This document shows, in pieces, positions 1 through 38,005 of a stretch of 38,005 nucleotides of DNA; position 1 is the first letter of the stretch, and the number at the start of each line of letters is the position of its first letter. Made by a program: the position numbers and the translations under genes. A model generated the notes under the pieces. The model saw only the letters and a list, made by a program, of their open reading frames with translations. It was not told the DNA's origin and made no database searches. The DNA comes from a virus, in the IMG/VR virus record IMGVR_UViG_3300044712_002644, positions 1 through 38,005 of that record; one strand, written 5' to 3'.

Positions 1-570
1 TCAGTCATCCTTTAATAGTTCGGCGACGGCCAGCCCCACTAGCGCCCCAACTCCGGCTCCTGGAGGACCGGCAATTGTGGATCCAACAATCGCACCCGCG
101 GTCGCGGAGAGATACCCTGTGATACTTGTGCCGTAGTTCACTATCTCAGTTGTATCAAGATAAAAGATTGAAAGCTTCAGAGGCTTGTATCGGGTTGAGT
201 CCGTTGTCGCACGTAACCCCTTCGGCTTCAGCGGATCGATAGTGACAAAGTTCGTGCTCACCGAGTCCTCAACTACGATCTGGAACGGAGCGGAGAGATC
301 TACGATCGCCGAGTCCCTTTGCTTTGCTGGCAGTGAGGTAATATAGCTCTGAAGAGAATCATTAACCCGGAGTATTCTTCGGATCTCGGTGGAGTCGATC
401 GGCTTTTCCCTCTCCCGGGCGGGCTGAGGTTTGGTTTCAGTCCCGCCCGGAGTTTCGAGAAATAGGGTCTTCCCCACCACCACAACACTATCCGGAGAGC
501 TCTTCTTCCACTGAATATAGTTGAGCAGTAGCGATGCTGCGAGAATCAATATGAGGAGATTTGATTTCAT
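1..570 (-). CDS. Membrane-anchored glycine-zipper protein of the lysis region
   Basis: The protein has 189 residues and I do not recognise a family. Residues 4-19 form a hydrophobic N-terminal segment that could be an uncleaved anchor or signal. The middle is polar, with Pro, Lys and Glu around residues 45-60. The C-terminus (about 148-186) is rich in small residues with GxxxG-like spacing (TAGAIVGSTIAGPPGAGVG), resembling a glycine zipper that inserts into membranes. It is the last gene of the operon, after holin and amidase, and its ATG overlaps the stop of the preceding gene (ATGA). Position and topology suggest a late lysis function such as spanin-like outer-membrane disruption. That is inference; no lipobox or long coiled coil typical of spanins is present. 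Confidence 0.6.
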   Translation of the reverse strand: MKSNLLILILAASLLLNYIQWKKSSPDSVVVVGKTLFLETPGGTETKPQPAREREKPIDSTEIRRILRVNDSLQSYITSLPAKQRDSAIVDLSAPFQIVVEDSVSTNFVTIDPLKPKGLRATTDSTRYKPLKLSIFYLDTTEIVNYGTSITGYLSATAGAIVGSTIAGPPGAGVGALVGLAVAELLKDD

Positions 571-812
571 TTCCCCGGAGGACGTTTCTCCAATCCTTTT
601 TCCGTGAGGATTGCTGCAACATCATCCACGTGCAGGCAGTCCACCATGCAGGCGGTGGTATTCGGCATTTGGATAGGGGCAATCATTCCGTTGCAGTAAT
701 CATTCCCAGGTGTTGCGCTGTGCAACACTCCTAGTGCCGTGATCTGACCGTCAGATCCTAGCTGCACGATCTTATCACCGTTCTTTGCTTCTCTTCCGTT
801 TCGGTAGTGCAT
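567..812 (-). CDS. Small conserved-type phage protein, unknown function
   Basis: This 81-residue soluble protein starts with an ATG preceded by a strong AGGAGG site 5-6 bases away. The N-terminal part (residues 4-32) reads like a small beta-barrel with the pattern N-G-x-x-A-K-x-G-D-K-I-V, as seen in many short phage proteins that bind a ligand or nucleic acid. Two Cys (C55, C59) and a His fall in the second half but do not form a clear metal site. It lies between the amidase gene and the glycine-zipper gene and is translationally coupled to the latter. Function not known. Confidence 0.6.
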   Translation of the reverse strand: MHYRNGREAKNGDKIVQLGSDGQITALGVLHSATPGNDYCNGMIAPIQMPNTTACMVDCLHVDDVAAILTEKGLEKRPPGK

Positions 813-862
813 CTCTTCCTCCTTGTTAATTTATATATACCGTTGATTAGAACACTTTTCAA

Positions 863-1525
863 TTATGGCAGCGGGACCGCCTCCTCGAGATCCGCCCCGT
901 TCAGAAACGCCTGCAGGTGGTCGAACCGAAAGCGAGGGTGCGGGTCTGTTTTGTCACTGCGAACATTACAGTGTCCCAAGACTCCATTGAAGTCGAAGAA
1001 CTTTTCATCGTAGATGGTTGATTCCTTCTGTTCAATACATCTCTTGGGGACACTGTGCTGTTCACATAAATGCTTCACGAGATTGTATAGCGATTTTATT
1101 TGTGCGGGTTCGTATTGATCGAAGTATTGATATCCCCTCCACGGGACTTGGTTATCGATATATGAGTCCCGATGAATTTTTCTGCCATCGAATGCGGTCA
1201 GTGATTTATCCAGCCCACGGATGAGCGCACCTTCGCTGGCCAACTCTATCCCGATCGACCGCTGGTTGAGTTCGGTGTTCCGTCGATGCTTAAGCCCCAG
1301 GTGATGCGCCCAGTATCGCGGATCGAACACTTCATAGATCGTTCCGTCCCGGTCAATCAGGTACGCTGTGCCGACCTTTTCCGGCTGCTGAATCCAATAG
1401 TTTATCGAGCTGACAGCGGATCCTCCCACGGTGTGATGGATATAGATCTGCTTTTTCGGATAGCTCTCCTGGTAGAACTGATCTGCCGGCAGCCGGTGGA
1501 CCCTGTTGATAACGAGCGGGTTCAT
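863..1525 (-). CDS. Endolysin, N-acetylmuramoyl-L-alanine amidase (Amidase_2)
   Basis: A 220-residue peptidoglycan amidase that would cut the bond between N-acetylmuramic acid and L-alanine to lyse the host. Family hallmarks are visible in order: YIHHT at about 28-32 (first zinc ligand), GTAYLIDRDGTIYEVFDP at about 52-69, the SIGIEL core strand at 90-95, and GHCNVRSDKTDPHP at 184-197, which supplies the second His and the acidic third ligand. Length matches single-domain enzymes; no wall-binding domain or signal peptide is seen, so export depends on the adjacent holin. It abuts the holin gene directly (next base), as in a normal lysis cassette. Confidence 0.93.
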   Translation of the reverse strand: MNPLVINRVHRLPADQFYQESYPKKQIYIHHTVGGSAVSSINYWIQQPEKVGTAYLIDRDGTIYEVFDPRYWAHHLGLKHRRNTELNQRSIGIELASEGALIRGLDKSLTAFDGRKIHRDSYIDNQVPWRGYQYFDQYEPAQIKSLYNLVKHLCEQHSVPKRCIEQKESTIYDEKFFDFNGVLGHCNVRSDKTDPHPRFRFDHLQAFLNGADLEEAVPLP

Positions 1526-1843
1526 TTATTTTCTCGCCTTGATGAATGTGAGTGCGGTCTTGACCTGGTCCAATTGGAACAGTCCGTTGGACACCGCTGC
1601 AACCACTACTCCCCACACCGGGCCGAGGATCCACCAGGTATGGTTCGGATATCCACCGAAGAGGGACGGATCGATCGCGGCCACGCTTGTGGTGATCAGG
1701 ATCGCAACGACCCACGACTTCACGAGGGCCGCTTTCCCCTGCAGCTCGTGACCGAATAGAGTCGTGAAGAATTTATTCACGTATTCTGATGCTGACGTTG
1801 CCAGGGGAACAAGCCAGCCGAGGGTGATTAATAAATCGTTCAT
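1526..1843 (-). CDS. Holin-like membrane protein
   Basis: This 105-residue protein has two or three hydrophobic stretches: residues 4-17, 44-57 (VVAILITTSVAAI) and 71-87 (WILGPVWGVVVAAVSNG). It ends in a short charged tail (KARK), the usual holin topology. It sits immediately upstream of the amidase gene with no gap, and its ATG overlaps the stop of the preceding coiled-coil membrane protein (ATGA). By context it forms the inner-membrane lesion that releases the endolysin. Holin families are very diverse and the call rests on topology and context rather than a sequence signature. Confidence 0.8.
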   Translation of the reverse strand: MNDLLITLGWLVPLATSASEYVNKFFTTLFGHELQGKAALVKSWVVAILITTSVAAIDPSLFGGYPNHTWWILGPVWGVVVAAVSNGLFQLDQVKTALTFIKARK

Positions 1844-2112
1844 GAGCGTTTCCTTTTTCGAATGGGTGTGATATTGGCAATCTGAATATTTACTTCAGAT
1901 ATTTTTTCGAGAATATTTTTCTCGGTTGTATTAATGGTCGTCTTCACGTCGTCAAACCTGGATATGTAATTACCGACGATCTCCGCCTGCTTAACTTCAA
2001 GAGCGGCCTGCTTTTGATCGACGCTCACTTTCCAGTTCCACGTTAGCTTCCCGATTATTCCCAGGAGCAGCGTCACCAGGGATCCAATTGCTGCTATTTC
2101 AAACGGCGGCAT
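1840..2112 (-). CDS. Single-span membrane protein with coiled coil, lysis region
   Basis: This 90-residue protein has an N-terminal transmembrane segment (about residues 4-22) followed by a long polar helix with heptad-like spacing (about 28-75) and a basic tail (RKRKRS). The ATG is preceded by AAGGAG at good spacing. This is the shape of XhlA-like or inner-membrane spanin-like proteins, although XhlA usually has its membrane segment at the C-terminus. It is the first gene of the lysis cassette and is coupled to the holin gene. A holin partner, an antiholin or an inner-membrane spanin are all possible. Confidence 0.6.
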   Translation of the reverse strand: MPPFEIAAIGSLVTLLLGIIGKLTWNWKVSVDQKQAALEVKQAEIVGNYISRFDDVKTTINTTEKNILEKISEVNIQIANITPIRKRKRS

Positions 2113-2130
2113 GTAGTCTTTCTCCTTTTA

Positions 2131-3054
2131 TTAGGTGAATAAACTTGCAAGTTGCGTTTCGGTGATCGTACCTTCGATGTCCAGCTTGATGATCGAGACA
2201 TCGTCGGCATCCTTATCGTTCGCATACGAGAACACGGCACCGGCCATATTGTCCAGCGTCATGATCATGCCGTCGCCGGCGAAGGTGATCTTGAAATCAT
2301 ACAGCGCGTTGATGAATGTCGAGCTGCTCGCCGCCAGCAGTGCAAGTTCCGTCGCGGAGGACTGCAGAGCCTCGACGCTCACCTTCACCCGGATGTTCTT
2401 CTGGCCGATCGTGCGACCGTGCTGTTGCTTTGTGGTGAGGCCTTCCACCTCGACCTTTGCGTTCCGGATCGATCCCAGCTCGTCGGTCCAGGATCCCGCC
2501 GATGCCAGCCGAAACTCTACCTTGCTCAGGCCTGCCGCGATCACTTCCGCCGCGGTCATAGCACGGATAGCATACAGCTCGTCCTGCGGATCTGCCACTC
2601 CGAGCGAGGGCATCGTGCCTCGAACGGTTGTCCATTCTGCGCCGGTGATTAGGCGGTCGCTCATGATCTCAATGTAACGGTCCTTGTCCATGTCACCTTC
2701 ACAGACGAACTTCCAGCCGAATCCGAAATATGGAACCGTGAGCAGCTCACTGGAGATATCGATTCCGTTGTCCGTTCGGACGATGATGTCGAGATCTCGT
2801 TTGTGCAGGACCGGGAGAACCGACATCATCACGGTCTTTTTTGTGTACATGAGCCTAGCGGTCGTGACCAATTCCATTGAGTGACCGTTTGCAATGCCCT
2901 TCTTGTTCTTCCGTGCCAGCATGTTCGCGCTGAACTTCCCTTCATAGAAGTCCCCTAACGAGTAGTATGCTGTTGAGGAATCTCCCGCGACTTTCGCGTA
3001 GAGTGCGGATAACCCCGCTTGAACAACGTCACCACGTAATGCTTGCCATGCCAT
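2131..3054 (-). CDS. Virion structural protein, possible tail tube protein
   Basis: The protein has 307 residues and a very strong AGGAGG ribosome binding site, suggesting high expression. It has no recognisable motif. The sequence alternates short beta-type segments with polar loops (for example residues 80-125 and 205-300) and lacks Cys clusters or membrane segments, consistent with a tube or coat fold. No tail-tube gene is found at the usual place just upstream of the tail chaperones, so this highly expressed gene at the end of the tail module is my best candidate. That is inference from context; a baseplate or decoration role is also possible. Confidence 0.5.
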   Translation of the reverse strand: MAWQALRGDVVQAGLSALYAKVAGDSSTAYYSLGDFYEGKFSANMLARKNKKGIANGHSMELVTTARLMYTKKTVMMSVLPVLHKRDLDIIVRTDNGIDISSELLTVPYFGFGWKFVCEGDMDKDRYIEIMSDRLITGAEWTTVRGTMPSLGVADPQDELYAIRAMTAAEVIAAGLSKVEFRLASAGSWTDELGSIRNAKVEVEGLTTKQQHGRTIGQKNIRVKVSVEALQSSATELALLAASSSTFINALYDFKITFAGDGMIMTLDNMAGAVFSYANDKDADDVSIIKLDIEGTITETQLASLFT

Positions 3055-3089
3055 AACTGCCTCCTATTGATTTTATGAATGAATAATTT

Positions 3090-3755
3090 CTACGACCAGG
3101 CCGACGGATTCGATGTCCTTGGACTCTTCTCCAGCAGGCTTAATACAATGTCCTTCGCCGTTTTAATATTGTCGTTCCAGTTAAGTATGAACTCATTTAG
3201 ATCCTCCATGGTCACTGCGAGATCAATCTCTACCGGTTCGATCACCGTAACGATTCCCGTCCCGTTATCCGAGAATGTGACAGCCGCGCCTCCGCTTGTG
3301 AGCGACAGCTGAATGTCGTCCCCTACTGTTCCGACGACATAATAAACCGTATAGTTGTTCAAGCCGGTGGGCACCGTGCCGGTTGACTCGACGATGAGCC
3401 TGTCGTCATTAAGAAACGGATTTCCGGATATCGTTAATTTATCCGCCGCGTGCACGGGGGTGGCTGCGTATGCCTGGCTCTCGCCACAGTAGGTGATCTT
3501 CTTCGTGTTCATCGCCCAGAAAAAGTTCCAGAGCCACAGCTGGTCGGCACGGTCCTGCACAACACCAAGGTTCACAGTGATCCGCCGCTTGAATCCTTCC
3601 GCGTATTCGTACTCCGTTCCATCATCCGAGCGGTTGAGAATTGGGTTAACCAGAACAACATTATCCGGTCCGTCGATGCCTTTAATATGCAGGACTCGGT
3701 TGAAGCGTTTCGAGCTGGGTGAGCTTCCGTATGTTAAAATGATATTATCGTTCAT
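3090..3755 (-). CDS. Tail structural protein with an inserted beta module
   Basis: A 221-residue protein of the distal-tail block. The outer parts (about 1-95 and 170-221) form one unit. Residues about 97-170 look like an inserted module with the pattern P-x-G-L-N-x-Y-x-V-Y-Y-V-V, then Q-L-S-L-T-S-G-G-A-A-V and G-T-G-I-V-T-V. That module type recurs in unrelated phage virion proteins as a small immunoglobulin-like or carbohydrate-binding insert. The start overlaps the end of the 385-residue gene by four bases. It is likely a baseplate-proximal or distal tail component; the exact role is not determinable. Confidence 0.55.
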   Translation of the reverse strand: MNDNIILTYGSSPSSKRFNRVLHIKGIDGPDNVVLVNPILNRSDDGTEYEYAEGFKRRITVNLGVVQDRADQLWLWNFFWAMNTKKITYCGESQAYAATPVHAADKLTISGNPFLNDDRLIVESTGTVPTGLNNYTVYYVVGTVGDDIQLSLTSGGAAVTFSDNGTGIVTVIEPVEIDLAVTMEDLNEFILNWNDNIKTAKDIVLSLLEKSPRTSNPSAWS

Positions 3756-4909
3756 CGCAGTTGCACCAAATTGAGTTTTACTAGACGCTCGTTTTTGTAT
3801 ATCACTTTATTGGTCACCATGAAGACATAAGTGTTTGAGATTCCGGAGTCCAGTAACGGGTGATCGATGTAGCACTGGTCACCCCTTTCGTAGAGGATCA
3901 GGGGTTTTCTGCTCGACGAGGCTGTATCTCCGAACCAGCCGAGCACATCAGCAGTGATATGAGGACTATAATTCCACTCCACAGCTTTTTTTACGAACAG
4001 CTCAGCTGTAGCGAGGTCATTCACCCACTGTAGATTCTCCTGAAGCAGTCCATCTACTTTATACCTGGTCTTGCTTACTCCGCACAGGCTGTCGTCGACT
4101 CCGGCGCCGTATTTTGTCACTCCCGCGTCCTCATCCGGAGTAAAGGAGGAGGGTGTGAACGTGTTGGATGTGAGACCGGAAGCCCCTGCATTGAGCGCGA
4201 TGGATCTGTCGAACCGTCCGGTCGCGTAGTTATAGCAGAATCCGATATCGAACCGGTTGCGAATAAGTGAATAATGTGTTTCACTTCTCCGTGGAGCACG
4301 AGCCATTTGATTTTGTTCAATCACCAGTGCCGTGCTTGGGTTCGCGTCGAGCGATACCAGCCTGTATTTCCCTGAGCTTGTTTTTACCAAACAGACAAAG
4401 GCTTCATAGCATATTCTTCGGATTACTTCGAGCGCGTTGTCGATATTCTGAATTGATTTTGCGAATACCCACCCGTGACGGCTTCCCGAGCTATTCGCGC
4501 CAACGGTATCAAAGCTTGAGTAATCGATCTTCTCCGAATATTTGATAGATGTCAGTTCGATGATATTTCCGGCCACCGCTGACGAATCGTTCCCGGCCAG
4601 TGACAGCACTTTAGCGGCGCCGTCGTAGTCGGTGATCGTGGTCTCAAATCCGGTTGTCAGATTATGGTAGTATGCGCCGTTGTAGTAATCATCAACCGAA
4701 GACAGTAACGACTGACACTCGATCGTGTTCGCCAATATCGGGTCGGTCATTACGAGTTTCTTCTCCGCGAGCATCTCGTCCCGGATCAAGCTTTCGATGA
4801 TATATGCCGGGTTCTCAATAAGGTCTCCGGCATTGTATCCGTTGGACCTGGAATCCGCATCGATCCATGCTCCAAACTTTCTTCCTTTTGCAGCAATGTA
4901 GAATGGCAT
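3752..4909 (-). CDS. Baseplate/tail tip protein, unknown subfamily
   Basis: A 385-residue soluble protein in the block downstream of the tape measure, where siphophages encode distal tail and hub proteins. I see no enzymatic motif. The N-terminal half has alternating hydrophobic strands. The centre (about 150-200) carries an amphipathic helix and a KYRLVSLDANP turn. The C-terminal region (about 330-385), with a pattern like LYERGDQCYIDHPLLD, resembles the hub domains of tail-associated proteins that end in a small barrel. It overlaps both neighbours (1 base upstream, 4 bases downstream), so the four tail genes are translated together. A hub role is inference. Confidence 0.5.
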   Translation of the reverse strand: MPFYIAAKGRKFGAWIDADSRSNGYNAGDLIENPAYIIESLIRDEMLAEKKLVMTDPILANTIECQSLLSSVDDYYNGAYYHNLTTGFETTITDYDGAAKVLSLAGNDSSAVAGNIIELTSIKYSEKIDYSSFDTVGANSSGSRHGWVFAKSIQNIDNALEVIRRICYEAFVCLVKTSSGKYRLVSLDANPSTALVIEQNQMARAPRRSETHYSLIRNRFDIGFCYNYATGRFDRSIALNAGASGLTSNTFTPSSFTPDEDAGVTKYGAGVDDSLCGVSKTRYKVDGLLQENLQWVNDLATAELFVKKAVEWNYSPHITADVLGWFGDTASSSRKPLILYERGDQCYIDHPLLDSGISNTYVFMVTNKVIYKNERLVKLNLVQLR

Positions 4910-6261
4910 TATATCCCTCCCCTTGTTGGTCCGCCTCTGGTACGGGGATATCCGCTCGGGGGATCGATCAACCGTCCTGCAAGTGGAATATTCTTGTTAA
5001 GAGTTAGGAAGAGATCTACGCGAGCGAAGAATCCCGTGATTGTTACCGTCTCACCGGCGCCGCTCGCGTTCACAATAAACATGTACTTTGACAGACTCGA
5101 AGTGTTGGCTCCGGCCAATGGTCCGATCGTTGCCCCTCCAGTGACCGCGGTTGTTGATACGTACGTCCCACCGGTCCCCGCCGTAAAGACATACCCTTCG
5201 TTTGCATATCCTACCCGGAAAGATTCAGTGCCTGAGGATCGTTTCCAAAGGAGGGAGAATGTCAATATCTCACCTGCTGGCACGTTATCAAGCAGTAGTC
5301 CCAGGATATCACTTGCCGTGGCATTATCGAGCGCGACCGTGTTTGCGGGATCCCGGTCTAGTGCGTTGAACGAATCCGTCGCGTTGTTCACACCGCCCGG
5401 TTTAGAGAATTGGCAGATATAATAAATCAATATTTGACCTGGTGCGATCTTTCCCGAGGTATATCCGGCATCGTCGGCGTCAAGCGTACCCGCACTGTAG
5501 GTCCCTGAGCTGATCAAGCTCTCGACCGGCGCGAATTGGGTCATGTTCCCATCATGATAAAGCAGCCTGCTCATTATCGTATGGGATACATGCCCGGCAG
5601 CAATGTATTTGTTCACTTCCGAGTCAACCTCCGGCGCCGGTGCCGCGACAACGTAGTCCGTGGGGTCGAGATCGACACCGAAGTTAAATGCAGCGGCTGC
5701 CTTCGTGTAGAAGTCTCCGTAAAGAAGCGGTATAGCCTTCCCGATGCTCTCGGTCGGGGCTTTTGGATAGTCTGTGATGTTAATACGCTCGTGTGGAATT
5801 TCAACGGCTTCGATTTCATTATAGTCCATCATCCGGACGCTGACAGATTCCCTGTCGAACTCTGCCGAATCAACCCTGCCGGCGTACAGCCAGGTGATAT
5901 CCGATGTCGAAAGGGATGTGCCGTCGTTGTAAATTATTCCTACCTCAACCTTCCGGTTGGTCCAGATATCAGCGAATGGTGCAAACTGCACATGCAGCCC
6001 GGCGTCGGTTACTATTTGATTCAGTAAAAGCGTCATCTCGCCGATATAATCGATGTTCCCGCCATTGGAAATATCAAGCCCTTCCTCAAGGTCACTGAAA
6101 CCGCCGCGAAGGATGTATCCTCCCACATAGCTTATGCTGCTGATGGTGAGCGGTATAGATGAAAAATATTTATTACCGGAGTCCAGGTTGACCCGGACGA
6201 CCCATGCAAGCGGATAGTTATTATTCAAGCCGGAGGCTACTTTGGTGCTTGGCGAGATCAT
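4909..6261 (-). CDS. Baseplate/distal tail protein
   Basis: A 450-residue protein directly following the tape measure gene (ATGA overlap), the position of distal-tail proteins in siphophages. The N-terminal 170 residues are beta-rich with the W-V-V-R-V-N-L-D-S-G opening of a structural scaffold. Residues about 290-420 read like a jelly-roll (Gly/Thr-rich strands, many Ser) and may form a galectin-like or carbohydrate-binding outer domain. The C-terminus is rich in Arg, Gly and Pro. No catalytic residues are seen. A distal tail/baseplate assignment fits context but is not proven by motif. Confidence 0.5.
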   Translation of the reverse strand: MISPSTKVASGLNNNYPLAWVVRVNLDSGNKYFSSIPLTISSISYVGGYILRGGFSDLEEGLDISNGGNIDYIGEMTLLLNQIVTDAGLHVQFAPFADIWTNRKVEVGIIYNDGTSLSTSDITWLYAGRVDSAEFDRESVSVRMMDYNEIEAVEIPHERINITDYPKAPTESIGKAIPLLYGDFYTKAAAAFNFGVDLDPTDYVVAAPAPEVDSEVNKYIAAGHVSHTIMSRLLYHDGNMTQFAPVESLISSGTYSAGTLDADDAGYTSGKIAPGQILIYYICQFSKPGGVNNATDSFNALDRDPANTVALDNATASDILGLLLDNVPAGEILTFSLLWKRSSGTESFRVGYANEGYVFTAGTGGTYVSTTAVTGGATIGPLAGANTSSLSKYMFIVNASGAGETVTITGFFARVDLFLTLNKNIPLAGRLIDPPSGYPRTRGGPTRGGI

Positions 6262-7811
6262 AGCTTCCTCCGGAACTTTGCTTTCCCGAGTGCGTCGACC
6301 ACAAGGACGCCGAACTCTGCGTCACCAATATGGATCGGGGCATAAATTGGCTGCATTGCCCCCGCCCCGGCGAACCGGGAAGAATTTGCCATCTCGGTGA
6401 TATCACGTTCTGGTCCCAAAGTCCTTCCGGATCTGCCTCCGCGTGTTCCCAGGGACTGCGATGCGTAATTGAGGAACGTACCACTGCCGGGAAGCAGATA
6501 GTTAAGCGCTGTCATTATCGAATAGTTCACTGCAAGTGCGGCCATTGTGCGGGCGAACTGCTGTGCGAATATTTCCAGTAATGAATTCGCCTCGCCGAAT
6601 GCGTTCTGCCACTTTTGTGTGAATCCAACATCGATCGCGTACCCCATCGCCTGAATCGCCGTAACACCAGCTTGCCCCGTTATCGATATTTCATTGCGTA
6701 GTTCCCGAATTGATTTCTTCGACCTCTCCCAATTATTCTGGAAGAGTTTGTCCCAGTTTTTTGCCTGGCTCTGTAGCCATGACGTTGCTTCCTTTTGTTC
6801 CTCTTCGGTAAGATCCCGATCGAAATCACCGCGACGCTTCTGGTTCGGGTTGCCGTATGTGAAACCGGAGTCAAATTCCTGTCCAACCTGTCTTTTCCAT
6901 TCGCTGGCAGTCATTGCTCTGCGTGAAGACTTACCGTATAGCTGCTCAAGGACTGCTTTCAGCTCATCCCGAGTTATTCTCAGATTCTCCCGGGCGATGG
7001 TAAGCACCGCATTATTAGCATCAAGTTGCTTTTTCAATAGCTCCGGATACCCGCTCAGCTGTTTTTTCGCCCGTTCGTTCAGCTCTTCATACCGTTTGAT
7101 ATCGCTCTCGAAGATTTTTACCTGGATCTCCAAGAGTGTTTTATCGTTGAGAAGGTTCTTTTTCTTTGCCCTGCTTTCCTCAAGTCGTTCGAGAGCGGAT
7201 TTATATTTATCGATCTTCGGTGCGGCCTCTTCGGCAGTTTTTCCCGACTTCCGAAAATATTCTGCCAAGAATGTTAACCCTGTCGTTAAAACTGATACGG
7301 CCAGAAGAATTCCACCGGGTCCCATGATGTTCGCGGCCATTCCCTTAAGGATTTGATTTGTGTTCATCCCTTGGGACTTCATTATCACTAACTGGGTCGT
7401 TAAAAATTCCACGTTATTTGAAATTGATCGTACCCCTTGGGCCAGTCCCATGCTAAACTGACTTGAGTCCTGGATGATCTGAGCAAAGGAGGTCATTGCC
7501 GGCAGCGTGCGCTGTCTGAGTTCTAACCCTGTTCGAAAGTACTCTTCGTGCCCGGCCTTAGTGGCCAGTCGAAGGTTGCTTTGAGCTTCATTGACGGCAG
7601 CCAGTGCGGCTGTGTACTTCTTGTTCTCCCCCGTTTCAAGAGCTAGAATATTGACAGTCTTTTGCGCTTCGGCATTAAGCAGCTTTTTAAGCTTTGCCGT
7701 TTCTCCAACAGTAATATTCGCAGTATTCCACTTCGCGATAAGATCGCTCAGCTCTGCCGAATCCGTATTGACCGTTATTTGAATTCTCTGTTCGATGTTC
7801 TTAGTCCGGTT
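6258..7811 (-). CDS. Tail tape measure protein, start codon unresolved
   Basis: The uninterrupted frame codes for about 517 residues; the first ATG (7496) would give only 412. The 105 codons above that ATG read as real protein, with a strand (IQITVN) followed by a charged helix typical of tape-measure N-termini, but contain no ATG, GTG or TTG. An in-frame TAA (7812-7814) separates them from an upstream in-frame ATG (7839-7841). The protein is helical with a long coiled coil (about residues 180-270 of the long form). It has hydrophobic helices (for example GGILLAVSVLTTGLTFLAEYF split by loops) needed for membrane insertion. It lies directly after the gpG/gpGT chaperones, the standard order. 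The short length implies a short tail. ATC or ATT initiation, readthrough or a sequence error could explain the start. Confidence 0.75.
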   Translation of the reverse strand, partial: NRTKNIEQRIQITVNTDSAELSDLIAKWNTANITVGETAKLKKLLNAEAQKTVNILALETGENKKYTAALAAVNEAQSNLRLATKAGHEEYFRTGLELRQRTLPAMTSFAQIIQDSSQFSMGLAQGVRSISNNVEFLTTQLVIMKSQGMNTNQILKGMAANIMGPGGILLAVSVLTTGLTFLAEYFRKSGKTAEEAAPKIDKYKSALERLEESRAKKKNLLNDKTLLEIQVKIFESDIKRYEELNERAKKQLSGYPELLKKQLDANNAVLTIARENLRITRDELKAVLEQLYGKSSRRAMTASEWKRQVGQEFDSGFTYGNPNQKRRGDFDRDLTEEEQKEATSWLQSQAKNWDKLFQNNWERSKKSIRELRNEISITGQAGVTAIQAMGYAIDVGFTQKWQNAFGEANSLLEIFAQQFARTMAALAVNYSIMTALNYLLPGSGTFLNYASQSLGTRGGRSGRTLGPERDITEMANSSRFAGAGAMQPIYAPIHIGDAEFGVLVVDALGKAKFRRKL

Positions 7812-8058
7812 TTAATTGTTCCGATTGAACGTATGAATCATATTTTTTGAAGAGGAGCCATTGGATCGCTTGTGCGTATGTGAACCGGGCCTCGTAGTAA
7901 TCAGCCTTTGAAGCGTCTCCCTCGCAGAGCTGGAATATCAGGTAGTCGAGCTGGAATCGTTTCGGTATGGGTTTGACCTTTTTGAACTGAACCTTAAACT
8001 CGTCGAACTCTCGTTCGGTCCTTTTTAGTTCTTGATCAAATTCCCCATACCAAAAGCG
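7801..8058 (-). CDS. gpT-like extension of tail chaperone, made by -1 frameshift
   Basis: This 85-codon frame has no start codon of its own and overlaps the end of the shorter chaperone gene. It reads on in the -1 frame from a canonical slippery heptamer T TTT TTC (8064 to 8058; codons His-Phe-Phe of the upstream gene). It continues RFWYGEFDQELKRT..., stays open to a TAA at 7801-7803, and gives a fusion of about 171 residues. Tailed phages such as lambda use the same arrangement (gpG and gpGT): a short and a frameshifted long chaperone load the tail tube onto the tape measure. Position between the chaperone and tape-measure genes matches. The slippage rate cannot be judged from sequence. Confidence 0.8.
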   Translation of the reverse strand, partial: RFWYGEFDQELKRTEREFDEFKVQFKKVKPIPKRFQLDYLIFQLCEGDASKADYYEARFTYAQAIQWLLFKKYDSYVQSEQLKPD

Positions 8059-8315
8059 AAAAAATGTATTTGGAGGTCTTGCATCTCCTTGACAGTGATA
8101 CTGTCCAGCTCGAGTGAAGGATCGTTTTCCTCAAGCGCCATTTCGAGGAACTTTTTCCAGTCGTCCCTGGCCTGTGCATATTCTTCGTCACTCAGCAGCG
8201 GTTGAAACGTCGCCAGTATCGATCCCTCGATGAATTTCTTGATCTCGCGGAGTTTCCCCAGCGGTAAAACTTTAATTTTGATTTGTCTATCACGGAAAGT
8301 GATCGTATCAGCCAT
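8025..8315 (-). CDS. Tail assembly chaperone, short form (gpG-like)
   Basis: This 96-residue protein precedes the tape measure gene. It opens with a basic, beta-like segment (TITFRDRQIKIKVLPLGKLREIKKF) and then has acidic helices (DEEYAQARDDWKKF), the usual composition of tail chaperones. The ATG has a GGAG site about 8 bases upstream. A slippery heptamer (8064-8058) lies 10 codons before the stop and allows a -1 frameshift into a longer product. As in other siphophages, short and long forms would bind the tape measure and recruit tube subunits. The call rests on position, size and the frameshift site. Confidence 0.8.
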   Translation of the reverse strand: MADTITFRDRQIKIKVLPLGKLREIKKFIEGSILATFQPLLSDEEYAQARDDWKKFLEMALEENDPSLELDSITVKEMQDLQIHFFAFGMGNLIKN

Positions 8316-8316
8316 A

Positions 8317-8865
8317 CTAACTCCAGTTGATTGTTGAATTTGTTGTATATCGTGAATTCGTGAATTGAAACGTGATCATCCCCTCGCCGATCACCTCGAG
8401 AATCTCTCTGAGTTCTTCCGGAGGAATGTTCATGTACTCTCTGGCCGGGATGTGAATCACGAATACGGACCGGGTGGTCAGGGCCATGTTTCTCCACTTC
8501 GTTTCGCCGGTCTCAAACCACTTCGCCCAGAAGAAACCCCGCATTTTCTTTGTCACCGGGACCGTGATCGTGCCGCCCTCCCGTTGGATCCGCGCATAGG
8601 GCAGGTTCTTACCAACCGATACGCTTGCGAAGTTGTTTCCGGAGAATGTTTCCTTAGATCTCCGGAGAGCGCCGGTGGCCCGCAGCGGATCGCCGGTTGA
8701 GTCGGATCTGCGTTGGATCCAGGTCGGTCTTCCTCCCGCTTCGAAGTTCCGATCGATGGAGCGCCCCATCAGCTCGGCAACGATCGGCATTGTCTTGTTG
8801 ACCGTCAGCTGCGCTCGGGGGATCTCTCCAACGATGGTGAAATTGATATCGGCTACCGCGGCCAT
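8317..8865 (-). CDS. Phage virion morphogenesis protein (Mu gpG / tail-completion family)
   Basis: The protein has 182 residues. The sequence follows the family pattern: an N-terminal helix region, then a segment like F-E-A-G-G-R-P-T-W (41-49), L-R-A-T-G-A-L-R-R-S (60-69), a strand with N-L-P-Y-A-R-I-Q-R-E-G-G (87-98) and I-P-A-R-E-Y-M (139-145). Members of the Mu gpG-like family complete or stabilise the head-tail joint. It lies between connector genes and tail chaperones, the expected place, and its ATG overlaps the upstream stop (TGATG). The insertion at about 99-135 is longer than in Mu-like members, a subfamily difference. Confidence 0.8.
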   Translation of the reverse strand: MAAVADINFTIVGEIPRAQLTVNKTMPIVAELMGRSIDRNFEAGGRPTWIQRRSDSTGDPLRATGALRRSKETFSGNNFASVSVGKNLPYARIQREGGTITVPVTKKMRGFFWAKWFETGETKWRNMALTTRSVFVIHIPAREYMNIPPEELREILEVIGEGMITFQFTNSRYTTNSTINWS

Positions 8866-9365
8866 CAGTCTGATACTCCTACGAGCCGTCTGAGTTTAAT
8901 GCAGAACTCGAAGATCACGACAAGCTTTGCACCGTCATCCCCGGTGGCAATCATCGGATACTCTGAAAGAGTCTCTTTGTCGAACGATACGTTCCAGGGA
9001 TTCGTGGCATCGTTGATATATGTCGACATGAAACCGGAGATTTTTCGTTCAACGTCATTGATGATCAGCTCCTGGGCGTCGTCCGCCTCGATGTTCTCCT
9101 CGTCCGGCTTTTTGGACAGCTGTTTCACGACCTGAACTGTCACGTTGATGTCTTTATTGAAAATGGTCCGCTTATCATCAAGCTTGCCCAGCTGCCGCTT
9201 GCCGAGGTAAAAGCCCAGGTGAAGTGGTGCTTTCACGGTTTGCGGATCGATGAGCGCTCTGACAACTTTCGTATAGTTGTAGTTGTAGCCTGCCAGAGTG
9301 GTCATTCCCTCGAACTCGGTCTTCAGGGTATCCCTCAGCTGCTGGACCCGGGTAGGGTTACTCAT
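8865..9365 (-). CDS. Tail terminator/completion-like protein
   Basis: This 166-residue protein is located between a head-tail connector and the Mu gpG-like protein. There the gene order of siphophages usually puts the tail terminator or minor tail completion protein. An N-terminal helix (about 5-20) is followed by strands with many charged residues; the region PDEENIEADDAQELIINDVERKI (about 87-109) contains an amphipathic helix. The ATG overlaps the upstream stop (ATGA). I cannot match it to a named family by eye; the call is by position. Confidence 0.5.
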   Translation of the reverse strand: MSNPTRVQQLRDTLKTEFEGMTTLAGYNYNYTKVVRALIDPQTVKAPLHLGFYLGKRQLGKLDDKRTIFNKDINVTVQVVKQLSKKPDEENIEADDAQELIINDVERKISGFMSTYINDATNPWNVSFDKETLSEYPMIATGDDGAKLVVIFEFCIKLRRLVGVSD

Positions 9366-10012
9366 TTCAGTTCCTCCCGGATGTAAGCGCCGAGCAGTTC
9401 TCTCCAGCGCTTATCCATAGATTTGAACTTGATCGTCCAGTTCTGCGACTCGTTGCTTCTGGTGACCGTTTCCTTGCCGAGGTCACTGTTACCGTACGGT
9501 GATTCACGCCAAATGATCTCGCACATCTCTGCGCAGCATTGTTTGAACGACGAAGGGATAGTCTGATATCCCCGGGTTGCGAACAGTCGGATATTCTGAA
9601 TCCCTTCCGGGAATGTATAGCCGTCCAGGCGACGGTAATGCTGGTGGAAATTCTTTACGGCGTCGTTCTTGATGAGCGAGAACTGATTCGTTGCGGAGAA
9701 AATATTCTGCCATTCCGAGAGGTAATCCTCCCTCACCTGGAAGTTGTCCAGTTTATCGGGTGTTGATGTTCCGACAAGACCGACGATGGGAAAGAATGTC
9801 GGGAAGAGCGAATCTCCGCCGGACCCGTCAAGGATCTCCTCTACGTCCTGAGCCGCTACCTTATTGCCGATCAGCTGCTCGATGTAGTCGGAGGCGGAGT
9901 TGATCATCTCCTCAAGCGGAGCATCCCAGCCCGCATCCCAGGAGGCCGCGTCGACCTTCATATATTGCTTCGCCTCAGCGAGGCTAAGAATTGCTGATGC
10001 GTTCAAGCTCAT
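9362..10012 (-). CDS. Head-tail connector protein (gp6-like)
   Basis: A 216-residue protein whose N-terminus carries SLAEAKQYMKVD, the signature opening of the phage gp6-like adaptor family (YqbG, gp15/gp6). It is followed by W-D-x-x-L-E-E-M-I-N-S-A-S-D-Y-I-E-Q-L-I-G-N (about 29-49), the conserved helix of the same family. Adaptors form a dodecameric ring beneath the portal. The C-terminal half is longer than the about 100-residue minimal members. Its ATG lies inside the upstream gene with a GGAAG site before it, so the two overlap by 29 bases. Good match by pattern and context. Confidence 0.8.
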   Translation of the reverse strand: MSLNASAILSLAEAKQYMKVDAASWDAGWDAPLEEMINSASDYIEQLIGNKVAAQDVEEILDGSGGDSLFPTFFPIVGLVGTSTPDKLDNFQVREDYLSEWQNIFSATNQFSLIKNDAVKNFHQHYRRLDGYTFPEGIQNIRLFATRGYQTIPSSFKQCCAEMCEIIWRESPYGNSDLGKETVTRSNESQNWTIKFKSMDKRWRELLGAYIREELK

Positions 10013-10412
10013 ATTCGTAGCTTCCGGATGAAAGTGGAACCAGTTGATTATAGATCTGCTTTTTAAGGACCTTCATACGATCGTAGAGGATCTTTGTCGA
10101 GTCATCCTGCAGGAAGATCATCTCGCCGATTACGTATGAGTAATACAGCCTGACCTTCGCTTTCTGGCCATCGGTGAGATCCGCGAAGGCGGACATTCCC
10201 CAGGTGCTCAGGTCAGCCTCTACGTTGTCGTTTATCATTCGGATGAAGTCTCGAAGGTCCAGGTTGCTGATCTTCGCGTAGTGAATGCGAAGGTTCCGTC
10301 GAACCAGGTCCGCGTTCATAACGATCTCGGCCGCCTCGGTTGCCACCGTCGACGAATAGTAGCTGTTAATCGTCGAACCGGCCGGCTGTGATCCTATTGA
10401 TAGTCCAATCAT
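9984..10412 (-). CDS. Small head/connector-region protein, unknown function
   Basis: This 142-residue protein sits before the adaptor gene, which starts inside its final 29 bases. It is largely helical: residues 20-55 and 75-125 carry amphipathic helices with many Leu, Ile and Arg/Lys. I see no catalytic or metal motif. The ATG has a GGAG site 7-8 bases upstream. Its position suggests a head completion or adaptor-associated role, but no family is recognised. Confidence 0.55.
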   Translation of the reverse strand: MIGLSIGSQPAGSTINSYYSSTVATEAAEIVMNADLVRRNLRIHYAKISNLDLRDFIRMINDNVEADLSTWGMSAFADLTDGQKAKVRLYYSYVIGEMIFLQDDSTKILYDRMKVLKKQIYNQLVPLSSGSYEYELERISNS

Positions 10413-10431
10413 GCAAACTCCGATTCACCGG

Positions 10432-11469
10432 TTATTGTAACGTGAGGCGATAGACCAGCGTGACGCCGATAAGTGTAATTGTTCCTGTGCCTGCGCTGGT
10501 TATCACTTTGATGCCGCCGATCATTGTGGGAGTGACAGCGAGCGTGTGCGCTGAATCGCTTCCGTTCTGCACTCCGGCGGTGAGCGGGACAGTGATGTTA
10601 CTGTCGGAGAGACTTGTGGCATCAGCTGCGCCGTAACGAAGTGTAAATGAGGATCCAACGTTGAGAGAATTCGTCCCAAGCTGAATATTCATTCCGACAA
10701 TTGTTGCGGTCACGCCGAACGGCGGGTGGGCGACATTGTCCTCCGTCGAGCTTCCGGTCCCACCGCCGATCGGATAGTAATAGGTGTTGCCAGCTCCCTG
10801 GTTGGAGTCGAAGAAGAATTGATACGGGACATCGACATAGGTTTTTTGAGCTCCACCTCCGAGGGGATTAAGCAGGACGAAATAATCGTCATCCTCGCTC
10901 CACTGCAGGATAGCAATGCCGTCGGCCGGGATCTCGCCGGTCAATGGATCCCGGGCGCCTGAAGATCCGACGACCTTGATTGATTTCGATGTCACCGAGT
11001 CAACGGTAACACCACAGGCGCCGGTATTGCCGGTGGTGACGCGCAGGAGAAAGACGCTACCGTCGTGCCGGTTGAGGTCCGTAAGGCCAAACCCCGTTGT
11101 AATCACATACGCATCGTCGAGGCCGGTATCTTTGAAGAGCCTGTTCACGCCGATCAGCTCGTCTGCCAGGAGCGGCTGGTATATCACGTATTCGTATCCG
11201 GACTCGTTGTGATCCAGTGCGGTGGAACCAAATGCTCCGCGAACGACGGCGCTCATTGCATCGGTGGTTCTGGACCCGATGATCATCCATTCGTGCTTCC
11301 CGGCCTTTATCGCGAGCGATGGCGATTTATAGTCCGCCCGGTACACCCCGACCACGAATGTGGAGTCCGGCGCGTACTGCCCTTCCCCGGTTGTAACGCT
11401 GAAGGATGTTGCAGCTGCAGCAATACCCGCTGCAAGCCTGGATTCGAATAAGTTCTTTCTGTTATACAT
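10432..11469 (-). CDS. Virion surface protein (fibre/decoration-like)
   Basis: A 345-residue beta-rich protein. Residues 8-105 form a module widely seen at the N-terminus of phage virion proteins: LAAGIAAAATSFSV, then E-W-M-I-I-G-S-R, V-V-R-G-A-F-G-S-T-A-L-D-H-N and G-Y-E-Y-V-I-Y. The rest is Gly/Thr/Ser-rich with short strands and ends in an immunoglobulin-like or jelly-roll stretch. The gene lies in a block of four surface proteins between the major capsid and connector genes, so it may be exposed on the head or neck. AGGAG precedes the ATG. Role is inference. Confidence 0.6.
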   Translation of the reverse strand: MYNRKNLFESRLAAGIAAAATSFSVTTGEGQYAPDSTFVVGVYRADYKSPSLAIKAGKHEWMIIGSRTTDAMSAVVRGAFGSTALDHNESGYEYVIYQPLLADELIGVNRLFKDTGLDDAYVITTGFGLTDLNRHDGSVFLLRVTTGNTGACGVTVDSVTSKSIKVVGSSGARDPLTGEIPADGIAILQWSEDDDYFVLLNPLGGGAQKTYVDVPYQFFFDSNQGAGNTYYYPIGGGTGSSTEDNVAHPPFGVTATIVGMNIQLGTNSLNVGSSFTLRYGAADATSLSDSNITVPLTAGVQNGSDSAHTLAVTPTMIGGIKVITSAGTGTITLIGVTLVYRLTLQ

Positions 11470-11504
11470 TGCGTCTCCTGCCTGTTGGATTGCGATTACG
11501 GAAA

Positions 11505-11759
11505 TTATGCGGCCAGCTCAACACCCACGTCTTCGAGCGTACGATCGATAATGTATTGATCGTCATTTCCCCATGCGTCGTAGGCGGCCCCTTCAATGTG
11601 GTGCTGCTTTACGCTTGCCTGTGCGGGATCTCCGTCAACGGTATATACTTTTGATTCCCACGACGCGGAGCTGTTCAGCAATGCTGTGACCGGGCTGATC
11701 TCCAAACGGTTGTAGGTCTTTCCAAAGACTGTCACGGGTACAATGTTGTATGACTGCAT
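11505..11759 (-). CDS. Small virion-block protein, unknown function
   Basis: An 84-residue protein between two surface-protein genes, with GGAG before the ATG. It is soluble, acidic toward the C-terminus and begins with a short strand-rich region (YNIVPVTVFGKTYNRLEI). No motif recognised. Because it sits inside the surface-protein block, it may be a small chaperone or a virion component of a neighbour. Not assigned further. Confidence 0.5.
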   Translation of the reverse strand: MQSYNIVPVTVFGKTYNRLEISPVTALLNSSASWESKVYTVDGDPAQASVKQHHIEGAAYDAWGNDDQYIIDRTLEDVGVELAA

Positions 11760-11777
11760 AGATGTATCTCCTTATGA

Positions 11778-12935
11778 TTAGATTTTAATTATTGGCGGAC
11801 CGCCGACCAGTGTAAGATCGTTTCCGTTACCGGAGATGTCGCGCCCCTGGTTCTTCCAGTCGTAGCTTGCGACCACCGTCCCGCCGGGATACGCAGTTGC
11901 GAACGGTCGGCGGGAACGAAACCGATTGTATGCGTCGGCGATGATGGATGCGCCGCCGTCGGCGGGGAGAGATGAGAAGCGAACTATTTGAACTCCTGCA
12001 ATAGAGCCATTCCAGTAGGTTGCCGTGCTTGCCGTAACGCCTTTGTATCCAACCGATAAAACGTCGGGCGACAATGACATCTGCTGGCCGGTGATTGCAT
12101 CTGCATCTATTTGAACGCCGTCGATATAAAGTGTTTGGTTTCCAGTCCTGTTCAACAAAACTTGAATAATATGATACACCCCATCGTTGATGACTCCTCC
12201 GCTTGAACTTATTGTTCCAGAGATTCCGGAATAATTAAATTGAATGGTTGCCGCCGAAGCGTTTTTAAATAACGAAATACGACTTGAGGTAGCCGAACCT
12301 GCGGTGATTCCCCAATCACATAATTCCATTATGTTTGCACTATTATCGGATGTTTTGGCTAATGCGCTTATGAGAACATCATACGCCTGCTTCAGAGAAA
12401 CATCATCAACATACATCACATCGCCTGCCGATGGATTTACATACCGCAATCTTGCTTTGATTGCCGTCTGCGTCCCTGGCAATTGTCCGTTAACTACTAA
12501 CTTGGTCCATGTATCTGCTGTCAGAGTTATATTGCTTCCAGCAACAAGAGCACCATTGCTTTCATTTACTATAAGAATATTCACCTGCCTCCCAGTTGAA
12601 GAGGCAGGGATATAAGCCCAAAATTCGCACGTAAATTTATTTGTTGAAGTATTGGGAATTGCGGTGCTAATCATTGTTCCTTGCGCAGTGCCATCGCTAG
12701 TAAGTTTTGCAGATCCCGCGCCGGTTCTTTTTATTACTGTTTCGTACGCGCCAGTAACACCGGTCGTAAACGTCCACCCCGTTACATTTGCGTCAAATGT
12801 TCCGTTGGTAACTAATTCTGGGCCGTTGAGATCCAAATTCACAGGGTTCGATCTGAACCCATACTGTGAAGATCCGTTAAGAGCGGCGGCGTATACCCGC
12901 TTCATCTCAGCAATTCTATGTAGCATGCTCCTCAT
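11778..12935 (-). CDS. Virion protein with CBM4/9-like and LamG-like domains
   Basis: A 385-residue protein with two carbohydrate-recognition type domains. Residues about 38-182 resemble the carbohydrate-binding module 4/9 pattern: E-L-V-T-N-G-T-F-D at 40-48, then G-W at 53-54, and V-D-D-V-S-L-K near 176-182. Residues about 185-345 follow a concanavalin/LamG-like pattern: DGVYHIIQVLLN at 251-262 and TLYIDGVQIDA at 268-278. Base composition is visibly more A+T-rich than the flanking genes, suggesting recent acquisition. The first ~36 residues may anchor it. It probably binds host or environmental glycans. The ATG overlaps the upstream stop (TAATG). Confidence 0.7.
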   Translation of the reverse strand: MRSMLHRIAEMKRVYAAALNGSSQYGFRSNPVNLDLNGPELVTNGTFDANVTGWTFTTGVTGAYETVIKRTGAGSAKLTSDGTAQGTMISTAIPNTSTNKFTCEFWAYIPASSTGRQVNILIVNESNGALVAGSNITLTADTWTKLVVNGQLPGTQTAIKARLRYVNPSAGDVMYVDDVSLKQAYDVLISALAKTSDNSANIMELCDWGITAGSATSSRISLFKNASAATIQFNYSGISGTISSSGGVINDGVYHIIQVLLNRTGNQTLYIDGVQIDADAITGQQMSLSPDVLSVGYKGVTASTATYWNGSIAGVQIVRFSSLPADGGASIIADAYNRFRSRRPFATAYPGGTVVASYDWKNQGRDISGNGNDLTLVGGPPIIKI

Positions 12936-14824
12936 TATCTCAGCTCCGCTCCAACTACAATGCGAATCAGCGATCCGCTGGCGGGGATGTATCCGGTTTG
13001 GGCGGTCATCACAACTCGGAAGTATAACCGCTTGCTTGCCGCTTCGGTGACAAAGGGAACGGCAATGTTATCGATGATGGCCATCGCCGAGTCACTCCCG
13101 GTGCCGCCTGCGGTGAGCAGTACCGAACCGATCTTCCCACCGTTGGCATAATTGGCGGCCAACAGTGTCTGCTGCGCGTTGTCAAGAATTGCGGCGAACG
13201 GGGTGGAGTACATGTACACATCGAACTGCGCGTTGGTGACTGTGGTTGAATCAATCAAAAGCTTCAGCCAGTTAAGGTAGCCCGATTGATTGTTTACATC
13301 CGTCACGTCCATCTGCAGCATCTTTGCGATGGTCCCGCCGCTGGTGTAGGCGTTGACGAATGTGACCGGGATTGTGAAGTGCGTAGAATCAACCTTCGTG
13401 ATGAAGTTTGATCCGTTCGCTTCGGTCGTTCCGCCAATGCTGGCCAGCGTGACGTAGTCGCCGTTAAAGAGTGTCGTGTCAATGACGCTGGCCGCTACCT
13501 CGACCAAGCACAAGCCGGTTACTGCCTGAGCGGTTACCCCGACCACTGCAACGTTGCAACTGACAATGTCGTTGGTGGAATATTGCGTCGTATCTGCCGG
13601 ACGCTTGAGCTGCGCGGTCTTGATCACAACCCGGCCTGCGCGTGATACGTTGCCGGCATCGTCGACCATTTGAACAGGAAGCACCTTCGTCGCCGTTGTT
13701 CTGGCGGTGTTCGCCGCGATAAAAGCATCGTAGAACGATTTGAAGAATATGATAATGCCCCGGAGCTTGCCGCTCAGCGATCCCGTTGTATCGGTTACCA
13801 CTGCAGCTGCGTCCGTCGCACCGATCCTTGTGTTTGTCTCTTCCAGGTCAACGTTGAGCTCATCAATTTCCGCGACGATTTCTGTCTTGAGCTTCGCGAT
13901 CTTCCATGTGGCGGTGATGGTCGCGGTTTCTCCGTCCGGGGTCCAGACCTTATACCGGCCGCTGCGGTAGTCGACAAAGAAGTCACCCTGAGCCACTACC
14001 AGCGCCTCGTTCTGCACTTCATTGAGGAAGGTGCTGCCGGTGAATGACGGGACGGCTTGAACGACACCACCACTGTCTAGCAGCGGGGCCGGGGTCAATG
14101 TGCCCGTGAACAAATATGTCCCTCCGGAGAGCGTCGCACCGCTGATGGTCAGGTTGACCGCGTCAGAGGTTGCCAGCGGGATTGTGTTGCCCGTATAGCC
14201 TTCATCCGCGGCAAGGACCGTAATTGCTGCTGCTGCAGGATTGGCTGCGCTGACCCGGGTGAGCGCATCGATCGCCACCGCGAGGTTGTCCGCGGTGACA
14301 TCATTGGAGGTTTCCGCGGTCCAGTCTGTGCTTTCCACCAGCTGCGTCCCGTCCACCGTCAAGATGGCCGCATCGATACCGCCTGAGAATGTTACCGACA
14401 GGGCCGTGTAGGAATCCGTTCCGGTGATCGTTGCCGAGTTCATTGCGGTCCCGGCAGTAGCGACCGTGATTGTGATGACGGTTCCGTTGTCGGATGCGTT
14501 CAGATCCGTGAGGGCCTGAATGAGTGCGGTAAGCTCCGCGATAGATGAGAATTCACCGGCGCCGGGAGTGGCCGCAACCTTCGTGAAGGTTTTCGTCCCG
14601 TCTGTCGGCAGTCCGGTGATGACAATTGTGGAGCCATCATCCGGGGTTCCGTATGTGATTGTTCCGCTCGGACTCGCCGCGGTGAGATGCAGTGCTGCGT
14701 AGTCAACGACGGTGACCGTTGCCGAGGCCTTTGTTGCCCCGACGGCAAGTGCCTGGGTCTTCTGTTCGATCTCAACTGCTACGTTATGCAGCATCCCCAC
14801 TTGATTGTCATACGTCTGTTCCAT
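12935..14824 (-). CDS. Large virion protein with tandem beta modules
   Basis: The 629-residue protein is the first gene after the major capsid protein; AAGGAGATATCACATG gives a strong start. It appears modular. Two copies of a widespread phage fold are seen at about 52-150 and 152-237, each with a strand, a helix of A-E-L-x-A-L-I type and a final (T)-I-S-G/F-S-G-G turn. A structural linker and helix (about 305-340) follow. The C-terminal part (about 395-629) includes a PADTTQYSTNDIVSC-type opening. Within it, a small insert at about 453-500 matches the pattern N-G-D-Y-V-T-L...T-S-G-G-T-I. A long fibre or head decoration is likely; no enzyme motif is visible. Confidence 0.6.
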   Translation of the reverse strand: MEQTYDNQVGMLHNVAVEIEQKTQALAVGATKASATVTVVDYAALHLTAASPSGTITYGTPDDGSTIVITGLPTDGTKTFTKVAATPGAGEFSSIAELTALIQALTDLNASDNGTVITITVATAGTAMNSATITGTDSYTALSVTFSGGIDAAILTVDGTQLVESTDWTAETSNDVTADNLAVAIDALTRVSAANPAAAAITVLAADEGYTGNTIPLATSDAVNLTISGATLSGGTYLFTGTLTPAPLLDSGGVVQAVPSFTGSTFLNEVQNEALVVAQGDFFVDYRSGRYKVWTPDGETATITATWKIAKLKTEIVAEIDELNVDLEETNTRIGATDAAAVVTDTTGSLSGKLRGIIIFFKSFYDAFIAANTARTTATKVLPVQMVDDAGNVSRAGRVVIKTAQLKRPADTTQYSTNDIVSCNVAVVGVTAQAVTGLCLVEVAASVIDTTLFNGDYVTLASIGGTTEANGSNFITKVDSTHFTIPVTFVNAYTSGGTIAKMLQMDVTDVNNQSGYLNWLKLLIDSTTVTNAQFDVYMYSTPFAAILDNAQQTLLAANYANGGKIGSVLLTAGGTGSDSAMAIIDNIAVPFVTEAASKRLYFRVVMTAQTGYIPASGSLIRIVVGAELR

Positions 14825-14862
14825 GTGATATCTCCTTATTGATAATTTTTGAACTATAGGAC

Positions 14863-14889
14863 CTCGTGGCCCTTACACAAGGCCACGAG
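14863..14889 (-). promoter_or_regulatory. Perfect 9-bp hairpin after the capsid gene
   Basis: Positions 14863-14871 (CTCGTGGCC) and 14881-14889 (GGCCACGAG) are perfect inverted copies around a 9-base loop. The hairpin lies in the 76-base gap between the major capsid stop and the next gene. On the transcript it is not followed by a U run, so a classic intrinsic terminator is unlikely. An RNA-processing or 3'-stabilising hairpin that lets capsid mRNA outnumber downstream mRNA is plausible. Confidence 0.55.
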
Positions 14890-14900
14890 ACCGAGAAACA

Positions 14901-16205
14901 TTACTGCGCTGTGAATCGGTAGATCGCGTTCTCGTCGACGGCGAATCCGGACGATTCGCTGACGGCCGAACGTTCGAGCTGCCGATCGATCAGCTTATCC
15001 GATTCCACGAGGACCGGTCCATTGTTCACCTCTTCGATCGCATACCGGCTGTCAATGCCATAGAATGCATTCGTCGAGGAATCAAGACCAGACGCGGACC
15101 GCGGCCATTCATAGGCTTTGGGCAGGGTGATACCAATGAAGCCAAACTGGTCGGAGGGATTGTTCATCCCGGCCAGAGCAGCGTAGTATTCCTGCAGATG
15201 GGCCTTCAGCCCGACAAACCGGTCGATCTTATAGGGCATATTGCCGAACGTTGCCCACTTGATCACATCAAGCACAGCGATGGCGCCAGCTGCTGCCTGG
15301 GTGAGTGTCCGGCCCGAGGTGATGGCGGTTCCGGTGTTGCCGTCACCGTTTTTCATCACCAAGACCAGTTCGTCCATCTTATCGATCGCGATCTGTGCGC
15401 CGACGCGCTGCAGGAACTTTGCCAGGATCGGGATCTTTGCATACCGGACGGATTCATAGGATGATTTGATCAGTCCGCCGAATGTTTTCACCTTTACTGA
15501 CCGGTTCCCGACCACAATAGTGAACTCGCGGAGCGGTGTACCGTCGTTTTTCTGCTTGGTCTGACGCTGTTCTTCCGACTCGCCCATGGTAATTTTATCG
15601 TACGATTTTGAGCTGATCGTCACCCGGGTGTGGATGAAGTCGTTGATCGGTGCATCCATGAGCTGACCGACGAGGATCTGGTCACTGACGAACGCCGGGA
15701 ACAGGACAGAATTCGCGGATGATGCGAAGAACTTCTCCACCTGGTCCGCGAAGGATCCTTTGATGTTAATCCCGGCGTGCAGGAGTTGTTTTTCGTAGGC
15801 TGTAAGAGGGACCTCAAGCCCCGCGGCTCTCAGTTCCTTCTTCTTCAGGTAGATTTCCGGATGGCTTAGCCCGAGATACGGACTATCCTCCCCTGATTCT
15901 TTTGCATACATCTCTTCAAGTGCTACAATGGCGCCACGTTGTCCATCGGCCTCCTTATAGAATCCTTTGTCGATTCCGAGCTGACCGACTTTCACCGTCT
16001 TGTTTCCGATCTTGAAATCTTTCGTTGCGACGAATCCGAACGCTACGAGTCCGAGGATCCCGAGTTCCGTCATCGAATTGGTATTAAATTCCTGTCCGTT
16101 GCCGGCGAACGCCGCGACAGGAGCCACGAGCATCAGCAGGGTGATCACCAGGATCCCCGTGTGGAAGTGCCGTGCGATCTGCATTCCGAGTGTTTCGCGT
16201 TTCAT
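14901..16205 (-). CDS. Major capsid protein, with signal-peptide-like N-terminus
   Basis: A 434-residue protein I assign as the HK97-fold shell subunit. It follows terminase, portal, protease-scaffold and decoration genes, and its length is normal. The start chosen (MKRETLG) has AAAGGA 9-10 bases upstream; an in-frame ATG 10 codons earlier lacks a site. The first 35 residues look like a secretory signal: basic start, hydrophobic core (about 17-31), then AFA before Gly35. A second apolar stretch follows (about 46-57), then a charged helical region (80-140) typical of the scaffold-like delta domain. The capsid core starts near residue 140. A signal-like leader is very unusual for a capsid protein and may be removed by the prohead protease. 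Confidence 0.75.
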   Translation of the reverse strand: MKRETLGMQIARHFHTGILVITLLMLVAPVAAFAGNGQEFNTNSMTELGILGLVAFGFVATKDFKIGNKTVKVGQLGIDKGFYKEADGQRGAIVALEEMYAKESGEDSPYLGLSHPEIYLKKKELRAAGLEVPLTAYEKQLLHAGINIKGSFADQVEKFFASSANSVLFPAFVSDQILVGQLMDAPINDFIHTRVTISSKSYDKITMGESEEQRQTKQKNDGTPLREFTIVVGNRSVKVKTFGGLIKSSYESVRYAKIPILAKFLQRVGAQIAIDKMDELVLVMKNGDGNTGTAITSGRTLTQAAAGAIAVLDVIKWATFGNMPYKIDRFVGLKAHLQEYYAALAGMNNPSDQFGFIGITLPKAYEWPRSASGLDSSTNAFYGIDSRYAIEEVNNGPVLVESDKLIDRQLERSAVSESSGFAVDENAIYRFTAQ

Positions 16206-16275
16206 AGTGTGTTTCCTTTTCGTGAGTAGTTGCACATTCGTGATTTTGTTTACTACTGATCGGTGGCCGCCGATA

Positions 16276-16761
16276 TTAGACAGCCACGTCGATCGTCAGA
16301 GCGGTCGTATCCTTTGCCAGGATGCAACCCAGGCCGTCGGCGTCCGCTCCGGAGTCGTCGTAATTCGCGATCGCCGAGGTGGCGTCTGCAATGACCGGCT
16401 TGCCCAGCGTGACTGTCGCACCGGAGCGATACGGCAGCTGAACGACTGCGATCGGACGGAACGGCTTTGCGTTCGTGCCGGAGGGGGTCAAGCGATCGAC
16501 CGCCACCGTCAACAGGTAGTCTGTTGCGCTGCGACGTTCGAGGCCGACGATATGGCCCATCGGAATTGCGTTGTTGGCTGTGCGGTCAACTTCATAGTTG
16601 CCCGTGAAGCCGAATGAAACCGGCTCGTTGATGGCCGCGTTGAGGTTCTCACCTGCGGAGGTGGAGGTCTCAAGCAGCGCTGCCAGCGTTGCGGTGGCAA
16701 TGCACGAAAGCGTCAAGAGTGCGCTCGTGTTTACCGGACCGTTTAAGGTTGTTCGTGACAT
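16276..16761 (-). CDS. Head decoration/cement-like protein
   Basis: This 161-residue protein immediately precedes the major capsid gene, the usual position of decoration proteins. The pattern includes a beta-rich core with A-I-P-M-G-H-I-V-G (65-73), then strands with LTVAVDRLT and IAVVQLPYRSG, and a GCILAKDTTALTIDVAV C-terminus, similar to capsid cement proteins (DUF2190-like) but longer. An N-terminal helical arm (about 10-45) rich in Ala, Leu and Thr precedes the fold. The ATG is preceded by AGGAG. Assignment by context and composition. Confidence 0.65.
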   Translation of the reverse strand: MSRTTLNGPVNTSALLTLSCIATATLAALLETSTSAGENLNAAINEPVSFGFTGNYEVDRTANNAIPMGHIVGLERRSATDYLLTVAVDRLTPSGTNAKPFRPIAVVQLPYRSGATVTLGKPVIADATSAIANYDDSGADADGLGCILAKDTTALTIDVAV

Positions 16762-16836
16762 GTTATTATCTCCTATAAAAAATGATTGATCTTATTTGGA
16801 AATCATCCAGCCGCTCCTGCTTACCTCCACTGGCGA

Positions 16837-17286
16837 TCAGATAATGGTCTGCACGCCATTGGTATTGGCGAACGTGGCCGCTTTTTCTTTGTCGTCGGTT
16901 GTGGTTTGGCTCTTATCGTCCGGAGACGCTGACCGCTTCTCCGACTTCGCCTTCCAGCTGTCGTGCTCTTTCTGCAGCACGTCAAGATCGAGCGCTTTCA
17001 GGCGGTCAACTTCAACCTTCCGTTCTGCGTCGTCTGCGAACTTCACAACGTTGTTCATCAGCGTTGCGGTTGCGTTGACCAGGCTCTCCCGGTGCGCATC
17101 GATCGCCGATTTGTTCTTTGCCGCTGCAGCTTTCAGCTGCTCGTTCTCGGCTTTGATCGGCGCCATTACTTCATCGACCGTCTTATCGACAACCGACTGG
17201 ATCGCTGACAGCAGCTGCTCATCGGATGCGCCATCGCCGACCTCGATCACTTTATCCGTGCCGAGGATCTTCATGAGGTGTTTCAT
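16837..17286 (-). CDS. Nested scaffold protein from internal start
   Basis: An in-frame ATG at 17284-17286 inside the protease gene is preceded by AAAAGGAG eight bases away, as good a site as any in the phage. It would give a 149-residue protein equal to the C-terminal coiled-coil part: LLSAIQSVVDKTVDEV, then a KAENEQLKAAAAKNKS helix and a charged tail. Lambda produces its scaffold Nu3 in exactly this way from within gene C. The arrangement gives excess free scaffold plus a few protease-linked copies. Translation from this start is inferred. Confidence 0.75.
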   Translation of the reverse strand: MKHLMKILGTDKVIEVGDGASDEQLLSAIQSVVDKTVDEVMAPIKAENEQLKAAAAKNKSAIDAHRESLVNATATLMNNVVKFADDAERKVEVDRLKALDLDVLQKEHDSWKAKSEKRSASPDDKSQTTTDDKEKAATFANTNGVQTII

Positions 17287-18192
17287 AGATCGTACTCCTT
17301 TTGTTTTGGATGATTGGTTGCCCAGTTCTTTGCGGGCTTTTTCCTGCTTGATGGCCGACTTCACATCATCAAGCGTGCTGCATTTCTCCAACTGCTCTGC
17401 AGACAGAAGCTGCCGTGCTTCCTTTACCACGGCGACTGCGTTGTCCGCGTCTTTTGTAATTTCTGCCTCGAATTGTGCACCGAGCCATACGAGCGATACT
17501 TCCAGCCCCTCAGCTTCCTTGCCGGTGACATTGCGATATTCAAAGTGTGTGATCTTCCCGGCCCCGTCCTGGATCGCCATGAATCCCGGCGCCGTGAATC
17601 CGATCGATACGAACTTCCAGATCCCTGAATCGATCTTGTCTACCAGCTCATTGTCGCTATTGAGAACGTATCCTTTCACGACCAGCCACTTGACGCCGCC
17701 CTCCACAACGGTCCAGGCTTCGAAGATCTTCCCGAACGGCATGTATTCCCGCTTATTGTGCATATACAGCCAGCTCTTGCCGACGATCGTCTTGGCGAAT
17801 GAATCGATCACCTCATCGGAGAAGCGTTCCATATCCCGGTCGATCTTGTTATTGGCCACCTTGATGGTGTAGACCGATACTTCTTCCTTCTTCAAGGTCT
17901 TCAGAGCGAACTTATTGATCAGCGCCATGTCTGCATCGGTGGCGGATACTTCCTTCTTTCCCACTCCCTCGGATTCTTTGTGCATCTTCCGGCCGGTAGC
18001 CACCTGAACGAACTTCTCGATGTGCTGCTCGCTTTGGTAGATCTTTGCCGGGAACAAGAGGAAGTTCTGACCGCCGAGGTTCTCCACCTTCACATTGTCC
18101 GTCTTCGTCTCCCTGAGATACTTCGAAACCAGTGATGTCACCGACTCATCGGCCGGGACACGGTAGTTATTACGTGACGCTCTGATGATCAT
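16837..18192 (-). CDS. Prohead protease fused to scaffold
   Basis: The 451-residue protein combines a serine protease with a C-terminal scaffold. The protease part shows the HK97-protease pattern: a W-L-Y-M-H-N-K-R-E-Y-M-P-F-G-K-I stretch with candidate catalytic His145, and K-F-V-S-I-G-F-T-A with candidate Ser196. Residues about 255-300 are a linker. The scaffold part (303-451) is a charged coiled coil with a Lys/Asp/Ser-rich tail. The ATG overlaps the stop of a tiny lipoprotein gene (ATGA). It would cut scaffold and the capsid delta domain. The first 100 residues are longer than in typical members and their role is unclear. Confidence 0.85.
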   Translation of the reverse strand: MIIRASRNNYRVPADESVTSLVSKYLRETKTDNVKVENLGGQNFLLFPAKIYQSEQHIEKFVQVATGRKMHKESEGVGKKEVSATDADMALINKFALKTLKKEEVSVYTIKVANNKIDRDMERFSDEVIDSFAKTIVGKSWLYMHNKREYMPFGKIFEAWTVVEGGVKWLVVKGYVLNSDNELVDKIDSGIWKFVSIGFTAPGFMAIQDGAGKITHFEYRNVTGKEAEGLEVSLVWLGAQFEAEITKDADNAVAVVKEARQLLSAEQLEKCSTLDDVKSAIKQEKARKELGNQSSKTKGVRSMKHLMKILGTDKVIEVGDGASDEQLLSAIQSVVDKTVDEVMAPIKAENEQLKAAAAKNKSAIDAHRESLVNATATLMNNVVKFADDAERKVEVDRLKALDLDVLQKEHDSWKAKSEKRSASPDDKSQTTTDDKEKAATFANTNGVQTII

Positions 18193-18329
18193 ATTCCGCT
18201 CCGCATTATTTTAATTTGAAGAGTGTCCCTGGTTGCGCCGCTTGTTCTCACTTTTGAGTCATCTGATGAGACCGGGCTTTGACAGCCGATAATAAAACAT
18301 AAAACAAAGACCGCTATCACTATTTTCAT
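18189..18329 (-). CDS. Small lipoprotein in the head gene block
   Basis: This 46-codon gene fills the gap between portal and protease. Its ATG has GGAG ten bases upstream and its stop overlaps the protease start (ATGA), so it is almost certainly translated. The sequence starts MKIVIAVFVLCFIIGC, a lipoprotein signal: a basic residue, an apolar core and the lipobox I-I-G-C with Cys16 as the lipid-bearing residue. Ser/Asp-rich residues follow (QSPVSSDDSK), with a polar 31-residue mature part. Phage lipoproteins are known to block superinfection by DNA-injection interference (for example T5 Llp). Location in the head operon is unusual; function is inference. Confidence 0.75.
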   Translation of the reverse strand: MKIVIAVFVLCFIIGCQSPVSSDDSKVRTSGATRDTLQIKIMRSGI

Positions 18330-18383
18330 TTTTCGATTACTCCGTTGTGAGTGTGCTTGGTGATTGCGCCAGTGACGCCTTCC

Positions 18384-19664
18384 TTAATTCGTGTACGGAC
18401 GACGTTCTGATTCTCGCTTTCCTTCTTCGGGTGTGATCCATCCTTGTGCGACTCGGAATTCGATGTTCTCAAGTCTGACCTGCTCTGCTGTTTCATTTGT
18501 CTCCCTCGTTTCTGCCTGTCCTTTGGAATCGTCGATATCAACATTGTCCCACTCAAACCAGTAGTCCTCTCCCTCCAGCCATGCAACCTTTCCCTGGAGA
18601 TCCAGCCAGTTGCGGACTGCCTTTCGTGCCAATGGAAGAAGCTTCGTCTGCCGCTGAGCCGCTTCATGGAGGATCTGTTTGAGCTGGTTCGATGAGAGAC
18701 GCTCGGTCGTGCTCCAGTTCTGGTTTAGCATCCATCCCGGAAGGCCGGTCACCACTGTCAGCTGCTCCATGAATGCTCTGTTGGTTTCCGCGAACTCACG
18801 CTTCACAGCTGTTCCACCACTTGGCTCCCCGACAATCTGCTGCTCGACCTTGACGCCCTTCGGCAGCTGCTGGTAGTGGTCCTTTGCTTTTCCAAGCTGT
18901 CGAGCGGCGAAGATAGCTTTCATTCCTTTGATGATTCCCGTTGCCGCCTTCTTGATATCATCATCTTCGATATCCGCTGAGCCTTCAGCGCCGATCAGAG
19001 CGAGGATCGATTTGTCTCCGAATCTTACCCAGTCCTTTTCCACTGACTGCCATATCCGCAAAAGGACATCGGAGGTTACTTCCAGATTCCACAGGAGCGA
19101 ATAATATTCTCCTCCCCGGTCGTCGTATGCCAGGCTCTGGATGAAGTCATCCGGGATGATCTGTTTCGCTCCCATGAACTGACTCTGCCACAAGGTCCTC
19201 TTACCTCCTGGCTCCGTCCGAAACGTGAAGGAAAGTGCATCCGGGACCTGGATCCTGTTGATGTTCTTCCCGCGGATATCCCTGATCATTTCACCGATCG
19301 CGAATCCCTGTTCGAGACTCATGTTCGAGATCTGGCTGAGGTATTCGTTCACTCCGTAGTTCTGGATACCGCCGAGAGAGTCTGCGTTCCTGACCGGGAC
19401 ATTCAGGAAGAACTCATCGATAAACCGCTGCTTCCGGTCATTGCTGGCGTAGACTTTCAGTGTTCCGTTCATCAGCGTCAGGGCCTTGATAGCTCTGTCA
19501 ATGACCGGGATATTATATCGCAGCTCGCGATACAGCGAACGCTCGGTCAGATTGTTCCACTTCCTTCGAACCTGTCCGGACTCGATCCCGGTTGTCGTTT
19601 CTCCCTGAGGATCGTTCTTGCTTGTCCGTTTCGCCTTATCTGTTTCGAATCCGAGTATCTTCAT
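18384..19664 (-). CDS. Portal protein
   Basis: The 426-residue protein lies directly downstream of the large terminase (ATGA overlap) and upstream of protease and capsid genes, the standard portal place. Residues 35-75 (SLYRELRYNIPVIDRAIKALT) are the usual opening of portal proteins that start with a helical clip region. Residues 295-335 contain AETNRAFMEQLTVVTGLPGWML followed by a helix, the typical portal pattern before the stem. The C-terminus has an acidic helical tail. The dodecameric ring would drive DNA entry and joining to the connectors. Length is at the lower end of the family. Confidence 0.85.
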   Translation of the reverse strand: MKILGFETDKAKRTSKNDPQGETTTGIESGQVRRKWNNLTERSLYRELRYNIPVIDRAIKALTLMNGTLKVYASNDRKQRFIDEFFLNVPVRNADSLGGIQNYGVNEYLSQISNMSLEQGFAIGEMIRDIRGKNINRIQVPDALSFTFRTEPGGKRTLWQSQFMGAKQIIPDDFIQSLAYDDRGGEYYSLLWNLEVTSDVLLRIWQSVEKDWVRFGDKSILALIGAEGSADIEDDDIKKAATGIIKGMKAIFAARQLGKAKDHYQQLPKGVKVEQQIVGEPSGGTAVKREFAETNRAFMEQLTVVTGLPGWMLNQNWSTTERLSSNQLKQILHEAAQRQTKLLPLARKAVRNWLDLQGKVAWLEGEDYWFEWDNVDIDDSKGQAETRETNETAEQVRLENIEFRVAQGWITPEEGKRESERRPYTN

Positions 19665-21247
19665 CGTTCGTTTCCAGTGAATGAAAGTAAATCGCCGGTG
19701 GAAGATCGCTTCGCGTGTTTGCTCAGCCTGTTGATCGCCTGAACCAGGGCGTCGTTCAAATCTTTATACTTCCCGTTAGGGAACCTCAAAATCCCCTGCC
19801 TCTCGTCGTCCAGCAGCTTGTCATAAATATGCCGGGCAACGTAGATCCTTCCATTTTCTGCCATCGGTGTCGCGAGCGTTGTCCTGGTGATCTTGTCACC
19901 ACCATCAACCGGCACTTCCTTGGCCGCTATCCCGAGCTTCTTCAGCGTTTGCTTCGCGCTCTTGCCTGATGCCTTCTTTTCGATGTAGTGCGGTGCCTTC
20001 ACTTTCAGCATCCATCGAATCAGTTCCGGGAATTCAAGCCATTCAACCCCGAGATCGATCAGGTAGATTGATTCATTCTTCGGATTCCACCCAGCCCGTA
20101 TGAAGGCCGACGCTGCGTTGTCTTCGTCGTCCGTGTAGGCTGTATCCCAGTCACTTCCCACATCGATAAGCTCAGGAACGTCTGTGACATCGAAGATCTT
20201 TTCTTCCGGGAACCAATCACGCTTCCACAGATTTCCCTCCGGAGCAGATGGCCTTTGCTGATAGAGCGACATGAAGACGCGACGGTTTCGGTTCTCAAGA
20301 CGCTTGAGCTTCTCGGTTGTGAATAGCTCCGGGCAAAGAGCCTCTCCTTCAGATCTCCAGTCCGGCTCGACCGTGCAGGATGCAGGGAATTCAATTGGAA
20401 GCTTTTCCTTGACCGCCTCGAAGTTGACGATGTGCCAATGCTCTGGCTCGTATTCTTCGCGGGATAGCAGCTGACCGGCAAGGTCTGCCTCATGCCATCT
20501 CGTTTGAATGATGATGACCGCTCCGTCAGGTTCAAGCCGGGTATAGAAATCGGAGTCATACCATTCAAGAAGGTCCGTCCGGATCTTGTCTGAAGCAGCC
20601 TCTTTGAATCCCTTGATCGGGTCATCGATGATGAGCAGGTGAGCACCCTTACCAGTGATGGATCCTCCGCTACCAACTGCCCACATGATTCCGTCGTCCT
20701 GCGTATGCCATTCTCGTGGTGAGCTGGCTTCTTCCTTGACAATCCTTCCTGTGGCGCGGTAATAATCCCGAGCTTTCCGGGAGAGGCCAAATGATAGCGT
20801 ATCGGCATGTGAGGTAAGTCCAATACCGTGAGCTTTGTGCTTCCACTGGTAATATCCCGGGAATAGCCTGCTGGCTGTTTGGGACTTGTAATGTCGTGGA
20901 GGCTCAAATACCATAAGGCGCTTCCGCTTCCCATCGGCAACGGCCTGCAACGCATCGATGAGCTGCTCATTGTGCCGGTAGAACGGATATCTCGGCTCAA
21001 CATGTTTGATATATGACCTGAAGGAACCATACTTTTCATTTTGTTCTGCGATCTCGGCTTCGTAGCGTCGCTTCTCCTCGCTCTCCTTCTCCTGCTGCAT
21101 TGTCCGCTTGCGATATTCAAGTTCTGCCTCTGCCTGAATCTGCACATTACTTAATCTGATCTGGCTTAAGGACTTCAAGAGGGTTCTCTCCCATTCGCAG
21201 GCGGTGAAGTTGTTCAAGTGAACAGGTGGAGTAGTCGATCTTCCCAT
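19661..21247 (-). CDS. Terminase large subunit
   Basis: The 528-residue DNA-packaging motor has an ATPase and a nuclease domain. Walker A-like motif FEPPRHYKSQT is at 114-124 (Tyr stands where most members have Gly), Walker B LLIIDD at 204-209, and the coupling motif TRWHEADL at 249-256. The RNase H-type nuclease acidic residues lie at SDWDTAYTDD (365-374), with later D-L-N-D-A-L at 496-501. Residues 45-75 are a charged helical arm. The ATG at 21247 overlaps the small-subunit gene by 101 bases; a GTG at 21142, next to the small-subunit stop, is an alternative start. Supplies translocation and cutting. Confidence 0.95.
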   Translation of the reverse strand: MGRSTTPPVHLNNFTACEWERTLLKSLSQIRLSNVQIQAEAELEYRKRTMQQEKESEEKRRYEAEIAEQNEKYGSFRSYIKHVEPRYPFYRHNEQLIDALQAVADGKRKRLMVFEPPRHYKSQTASRLFPGYYQWKHKAHGIGLTSHADTLSFGLSRKARDYYRATGRIVKEEASSPREWHTQDDGIMWAVGSGGSITGKGAHLLIIDDPIKGFKEAASDKIRTDLLEWYDSDFYTRLEPDGAVIIIQTRWHEADLAGQLLSREEYEPEHWHIVNFEAVKEKLPIEFPASCTVEPDWRSEGEALCPELFTTEKLKRLENRNRRVFMSLYQQRPSAPEGNLWKRDWFPEEKIFDVTDVPELIDVGSDWDTAYTDDEDNAASAFIRAGWNPKNESIYLIDLGVEWLEFPELIRWMLKVKAPHYIEKKASGKSAKQTLKKLGIAAKEVPVDGGDKITRTTLATPMAENGRIYVARHIYDKLLDDERQGILRFPNGKYKDLNDALVQAINRLSKHAKRSSTGDLLSFTGNER

Positions 21248-21719
21248 CGAAGATCATTCCAGAGATCTTCTTCGGAGCATCGAAACCCCGGATCTCCGCT
21301 CGCTTTGCGTAGCACCACCGGACTCCTTCGAGGAATTTCACATCACCAAGCGACTCATACTCACTCAGCTCTGCCGTTGCTTTGTCATTCGCCTTCCTGC
21401 TCTTCTTCACCTTTACCGGCAGCAAGGACCGTTCCCACCCACGCCAGTATGTCTCCTCGAGGTGATTGATCCGGGCAAGTTCCTGAGCTTTCGCTGCATC
21501 GAACTCCTCAACCGATTCCTTCAGCCATGCCTTCCGGATCTTCTTCAGGTAGTAACTGACCAGCTGCTGAGTGATCGGCTTCTCCGGGTTCTGCTGCGAC
21601 AGCTTCTGAGCGATGGTCGCTTGGTCATACCGCTTGAAATGCAGTCCGGCGATATCGGCCATGAGCTTTGCCTGCTCGGTCGGAGTGAATTTCGTGGCTG
21701 TATTTGATTTATTGCTCAT
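21147..21719 (-). CDS. Terminase small subunit-like DNA-binding protein
   Basis: A 190-residue protein just upstream of the large subunit. The N-terminal half carries a helix-turn-helix shape (about 25-65: YDQATIAQKLS then ITQQLVSYYLKKIRKAW). It is followed by a coiled-coil stretch (about 70-100) and a basic region (105-112, VKVKKSRKAN), as in small subunits that recognise packaging sites and assemble into rings. The C-terminal tail (about 155-190) is likely to dock the large subunit. ATG preceded by an AAGGG-type site, nine bases after the methyltransferase stop. Confidence 0.8.
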   Translation of the reverse strand: MSNKSNTATKFTPTEQAKLMADIAGLHFKRYDQATIAQKLSQQNPEKPITQQLVSYYLKKIRKAWLKESVEEFDAAKAQELARINHLEETYWRGWERSLLPVKVKKSRKANDKATAELSEYESLGDVKFLEGVRWCYAKRAEIRGFDAPKKISGMIFDGKIDYSTCSLEQLHRLRMGENPLEVLKPDQIK

Positions 21720-21728
21720 ACAAAGCCC

Positions 21729-23123
21729 TTAGGACAAAGCCCAGGTGATCTCCTTACCGTTGATCTTCACGATGTTGTCTCCGCTCAGTTTTACATACCG
21801 GGATACGATTACATCGCAGTAATTCGGGTCCAATTCCAAACCGATACAGGTGCGGTCAAGCTGCTCGCAAGCAATTAAAGTGGTGCCGCTGCCGAGAAAA
21901 CCGTCGCCGACTATATCGCCAGCCTTGCTGCTATTCTGCACCTGGTAAGCGATGAGATCTACTGGCTTCATAGTCGGATGCTCTTCGCTCTTTGTGGGTC
22001 GATCGAACTCAAGGATGGTGGTTTGTGTCCGGTCTGAATACCATTGATGGGCCTCGCCGGTTCTCCAACCATAGAGGCAAGGCTCGTGCTGCCAGTGATA
22101 ATCATTCCGACCCAATACCATTTGATTTTTCTTCCAGATCAGGCATTGGGATAGCTTGAATCCTGCATCGATGAACGCCTTTCGGAAATTCACTCCTTCG
22201 GTGTCTGCGTGCCATACATACCAGCTGGCGCCGAGCTTCGTGTGGCTTCGGAAATTGGTGTAGAACTGCAGGAGGAAGTTGTAGAAATCATCCGGAGTCT
22301 TATTATCGTTCAGGATGGTGAGTGCGCTCCGTGTTTTCCCGGTGTAGTCGACGTTATAGGGAGGATCGGTAACCACGAGATCAAATTGAACTCCCGCGGC
22401 GACCTTCTCTACATCTTCCAGGAGAGTGGAATCGCCACATAGGACCCTGTGCCGACCCAGTTCAATGATATCCCCGCGTTGGATGATGGTCTCTCGGGGA
22501 AGTTCGGGAACATCGTCTTGCTTCACCACCTTTTCCAGCAATCGCTCAACGGATTTTGCCAGCTCATCGAATCGGAGATCTGACGCCAGGTCCGGCATGG
22601 AAACATTTATCTCGTCCAAGAGGGTCAGCAGTTCCGAGGTATATTCTCCTGCGATCGCCTGGCTGTTGGCGGCGATGTTCGCGGCGGTGTGGCGAGCCTC
22701 GGTCCAGTCTACTTCCCGGTATTTGAAGCGTTCTCCTCCCACGACGATAGATCCTTCGGCTGTGGTGCCAGTGGCTGTCGGTGGGTCATACCGGCGATCG
22801 ATCTCGATCGTGGCATAGTCGGAAAAGATGGAACTGCGTTGATGTCCGGAGATGAGGCGTTTATTGCTGTTGTTGAAGACGATACCTGAAAGATCCCCGA
22901 ACTCTTCCATCGATCGCTTCAGCGCGGCTTTGGCTTCGTCGTCAATGGTGCGTGGATTGCGTTCCCAGGGTTTCAGTTCTTCCATGATTGATTGGGTAGT
23001 GAATAAAAGCGCCGGGGGAGCTACCCCCGGCTGTTCGTCGTATGGGCGGTCCGTAACCATCAGGGATCTTCGTCTTAAAGGGAAGCAGCTTCTTCCAGTC
23101 CAAGCGTGAAACGTTGTCCCCAT
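21729..23123 (-). CDS. ParB-like domain fused to DNA methyltransferase
   Basis: The 464-residue protein has an N-terminal ParB/sulfiredoxin-like domain (about 42-135) with a GHQR box at 93-96 and the opening I-M-E-E-L-K-P-W-E-R-N-P-R-T. A DNA adenine/cytosine-N4 methyltransferase follows: DPPY at 253-256, HPTMKP at 382-387, and FLGSGTT at 409-415 (cofactor binding). DPPY before the FxGxGTT motif marks a beta-class enzyme. The ATG has an AGGTG site; Met47, just before the ParB-like domain, is an alternative start. It likely protects phage DNA from restriction, or marks packaging DNA. Located before the terminase genes. Confidence 0.9.
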   Translation of the reverse strand: MGTTFHAWTGRSCFPLRRRSLMVTDRPYDEQPGVAPPALLFTTQSIMEELKPWERNPRTIDDEAKAALKRSMEEFGDLSGIVFNNSNKRLISGHQRSSIFSDYATIEIDRRYDPPTATGTTAEGSIVVGGERFKYREVDWTEARHTAANIAANSQAIAGEYTSELLTLLDEINVSMPDLASDLRFDELAKSVERLLEKVVKQDDVPELPRETIIQRGDIIELGRHRVLCGDSTLLEDVEKVAAGVQFDLVVTDPPYNVDYTGKTRSALTILNDNKTPDDFYNFLLQFYTNFRSHTKLGASWYVWHADTEGVNFRKAFIDAGFKLSQCLIWKKNQMVLGRNDYHWQHEPCLYGWRTGEAHQWYSDRTQTTILEFDRPTKSEEHPTMKPVDLIAYQVQNSSKAGDIVGDGFLGSGTTLIACEQLDRTCIGLELDPNYCDVIVSRYVKLSGDNIVKINGKEITWALS

Positions 23124-23206
23124 GTTTCACCTGACATAACCGCGATGTTGAGGCTTTACCCTCGTCCGGACCTATGGTATTTTCAAAGTGAGAAGCGAGT
23201 GTTCAT

Positions 23207-23246
23207 AAAAAAAATACCCCCACCTGCTTGTCGACAAGTGAGGGTA
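23207..23246 (-). terminator. Intrinsic terminator ending the accessory operon
   Basis: On the minus strand a stem of TACCC-T-CAC and TTGT pairs with ACAA and GTG-G-GGGTA around a CG loop, with a small bulge. It is followed by eight U residues (23214-23207). This is a textbook intrinsic terminator and the best in the window. It stops minus-strand transcripts coming from the early/accessory genes and isolates the late operon. The stem includes the perfect 12-base palindrome CTTGTCGACAAG at 23226-23237. Confidence 0.85.
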
Positions 23247-23385
23247 TGTATCAAACCGTGGAGGATTTGATTGTCAGTCGGAGCGACCTTCTGAACACTG
23301 CAAATATAATCTAAGGGCTAGGGGGTATGCAATAGCGAGGTAGGAAGGTTTTCATTATATGCCTATTAAATATGAACGATTTGCT
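23247..23385 (-). promoter_or_regulatory. Gene-free leader region with possible promoter elements
   Basis: No gene is seen between the 51-residue ORF and the methyltransferase gene (23124-23385). On the minus strand a TATAAT element (23359-23354) lies 110-150 bases upstream of the terminator, but no good -35 box is found. A second element TATATTTG (23308-23301) fits the Bacteroidota-type -7 consensus TAnnTTTG, with TATTG about 21 bases before it. Either would yield a short RNA ending at 23207. These are weak assignments by eye. Confidence 0.3.
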
Positions 23386-23541
23386 TCAAAGGTTTTTGGA
23401 TTTTTCAACGATCACATGCATGAATCCAATTTCTCCTTCGCTGGGCATCAAGCTGATTTCAAATTCGTGCCACCAGTTCTCCATCGCCTCCTTCTTCTCA
23501 GCGGTTGTTTCTTCATTCGAATCATCGATAATCATTGTCAT
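23386..23541 (-). CDS. 51-residue acidic protein, unknown function
   Basis: An ATG with GAGGA seven bases upstream opens a 51-codon frame ending in TGA. The sequence (start MTMIIDDSNEE, then helix AEKKEAMENWWHEFEIS, ending HVIVEKSKNL) is acidic with an amphipathic helix and a Trp pair. It is the last gene of the accessory region, directly upstream of the terminator leader, and adjoins the zinc-ribbon membrane protein. No homology recognised, but site, composition and tight spacing support it. Confidence 0.6.
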   Translation of the reverse strand: MTMIIDDSNEETTAEKKEAMENWWHEFEISLMPSEGEIGFMHVIVEKSKNL

Positions 23542-23542
23542 T

Positions 23543-23986
23543 TTAATTCCTCGAGATTTTATCTTTCAAATCATCCGGCATCTCTTTCCTCGGTGCGTTG
23601 AAATCGATCGTGTGACGTCCGGTCCCGGGAGGTGCGATCGATGGATCGATCCAGGGTTTCTGCTTCGCTTTCTCCGCTTCTCTCCGGAAGTGCTCTTGAG
23701 CGAACCGGGCCTGTGACCAATAGACATCCAGCGATATGGTTTGATACTCAACCGATGCCGGTCGCGGTTCATAGCAGTTCTGGCATGACTGCTGATTATT
23801 CCAGTAGAAGGGATACTGCGTGCGGTTCCATTGGCTGCAGGAGGGACATCCCCAGCATTCTACCATGACCTCGGGATCCCACTGAATTCCCTTTTGGCTA
23901 ATGTTCTGGTGCTTTGCTGGTTCAATCCCCTGAACGATCAGGATGATTATCCCCGCGATGATCAATATGGCAGCGAATAGCTCCAT
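23543..23986 (-). CDS. Membrane-anchored zinc-ribbon protein
   Basis: A 147-residue protein with an N-terminal transmembrane segment (about 4-19, ending at VQG). Two Cys pairs CWGCPSC (about 44-50) and CQNCYE (about 68-73) form a zinc ribbon. A helical, charged C-terminus (about 88-147) follows, with YWSQARFAQEHFRREAEKAK. Topology implies a cytoplasmic zinc-ribbon domain tethered to the inner membrane. Its start overlaps the stop of the next gene upstream (TGATG). Role unknown: a membrane-bound regulator or a host-interaction factor is possible. Confidence 0.6.
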   Translation of the reverse strand: MELFAAILIIAGIIILIVQGIEPAKHQNISQKGIQWDPEVMVECWGCPSCSQWNRTQYPFYWNNQQSCQNCYEPRPASVEYQTISLDVYWSQARFAQEHFRREAEKAKQKPWIDPSIAPPGTGRHTIDFNAPRKEMPDDLKDKISRN

Positions 23987-24225
23987 CAGTTTTTACTTTT
24001 CAGCACTTCGATTTTGATTCTATCGTTCTCCACCGTTTCGACGGCATATCCTTCCGGGATCTCCTCCCCGTCCCAGGGGACCCGTGCGACCGAATATTCC
24101 ATGTAGTCCCCTGAAAGTACGGTTTTTTTGAGCACACATGCACGTATATTTTTCTTGTAGTGCTTCTCGTAAAGGTTCTCGGTGAAGGTCTTATCGAGCC
24201 ATTTCGATATCTGGATGAGGATCAT
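23986..24225 (-). CDS. Small phage protein, unknown function
   Basis: This 79-residue protein overlaps both neighbours by one and four bases. It begins with a helix (KWLDKTFTENLYEKHYKKN) and has a beta-rich second half (VARVPWDGEEIPEGYAVETV). No membrane segment or metal motif. The sequence is compatible with a small DNA-binding or inhibitor protein, but no family is recognised. Tight packing and proper ATG overlap support it as a real gene. Confidence 0.6.
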   Translation of the reverse strand: MILIQISKWLDKTFTENLYEKHYKKNIRACVLKKTVLSGDYMEYSVARVPWDGEEIPEGYAVETVENDRIKIEVLKSKN

Positions 24226-24428
24226 TGCATAACCTTTCGTATGTCATCGCGGTGTTTATTGATTGATTGTTTTGCGAACTCGACCAAAATATCGGCGTTC
24301 TTTTCAGTGTAGCTGAGCGTGCGAACGTGCTTGGGGATCTCAAAGATGACGGTCTCATCACGCGTTCCCGGGATCCCGTCAACGTATATGTATGCCTCCG
24401 GATCGAAGACTATGAACCGGGCTGTCAC
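24222..24428 (-). CDS. Small phage protein, unknown function
   Basis: A 68-residue protein starting with GTG, which overlaps the stop of the preceding 52-codon gene (GTGA). The sequence is mixed: a strand-rich N-half (FIVFDPEAYIYVDGIPG) and an amphipathic helix at about 45-66. No motif. Probable expression is supported by coupling on both sides; the function is not known. Confidence 0.55.
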   Translation of the reverse strand: MTARFIVFDPEAYIYVDGIPGTRDETVIFEIPKHVRTLSYTEKNADILVEFAKQSINKHRDDIRKVMQ

Positions 24429-24583
24429 CGTTCACCCCAGATGATCAGGGCGGCGAACTTGACACGCTTCCAGAGACTGAATGTTGCGAGCTTCCCGACG
24501 GCCTGCTTGATCAGTTCGGGCTCTTTTCTGTCGACGATCTTTTGAGCTGTGCGGCGGATCTTAGTGTTTAATTTTTCACTCAT
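24425..24583 (-). CDS. 52-residue helical basic protein
   Basis: ATG at 24583 to TGA at 24425; the stop overlaps the next start (GTGA). The 52 residues form one or two helices rich in Lys/Arg with an apolar C-terminus (FSLWKRVKFAALIIWGER). It could be a membrane-associated or DNA-binding peptide. A possible short coding stretch lies in the 88 bases upstream (see findings). Supported by coupled start and coding-like composition only. Confidence 0.55.
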   Translation of the reverse strand: MSEKLNTKIRRTAQKIVDRKEPELIKQAVGKLATFSLWKRVKFAALIIWGER

Positions 24584-24671
24584 GGCTAATATTCTCCGTT
24601 AATTGCTCCGAGTTTTTCAGGCGGACATTTTTCCAGTGCTCGGCGATCTGCTTCTTTCTTGCTTTGCGCTG

Positions 24672-24902
24672 CTACCTGGTCTCTTCCTCAACTTTTCTGA
24701 TCGAGCCTTTCTTGTCTTTCTGGTAGATGGCACCGCCCAATGTCCGCAGATAGTCTCCGTCCTTGTGCATCAAAAAACCAACTTCCGACCTATCGACCCA
24801 CTTGCCATTGACTTTGATCTCTCCGGGGTGTGCCAGTGCCTCAAGCTCTTCGAGTGAAAGATTTTGCATTTCTTCGCTTAAAATTGTTCCATGTTCACTC
24901 AT
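24672..24902 (-). CDS. Small phage protein, unknown function
   Basis: The ATG at 24902 (76 residues) has GGAG eight to nine bases upstream and overlaps the stop of the tiny membrane-protein gene. A longer reading starting at 24962 lacks a site. The sequence opens with an acidic helix (SEEMQNLSLEELEALAHP), then a strand-rich C-half (EIKVNGKWVDRSEVGFL) and a basic tail. Unlike most genes here it ends in TAG, and the frame stays open for 31 more codons after it. No family recognised. Confidence 0.6.
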   Translation of the reverse strand: MSEHGTILSEEMQNLSLEELEALAHPGEIKVNGKWVDRSEVGFLMHKDGDYLRTLGGAIYQKDKKGSIRKVEEETR

Positions 24903-25042
24903 TTGGTCATCTCCAAAACTCGGTACACCGTACCGCCAATGATAAATAGCAGGAATAAACAAATGAGAATTCCTCCGATCTTATCGGACAGCGACCACTT
25001 GTGTATAACCGACACTATCCGACCGTTACGAAATACTTTCAT
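24899..25042 (-). CDS. Tiny single-span membrane protein
   Basis: A 47-codon gene whose ATG overlaps the last codon of the zinc-ribbon gene and whose stop overlaps the next start (ATGA). It has a basic N-half (MKVFRNGRIVSVIHKWS) and one transmembrane helix (about residues 22-38, GGILICLFLLFIIGG). The N-terminus has the positive charge expected on the cytoplasmic side. Typical of phage membrane peptides with unknown roles; a host-takeover or superinfection role is possible. Confidence 0.6.
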   Translation of the reverse strand: MKVFRNGRIVSVIHKWSLSDKIGGILICLFLLFIIGGTVYRVLEMTK

Positions 25043-25295
25043 TTTCCTTCTCCCTTCCTGAACTTATTCGGATTCGTGCACGTGCTCCAATGTGGGTTGT
25101 AGTAACATTGTCCGGGATTGATCCCGGTTTGGAAGTGACCGTTGACCAGGAAGAACTTCCCTTTGTTGAGTTCCTCCTTTGCAACGTGCATTTCAGCGTC
25201 GACCGGCATCAGCTTGCCTTTCTCCGTGGTGATAAACTTGATCGCTTTCCGCACGCCTCGCATGAGATTACTTCTTGGGCTGGATTATGATTCAT
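25039..25295 (-). pseudogene. Zinc-ribbon protein with one-base frameshift near the start
   Basis: The intact part (from 25263) gives 74 residues: K-A-I-K-F-I-T-T-E-K-G-K-L-M-P-V-D and a late NPHWSTC followed by KFRKGEGK. This is a common phage zinc-ribbon pattern, in which CxxC starts the protein and HxxxC ends it. Here CEACG (in 25262-25248) is one frame away, in a short ORF that begins with an ATG overlapping the upstream stop (ATGA at 25292-25295). Restoring one base near 25247-25250 gives an 86-codon intact gene. It is therefore either damaged, a natural frameshift, or a sequencing error. Confidence 0.7.
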
Positions 25296-25477
25296 AGCTT
25301 GGGCTTTCGTGTTGTGGTGGTCTTTTTTTTCATCAGCATATTGATGCGTTCCTTTAGGAGCTTTCGGTTCTTGCCGGTGATGTAGTTGATCGGCCGGTCC
25401 CGGAAGAGGTCATACTGCCGGTTCTCCTTCAGCTGTCTGAGTCGACGATGCGCGGCCGTGGCGGAGACGTTTCTCAC
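25292..25477 (-). CDS. 61-residue basic protein, unknown function
   Basis: A strongly basic protein (many Lys/Arg, ending KKKTTTTRKPKL) with two helices (NVSATAAHRRLRQLKEN and KNRKLLKERINMLMKKK). The composition suggests nucleic-acid binding. ATG overlaps the upstream stop (ATGA), and its own stop overlaps the next start. Family not recognised; a helix-rich DNA- or RNA-binding role is inference. Confidence 0.6.
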   Translation of the reverse strand: MRNVSATAAHRRLRQLKENRQYDLFRDRPINYITGKNRKLLKERINMLMKKKTTTTRKPKL

Positions 25478-25677
25478 CTGTCCTCCGAGTTGTTCCGGAG
25501 AAAGATCACCGGCTCATCGGGCTTCTTGAAGGACTCCCTTTTCTCCCTGATGATTCTGACGACGTTGGGACGAACGGCTGCGGCGACTTCAAATACTCGC
25601 TTGCGTGCGTCGCCGGGGAAATAGAACCTATCGCCAAGCTTAAGTTCTCCGAGTGTTGCCTGTTGATATTTTTTCAA
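25474..25677 (-). CDS. Small beta-rich phage protein
   Basis: A 67-residue protein starting with TTG (25677), with AAAGGA about 8 bases upstream. The core T-L-G-E-L-K-L-G-D-R-F-Y-F-P-G-D followed by K-R-V-F-E-V-A-A-A is seen in many small phage proteins, a barrel-like fold of uncertain role; the C-terminus has FLRNNSEDR. The pattern is well known in phages as a short early protein, usually annotated as hypothetical. Overlaps the next gene by four bases. Confidence 0.6.
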   Translation of the reverse strand: MKKYQQATLGELKLGDRFYFPGDARKRVFEVAAAVRPNVVRIIREKRESFKKPDEPVIFLRNNSEDR

Positions 25678-25740
25678 AACATTGTCCTTTAAGGTCTACT
25701 GTTGAATGTTGCCTGATAGTTTTCGAGATTACTGCACACT

Positions 25741-25989
25741 TCAGGAGGTTGTATGTTCGTGATATACCGTCTTCCGGCCCGTGATTATCTTGACCGCGTT
25801 GTTCCGGATGAACCTCTGCCGCTGCTGTTTCTTGAACCAAAATTTTCTGCCTCTGGTATCATTGCCAATCTCGAAGACGCGATCTGGATGGCGAATGAAG
25901 CTCAGAGAGTGTTTCATAGCGAGGACCTTTACCACTTCACGCTTCAGATATTGCCGCTTGGTCCGAATAACATCCCCGATTTTAATCAT
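25741..25989 (-). CDS. Small basic phage protein
   Basis: This 82-residue, highly basic protein starts MIKIGDVIRTKRQYLKREVV, a small barrel-type opening seen in proteins that bind RNA or DNA. The tail is rich in Arg, Lys and His. A 63-base gap separates it from the next gene. Unlike its neighbours, no ATGA overlap exists on the downstream side. No named family. Assigned as a gene mainly by composition and a good reading frame. Confidence 0.5.
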   Translation of the reverse strand: MIKIGDVIRTKRQYLKREVVKVLAMKHSLSFIRHPDRVFEIGNDTRGRKFWFKKQQRQRFIRNNAVKIITGRKTVYHEHTTS

Positions 25990-26002
25990 CCGGCGTATGA
26001 GA

Positions 26003-26605
26003 TCAAGGCGGAGAACCGGTATTCGAAGATGAATTGATACGCTTGAATTCTATCACCCACACCAAGGGATTCTTTTCCCAATATCCGATACCGTTGATTT
26101 TATTCCATAAATGCATGAATTCTATTCTTGAATGAACATTCAGATATGGATTGTGATTGCACCCTTCTGCTATCGCATCTTCTTCACTGATCTCGTTCAA
26201 CCGCTCTACCCGTATGCCAGTGATTTCAAGAGTGATCCGTGATGCGGTGCGGGGCATAAAGATTGAAGGTTTCCATGTGTGACCCCAATCGAAGTTCATG
26301 TCTGCGCGAAATAATAACCCTTTGTCTTTTCCTCTGCACCACGTCTCCCTCACCCACAACCGATCACCGATAGGGCCATAGGGACATTCTGCAATGTGAT
26401 CAGGAGATCCAGGAGATGCTCTTTCCCCGTTTTTAAGTTTAACAGCAGGTACAGATCTTCTTGAAACTGTTACTCTCCCAAGTCTTGTTCCATATCTTTT
26501 AACCTCGAATGGCTGTGGCTTCACCACCCGCCGAGTCATTGTCTTTCTACCGGCCAGGATTGCCTGTACCATGGGCGTACTGAATAAAATCGGGCGTTCT
26601 TTCAT
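26003..26605 (-). CDS. ASCH-domain phage protein
   Basis: A 200-residue protein with the widespread phage opening K-E-R-P-I-L-F-S-T-P-M-V-Q-A-I-L-A-G-R-K-T-x-T-R-R (residues 2-26), then strand-rich segments and a W-V-R-E-T-W at about 104-109. This is the ASCH fold, related to RNA-binding PUA domains and often annotated as a morphogenetic or P22-like protein. The role is not settled; RNA or modified-base binding is suggested by fold. The ATG has a strong GAGGAGG site, and the stop lies in a tail coding region rich in Ser and Asn. Confidence 0.8.
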   Translation of the reverse strand: MKERPILFSTPMVQAILAGRKTMTRRVVKPQPFEVKRYGTRLGRVTVSRRSVPAVKLKNGERASPGSPDHIAECPYGPIGDRLWVRETWCRGKDKGLLFRADMNFDWGHTWKPSIFMPRTASRITLEITGIRVERLNEISEEDAIAEGCNHNPYLNVHSRIEFMHLWNKINGIGYWEKNPLVWVIEFKRINSSSNTGSPP

Positions 26606-27129
26606 TTTACCGCCTCCTCGTTAAATTTGATCGCTCGCTGCTTCAGATATACATCTAGCAGGTAGGTGTCCCCTGACTTGCGTGCCTGATCGATAAAGAA
26701 ATTTCTCATTTTGATTAGGTAGTCTCTGACCGAGGGCAGAAACTGTGGTTCATTATCCCGGGCGAGGTTCTGCAATTGCTCCCATCTCTCTGCTCCCACC
26801 AATAAAATTGATCTTTTTTCAAAGTCAGAGGGCGAAGCTTCGTAGTGTAACTTGAGGTGCTCAAATTCCAGTAAGCACATACCATTACGGAGCGAGTATC
26901 GAAGCCAGTGGTTCGATTTTTTGGCTATGTGGTGCGCGTTGAGTCCGGCAACTCTTTCACCGTTGTCATTCCAGCCTGGGTGTCCTGACATCTCCGACTT
27001 GAAGTTTGCGCGAAGGTAAACGCAGTCTCTCCAAAGATCATCGCATTCCTTCTCGATACCGTCTCTCCGGTGGGACAAACGATTAGCCTTTCGCTTGGGT
27101 CTTTTTTCTGGTTTGGGTGCTGGATTCAT
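26602..27129 (-). CDS. NinG/Rap-like HNH protein
   Basis: A 175-residue protein that contains an HNH-type core: A-G-L-N-A-H-H-I at 61-68, then L-R-Y-S-L-R-N-G-M-C-L at 76-86 and H-L-K-L-H at 91-95. The same arrangement is used by lambda NinG (Rap), which processes recombination intermediates. The N-terminal 25 residues are basic and proline-rich. The ATG start has AGGAA at moderate distance; the stop overlaps the ASCH gene (ATGA). Likely a recombination or repair nuclease acting on phage DNA. Confidence 0.65.
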   Translation of the reverse strand: MNPAPKPEKRPKRKANRLSHRRDGIEKECDDLWRDCVYLRANFKSEMSGHPGWNDNGERVAGLNAHHIAKKSNHWLRYSLRNGMCLLEFEHLKLHYEASPSDFEKRSILLVGAERWEQLQNLARDNEPQFLPSVRDYLIKMRNFFIDQARKSGDTYLLDVYLKQRAIKFNEEAVK

Positions 27130-27168
27130 ATTGTTCGTATTCCTAAAAGGTTTCTTTGATCTTATCCA

Positions 27169-27387
27169 TTACCGCTTATCTCCATTGCCGACTGAGTTGC
27201 GCTTATTCCTTCTGTATTTCACAAAGATATTGCTGTCGATATTATTTCCGTAAAACATCGTCCGAATATCGATCTGCCCCTTTTGAGCGTTGAGGCCGAG
27301 CCGCGTGAGCTTTGCGGCTTCCTCCACCGTCTCGGCTGTCAGCTGTGCCTCGAAGTGACTGGCTGATTCAATAATTTCGAGTTTCAT
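27169..27387 (-). CDS. Small protein, unknown function
   Basis: A 72-residue mixed alpha/beta protein (helix VEEAAKLTRLGLNAQK) whose start overlaps the stop of the Lar-like gene (ATGA). An amphipathic first strand and a basic tail are visible (KYRRNKRNSVGNGDKR). No motif recognised. A 39-base gap to the next gene shows nothing else. Role unknown. Confidence 0.5.
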   Translation of the reverse strand: MKLEIIESASHFEAQLTAETVEEAAKLTRLGLNAQKGQIDIRTMFYGNNIDSNIFVKYRRNKRNSVGNGDKR

Positions 27388-27743
27388 GCAATAGTTCCTT
27401 TCCTATTATTCCAAAGAGTGATCGCCCCAGCTTTTCCATACTGCGAGTATGGTCCAGTGCCTGTGCAATCCGGGCACTGAACCCATCCCGCGTTTGTATC
27501 AATGAGAATAAACTGAGCGTTATTATTGCCACAGAATGGGCATGGGAGAATTTCACCATAATTAGTTTCGGGAGACACTCTCTTATTTCGGTATGGGATT
27601 CTGCCTGCAACCCTCATCTTTTGTGCGATGGTATAGATCTCCTGGACCCCGGCGTTCATCTGCAGAGTCTCTTTGATCTTGAGTGGCTTCATGCCTCGGA
27701 TGAGCAGCGACTCGATCTTTTCTTTGGTTTCTTCGTTAACCAT
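27384..27743 (-). CDS. Lar-type zinc-finger protein with N-terminal helix region
   Basis: The C-terminal half (66-115) is a clear Lar/restriction-alleviation zinc finger: L-P-C-P-F-C-G (66-72), W-V-Q-C-P-D-C (87-93), G-P-Y and L-W-N-N-R. Such proteins alleviate type I restriction of phage DNA. The N-terminal 60 residues are helical with a possible HTH (LLIRGMKPLKIKETLQMN and the following 18 residues), not usual in Lar. ATG overlaps nothing upstream, but the stop is coupled to the next gene. The fusion suggests a regulatory or modified anti-restriction role. Confidence 0.75.
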   Translation of the reverse strand: MVNEETKEKIESLLIRGMKPLKIKETLQMNAGVQEIYTIAQKMRVAGRIPYRNKRVSPETNYGEILPCPFCGNNNAQFILIDTNAGWVQCPDCTGTGPYSQYGKAGAITLWNNRKGTIA

Positions 27744-27777
27744 AGTGTGGCCTACTTGGTGAAAGTGAATTGAAGTT

Positions 27778-27831
27778 TTAGTTTTCGAGATATTCCCGAA
27801 GCGCCGTGGCTCGCTTTTGTGTGCGCTTCAT
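27778..27831 (-). CDS. Possible 17-residue basic peptide
   Basis: In the 90-base gap after the 28280 gene, an ATG (27829-27831) with AAGGA five bases upstream opens a 17-codon frame (MKRTQKRATALREYLEN) with a basic helix. The rest of the gap shows nothing else. Very short; may be chance. Supported only by the site and the helix-like sequence. Confidence 0.3.
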   Translation of the reverse strand: MKRTQKRATALREYLEN

Positions 27832-27833
27832 TC

Positions 27834-28280
27834 TTATCCTTCGGTGAATGCAAATGCAAAAGGGCATGGAACTCCGTCCTTAAGAACTTTTTCAAGCTGT
27901 TCCCTAAACGTTCGAGTTTGTCCATCATCATCATGATAAATCAATGAGTCCATGCTGTGATCATCTAGTTCATACGGCTCCACAAATGCCTCTTCTTTAC
28001 TAACCCCCGTTTCTTGCAAATAAATAGGTAAAATTGTTTCAAGTGATTCACCCGCCCACCATTCGTATTCATTAATTCTAAATACTTTTATTTTCTCCTT
28101 TCCCCTTTTTATAAAAATAGGTTCATGTAATTCTGGGCAGAGACCCCAATGAGTCCATTGCTCAGATGGATTTGCAAAGCGAGTGAACAGCATATCAACA
28201 TGATTCTTGCGACAACGCTCGCAGTTTGATACGGATGCAATTATAATCATTGGTAATATTTTGACTGAAGTTTCAGGCAT
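27834..28280 (-). CDS. Phage conserved protein with zinc pair and C-terminal WWAGES domain
   Basis: The start at 28280 (148 residues) has AGAGGA nine bases upstream; a longer frame from 28313 has no site. A CERC pair near residue 19 lies before a helical part. The C-terminal portion (about 70-145) carries N-E-Y-E-W-W-A-G-E-S-L-E, then D-D-D-G-Q-T-R-T-F-R-E-Q-L. This domain is found in many phage proteins of unknown role. A small charged protein with possible regulatory function; nothing more can be said. Confidence 0.6.
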   Translation of the reverse strand: MPETSVKILPMIIIASVSNCERCRKNHVDMLFTRFANPSEQWTHWGLCPELHEPIFIKRGKEKIKVFRINEYEWWAGESLETILPIYLQETGVSKEEAFVEPYELDDHSMDSLIYHDDDGQTRTFREQLEKVLKDGVPCPFAFAFTEG

Positions 28281-28297
28281 TATTGTCATTCCTCTCA

Positions 28298-28480
28298 TTA
28301 TTTTTTTGGCCAAGGTACCGGCGGTTGAATTTCAATCCACGATCGTTTCTCAATCTGACATTTTATTCGTAAGACTATCAATCGCAGAATAATCGATGTC
28401 AGTCGTTTTTTATCGGCCCATGTTGTCGCAGTGAGCATTTGACCGAGATACTGTATTTCCTGCGTTGTTGTTTTTTTCAT
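28298..28480 (-). CDS. 60-residue basic protein
   Basis: An ATG that overlaps the preceding stop (ATGA) starts this 60-residue basic protein (about 12 Lys/Arg). A predicted helix TSIILRLIVLRIKCQIEKR is amphipathic or membrane-interacting. No motif. It lies 17 bases before the downstream zinc-pair gene. Assigned as real by coupled start and position. Confidence 0.5.
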   Translation of the reverse strand: MKKTTTQEIQYLGQMLTATTWADKKRLTSIILRLIVLRIKCQIEKRSWIEIQPPVPWPKK

Positions 28481-28809
28481 AAATCCTCCTGTGTGTTAAT
28501 TTGTGAGTGATTTTTCATCGGTATCACTGCCGGTTGAGTATTTTGCTCTTTATTCATTGTTTCCTTTGATACCTCCATATATAAGTTTACCAGGTGATCT
28601 GGCTTGATTGTTACATCTCTTTGGTTGTGATAAATTCCGTAAGTCACAGAGTAAAAACGATTCTCTAAAACAATTTCTTCAAATCGTTTATGCGCCTCTT
28701 CTTTGGATTCAAAATAATAATGTTTGAACCCACATAATCCATCAGACAATACTTGCACAAGATACTTTCCATTGTATGCTAAATATGGTGGAACAACACC
28801 ATCGATCAT
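28477..28809 (-). CDS. Small phage protein, unknown function
   Basis: A 110-residue protein with a strand-rich N-half (KYLVQVLSDGLCGFKHYYF), a central helix (about 35-48), and a polar C-terminus. Its ATG overlaps the stop of the preceding membrane-protein gene and its stop overlaps the next start. No recognised motif, but the tandem coupling argues it is translated. Confidence 0.55.
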   Translation of the reverse strand: MIDGVVPPYLAYNGKYLVQVLSDGLCGFKHYYFESKEEAHKRFEEIVLENRFYSVTYGIYHNQRDVTIKPDHLVNLYMEVSKETMNKEQNTQPAVIPMKNHSQINTQEDL

Positions 28810-28961
28810 GGCTCCTCCTCTCTTTGATTAAACGCAATAGCTATTTGCGTTGATATGATGGCTCCGACAGCGAAGAGCAGTGCGTAGTCATTTTTGTATT
28901 CTATCAAAGTAATCATCCCGGCAAGACACACAGCCATAGTAAATAGCGCAAGCCTTTTCAT
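28806..28961 (-). CDS. Tiny two-span membrane protein
   Basis: The frame codes for 51 residues with two hydrophobic segments (about 4-20 and 27-43) and a charged C-terminus (NQREEEP). The ATG overlaps the upstream stop (ATGA), and its TGA overlaps the next ATG. Double coupling makes chance unlikely. A pair of TM helices joined by a short charged loop (EYKNDY) may act as an inner-membrane effector; role is not known. Confidence 0.65.
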   Translation of the reverse strand: MKRLALFTMAVCLAGMITLIEYKNDYALLFAVGAIISTQIAIAFNQREEEP

Positions 28962-29284
28962 GCTTTCCTCCTTCTTAACTTTTTCAATGGCATAATTGAA
29001 ACGTCGAGATAGTGCCCCTCGTGTCCGATATGGAACACATACGCATTTCTTCCGTGTGGTTTTTGGATGGGCTGCGGAACGCCATAGTGCACCTTTGCTT
29101 TTTCAATAATGAATCTGCGGAATGCCTTAACTAATTTTTCTGGTTTGTCAGCATCATCGGTCCATGGAACGGCGATAACATCCAGATCCCGAGACATTGA
29201 ACCATGCAACGCAAGAGCGTATCCGTGCCGCCACGCAATGCGTTCGAGTTTCGTGTATGCCATTACATACCAAGGAGCAATCAT
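28958..29284 (-). CDS. Nucleotidyltransferase-like phage protein
   Basis: A 108-residue protein whose core matches a well-known phage family: A-Y-T-K-L-E-R-I-A-W at about 9-18 and H-G-S-M-S-R-D-L-D-V-I-A-V-P-W at 27-41. The H-G-S-x-x-R-D-L-D part is the hG[S]-x(7-12)-Dx[D/E] motif of nucleotidyltransferases, in a reduced form. A later D-V-S-I (about 94-97) could be the third acidic residue. Strong SD (AAGGA). Substrate unknown. Found in many siphophages near replication genes. Confidence 0.75.
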   Translation of the reverse strand: MIAPWYVMAYTKLERIAWRHGYALALHGSMSRDLDVIAVPWTDDADKPEKLVKAFRRFIIEKAKVHYGVPQPIQKPHGRNAYVFHIGHEGHYLDVSIMPLKKLRRRKA

Positions 29285-29305
29285 TTCTTAATCCTTCCCT
29301 TTGAT

Positions 29306-29971
29306 TTATTGTACTGCAGTTCCTGTGTCTACATCGAATAAAAGCGGGTCATCCTCGACGATCTTTTGTTTCCTCATATCGATGCATCCGTGACCGTCAA
29401 CCTTGCACTTGTTTTTAATGAAGAGGTATTCATATTTCCTATTGCACATTGGCGGGGCATCGATGATGTTCCGTTGGATTTCATTTTTCTTATCTACGAA
29501 CTCTTGGTAGGCATTGCTCTGGATGCGATCCCGTTCTTTTGCGGGAAGGTGTTGGGCTTCCCTCCGCTTCCGTGCCAACTCCAGTTCAGCCGTCCTGATC
29601 TGTCCGCTCCATTCGATCGGCATACGGTATTTCGAATTAGGACAGACGAACTGGGCGGCGCCCTCCTCGATCTTCTTACGCTCCAGTGCGACCGATCCGC
29701 CGCAGTAGCAGATGAATAAGACGAACGGTGACTTTCCGACGTAGTCAACCTTCGCCTCGAAGAATCCTTTGTTCCGGCAGATCTTTACCAGGTCGGCCCG
29801 GGTGGGGAACTTCGAGATCTCGTCCAGCGCTGTGCTGATCACTTCGTGGATCTGTGTATCGGAGAGACGCTGCAGCCGGTCGTAATATTCCTTGCACTGT
29901 TTCTCGTTGAAATCCTTATTGAAGGTTTCATACAGCCGTGTCATTTCATCGGCGAAGAACTCTCTGGTCAT
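29306..29971 (-). CDS. Replication-module protein, possible helicase loader
   Basis: The start at 29971 (221 residues) has AAGGAG nine bases upstream; an ORF from 30019 has none. The N-terminal part (1-65) is a helical domain with E-M-T-R-L-Y-E-T-F, Y-D-R-L-Q-R-L-S-D-x-Q-I and F-P-T-R-A-D-L-V-K-I, similar to G39P-type helicase loader domains. A Cys-rich segment (CYCGGS...FVCPN, about 88-111) and a charged helix follow. It is coupled to a 31-residue membrane peptide. A loader or primase cofactor is a reasonable inference. Confidence 0.55.
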   Translation of the reverse strand: MTREFFADEMTRLYETFNKDFNEKQCKEYYDRLQRLSDTQIHEVISTALDEISKFPTRADLVKICRNKGFFEAKVDYVGKSPFVLFICYCGGSVALERKKIEEGAAQFVCPNSKYRMPIEWSGQIRTAELELARKRREAQHLPAKERDRIQSNAYQEFVDKKNEIQRNIIDAPPMCNRKYEYLFIKNKCKVDGHGCIDMRKQKIVEDDPLLFDVDTGTAVQ

Positions 29972-30063
29972 GGCGTCGGCTCCTTCTTCTCGGTCTGGGA
30001 TACCTTGAACGTCACGCACAACACGACCCCGACAACGACTCCGAATAAAAATGCAGCAGTCAT
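29968..30063 (-). CDS. Tiny single-span membrane peptide
   Basis: A 31-residue frame that begins in the stop of the upstream gene (ATGA) and ends in the start of the next (ATGA at 29968-29971). One hydrophobic helix (about 3-18, FLFGVVVGVVLCVTF) is followed by a charged tail (SQTEKKEPTP). The double overlap strongly supports real translation. May be an inner-membrane effector; nothing else is known. Confidence 0.65.
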   Translation of the reverse strand: MTAAFLFGVVVGVVLCVTFKVSQTEKKEPTP

Positions 30064-30491
30064 TTTCTCACCTCGAAGCGAAGAATATCACCAAGTTGAA
30101 TTTTTGACCCGCAGCATCCCGGACACTTGTGACCATATTTTGCGTCCGGCATATTTTTCAGATCGCACCCTGATGGGCAGAAGATGTCAAATACTGCGGC
30201 AACTGCGCCGCAGCCTTCTTCATCCACACCGAAGAGGCCGTTGATGATTCCGAGCATTCCCACTTCATACTTGGCCAGTTCAAAGCCCGGACCGAACAAC
30301 GCTAAGATGTCAGCGAAGATCCCGTCTGTCTTTATTGATTTTTCTCCGGTTTGGATCGTCGGGTGGTCGTTGAGCGCGGTGTTGCAGTCAACTCTCCTGA
30401 GGCAGAGTTTTGTTATTGCCACAGGATCCGCTTTCACTGCTTCATTGAGAACTGCAACAGCCTCGTCGATCGTGATGGACGTCTTAATCAT
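30060..30491 (-). CDS. Conserved phage protein of replication region
   Basis: A 143-residue protein with an N-terminal T-I-D-E-A-V-A-V-L-N-E-A-V-K-A-D-P-V-A, then C-N-T-A-L-N-D-H-P-T-I and V-G-M-L-G-I-I-N-G-L-F-G, a pattern seen in many phages next to early genes. The C-terminus contains C-P-S-G-C and C-P-G-C-C (about 105-131), likely a zinc site. Function unknown. Coupled to the membrane peptide by ATGA. Conserved across phages, hence likely important. Confidence 0.65.
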   Translation of the reverse strand: MIKTSITIDEAVAVLNEAVKADPVAITKLCLRRVDCNTALNDHPTIQTGEKSIKTDGIFADILALFGPGFELAKYEVGMLGIINGLFGVDEEGCGAVAAVFDIFCPSGCDLKNMPDAKYGHKCPGCCGSKIQLGDILRFEVRK

Positions 30492-30949
30492 TTCCCCTCC
30501 TTGATGAATTTTTCTTTTGCCGATTCACTTCTTGATTTTGCTTCACTGGCTTGATACGCTGCTGTTCCCATCATCGCCGGCGTTGGGTTCTCCCAGGATT
30601 GCCAGTCGTTGAACCATGTCGATCCGTTCTGCAGAAATCCCTTCATCGCCTTATCCGATTGGATGTAGTTGTCGAGCGCCTTCCATATCCTCTGAATGTC
30701 CTCGGCCTTTTTCACGGTGCCAAAGAAGTGCCGTTCAGCTGCTTTCTTTCCCACCCGGTTCGGATACTGCTCCCATATCATCTCGAAGTCCTTCTGGCGG
30801 ATCGATCCATCCCCTTCGAGGGCTCCCTTGAGGTATGCCTTCAGGATCGATAGATCCTTCACCACCTGGTCGGCCAGCTTCCCGGCTGCTTCCGCTTTAT
30901 CGAATAGCGCGATCGTGTTCTGGAGCGCTTTCAGTTCTTTCGGTTTCAT
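30488..30949 (-). CDS. Replication protein-like, C-terminal domain only
   Basis: A 153-residue protein. Residues 50-115 follow a pattern common to the C-terminal part of phage replication initiators: F-E-M-I-W-E-Q-Y-P-N-R-V-G-K-K-A-A and later W-F-N-D-W-Q-S-W (114-121). The N-terminal half is a helical domain, unlike the winged helix seen in full-length initiators, so the protein may pair with the HNH/winged-helix protein upstream. ATG overlaps the upstream stop (ATGA). A role in recruiting helicase or priming is inference. Confidence 0.65.
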   Translation of the reverse strand: MKPKELKALQNTIALFDKAEAAGKLADQVVKDLSILKAYLKGALEGDGSIRQKDFEMIWEQYPNRVGKKAAERHFFGTVKKAEDIQRIWKALDNYIQSDKAMKGFLQNGSTWFNDWQSWENPTPAMMGTAAYQASEAKSRSESAKEKFIKEGK

Positions 30950-31635
30950 TCTGTTGTTTCCTGTGGTTTCGTCGGTCTGATTTGTTCCAGGTCCGCTTTG
31001 GTCATCACGTAGATCTCGCCGTCGTAGTTTCCGATATCGCCGATCGCGAAGATGGTACCTGCGGTATCGTCCATCCGTCCGACGTAGGTATATTCACCGA
31101 AGTATGAGGCCAGCTTGTCCAGATACCTTGATCCTGTTGATTGTGCACACCCGGCCGCTTCTGAACAGGCATCAATGATGTCCTTCCTTTTGGCGATCCC
31201 CGATTTCATGGCGATGAGCTCTCTGACCTTAGCACGGAAGATCGGTTCCGATATCTCGTTCTTCTTCATCGCTGCTGGCTTTTCCTTACTATCTCTCCAC
31301 CTCCACTCCTTCTCACCTTCCCACACTCTCTCACTTTCTTTCACAACCTTGTTTTTCAAATACTTGAAACCACTAAACTTAGGCCGCATTGTCTTCCCGC
31401 GGGGATCCTGAGCGCAGTTGCAAGGATGACAGGCCAGCGCGTGATTGGATCCATCTATGGGGTTATTCTCACGATTCCGGTCCAGGTGGTGAAGATCGAA
31501 GTCGTGCCCCGATTGTTTCCGGTACTCCTCCCCGGTGATGTTGTTGCACCGGATACCAATCGAGCATTTGTCGCCGTCTCGTTCCCTGCAGAGCTCTCTT
31601 GCTTTCCGTTTCTGGGTTGAGTTTAATACTGCCAT
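30946..31635 (-). CDS. HNH protein with C-terminal winged-helix-like domain
   Basis: The preferred ATG at 31635 gives 229 residues; an upstream TTG would add four. A zinc-bound HNH nuclease motif is seen: a CSIGIRC pair (25-31), DFDLHHLDRNRENNPIDGSN with the catalytic His pair (48-49), and C-H-P-C-N-C (68-73). The second part (about 125-220) has a helix-turn-helix-like stretch (AKVRELIAMKSGIAKRKDII) and a C-terminal beta hairpin. The domain pairing suggests a DNA-binding replication or recombination factor. Confidence 0.7.
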   Translation of the reverse strand: MAVLNSTQKRKARELCRERDGDKCSIGIRCNNITGEEYRKQSGHDFDLHHLDRNRENNPIDGSNHALACHPCNCAQDPRGKTMRPKFSGFKYLKNKVVKESERVWEGEKEWRWRDSKEKPAAMKKNEISEPIFRAKVRELIAMKSGIAKRKDIIDACSEAAGCAQSTGSRYLDKLASYFGEYTYVGRMDDTAGTIFAIGDIGNYDGEIYVMTKADLEQIRPTKPQETTE

Positions 31636-31657
31636 TGATTCTTTCAATTTTCAGTTG

Positions 31658-31888
31658 TTATTCGTTCGCCCACTTGAGTGCGAGCTTTGAAGTATCCTTG
31701 ATCGGACGGATATCGATCGGTAGAAAGAGGAGGTTCGATGCCTCCGCATTCTTCGTGGTTGCACCGCGTCCGGCTCCGAAGATCTCGAAGACGAAGGGGA
31801 TATGCGTGTTGCGCTTTTTGTGAATAGCCCCTTTCCGTCCATTGACTACAGGCAGCCTTCTCGTGTCTTCCATCTTTGATTCGCGCAT
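31658..31888 (-). CDS. Small basic protein, unknown function
   Basis: A 76-residue basic protein with a strong AGGAGG site before its ATG, which overlaps the stop of the Cys-rich extension frame (TAATG). The middle (about 25-55) has strands IPFVFEIFGAG and NLLFLPIDIRP, and the end is a helix (TSKLALKWANE). No motif recognised. Strong initiation suggests useful amounts. Confidence 0.55.
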   Translation of the reverse strand: MRESKMEDTRRLPVVNGRKGAIHKKRNTHIPFVFEIFGAGRGATTKNAEASNLLFLPIDIRPIKDTSKLALKWANE

Positions 31889-32046
31889 TACCTGCCTCCT
31901 ATCATTCTTTCATACTCCCGGACACAGCTGGTATTATCACACAACGTCCGGGACTTGTTCGCCCAGCTGCAGGGTCCCGATCTGCCGAAACAGGCGTTAT
32001 CTTCCGTGCACCCGCAGATCTGACAGACCCCGCTTTTGATTACTTC
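31888..32046 (-). CDS. Cys-rich zinc-finger extension of ParB, likely by -1 frameshift
   Basis: This 52-codon frame has no ATG, GTG or TTG near its start. It continues in the -1 frame from the A9 run (32055-32047) at the end of the ParB gene. The peptide has C-Q-I-C-G-C-T-E-D-N-A-C, then G-P-C-S-W and L-C-D-N-T-S-C, a conserved phage zinc-finger type usually fused to ParB-like proteins. The slip site A AAA AAG is the one used in bacterial dnaX. The fusion would be about 564 residues. A single-base error in A9 would give the same result. Confidence 0.7.
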   Translation of the reverse strand, partial: EVIKSGVCQICGCTEDNACFGRSGPCSWANKSRTLCDNTSCVREYERMIGGR

Positions 32047-33581
32047 TTTTTTTTTACCTGCTTTTTTCCGGGCTTGGGTGTTTTCTCCTCGTCCTTGATC
32101 AGCTGCTCCATCTTCTTCACGGTGGACTTCCAGTCAATACCGAGAGCTTCGCAGAGCTTCCAGGTGGATTTGGGAATTTCACCGTCGTAGTGGAAGCTGA
32201 ACTCATTTGAGCTCATCAAGAATCCGAGGTGCAATAGTTGGTTTTTGCTTAGCTTCGAAACTAAGTGCTTGAACATTTTGTCAATGTCTGCGTATTCTCT
32301 TTTTCCTATGAGTGCCTGGAATAAATCACTAAATCCGTCGGCAGTGTCTACAATTGTTTTCACGATCCATTCATGGACCTCCTGGGGAAGTGAGTCCGGA
32401 ACCTTGAGCAGAATCTCCTCAGCAATCGGCTGGAGGATGCGCAGCGATCTTTGGCACTGTTGTTTCTCCAGCCTCGCCCGTTCCTCATAACTCAGCTCTT
32501 TTTTCTTCGGCTTCGGTGCGGACTTCTTTCCTCCCTCCTTCTGTTCATCGTTCATCGGGATACGTTTCGGTTTCACCCACTCCATTGCTCCGCGTCTGTC
32601 CGAATCGGTATGAATGGCCTGCACTGCACCTTTGTCCCCGGCCTTTGCCGGTTTCACTTCATTACCGCCGAGCACGTTCTTTGAACCGGGCCGGTCGTTG
32701 TTAACGATGACGAATGTTTCTCCGGACTGACGCAGTTTCTTTATGTTGCGTTCGAACAGTGCTTCCTTCTTCAACTTAAAGCAGGCACTGTCCGTGCACC
32801 GGGCCGCTTTGCCGAGATCTCCGAACAGATCCGGAGCGTTGGCTGTGGACTTGGCACAGGTGGTGCACGGTCCGGCCGCGGGAAGAAGATCTGCATCCTT
32901 TTTATCGAACGGAGCGGACGACAGCTCCAGGTGGTATTCCCGCTTGATGTGGAACTCAATATCATCCGGGTCCAGTGCGAAGTTCATATTGAGCTCGTCC
33001 TCAATGTAGCCCACAAGACTCCTCTGCTGCTCCTCCGTCTGCCGGGCGAGCATCATTGCGATTTGCTTTGAGATCTTATCCTGGCGGAACAGCACCTGAA
33101 AGGGTTCGATCAGGCCGACAAGAACGATCGTCTGCCACACGTAAGATTTGGACTTCCCGATCTCCGCTGCCAGTGATTCAACGGTGTACCGGTTCGTCTT
33201 GGTCTTCGGATCGATCAGGTCCAGGAGGGATTTCAGCGACTTCGCTTCATCCATGGCATGGACATCCTTCCGCTGGATGTTCTCAATGTTTTGGGCAACT
33301 ACCACCTGCGTATCGTCATAGTCACACACGATTGCATCGATGGTGGTCTTTCCCGACTCCTTCAGCTGGTGAGCCCTGTACCGGCGTTCACCAATAATCA
33401 GTTCGTAGAATCCGTTCTTCTCGAAGTGCGGACGGACCCGGACCGGCTGGATCAATCCGCTCTCCTTTATTGACTGTGCCAGGGAGACGAGATCTTCTTT
33501 TTTGTAGTCCGCATGGTTCCGGGGGTTCGTGTGTGACGGGACAATCTTGTCCAGGGGTATTTGAACAAACGTTTCTTCCAT
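32040..33581 (-). CDS. ParB-like partition/chromosome-binding protein
   Basis: The 513-residue protein has a ParB/Spo0J N-domain: L-D-K-I-V-P-S (10-16), N-P-R near 19-21, and the CTP-binding G-E-R-R-Y-R-A at 64-70, then E-N-I-Q-R-K-D-V-H near 100-108. A helix-turn-helix (about 129-160) follows, then two Cys pairs (239/242 and 262/267) in a possible zinc site. A Lys-rich linker (330-365) and a C-terminal helical domain (about 370-505) complete it. Strong SD site. Role may be DNA-binding in replication or packaging; no ParA gene is seen, so true plasmid-type partition is unlikely. Confidence 0.85.
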   Translation of the reverse strand: MEETFVQIPLDKIVPSHTNPRNHADYKKEDLVSLAQSIKESGLIQPVRVRPHFEKNGFYELIIGERRYRAHQLKESGKTTIDAIVCDYDDTQVVVAQNIENIQRKDVHAMDEAKSLKSLLDLIDPKTKTNRYTVESLAAEIGKSKSYVWQTIVLVGLIEPFQVLFRQDKISKQIAMMLARQTEEQQRSLVGYIEDELNMNFALDPDDIEFHIKREYHLELSSAPFDKKDADLLPAAGPCTTCAKSTANAPDLFGDLGKAARCTDSACFKLKKEALFERNIKKLRQSGETFVIVNNDRPGSKNVLGGNEVKPAKAGDKGAVQAIHTDSDRRGAMEWVKPKRIPMNDEQKEGGKKSAPKPKKKELSYEERARLEKQQCQRSLRILQPIAEEILLKVPDSLPQEVHEWIVKTIVDTADGFSDLFQALIGKREYADIDKMFKHLVSKLSKNQLLHLGFLMSSNEFSFHYDGEIPKSTWKLCEALGIDWKSTVKKMEQLIKDEEKTPKPGKKQVKKKK

Positions 33582-33596
33582 TAGTCGCTCCTATAG

Positions 33597-34034
33597 TTAT
33601 TTTGATTTGGGGAACATGTCTTCCTGGACTTTTCTCAGCTTGATCTCTACGATGTTTTTCATATTCGAAGAGAGCTCGCCCGCAATCTCCTTGTCCAGCC
33701 TCTTGATATCCAGCTTCAGCTCTGCGATCACCTTTCCCTTCTGCATCGGTCCGGTGAGCACATCCGACAGCTCCACCGGGATATGCTTTGATCCGCCGAA
33801 CTCCAGTTCCAGGAGAGGACGGACAAACAGCAGCACAACGCCGGTTGCTTTGATCGGCAGTTCATCGGAGAGGATCCTGCTCAGCCCGTCTTCCTTCCCG
33901 GCGAAGTCCATATCATCGAAGATCTTCCGGTTGTCGGTTTCGATCCTGCAGTGAAGCTTGATACCGCTCCCCTTCTTTTCGTCGGAGTATGGTTCCACCT
34001 TCAGCACTTCAACATCTAATTTGGAATTGAACAT
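33597..34034 (-). CDS. Phage protein, unknown function (early region)
   Basis: A 145-residue protein with alternating strands in the first 60 residues (SKLDVEVLKVEPYS, IKLHCRIETDN), an internal beta-rich part (VLLFVRPLLELEFG), and a C-terminal coiled-coil helix (about 100-140). It resembles single-strand DNA-binding or recombination accessory proteins of early operons, but no motif is seen. Strong SD-like AAGGGA lies before the ATG. Assignment limited. Confidence 0.55.
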   Translation of the reverse strand: MFNSKLDVEVLKVEPYSDEKKGSGIKLHCRIETDNRKIFDDMDFAGKEDGLSRILSDELPIKATGVVLLFVRPLLELEFGGSKHIPVELSDVLTGPMQKGKVIAELKLDIKRLDKEIAGELSSNMKNIVEIKLRKVQEDMFPKSK

Positions 34035-34053
34035 TGGTATGGTTCCCTTTTAT

Positions 34054-34161
34054 TTATGGAAAGATTATATCGAGCGTAATCATGAGGACGATCCACACAA
34101 CGAGGGCCCCGGTGATGATTCCGTCCCTGAAGCCATTCTTGTAGTGATCGATATGCTTCAT
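34054..34161 (-). CDS. Tiny single-span membrane protein
   Basis: An AAAGGAGG site seven bases upstream marks the ATG at 34161. The 35-residue frame has a polar start (KHIDHYKNGFRDG) and one membrane helix (about 14-34). This pattern is common among small phage inner-membrane proteins. No family is known. Coupled to the possible 28-residue frame just upstream. Confidence 0.6.
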   Translation of the reverse strand: MKHIDHYKNGFRDGIITGALVVWIVLMITLDIIFP

Positions 34162-34244
34162 ATTTCCTCCTTTAGCGACGGCCACCCAGTGACCCAGGTG
34201 ACCGCCATTCCCGCACCACAATTCACACGAAAGGTGCGGGGCAC
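34158..34244 (-). CDS. Possible 28-residue peptide
   Basis: A GTG at 34244 with GGAG nine bases upstream opens a 28-codon frame (MPRTFRVNCGAG...) whose TGA overlaps the next ATG (ATGA at 34158-34161). It fills much of the 99-base gap after the KTSC gene. Very short, so confidence is modest; the overlap and site argue in favour. Confidence 0.35.
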   Translation of the reverse strand: MPRTFRVNCGAGMAVTWVTGWPSLKEEI

Positions 34245-34260
34245 ATCCGGCGTCTCCGGA

Positions 34261-34509
34261 TTATGCAATTCGTTTGTACGGATAGTCTTTCACGCGTTTG
34301 TTGATGAACGAGCCGATCGATGGAGCCTGCAGCAGCTCTACCCAAACATCCATCGGAAAGTCTTTGTATTCATAGACCGCTCCGCTTTTGAACTTCACCT
34401 GAAGGAGCAGCTGCTCCGGGTCATACTGTGTCGTTGCAATGTTCCCGCTTTCGGGCCACTCTTTGAAGAGCACTATCTCCTTGGTACCCTGTTCGTCAGG
34501 TTGTTCCAT
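34261..34509 (-). CDS. KTSC-domain protein
   Basis: An 82-residue protein with the KTSC pattern: S-G-N-I-A-T-T-Q-Y-D-P (21-31), L-Q-V-K-F-K-S-G-A-V-Y-E-Y-K-D-F-P (36-52), and G-S-F-I-N-K-R-V-K-D-Y-P-Y (66-78). The motif K-x-S-G-x-x-Y-x-Y is typical of this family, which is common in phages and in association with DNA-processing enzymes. Function is uncertain. Strong SD (GGAGG). Ends just before the short gap. Confidence 0.85.
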   Translation of the reverse strand: MEQPDEQGTKEIVLFKEWPESGNIATTQYDPEQLLLQVKFKSGAVYEYKDFPMDVWVELLQAPSIGSFINKRVKDYPYKRIA

Positions 34510-34538
34510 AATTCCTCCGTGATAAAAAATTGGTTTAG

Positions 34539-35201
34539 TTAGGTTCTGAACGATACTTCCTTATCCTCGTAGATCTTCAGCCCGGCGATTTCCCGGACTC
34601 CGCCTCGGACGAGTCCGTTAATTTTTTTCTCATCCAGAATGAAGTATTCGTCCGGTACTTTGGAGAGATCTTCAACGGACCATTTCCAAACTGTCCTTCC
34701 GGTTGCGGCGCCGGTATCGGAGTGCACCGTATTGGCAACTGGTGCAACCGGGATCGTAAGACCGATCGCGGGAGCTGCGGTCCCGGTCTCTGCCGCTTTT
34801 TTCAGTTCATCCTCCCGCTGCTTTGCCAGGATCGCATCAAGCCGGCGCTGTTCCTCCAGGCGTTTGCGTTCCTTCTCGGCTCGGTAGTCACCGATTTTCT
34901 GCCGAGCGGTTTCCTTCAGGGCGGCGAGGTTGTCGGTGAACGGCTTGAAGAATGAATTGATCTCTTTCACCTGCTTATTGAGAGGATCTACAATCTTCTT
35001 TCGCGAATTCTCCAGATCCTTTTCGATCCGGGCGATGATAACGCCGGTTTCAATACAGATCTTTTCGTCGGCATCACTGGCTATGACCAGAGCTTCGAGC
35101 TTCGTCTTGATCGAAGGGGTTTCCCGCTGGGCTTCGGTAACGGCGACAGAGGCCCAGCGGTATTCGCGGGAGGTTTCGGTTTGTTGGATTGTGGTATTCA
35201 T
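34539..35201 (-). CDS. Coiled-coil partner of the Sak4-like ATPase
   Basis: A 220-residue protein with a long, charged coiled coil (about 62-140: LENSRKKIVDPLNKQVKEIN then the EKERKRLEEQRRLD stretch). A globular C-terminus follows (YFILDEKKINGLVRGGVREIAGLKIYEDKEV). Families of this shape often sit next to recombinases or annealing proteins in phages. The ATG overlaps the upstream stop (TAATG). A structural or accessory role in recombination is inference. Confidence 0.6.
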   Translation of the reverse strand: MNTTIQQTETSREYRWASVAVTEAQRETPSIKTKLEALVIASDADEKICIETGVIIARIEKDLENSRKKIVDPLNKQVKEINSFFKPFTDNLAALKETARQKIGDYRAEKERKRLEEQRRLDAILAKQREDELKKAAETGTAAPAIGLTIPVAPVANTVHSDTGAATGRTVWKWSVEDLSKVPDEYFILDEKKINGLVRGGVREIAGLKIYEDKEVSFRT

Positions 35202-36379
35202 TACGCCGGATCTCCCTGTGATGCAGCGATCGCCTTACGAATATTCTCCACTTCCGTCTTCATCGGCTCAATGCCGCTTTTGATCGTTGCTGCGGAGAAC
35301 TTCTTGATAGCTTCCCAGGACCGCTCGTTATAGACCCGTTCTAGGATATCGCACTTCAGTTTCTTTTCAACATCACTCCGACCGGGTGCGACGGCTGTGA
35401 GCAGTGATTGGATCTGGTCCAATGCGACTTTCTTCTCATCCGCTTCCGGATCGCGTTCCTGGACGTCCGGGATGACAGATTCGCTTGAGGTCGTCTGACC
35501 GGCGATCTTGGCTCCGGGTGTCACATTCCGAAGCAGGTACGTGAAGTGCGGTTCAAAGTCTTTGAATGAGGGACCCTTTGCTTTTTCATTACCAAAGGTT
35601 TTCCCGTCGATCGTTCCTGAACGATCCTTCAGGATGAACGCTTCACGCCATACGATCGGCTTTCCACCTTTGCCGGCTCTCTGCTGCGAAGACATCCAGA
35701 TGACCAGGTTCGGATCGAACGGTGCGTCCTTTGAGATCTGCATCTTGACGCCGGTCTTCTGCATTTCCTTCTTGTGGGTCTCATCGTTCTCGACCATCTC
35801 GTATGCAGCAGTGCCACGACCGGTGAAGACGATATGACACTTTGCAGCGACCATTCTCTGCCCGAATTCTTTTTCCCAGAGCGGGTTGGTGATACCGTAA
35901 TGGCGCATCTCCATTTTTTCACCGGACTTGAGGTTCTTCTTCGCCCAGTTCTCAATGAAGTCCTTGTAGATATGCGTTGCTGAATCGATGTAGACGCCGA
36001 AATAATGTCCGGCGCTTGCGAGATCGAATGCGGTCTGAACATCGGCCAGAGATTTGGTCTGCTTGGCCTTCACCGGGACTCCTTGTTCTTTGAAGAACTC
36101 GACCAGAAACTGAGCTGCATCTTCCGTATCGATGCAGAGCAATGGCGCGTCGGTCAGCAGCAGTCCGCGTTTCTTGAGAAGGTTGTAGATTCCGGCCATG
36201 ATCTCCGCTGAGGTGCGGGACTTTCCATCGCCGGCCATGCCGCCGACTGATACTTTATTGTAGGGCATAGTAACAACGAGGTCTGATGCAAAATCATCAG
36301 GGGTGATCAGCTGACCGTTCGGTCCGAAGACTCCCTTGTTTTTGGTAGGCTGTACAGCTGGTGTTGATTGGGCGTTCAT
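35201..36379 (-). CDS. Sak4-like RecA-fold ATPase
   Basis: A 392-residue ATPase with a Walker A motif GGMAGDGKS at 46-54, Walker B strand YFGVYIDS at 126-133, and a conserved later strand KCHIVFTGRG at about 180-189. This layout is that of phage Sak4-type proteins (AAA_24) that stimulate single-strand annealing. The C-terminal part (310-392) is helical and may bind a partner protein such as an SSB. Strong SD (GGAGG). Likely the main recombination protein of the phage. Confidence 0.85.
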   Translation of the reverse strand: MNAQSTPAVQPTKNKGVFGPNGQLITPDDFASDLVVTMPYNKVSVGGMAGDGKSRTSAEIMAGIYNLLKKRGLLLTDAPLLCIDTEDAAQFLVEFFKEQGVPVKAKQTKSLADVQTAFDLASAGHYFGVYIDSATHIYKDFIENWAKKNLKSGEKMEMRHYGITNPLWEKEFGQRMVAAKCHIVFTGRGTAAYEMVENDETHKKEMQKTGVKMQISKDAPFDPNLVIWMSSQQRAGKGGKPIVWREAFILKDRSGTIDGKTFGNEKAKGPSFKDFEPHFTYLLRNVTPGAKIAGQTTSSESVIPDVQERDPEADEKKVALDQIQSLLTAVAPGRSDVEKKLKCDILERVYNERSWEAIKKFSAATIKSGIEPMKTEVENIRKAIAASQGDPA

Positions 36380-36416
36380 TTAATCCTCCACGGATTGGTT
36401 TTTGGTGATATGTGAA

Positions 36417-36638
36417 TTAAAAAGCTGGTTCTGTTTTCGTTTCGCGTTCCTGACCTTCGAGATATCCCCGGTCATATCCCCTCTCCTCCGCTCTCTCCTC
36501 GGCTCTTGCCATGCAGCGTTTGCACGGATCGACTCTTAAAAGGGTCACACCTTGATGGGTCGTTGAGCAGGACATGCTTAATTCATTCCCGCACTCGGCG
36601 CATTCATTTGTAACTTCAATTTTTATTAGCGAGCTCAT
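36417..36638 (-). CDS. Small zinc-binding protein
   Basis: The start at 36638 (73 residues) has GGAGG six bases upstream; a GTG four codons earlier is less likely. Two CxxC pairs CAEC (about 13-16) and CKRC (about 39-42) form a zinc site, followed by a charged helix with Arg/Glu repeats (AEERAEERGYDRGYLEG). DNA- or RNA-binding is plausible. Located before the ATPase gene; function unknown. Confidence 0.6.
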   Translation of the reverse strand: MSSLIKIEVTNECAECGNELSMSCSTTHQGVTLLRVDPCKRCMARAEERAEERGYDRGYLEGQERETKTEPAF

Positions 36639-36659
36639 TGGTCCCTCCACGGATATTAG

Positions 36660-37001
36660 TTATGCAGCTTGTTTCGTTTTCTGAATGAAGTCCGCTACCT
36701 TACGGCCCCGAACATTATCCAATCTTTCAGTGACGGCAGAATCAATGTTGAACCCGCCACACACTGGGCACTGCATCGGTATTCCTGCACACTCCCAGGA
36801 GTGCTCGCAGCCTTCTGTGTTGCAGTTCCATCCGAGCCTCTCGTTCCCAAGGCAGTCATCGTGAACGTCATCGAGCGCGTCTTTATATGACATTGGGGTG
36901 AGGCAGTGTTTGCACCGCTGGTAGTCGGTGTAGGTATTTTGTCCATCATCCCTCGGACCGACCAGGGAGTTACCGCTTCCGGGTATAGTGTAGGAGTTCA
37001 T
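36660..37001 (-). CDS. Zinc-finger protein, unknown function
   Basis: A 113-residue protein with three Cys pairs: CKHC (about 30-33), a CNTEGC (60-65) and CPVC (about 78-81), plus nearby His. The fold is likely one or two zinc ribbons. A charged helical tail follows (VADFIQKTKQAA). ATG overlaps the upstream stop (TAATG). Such proteins occur in clusters of early genes and may bind nucleic acid. Confidence 0.6.
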   Translation of the reverse strand: MNSYTIPGSGNSLVGPRDDGQNTYTDYQRCKHCLTPMSYKDALDDVHDDCLGNERLGWNCNTEGCEHSWECAGIPMQCPVCGGFNIDSAVTERLDNVRGRKVADFIQKTKQAA

Positions 37002-37201
37002 TATGCGGCCTCTTGCATTGCTTCACGATCGAGTTCAATTAGTGGGGTGCATGGACGGCCGAGCTGGGATTTCATTTCCCATATCACTTGAGAACGGCGA
37101 TCCGTTTCAGTTTTGCAATAGTACTGGTGACTTCCATCGGCGTTGAGGACGCAATGCTCGCAGGTATTTACTCGGTCAAGAAGTTTGAGTGGCGGTATCA
37201 T
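37001..37201 (-). CDS. Small Cys-rich protein
   Basis: The start at 37201 (66 residues) has AAGGAG seven to eight bases upstream; the longer frame from 37315 has no site. The sequence contains CEHCVLNADGSHQYYC (14-29), a possible zinc-binding site, and an Arg/Glu-rich C-terminus. Coupled to the next gene by TAATG. No family recognised, but the site and coupling support translation. Confidence 0.55.
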   Translation of the reverse strand: MIPPLKLLDRVNTCEHCVLNADGSHQYYCKTETDRRSQVIWEMKSQLGRPCTPLIELDREAMQEAA

Positions 37202-37391
37202 TTGTTCGCTCCTTCTGTATGGTGATGTTATTGTCTTGGAACCAGCAATCGTTCGAGCAGTATCTTTGTTTGTTCGTAACGGGTTCGAAGGTCTTGCTGC
37301 ACTCTCCACGTGCACATCGTTTGTTCTCTTTTTGCATTGTTACCATTACCAGCTTTTCTTGCTCCAGCTGCAGCCGCTTTTTCTGATTCAT
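37176..37391 (-). CDS. Small zinc-finger-like protein
   Basis: The ATG at 37391 (71 residues) overlaps the stop of the 36-codon gene (ATGA); the long upstream frame in the ORF from 37475 is not needed. A charged helix (QKKRLQLEQEKLVMVTMQKEN) precedes a CxxxxC (CARGEC) and YCSNDCW (about 46-49) zinc-site pattern, like that of short DNA-binding zinc fingers. It overlaps the next gene by 26 bases. Likely a DNA-binding accessory protein. Confidence 0.55.
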   Translation of the reverse strand: MNQKKRLQLEQEKLVMVTMQKENKRCARGECSKTFEPVTNKQRYCSNDCWFQDNNITIQKERTNDTATQTS

Positions 37392-37498
37392 TGACCGGCC
37401 GCCTGCTTCTTTGGAACCTGGTCCTTCACCTCTAAAAGCATCTCCACCACATCCGCCAGGTCCATCGTTTCCCACTTTTCTTTTTTGGGCTTTGACAT
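37388..37498 (-). CDS. 36-residue charged peptide
   Basis: An ATG at 37498 opens a 36-codon frame (start MSKPKKEKWETMDLADVVEML) whose TGA overlaps the next ATG. It is a charged amphipathic helix with Lys at both ends. The ATG lies one base after the upstream stop. It fits the tight packing of the operon, but its size gives little information. Confidence 0.5.
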   Translation of the reverse strand: MSKPKKEKWETMDLADVVEMLLEVKDQVPKKQAAGQ

Positions 37499-37499
37499 A

Positions 37500-37751
37500 T
37501 TATCCCTCAGTCCGGGAGAATTCCTTCGTAAGAACTTCCCTCAGGTGCACTGCGTTGATTCGCTTTTTAATGGTCATCAGGTGAGCAACGGTCCAATTCC
37601 CTTTCTTCATTAGTCCCCTTGCGGTGTTTGTTTCCACACAAAGCGCATCGCCCAGGAACTCGAAGAAGTTCTCCACGCCCTTCTGCTGCATGGCTGCGTG
37701 AACGTCCTTCTGAATTGCTACCGTGATATCGTCAATTGAGATTTTTAGCAT
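37500..37751 (-). CDS. XRE-like helix-turn-helix protein
   Basis: The frame from 37751 gives 83 residues; ATGs at 37796 and 37817 would extend it, and the start is uncertain. A helical domain with F-L-G-D-A-L-C-V-E-T-N-T-A-R-G-L-M-K-K-G-N-W-T-V-A-H-L-M-T-I follows the pattern of Cro/XRE helix-turn-helix proteins. It may be a transcriptional regulator of the early operon. It lies after the ribbon-helix-helix gene at the edge. No repressor-like C-domain is visible. Confidence 0.55.
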   Translation of the reverse strand: MLKISIDDITVAIQKDVHAAMQQKGVENFFEFLGDALCVETNTARGLMKKGNWTVAHLMTIKKRINAVHLREVLTKEFSRTEG

Positions 37752-37828
37752 TGAATTATTCTTCACTCTTATTGATTCCCCTGAATTTCTATTCATTGAT
37801 ATTACCGCCCCCGGCATTGTATCTTTAC

Positions 37829-38005
37829 CTATCGCTTTGGAAGAGGAAAATACTTTCGGCGACCAAGGTATTGCTCAAGAGCTTCATCGATAATCTTCTC
37901 CTGTGGTCGGCCGTCCTTTTCGGACTTAAGCAATTTCACCCCGGTGAGAAGATCCTCTCGGAGTGTGGTCGGCTTTCGTTTCGGGGTTACTACTGATTCT
38001 GGCAT
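37829..38005 (-). CDS. Ribbon-helix-helix-like protein at window edge
   Basis: A 58-codon frame that starts with an ATG at the last base of the window, so the gene may be longer. Residues 13-50 follow a ribbon-helix-helix pattern: TTLREDLLTGVKLLKSEK then RPQEKIIDEALEQYL. Such proteins are small DNA-binding regulators or antitoxins. It ends in TAG. By position it is the first gene of the early operon in this window. Confidence 0.6.
   Translation of the reverse strand: MPESVVTPKRKPTTLREDLLTGVKLLKSEKDGRPQEKIIDEALEQYLGRRKYFPLPKR

Follow-up and report, generated by a model that had tools for sequence, protein, structure and literature searches.

A phage ParB-like gene ending in an A9 tract, a candidate site of slippage into a cysteine-rich finger

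The window analysed here is the entire 38,005 bp IMG/VR record IMGVR_UViG_3300044712_002644, and on its minus strand a gene for a ParB-like protein runs into a short reading frame that encodes a cysteine-rich finger (Table 1). The ParB-like protein has the N-terminal and HTH domains of ParB/Spo0J-like proteins by Pfam, and its TIGR00180 score lies above the cut-off. A cysteine cluster sits in the centre of the protein and the C terminus is lysine-rich (...GKKQVKKKK), with final codons GTA AAA AAA AAG AAG TAA. Read in the -1 frame, the tail continues as ...KKK-EVIKSGVCQICGCTEDNACFGRSGPCSWANKSRTLCDNTSCVREYERMIGGR-stop, which would extend ParB to a 564-residue fusion. The original prediction, that this gene may shift frame into a zinc finger, described the ParB end, the A9 tract, the heptamer, the frame, the coordinates and the residue counts (52 added, 564 in total) correctly throughout. 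Of the reading frames across the finger region, only the -1 frame is open throughout, and it also has the top codon score. Because the finger is intact, lies in the coding frame and has the ATG of the next gene overlapping its stop, it looks like a live part of a gene.

Table 1. Features around the end of the ParB-like gene, listed in the direction of transcription.
Feature	Position	Strand	Basis or remark
ParB-like protein, 513 aa	32040..33581	-	Pfam ParB_N 4e-20, HTH_ParB 6e-8; TIGR00180 2e-34
Second in-frame A_AAA_AAG (GGA AAA AAG), leading into the same -1 frame	32061..32067	-	begins 15 nt upstream of the first
A9 tract	32047..32055	-	sequence; the next G completes the heptamer
Zero-frame slippery heptamer A_AAA_AAG	32046-32052	-	in the ParB frame
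TAATC, ParB stop TAA overlapping an in-frame ATC by 1 nt; perhaps a non-canonical or lost start codon for a separate finger gene	32038..32042	-	sequence
-1 frame extension, 52 residues, cysteine-rich finger	31888..32046	-	reading frames; codon score; AlphaFold mean pLDDT 90
Stable hairpin within the finger coding region	31969..32033	-	-38.1 kcal/mol for a 99-nt window; starts 12 nt past the heptamer
Next gene, 76 aa, its ATG overlapping the finger stop as TAATG	31658..31888	-	sequence

The finger has the pattern C-x2-CGCT-x4-C-x6-C-x-W-x7-C-x4-C and retains every element that is invariant in a 40-member family alignment, namely C, C-G-C-T, C, C-x-W, C, and C. AlphaFold predicted a confident 50-residue fold with a helix at its end. 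The finger is present in more than 100 viral contigs, and it found no match among the models of Pfam, PHROG, and NCBIfam or among PDB sequences, nor did a structure search with the finger model return anything significant; the family is widespread in phages and unnamed in Pfam, PHROGs, and NCBIfam. Searching with the finger as query also recovered one distant standalone copy (L217). In viral contigs L298-L416, the C-x2-CGCT finger mostly occurs without an adjacent ParB in the stretch covered. Two loci show other domain orders: a single open frame on the minus strand of L103 (~8331-10523) joins the finger to a ParB-like domain and to what looks like part of an adenine methylase (domains assigned by eye), and in L394 (3470-3601) the finger lies on the N-terminal side of an ORF matching the ParB profile, reversing the usual order.

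Most ParB relatives lack the finger, and many of them terminate in a lysine- or alanine-rich tail, so the 513-aa form is plausibly a complete ParB. Among the relatives that have both, we found the finger in three states. An in-frame ParB-finger fusion is present in about 10 loci (L120, L126, L136, L152, L306, L315, L329, L345, L409), and L089 and L131, though truncated, appear to have it as well. These fusions confirm the statement in the original prediction that other phages fuse this finger in frame to ParB-like proteins (L120, L136, L345, and others). Like the window, the fused proteins (L120, L136, L345, L306, and others) consist of ParB, a linker that is lysine-rich in several of them, and a finger of the same family; unlike the window, they are encoded in one frame, making slippage unnecessary. 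Other relatives encode the finger separately, in an overlapping gene that uses a different frame and has a start of its own: a GTG after AAGGAGG in L129/L154, an ATG after GGAG in L033 and, where the finger is in the -1 frame, the start codon of a GTGA overlap in L301 or of an ATGA overlap in L371. ParB in these overlapping pairs stops just before a finger in a different frame, as it does in the window, though their fingers have a GTG or ATG, with a Shine-Dalgarno sequence in some. Lastly, the finger is a separate gene further downstream of ParB in L140, L162/L164, and Variovorax phage VarioGold. With these three states among relatives, the ParB-finger junction offers a good natural series for the fusion of overlapping genes.

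The window's own arrangement was not seen in any relative. Searches with ParB or with the neighbouring Sak4-like protein recovered no close relatives, megablast against phages gave no close match, and a tree of ParB proteins gave no supported grouping of the window with a relative that has the finger; an eight-sequence alignment (A2) was dropped as a search input because it was too diverse. We found no close relative of the ParB-finger pair, and the A9/heptamer site was not seen in any distant one. A terminase query recovered two records of 38,705 and 38,847 bp (L417 and L421), near the window in size, with terminases 50% and 47% identical to its own; neither record matched the window's ParB or finger.

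Upstream of the first cysteine, as far back as the previous in-frame stop, the -1 frame contains no ATG, GTG, or TTG, which bears out the original prediction that the finger has no start of its own ahead of the first cysteine pair. The non-canonical codons in this frame are a CTG far upstream and the ATC overlapping the ParB stop, which the prediction overlooked and which lies five codons upstream of the first cysteine. By comparison, all of the other finger ORFs from related loci, 130 in number, have either a canonical start or an in-frame fusion, whether to ParB or to another protein.

The end of the ParB gene is suited in sequence to two kinds of slippage: A_AAA_AAG stands in the zero frame, giving the X_XXY_YYZ arrangement of -1 frameshifting of the dnaX/IS3 type, and the A9 lies in the coding strand, where one additional A restores the downstream frame, as in transcriptional slippage. 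In a set of 156 complete, distinct ParB tails, the window's is alone in having a run of A8 or longer (0 of the 155 others), and an in-frame A_AAA_AAA/G is found in four, the window among them. When the last 25 ParB residues were resampled synonymously with the phage's own codon usage, A9 or more arose in 12% of trials and an in-frame A_AAA_AAG in 30%; across 20 genes, 3 such heptamers were observed against 2.45 expected. A lysine-rich tail therefore yields A9 by chance at a rate of ~12%, making the tract weak evidence on its own. Together, the resampling frequencies and the survey of starts leave the missing start as the odd fact and the A9 as its plausible, though not compelling, cause.

We suggest, tentatively, that slippage at the A9 yields a certain amount of ParB-finger fusion, a reading that we regard as possible rather than probable, and that the slippage is more likely transcriptional. 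RNA polymerase would add one A to give an A10 mRNA, and -1 slippage of the ribosome on A_AAA_AAG might make a small added contribution. The ordinary product would be the 513-aa ParB ending in its lysine tail, and the finger would appear only in a minority of products, as a C-terminal addition giving the 564-aa ParB-finger protein. We infer that slippage occurs and that both forms are made, in which case the finger may provide ParB with a zinc-dependent contact to DNA or protein. This reading is supported by a finger that is intact yet lacks a canonical start, unlike 130 of 130 others, and by how common ParB-finger fusions are in relatives; the only A8-or-longer tail of the 156, the in-frame heptamers and the strong hairpin just downstream add to this support. 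It is weakened by the chance frequency of A9, by the absence of the same arrangement from the relatives found and by the separate finger genes with their own start in several relatives, which go halfway towards an outcome that the original prediction had named as speaking against it. It is weakened, too, by the TAATC, which is correctly placed for a coupled start and which slippage leaves unexplained (by our own estimate, chance would place it there in perhaps one case in 4 to one in 10). As sequence, the arrangement is real and worth a reporter test; as programmed frameshifting, it is a candidate.

Nine As are enough for RNA polymerase to slip, with Thermus dnaX as an example, and give "pseudo-pseudogenes"; selection against slippage becomes visible at nine As in many bacteria (PMC1088944). 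Thermus thermophilus dnaX shares with the window a run of A9 in the coding strand at which slippage alters the C terminus (PMC1088944), though its slipped product is shorter, whereas the one predicted for the window would be longer. A close parallel is tssM1 of Citrobacter rodentium, in which RNA polymerase slippage rescues a stop preceded by A11 and thereby provides two required protein lengths (PMC4256274). There, as here, the A-run lies shortly before the stop, and, as predicted here, an extra A restores a C-terminal domain that is fused in relatives (PMC4256274), but the run is A11 in tssM1 and A9 in the window, which is a candidate only.

For ribosomal slippage, few motifs in E. coli are as prone to shifting as A_AAA_AAG, which does so at ~0.3% without stimulators (PMC4066793). 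The -1 frameshift of E. coli dnaX occurs on the same heptamer and in the same frame register as in the window. Compared with E. coli dnaX, however, the window has no Shine-Dalgarno-like stimulator 10-14 nt upstream, an optional element in whose place it has AAAAAAG, with an AGG only 4 nt upstream; its hairpin is not close to the heptamer, and its predicted product gains a domain rather than loses one. The hairpin ranks in the top 1% of windows across the genome, and only 1 to 4 of 500 synonymous versions were equally stable. It was at first accepted as support for frameshifting, and this was weakened by a control of 124 fingers in which its codon-shuffle z ranked 6th, which is not exceptional. 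The usual spacing between heptamer and structure is 5-8 nt (PMC4066793), and the 12 nt found here lies outside that range. Both the spacing of the hairpin and the absence of a Shine-Dalgarno-like stimulator cut against a programmed ribosomal signal, and because of the spacing and the rank we favour transcriptional over ribosomal slippage. The frameshift interpretation of the original prediction is thus partly supported: the A9 and A_AAA_AAG are correctly framed for a fusion, but the stimulators of the dnaX type are missing or badly spaced.

Three other accounts of the missing start have to be weighed against slippage, the first two of them, a restart at the ATC and a genuine A10 fusion, being serious rivals, and the weights given to all four are matters of judgement. 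The finger may be a separate, translationally coupled gene, with ribosomes that finish ParB restarting at the ATC and the A9 being mere codons of the lysine tail, which we consider somewhat unlikely. Overlaps of 1 and 4 nt are spacings that couple translation (PMC10666635), and the phage packs its genes in this way, with 1-nt overlaps (TAATG or TGATG) in 6 gene pairs and 4-nt overlaps in 17. The TAATC is such an overlap: its ATC, which has one base in common with the ParB stop, is in frame with the finger and only five codons ahead of the first cysteine. Several of the fingers closest to the window's open shortly ahead of G-[VT]-C (MSYGTC in L336, MSHGTC in L339, MYGVC in L347, MKGVC in L404, MSEELKKGVC in L034), so (ATC)KSGVC would be a typical start were its codon ATG. 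Among the best-scoring fingers, which resemble the window's most closely, only a minority are joined to ParB, and the -1 frame fingers of relatives begin through the GTGA (L301) or ATGA (L371) overlap, with L129 and L033 having their own starts too. Against this, bacteria initiate very poorly at AUC, none of the 130 other fingers examined starts with it, no strong Shine-Dalgarno sequence precedes it, and the hairpin starts within the supposed gene, 8 nt in.

Indel errors and replication slippage both occur most often in homopolymers of 9-10. The proneness of such runs to both (PMC1088944) makes it conceivable, if unlikely, that the true genome or much of the population has A10, the A9 reflecting either an error in the consensus or one length among several in a hypermutable run. 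One added A gives ...QVKKKEVIKSGVCQICGCT, a normal in-frame fusion as in the roughly 10 relatives, but A10 runs are themselves rare in coding DNA, and inspection of the 38-kb record by eye showed no other gene apparently interrupted by a frameshift, so the assembly bears no sign of frequent indels. It is very unlikely, in our estimation, that the finger gene has lost its start and is unexpressed, or expressed only by accident; the absence of a canonical start and an arrangement without close relatives would fit such a loss, but the finger retains all family-invariant cysteines and the tryptophan, its frame has stayed free of stops, and it is closely packed against the next gene.

In phages and mobile elements, the recoding events known from experiment fall mostly in tail chaperone genes and insertion sequences. 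Were slippage at the A9 to be true, ParB in two forms, with and without the finger, would be a new recoding target. That the phage makes ParB in two lengths at a set ratio, with the frame break a selected switch by which A9 slippage appends the finger, seems to us distinctly unlikely. With or without slippage, the relatives show a pair of phage proteins moving between fused, overlapping, and separate states.

Elsewhere on the minus strand of the window, we noted an HNH-like pattern by eye (CSIGIRC...HHLDRNRENNP...HALACHPCNCAQD) in the gene at 30946-31647, which had no Pfam match at the threshold used. The gene at 21729-23123 encodes a DNA methylase (N6_N4_Mtase), and its N-terminal part appears ParB/sulfiredoxin-like by eye (NPRT...SGHQR).
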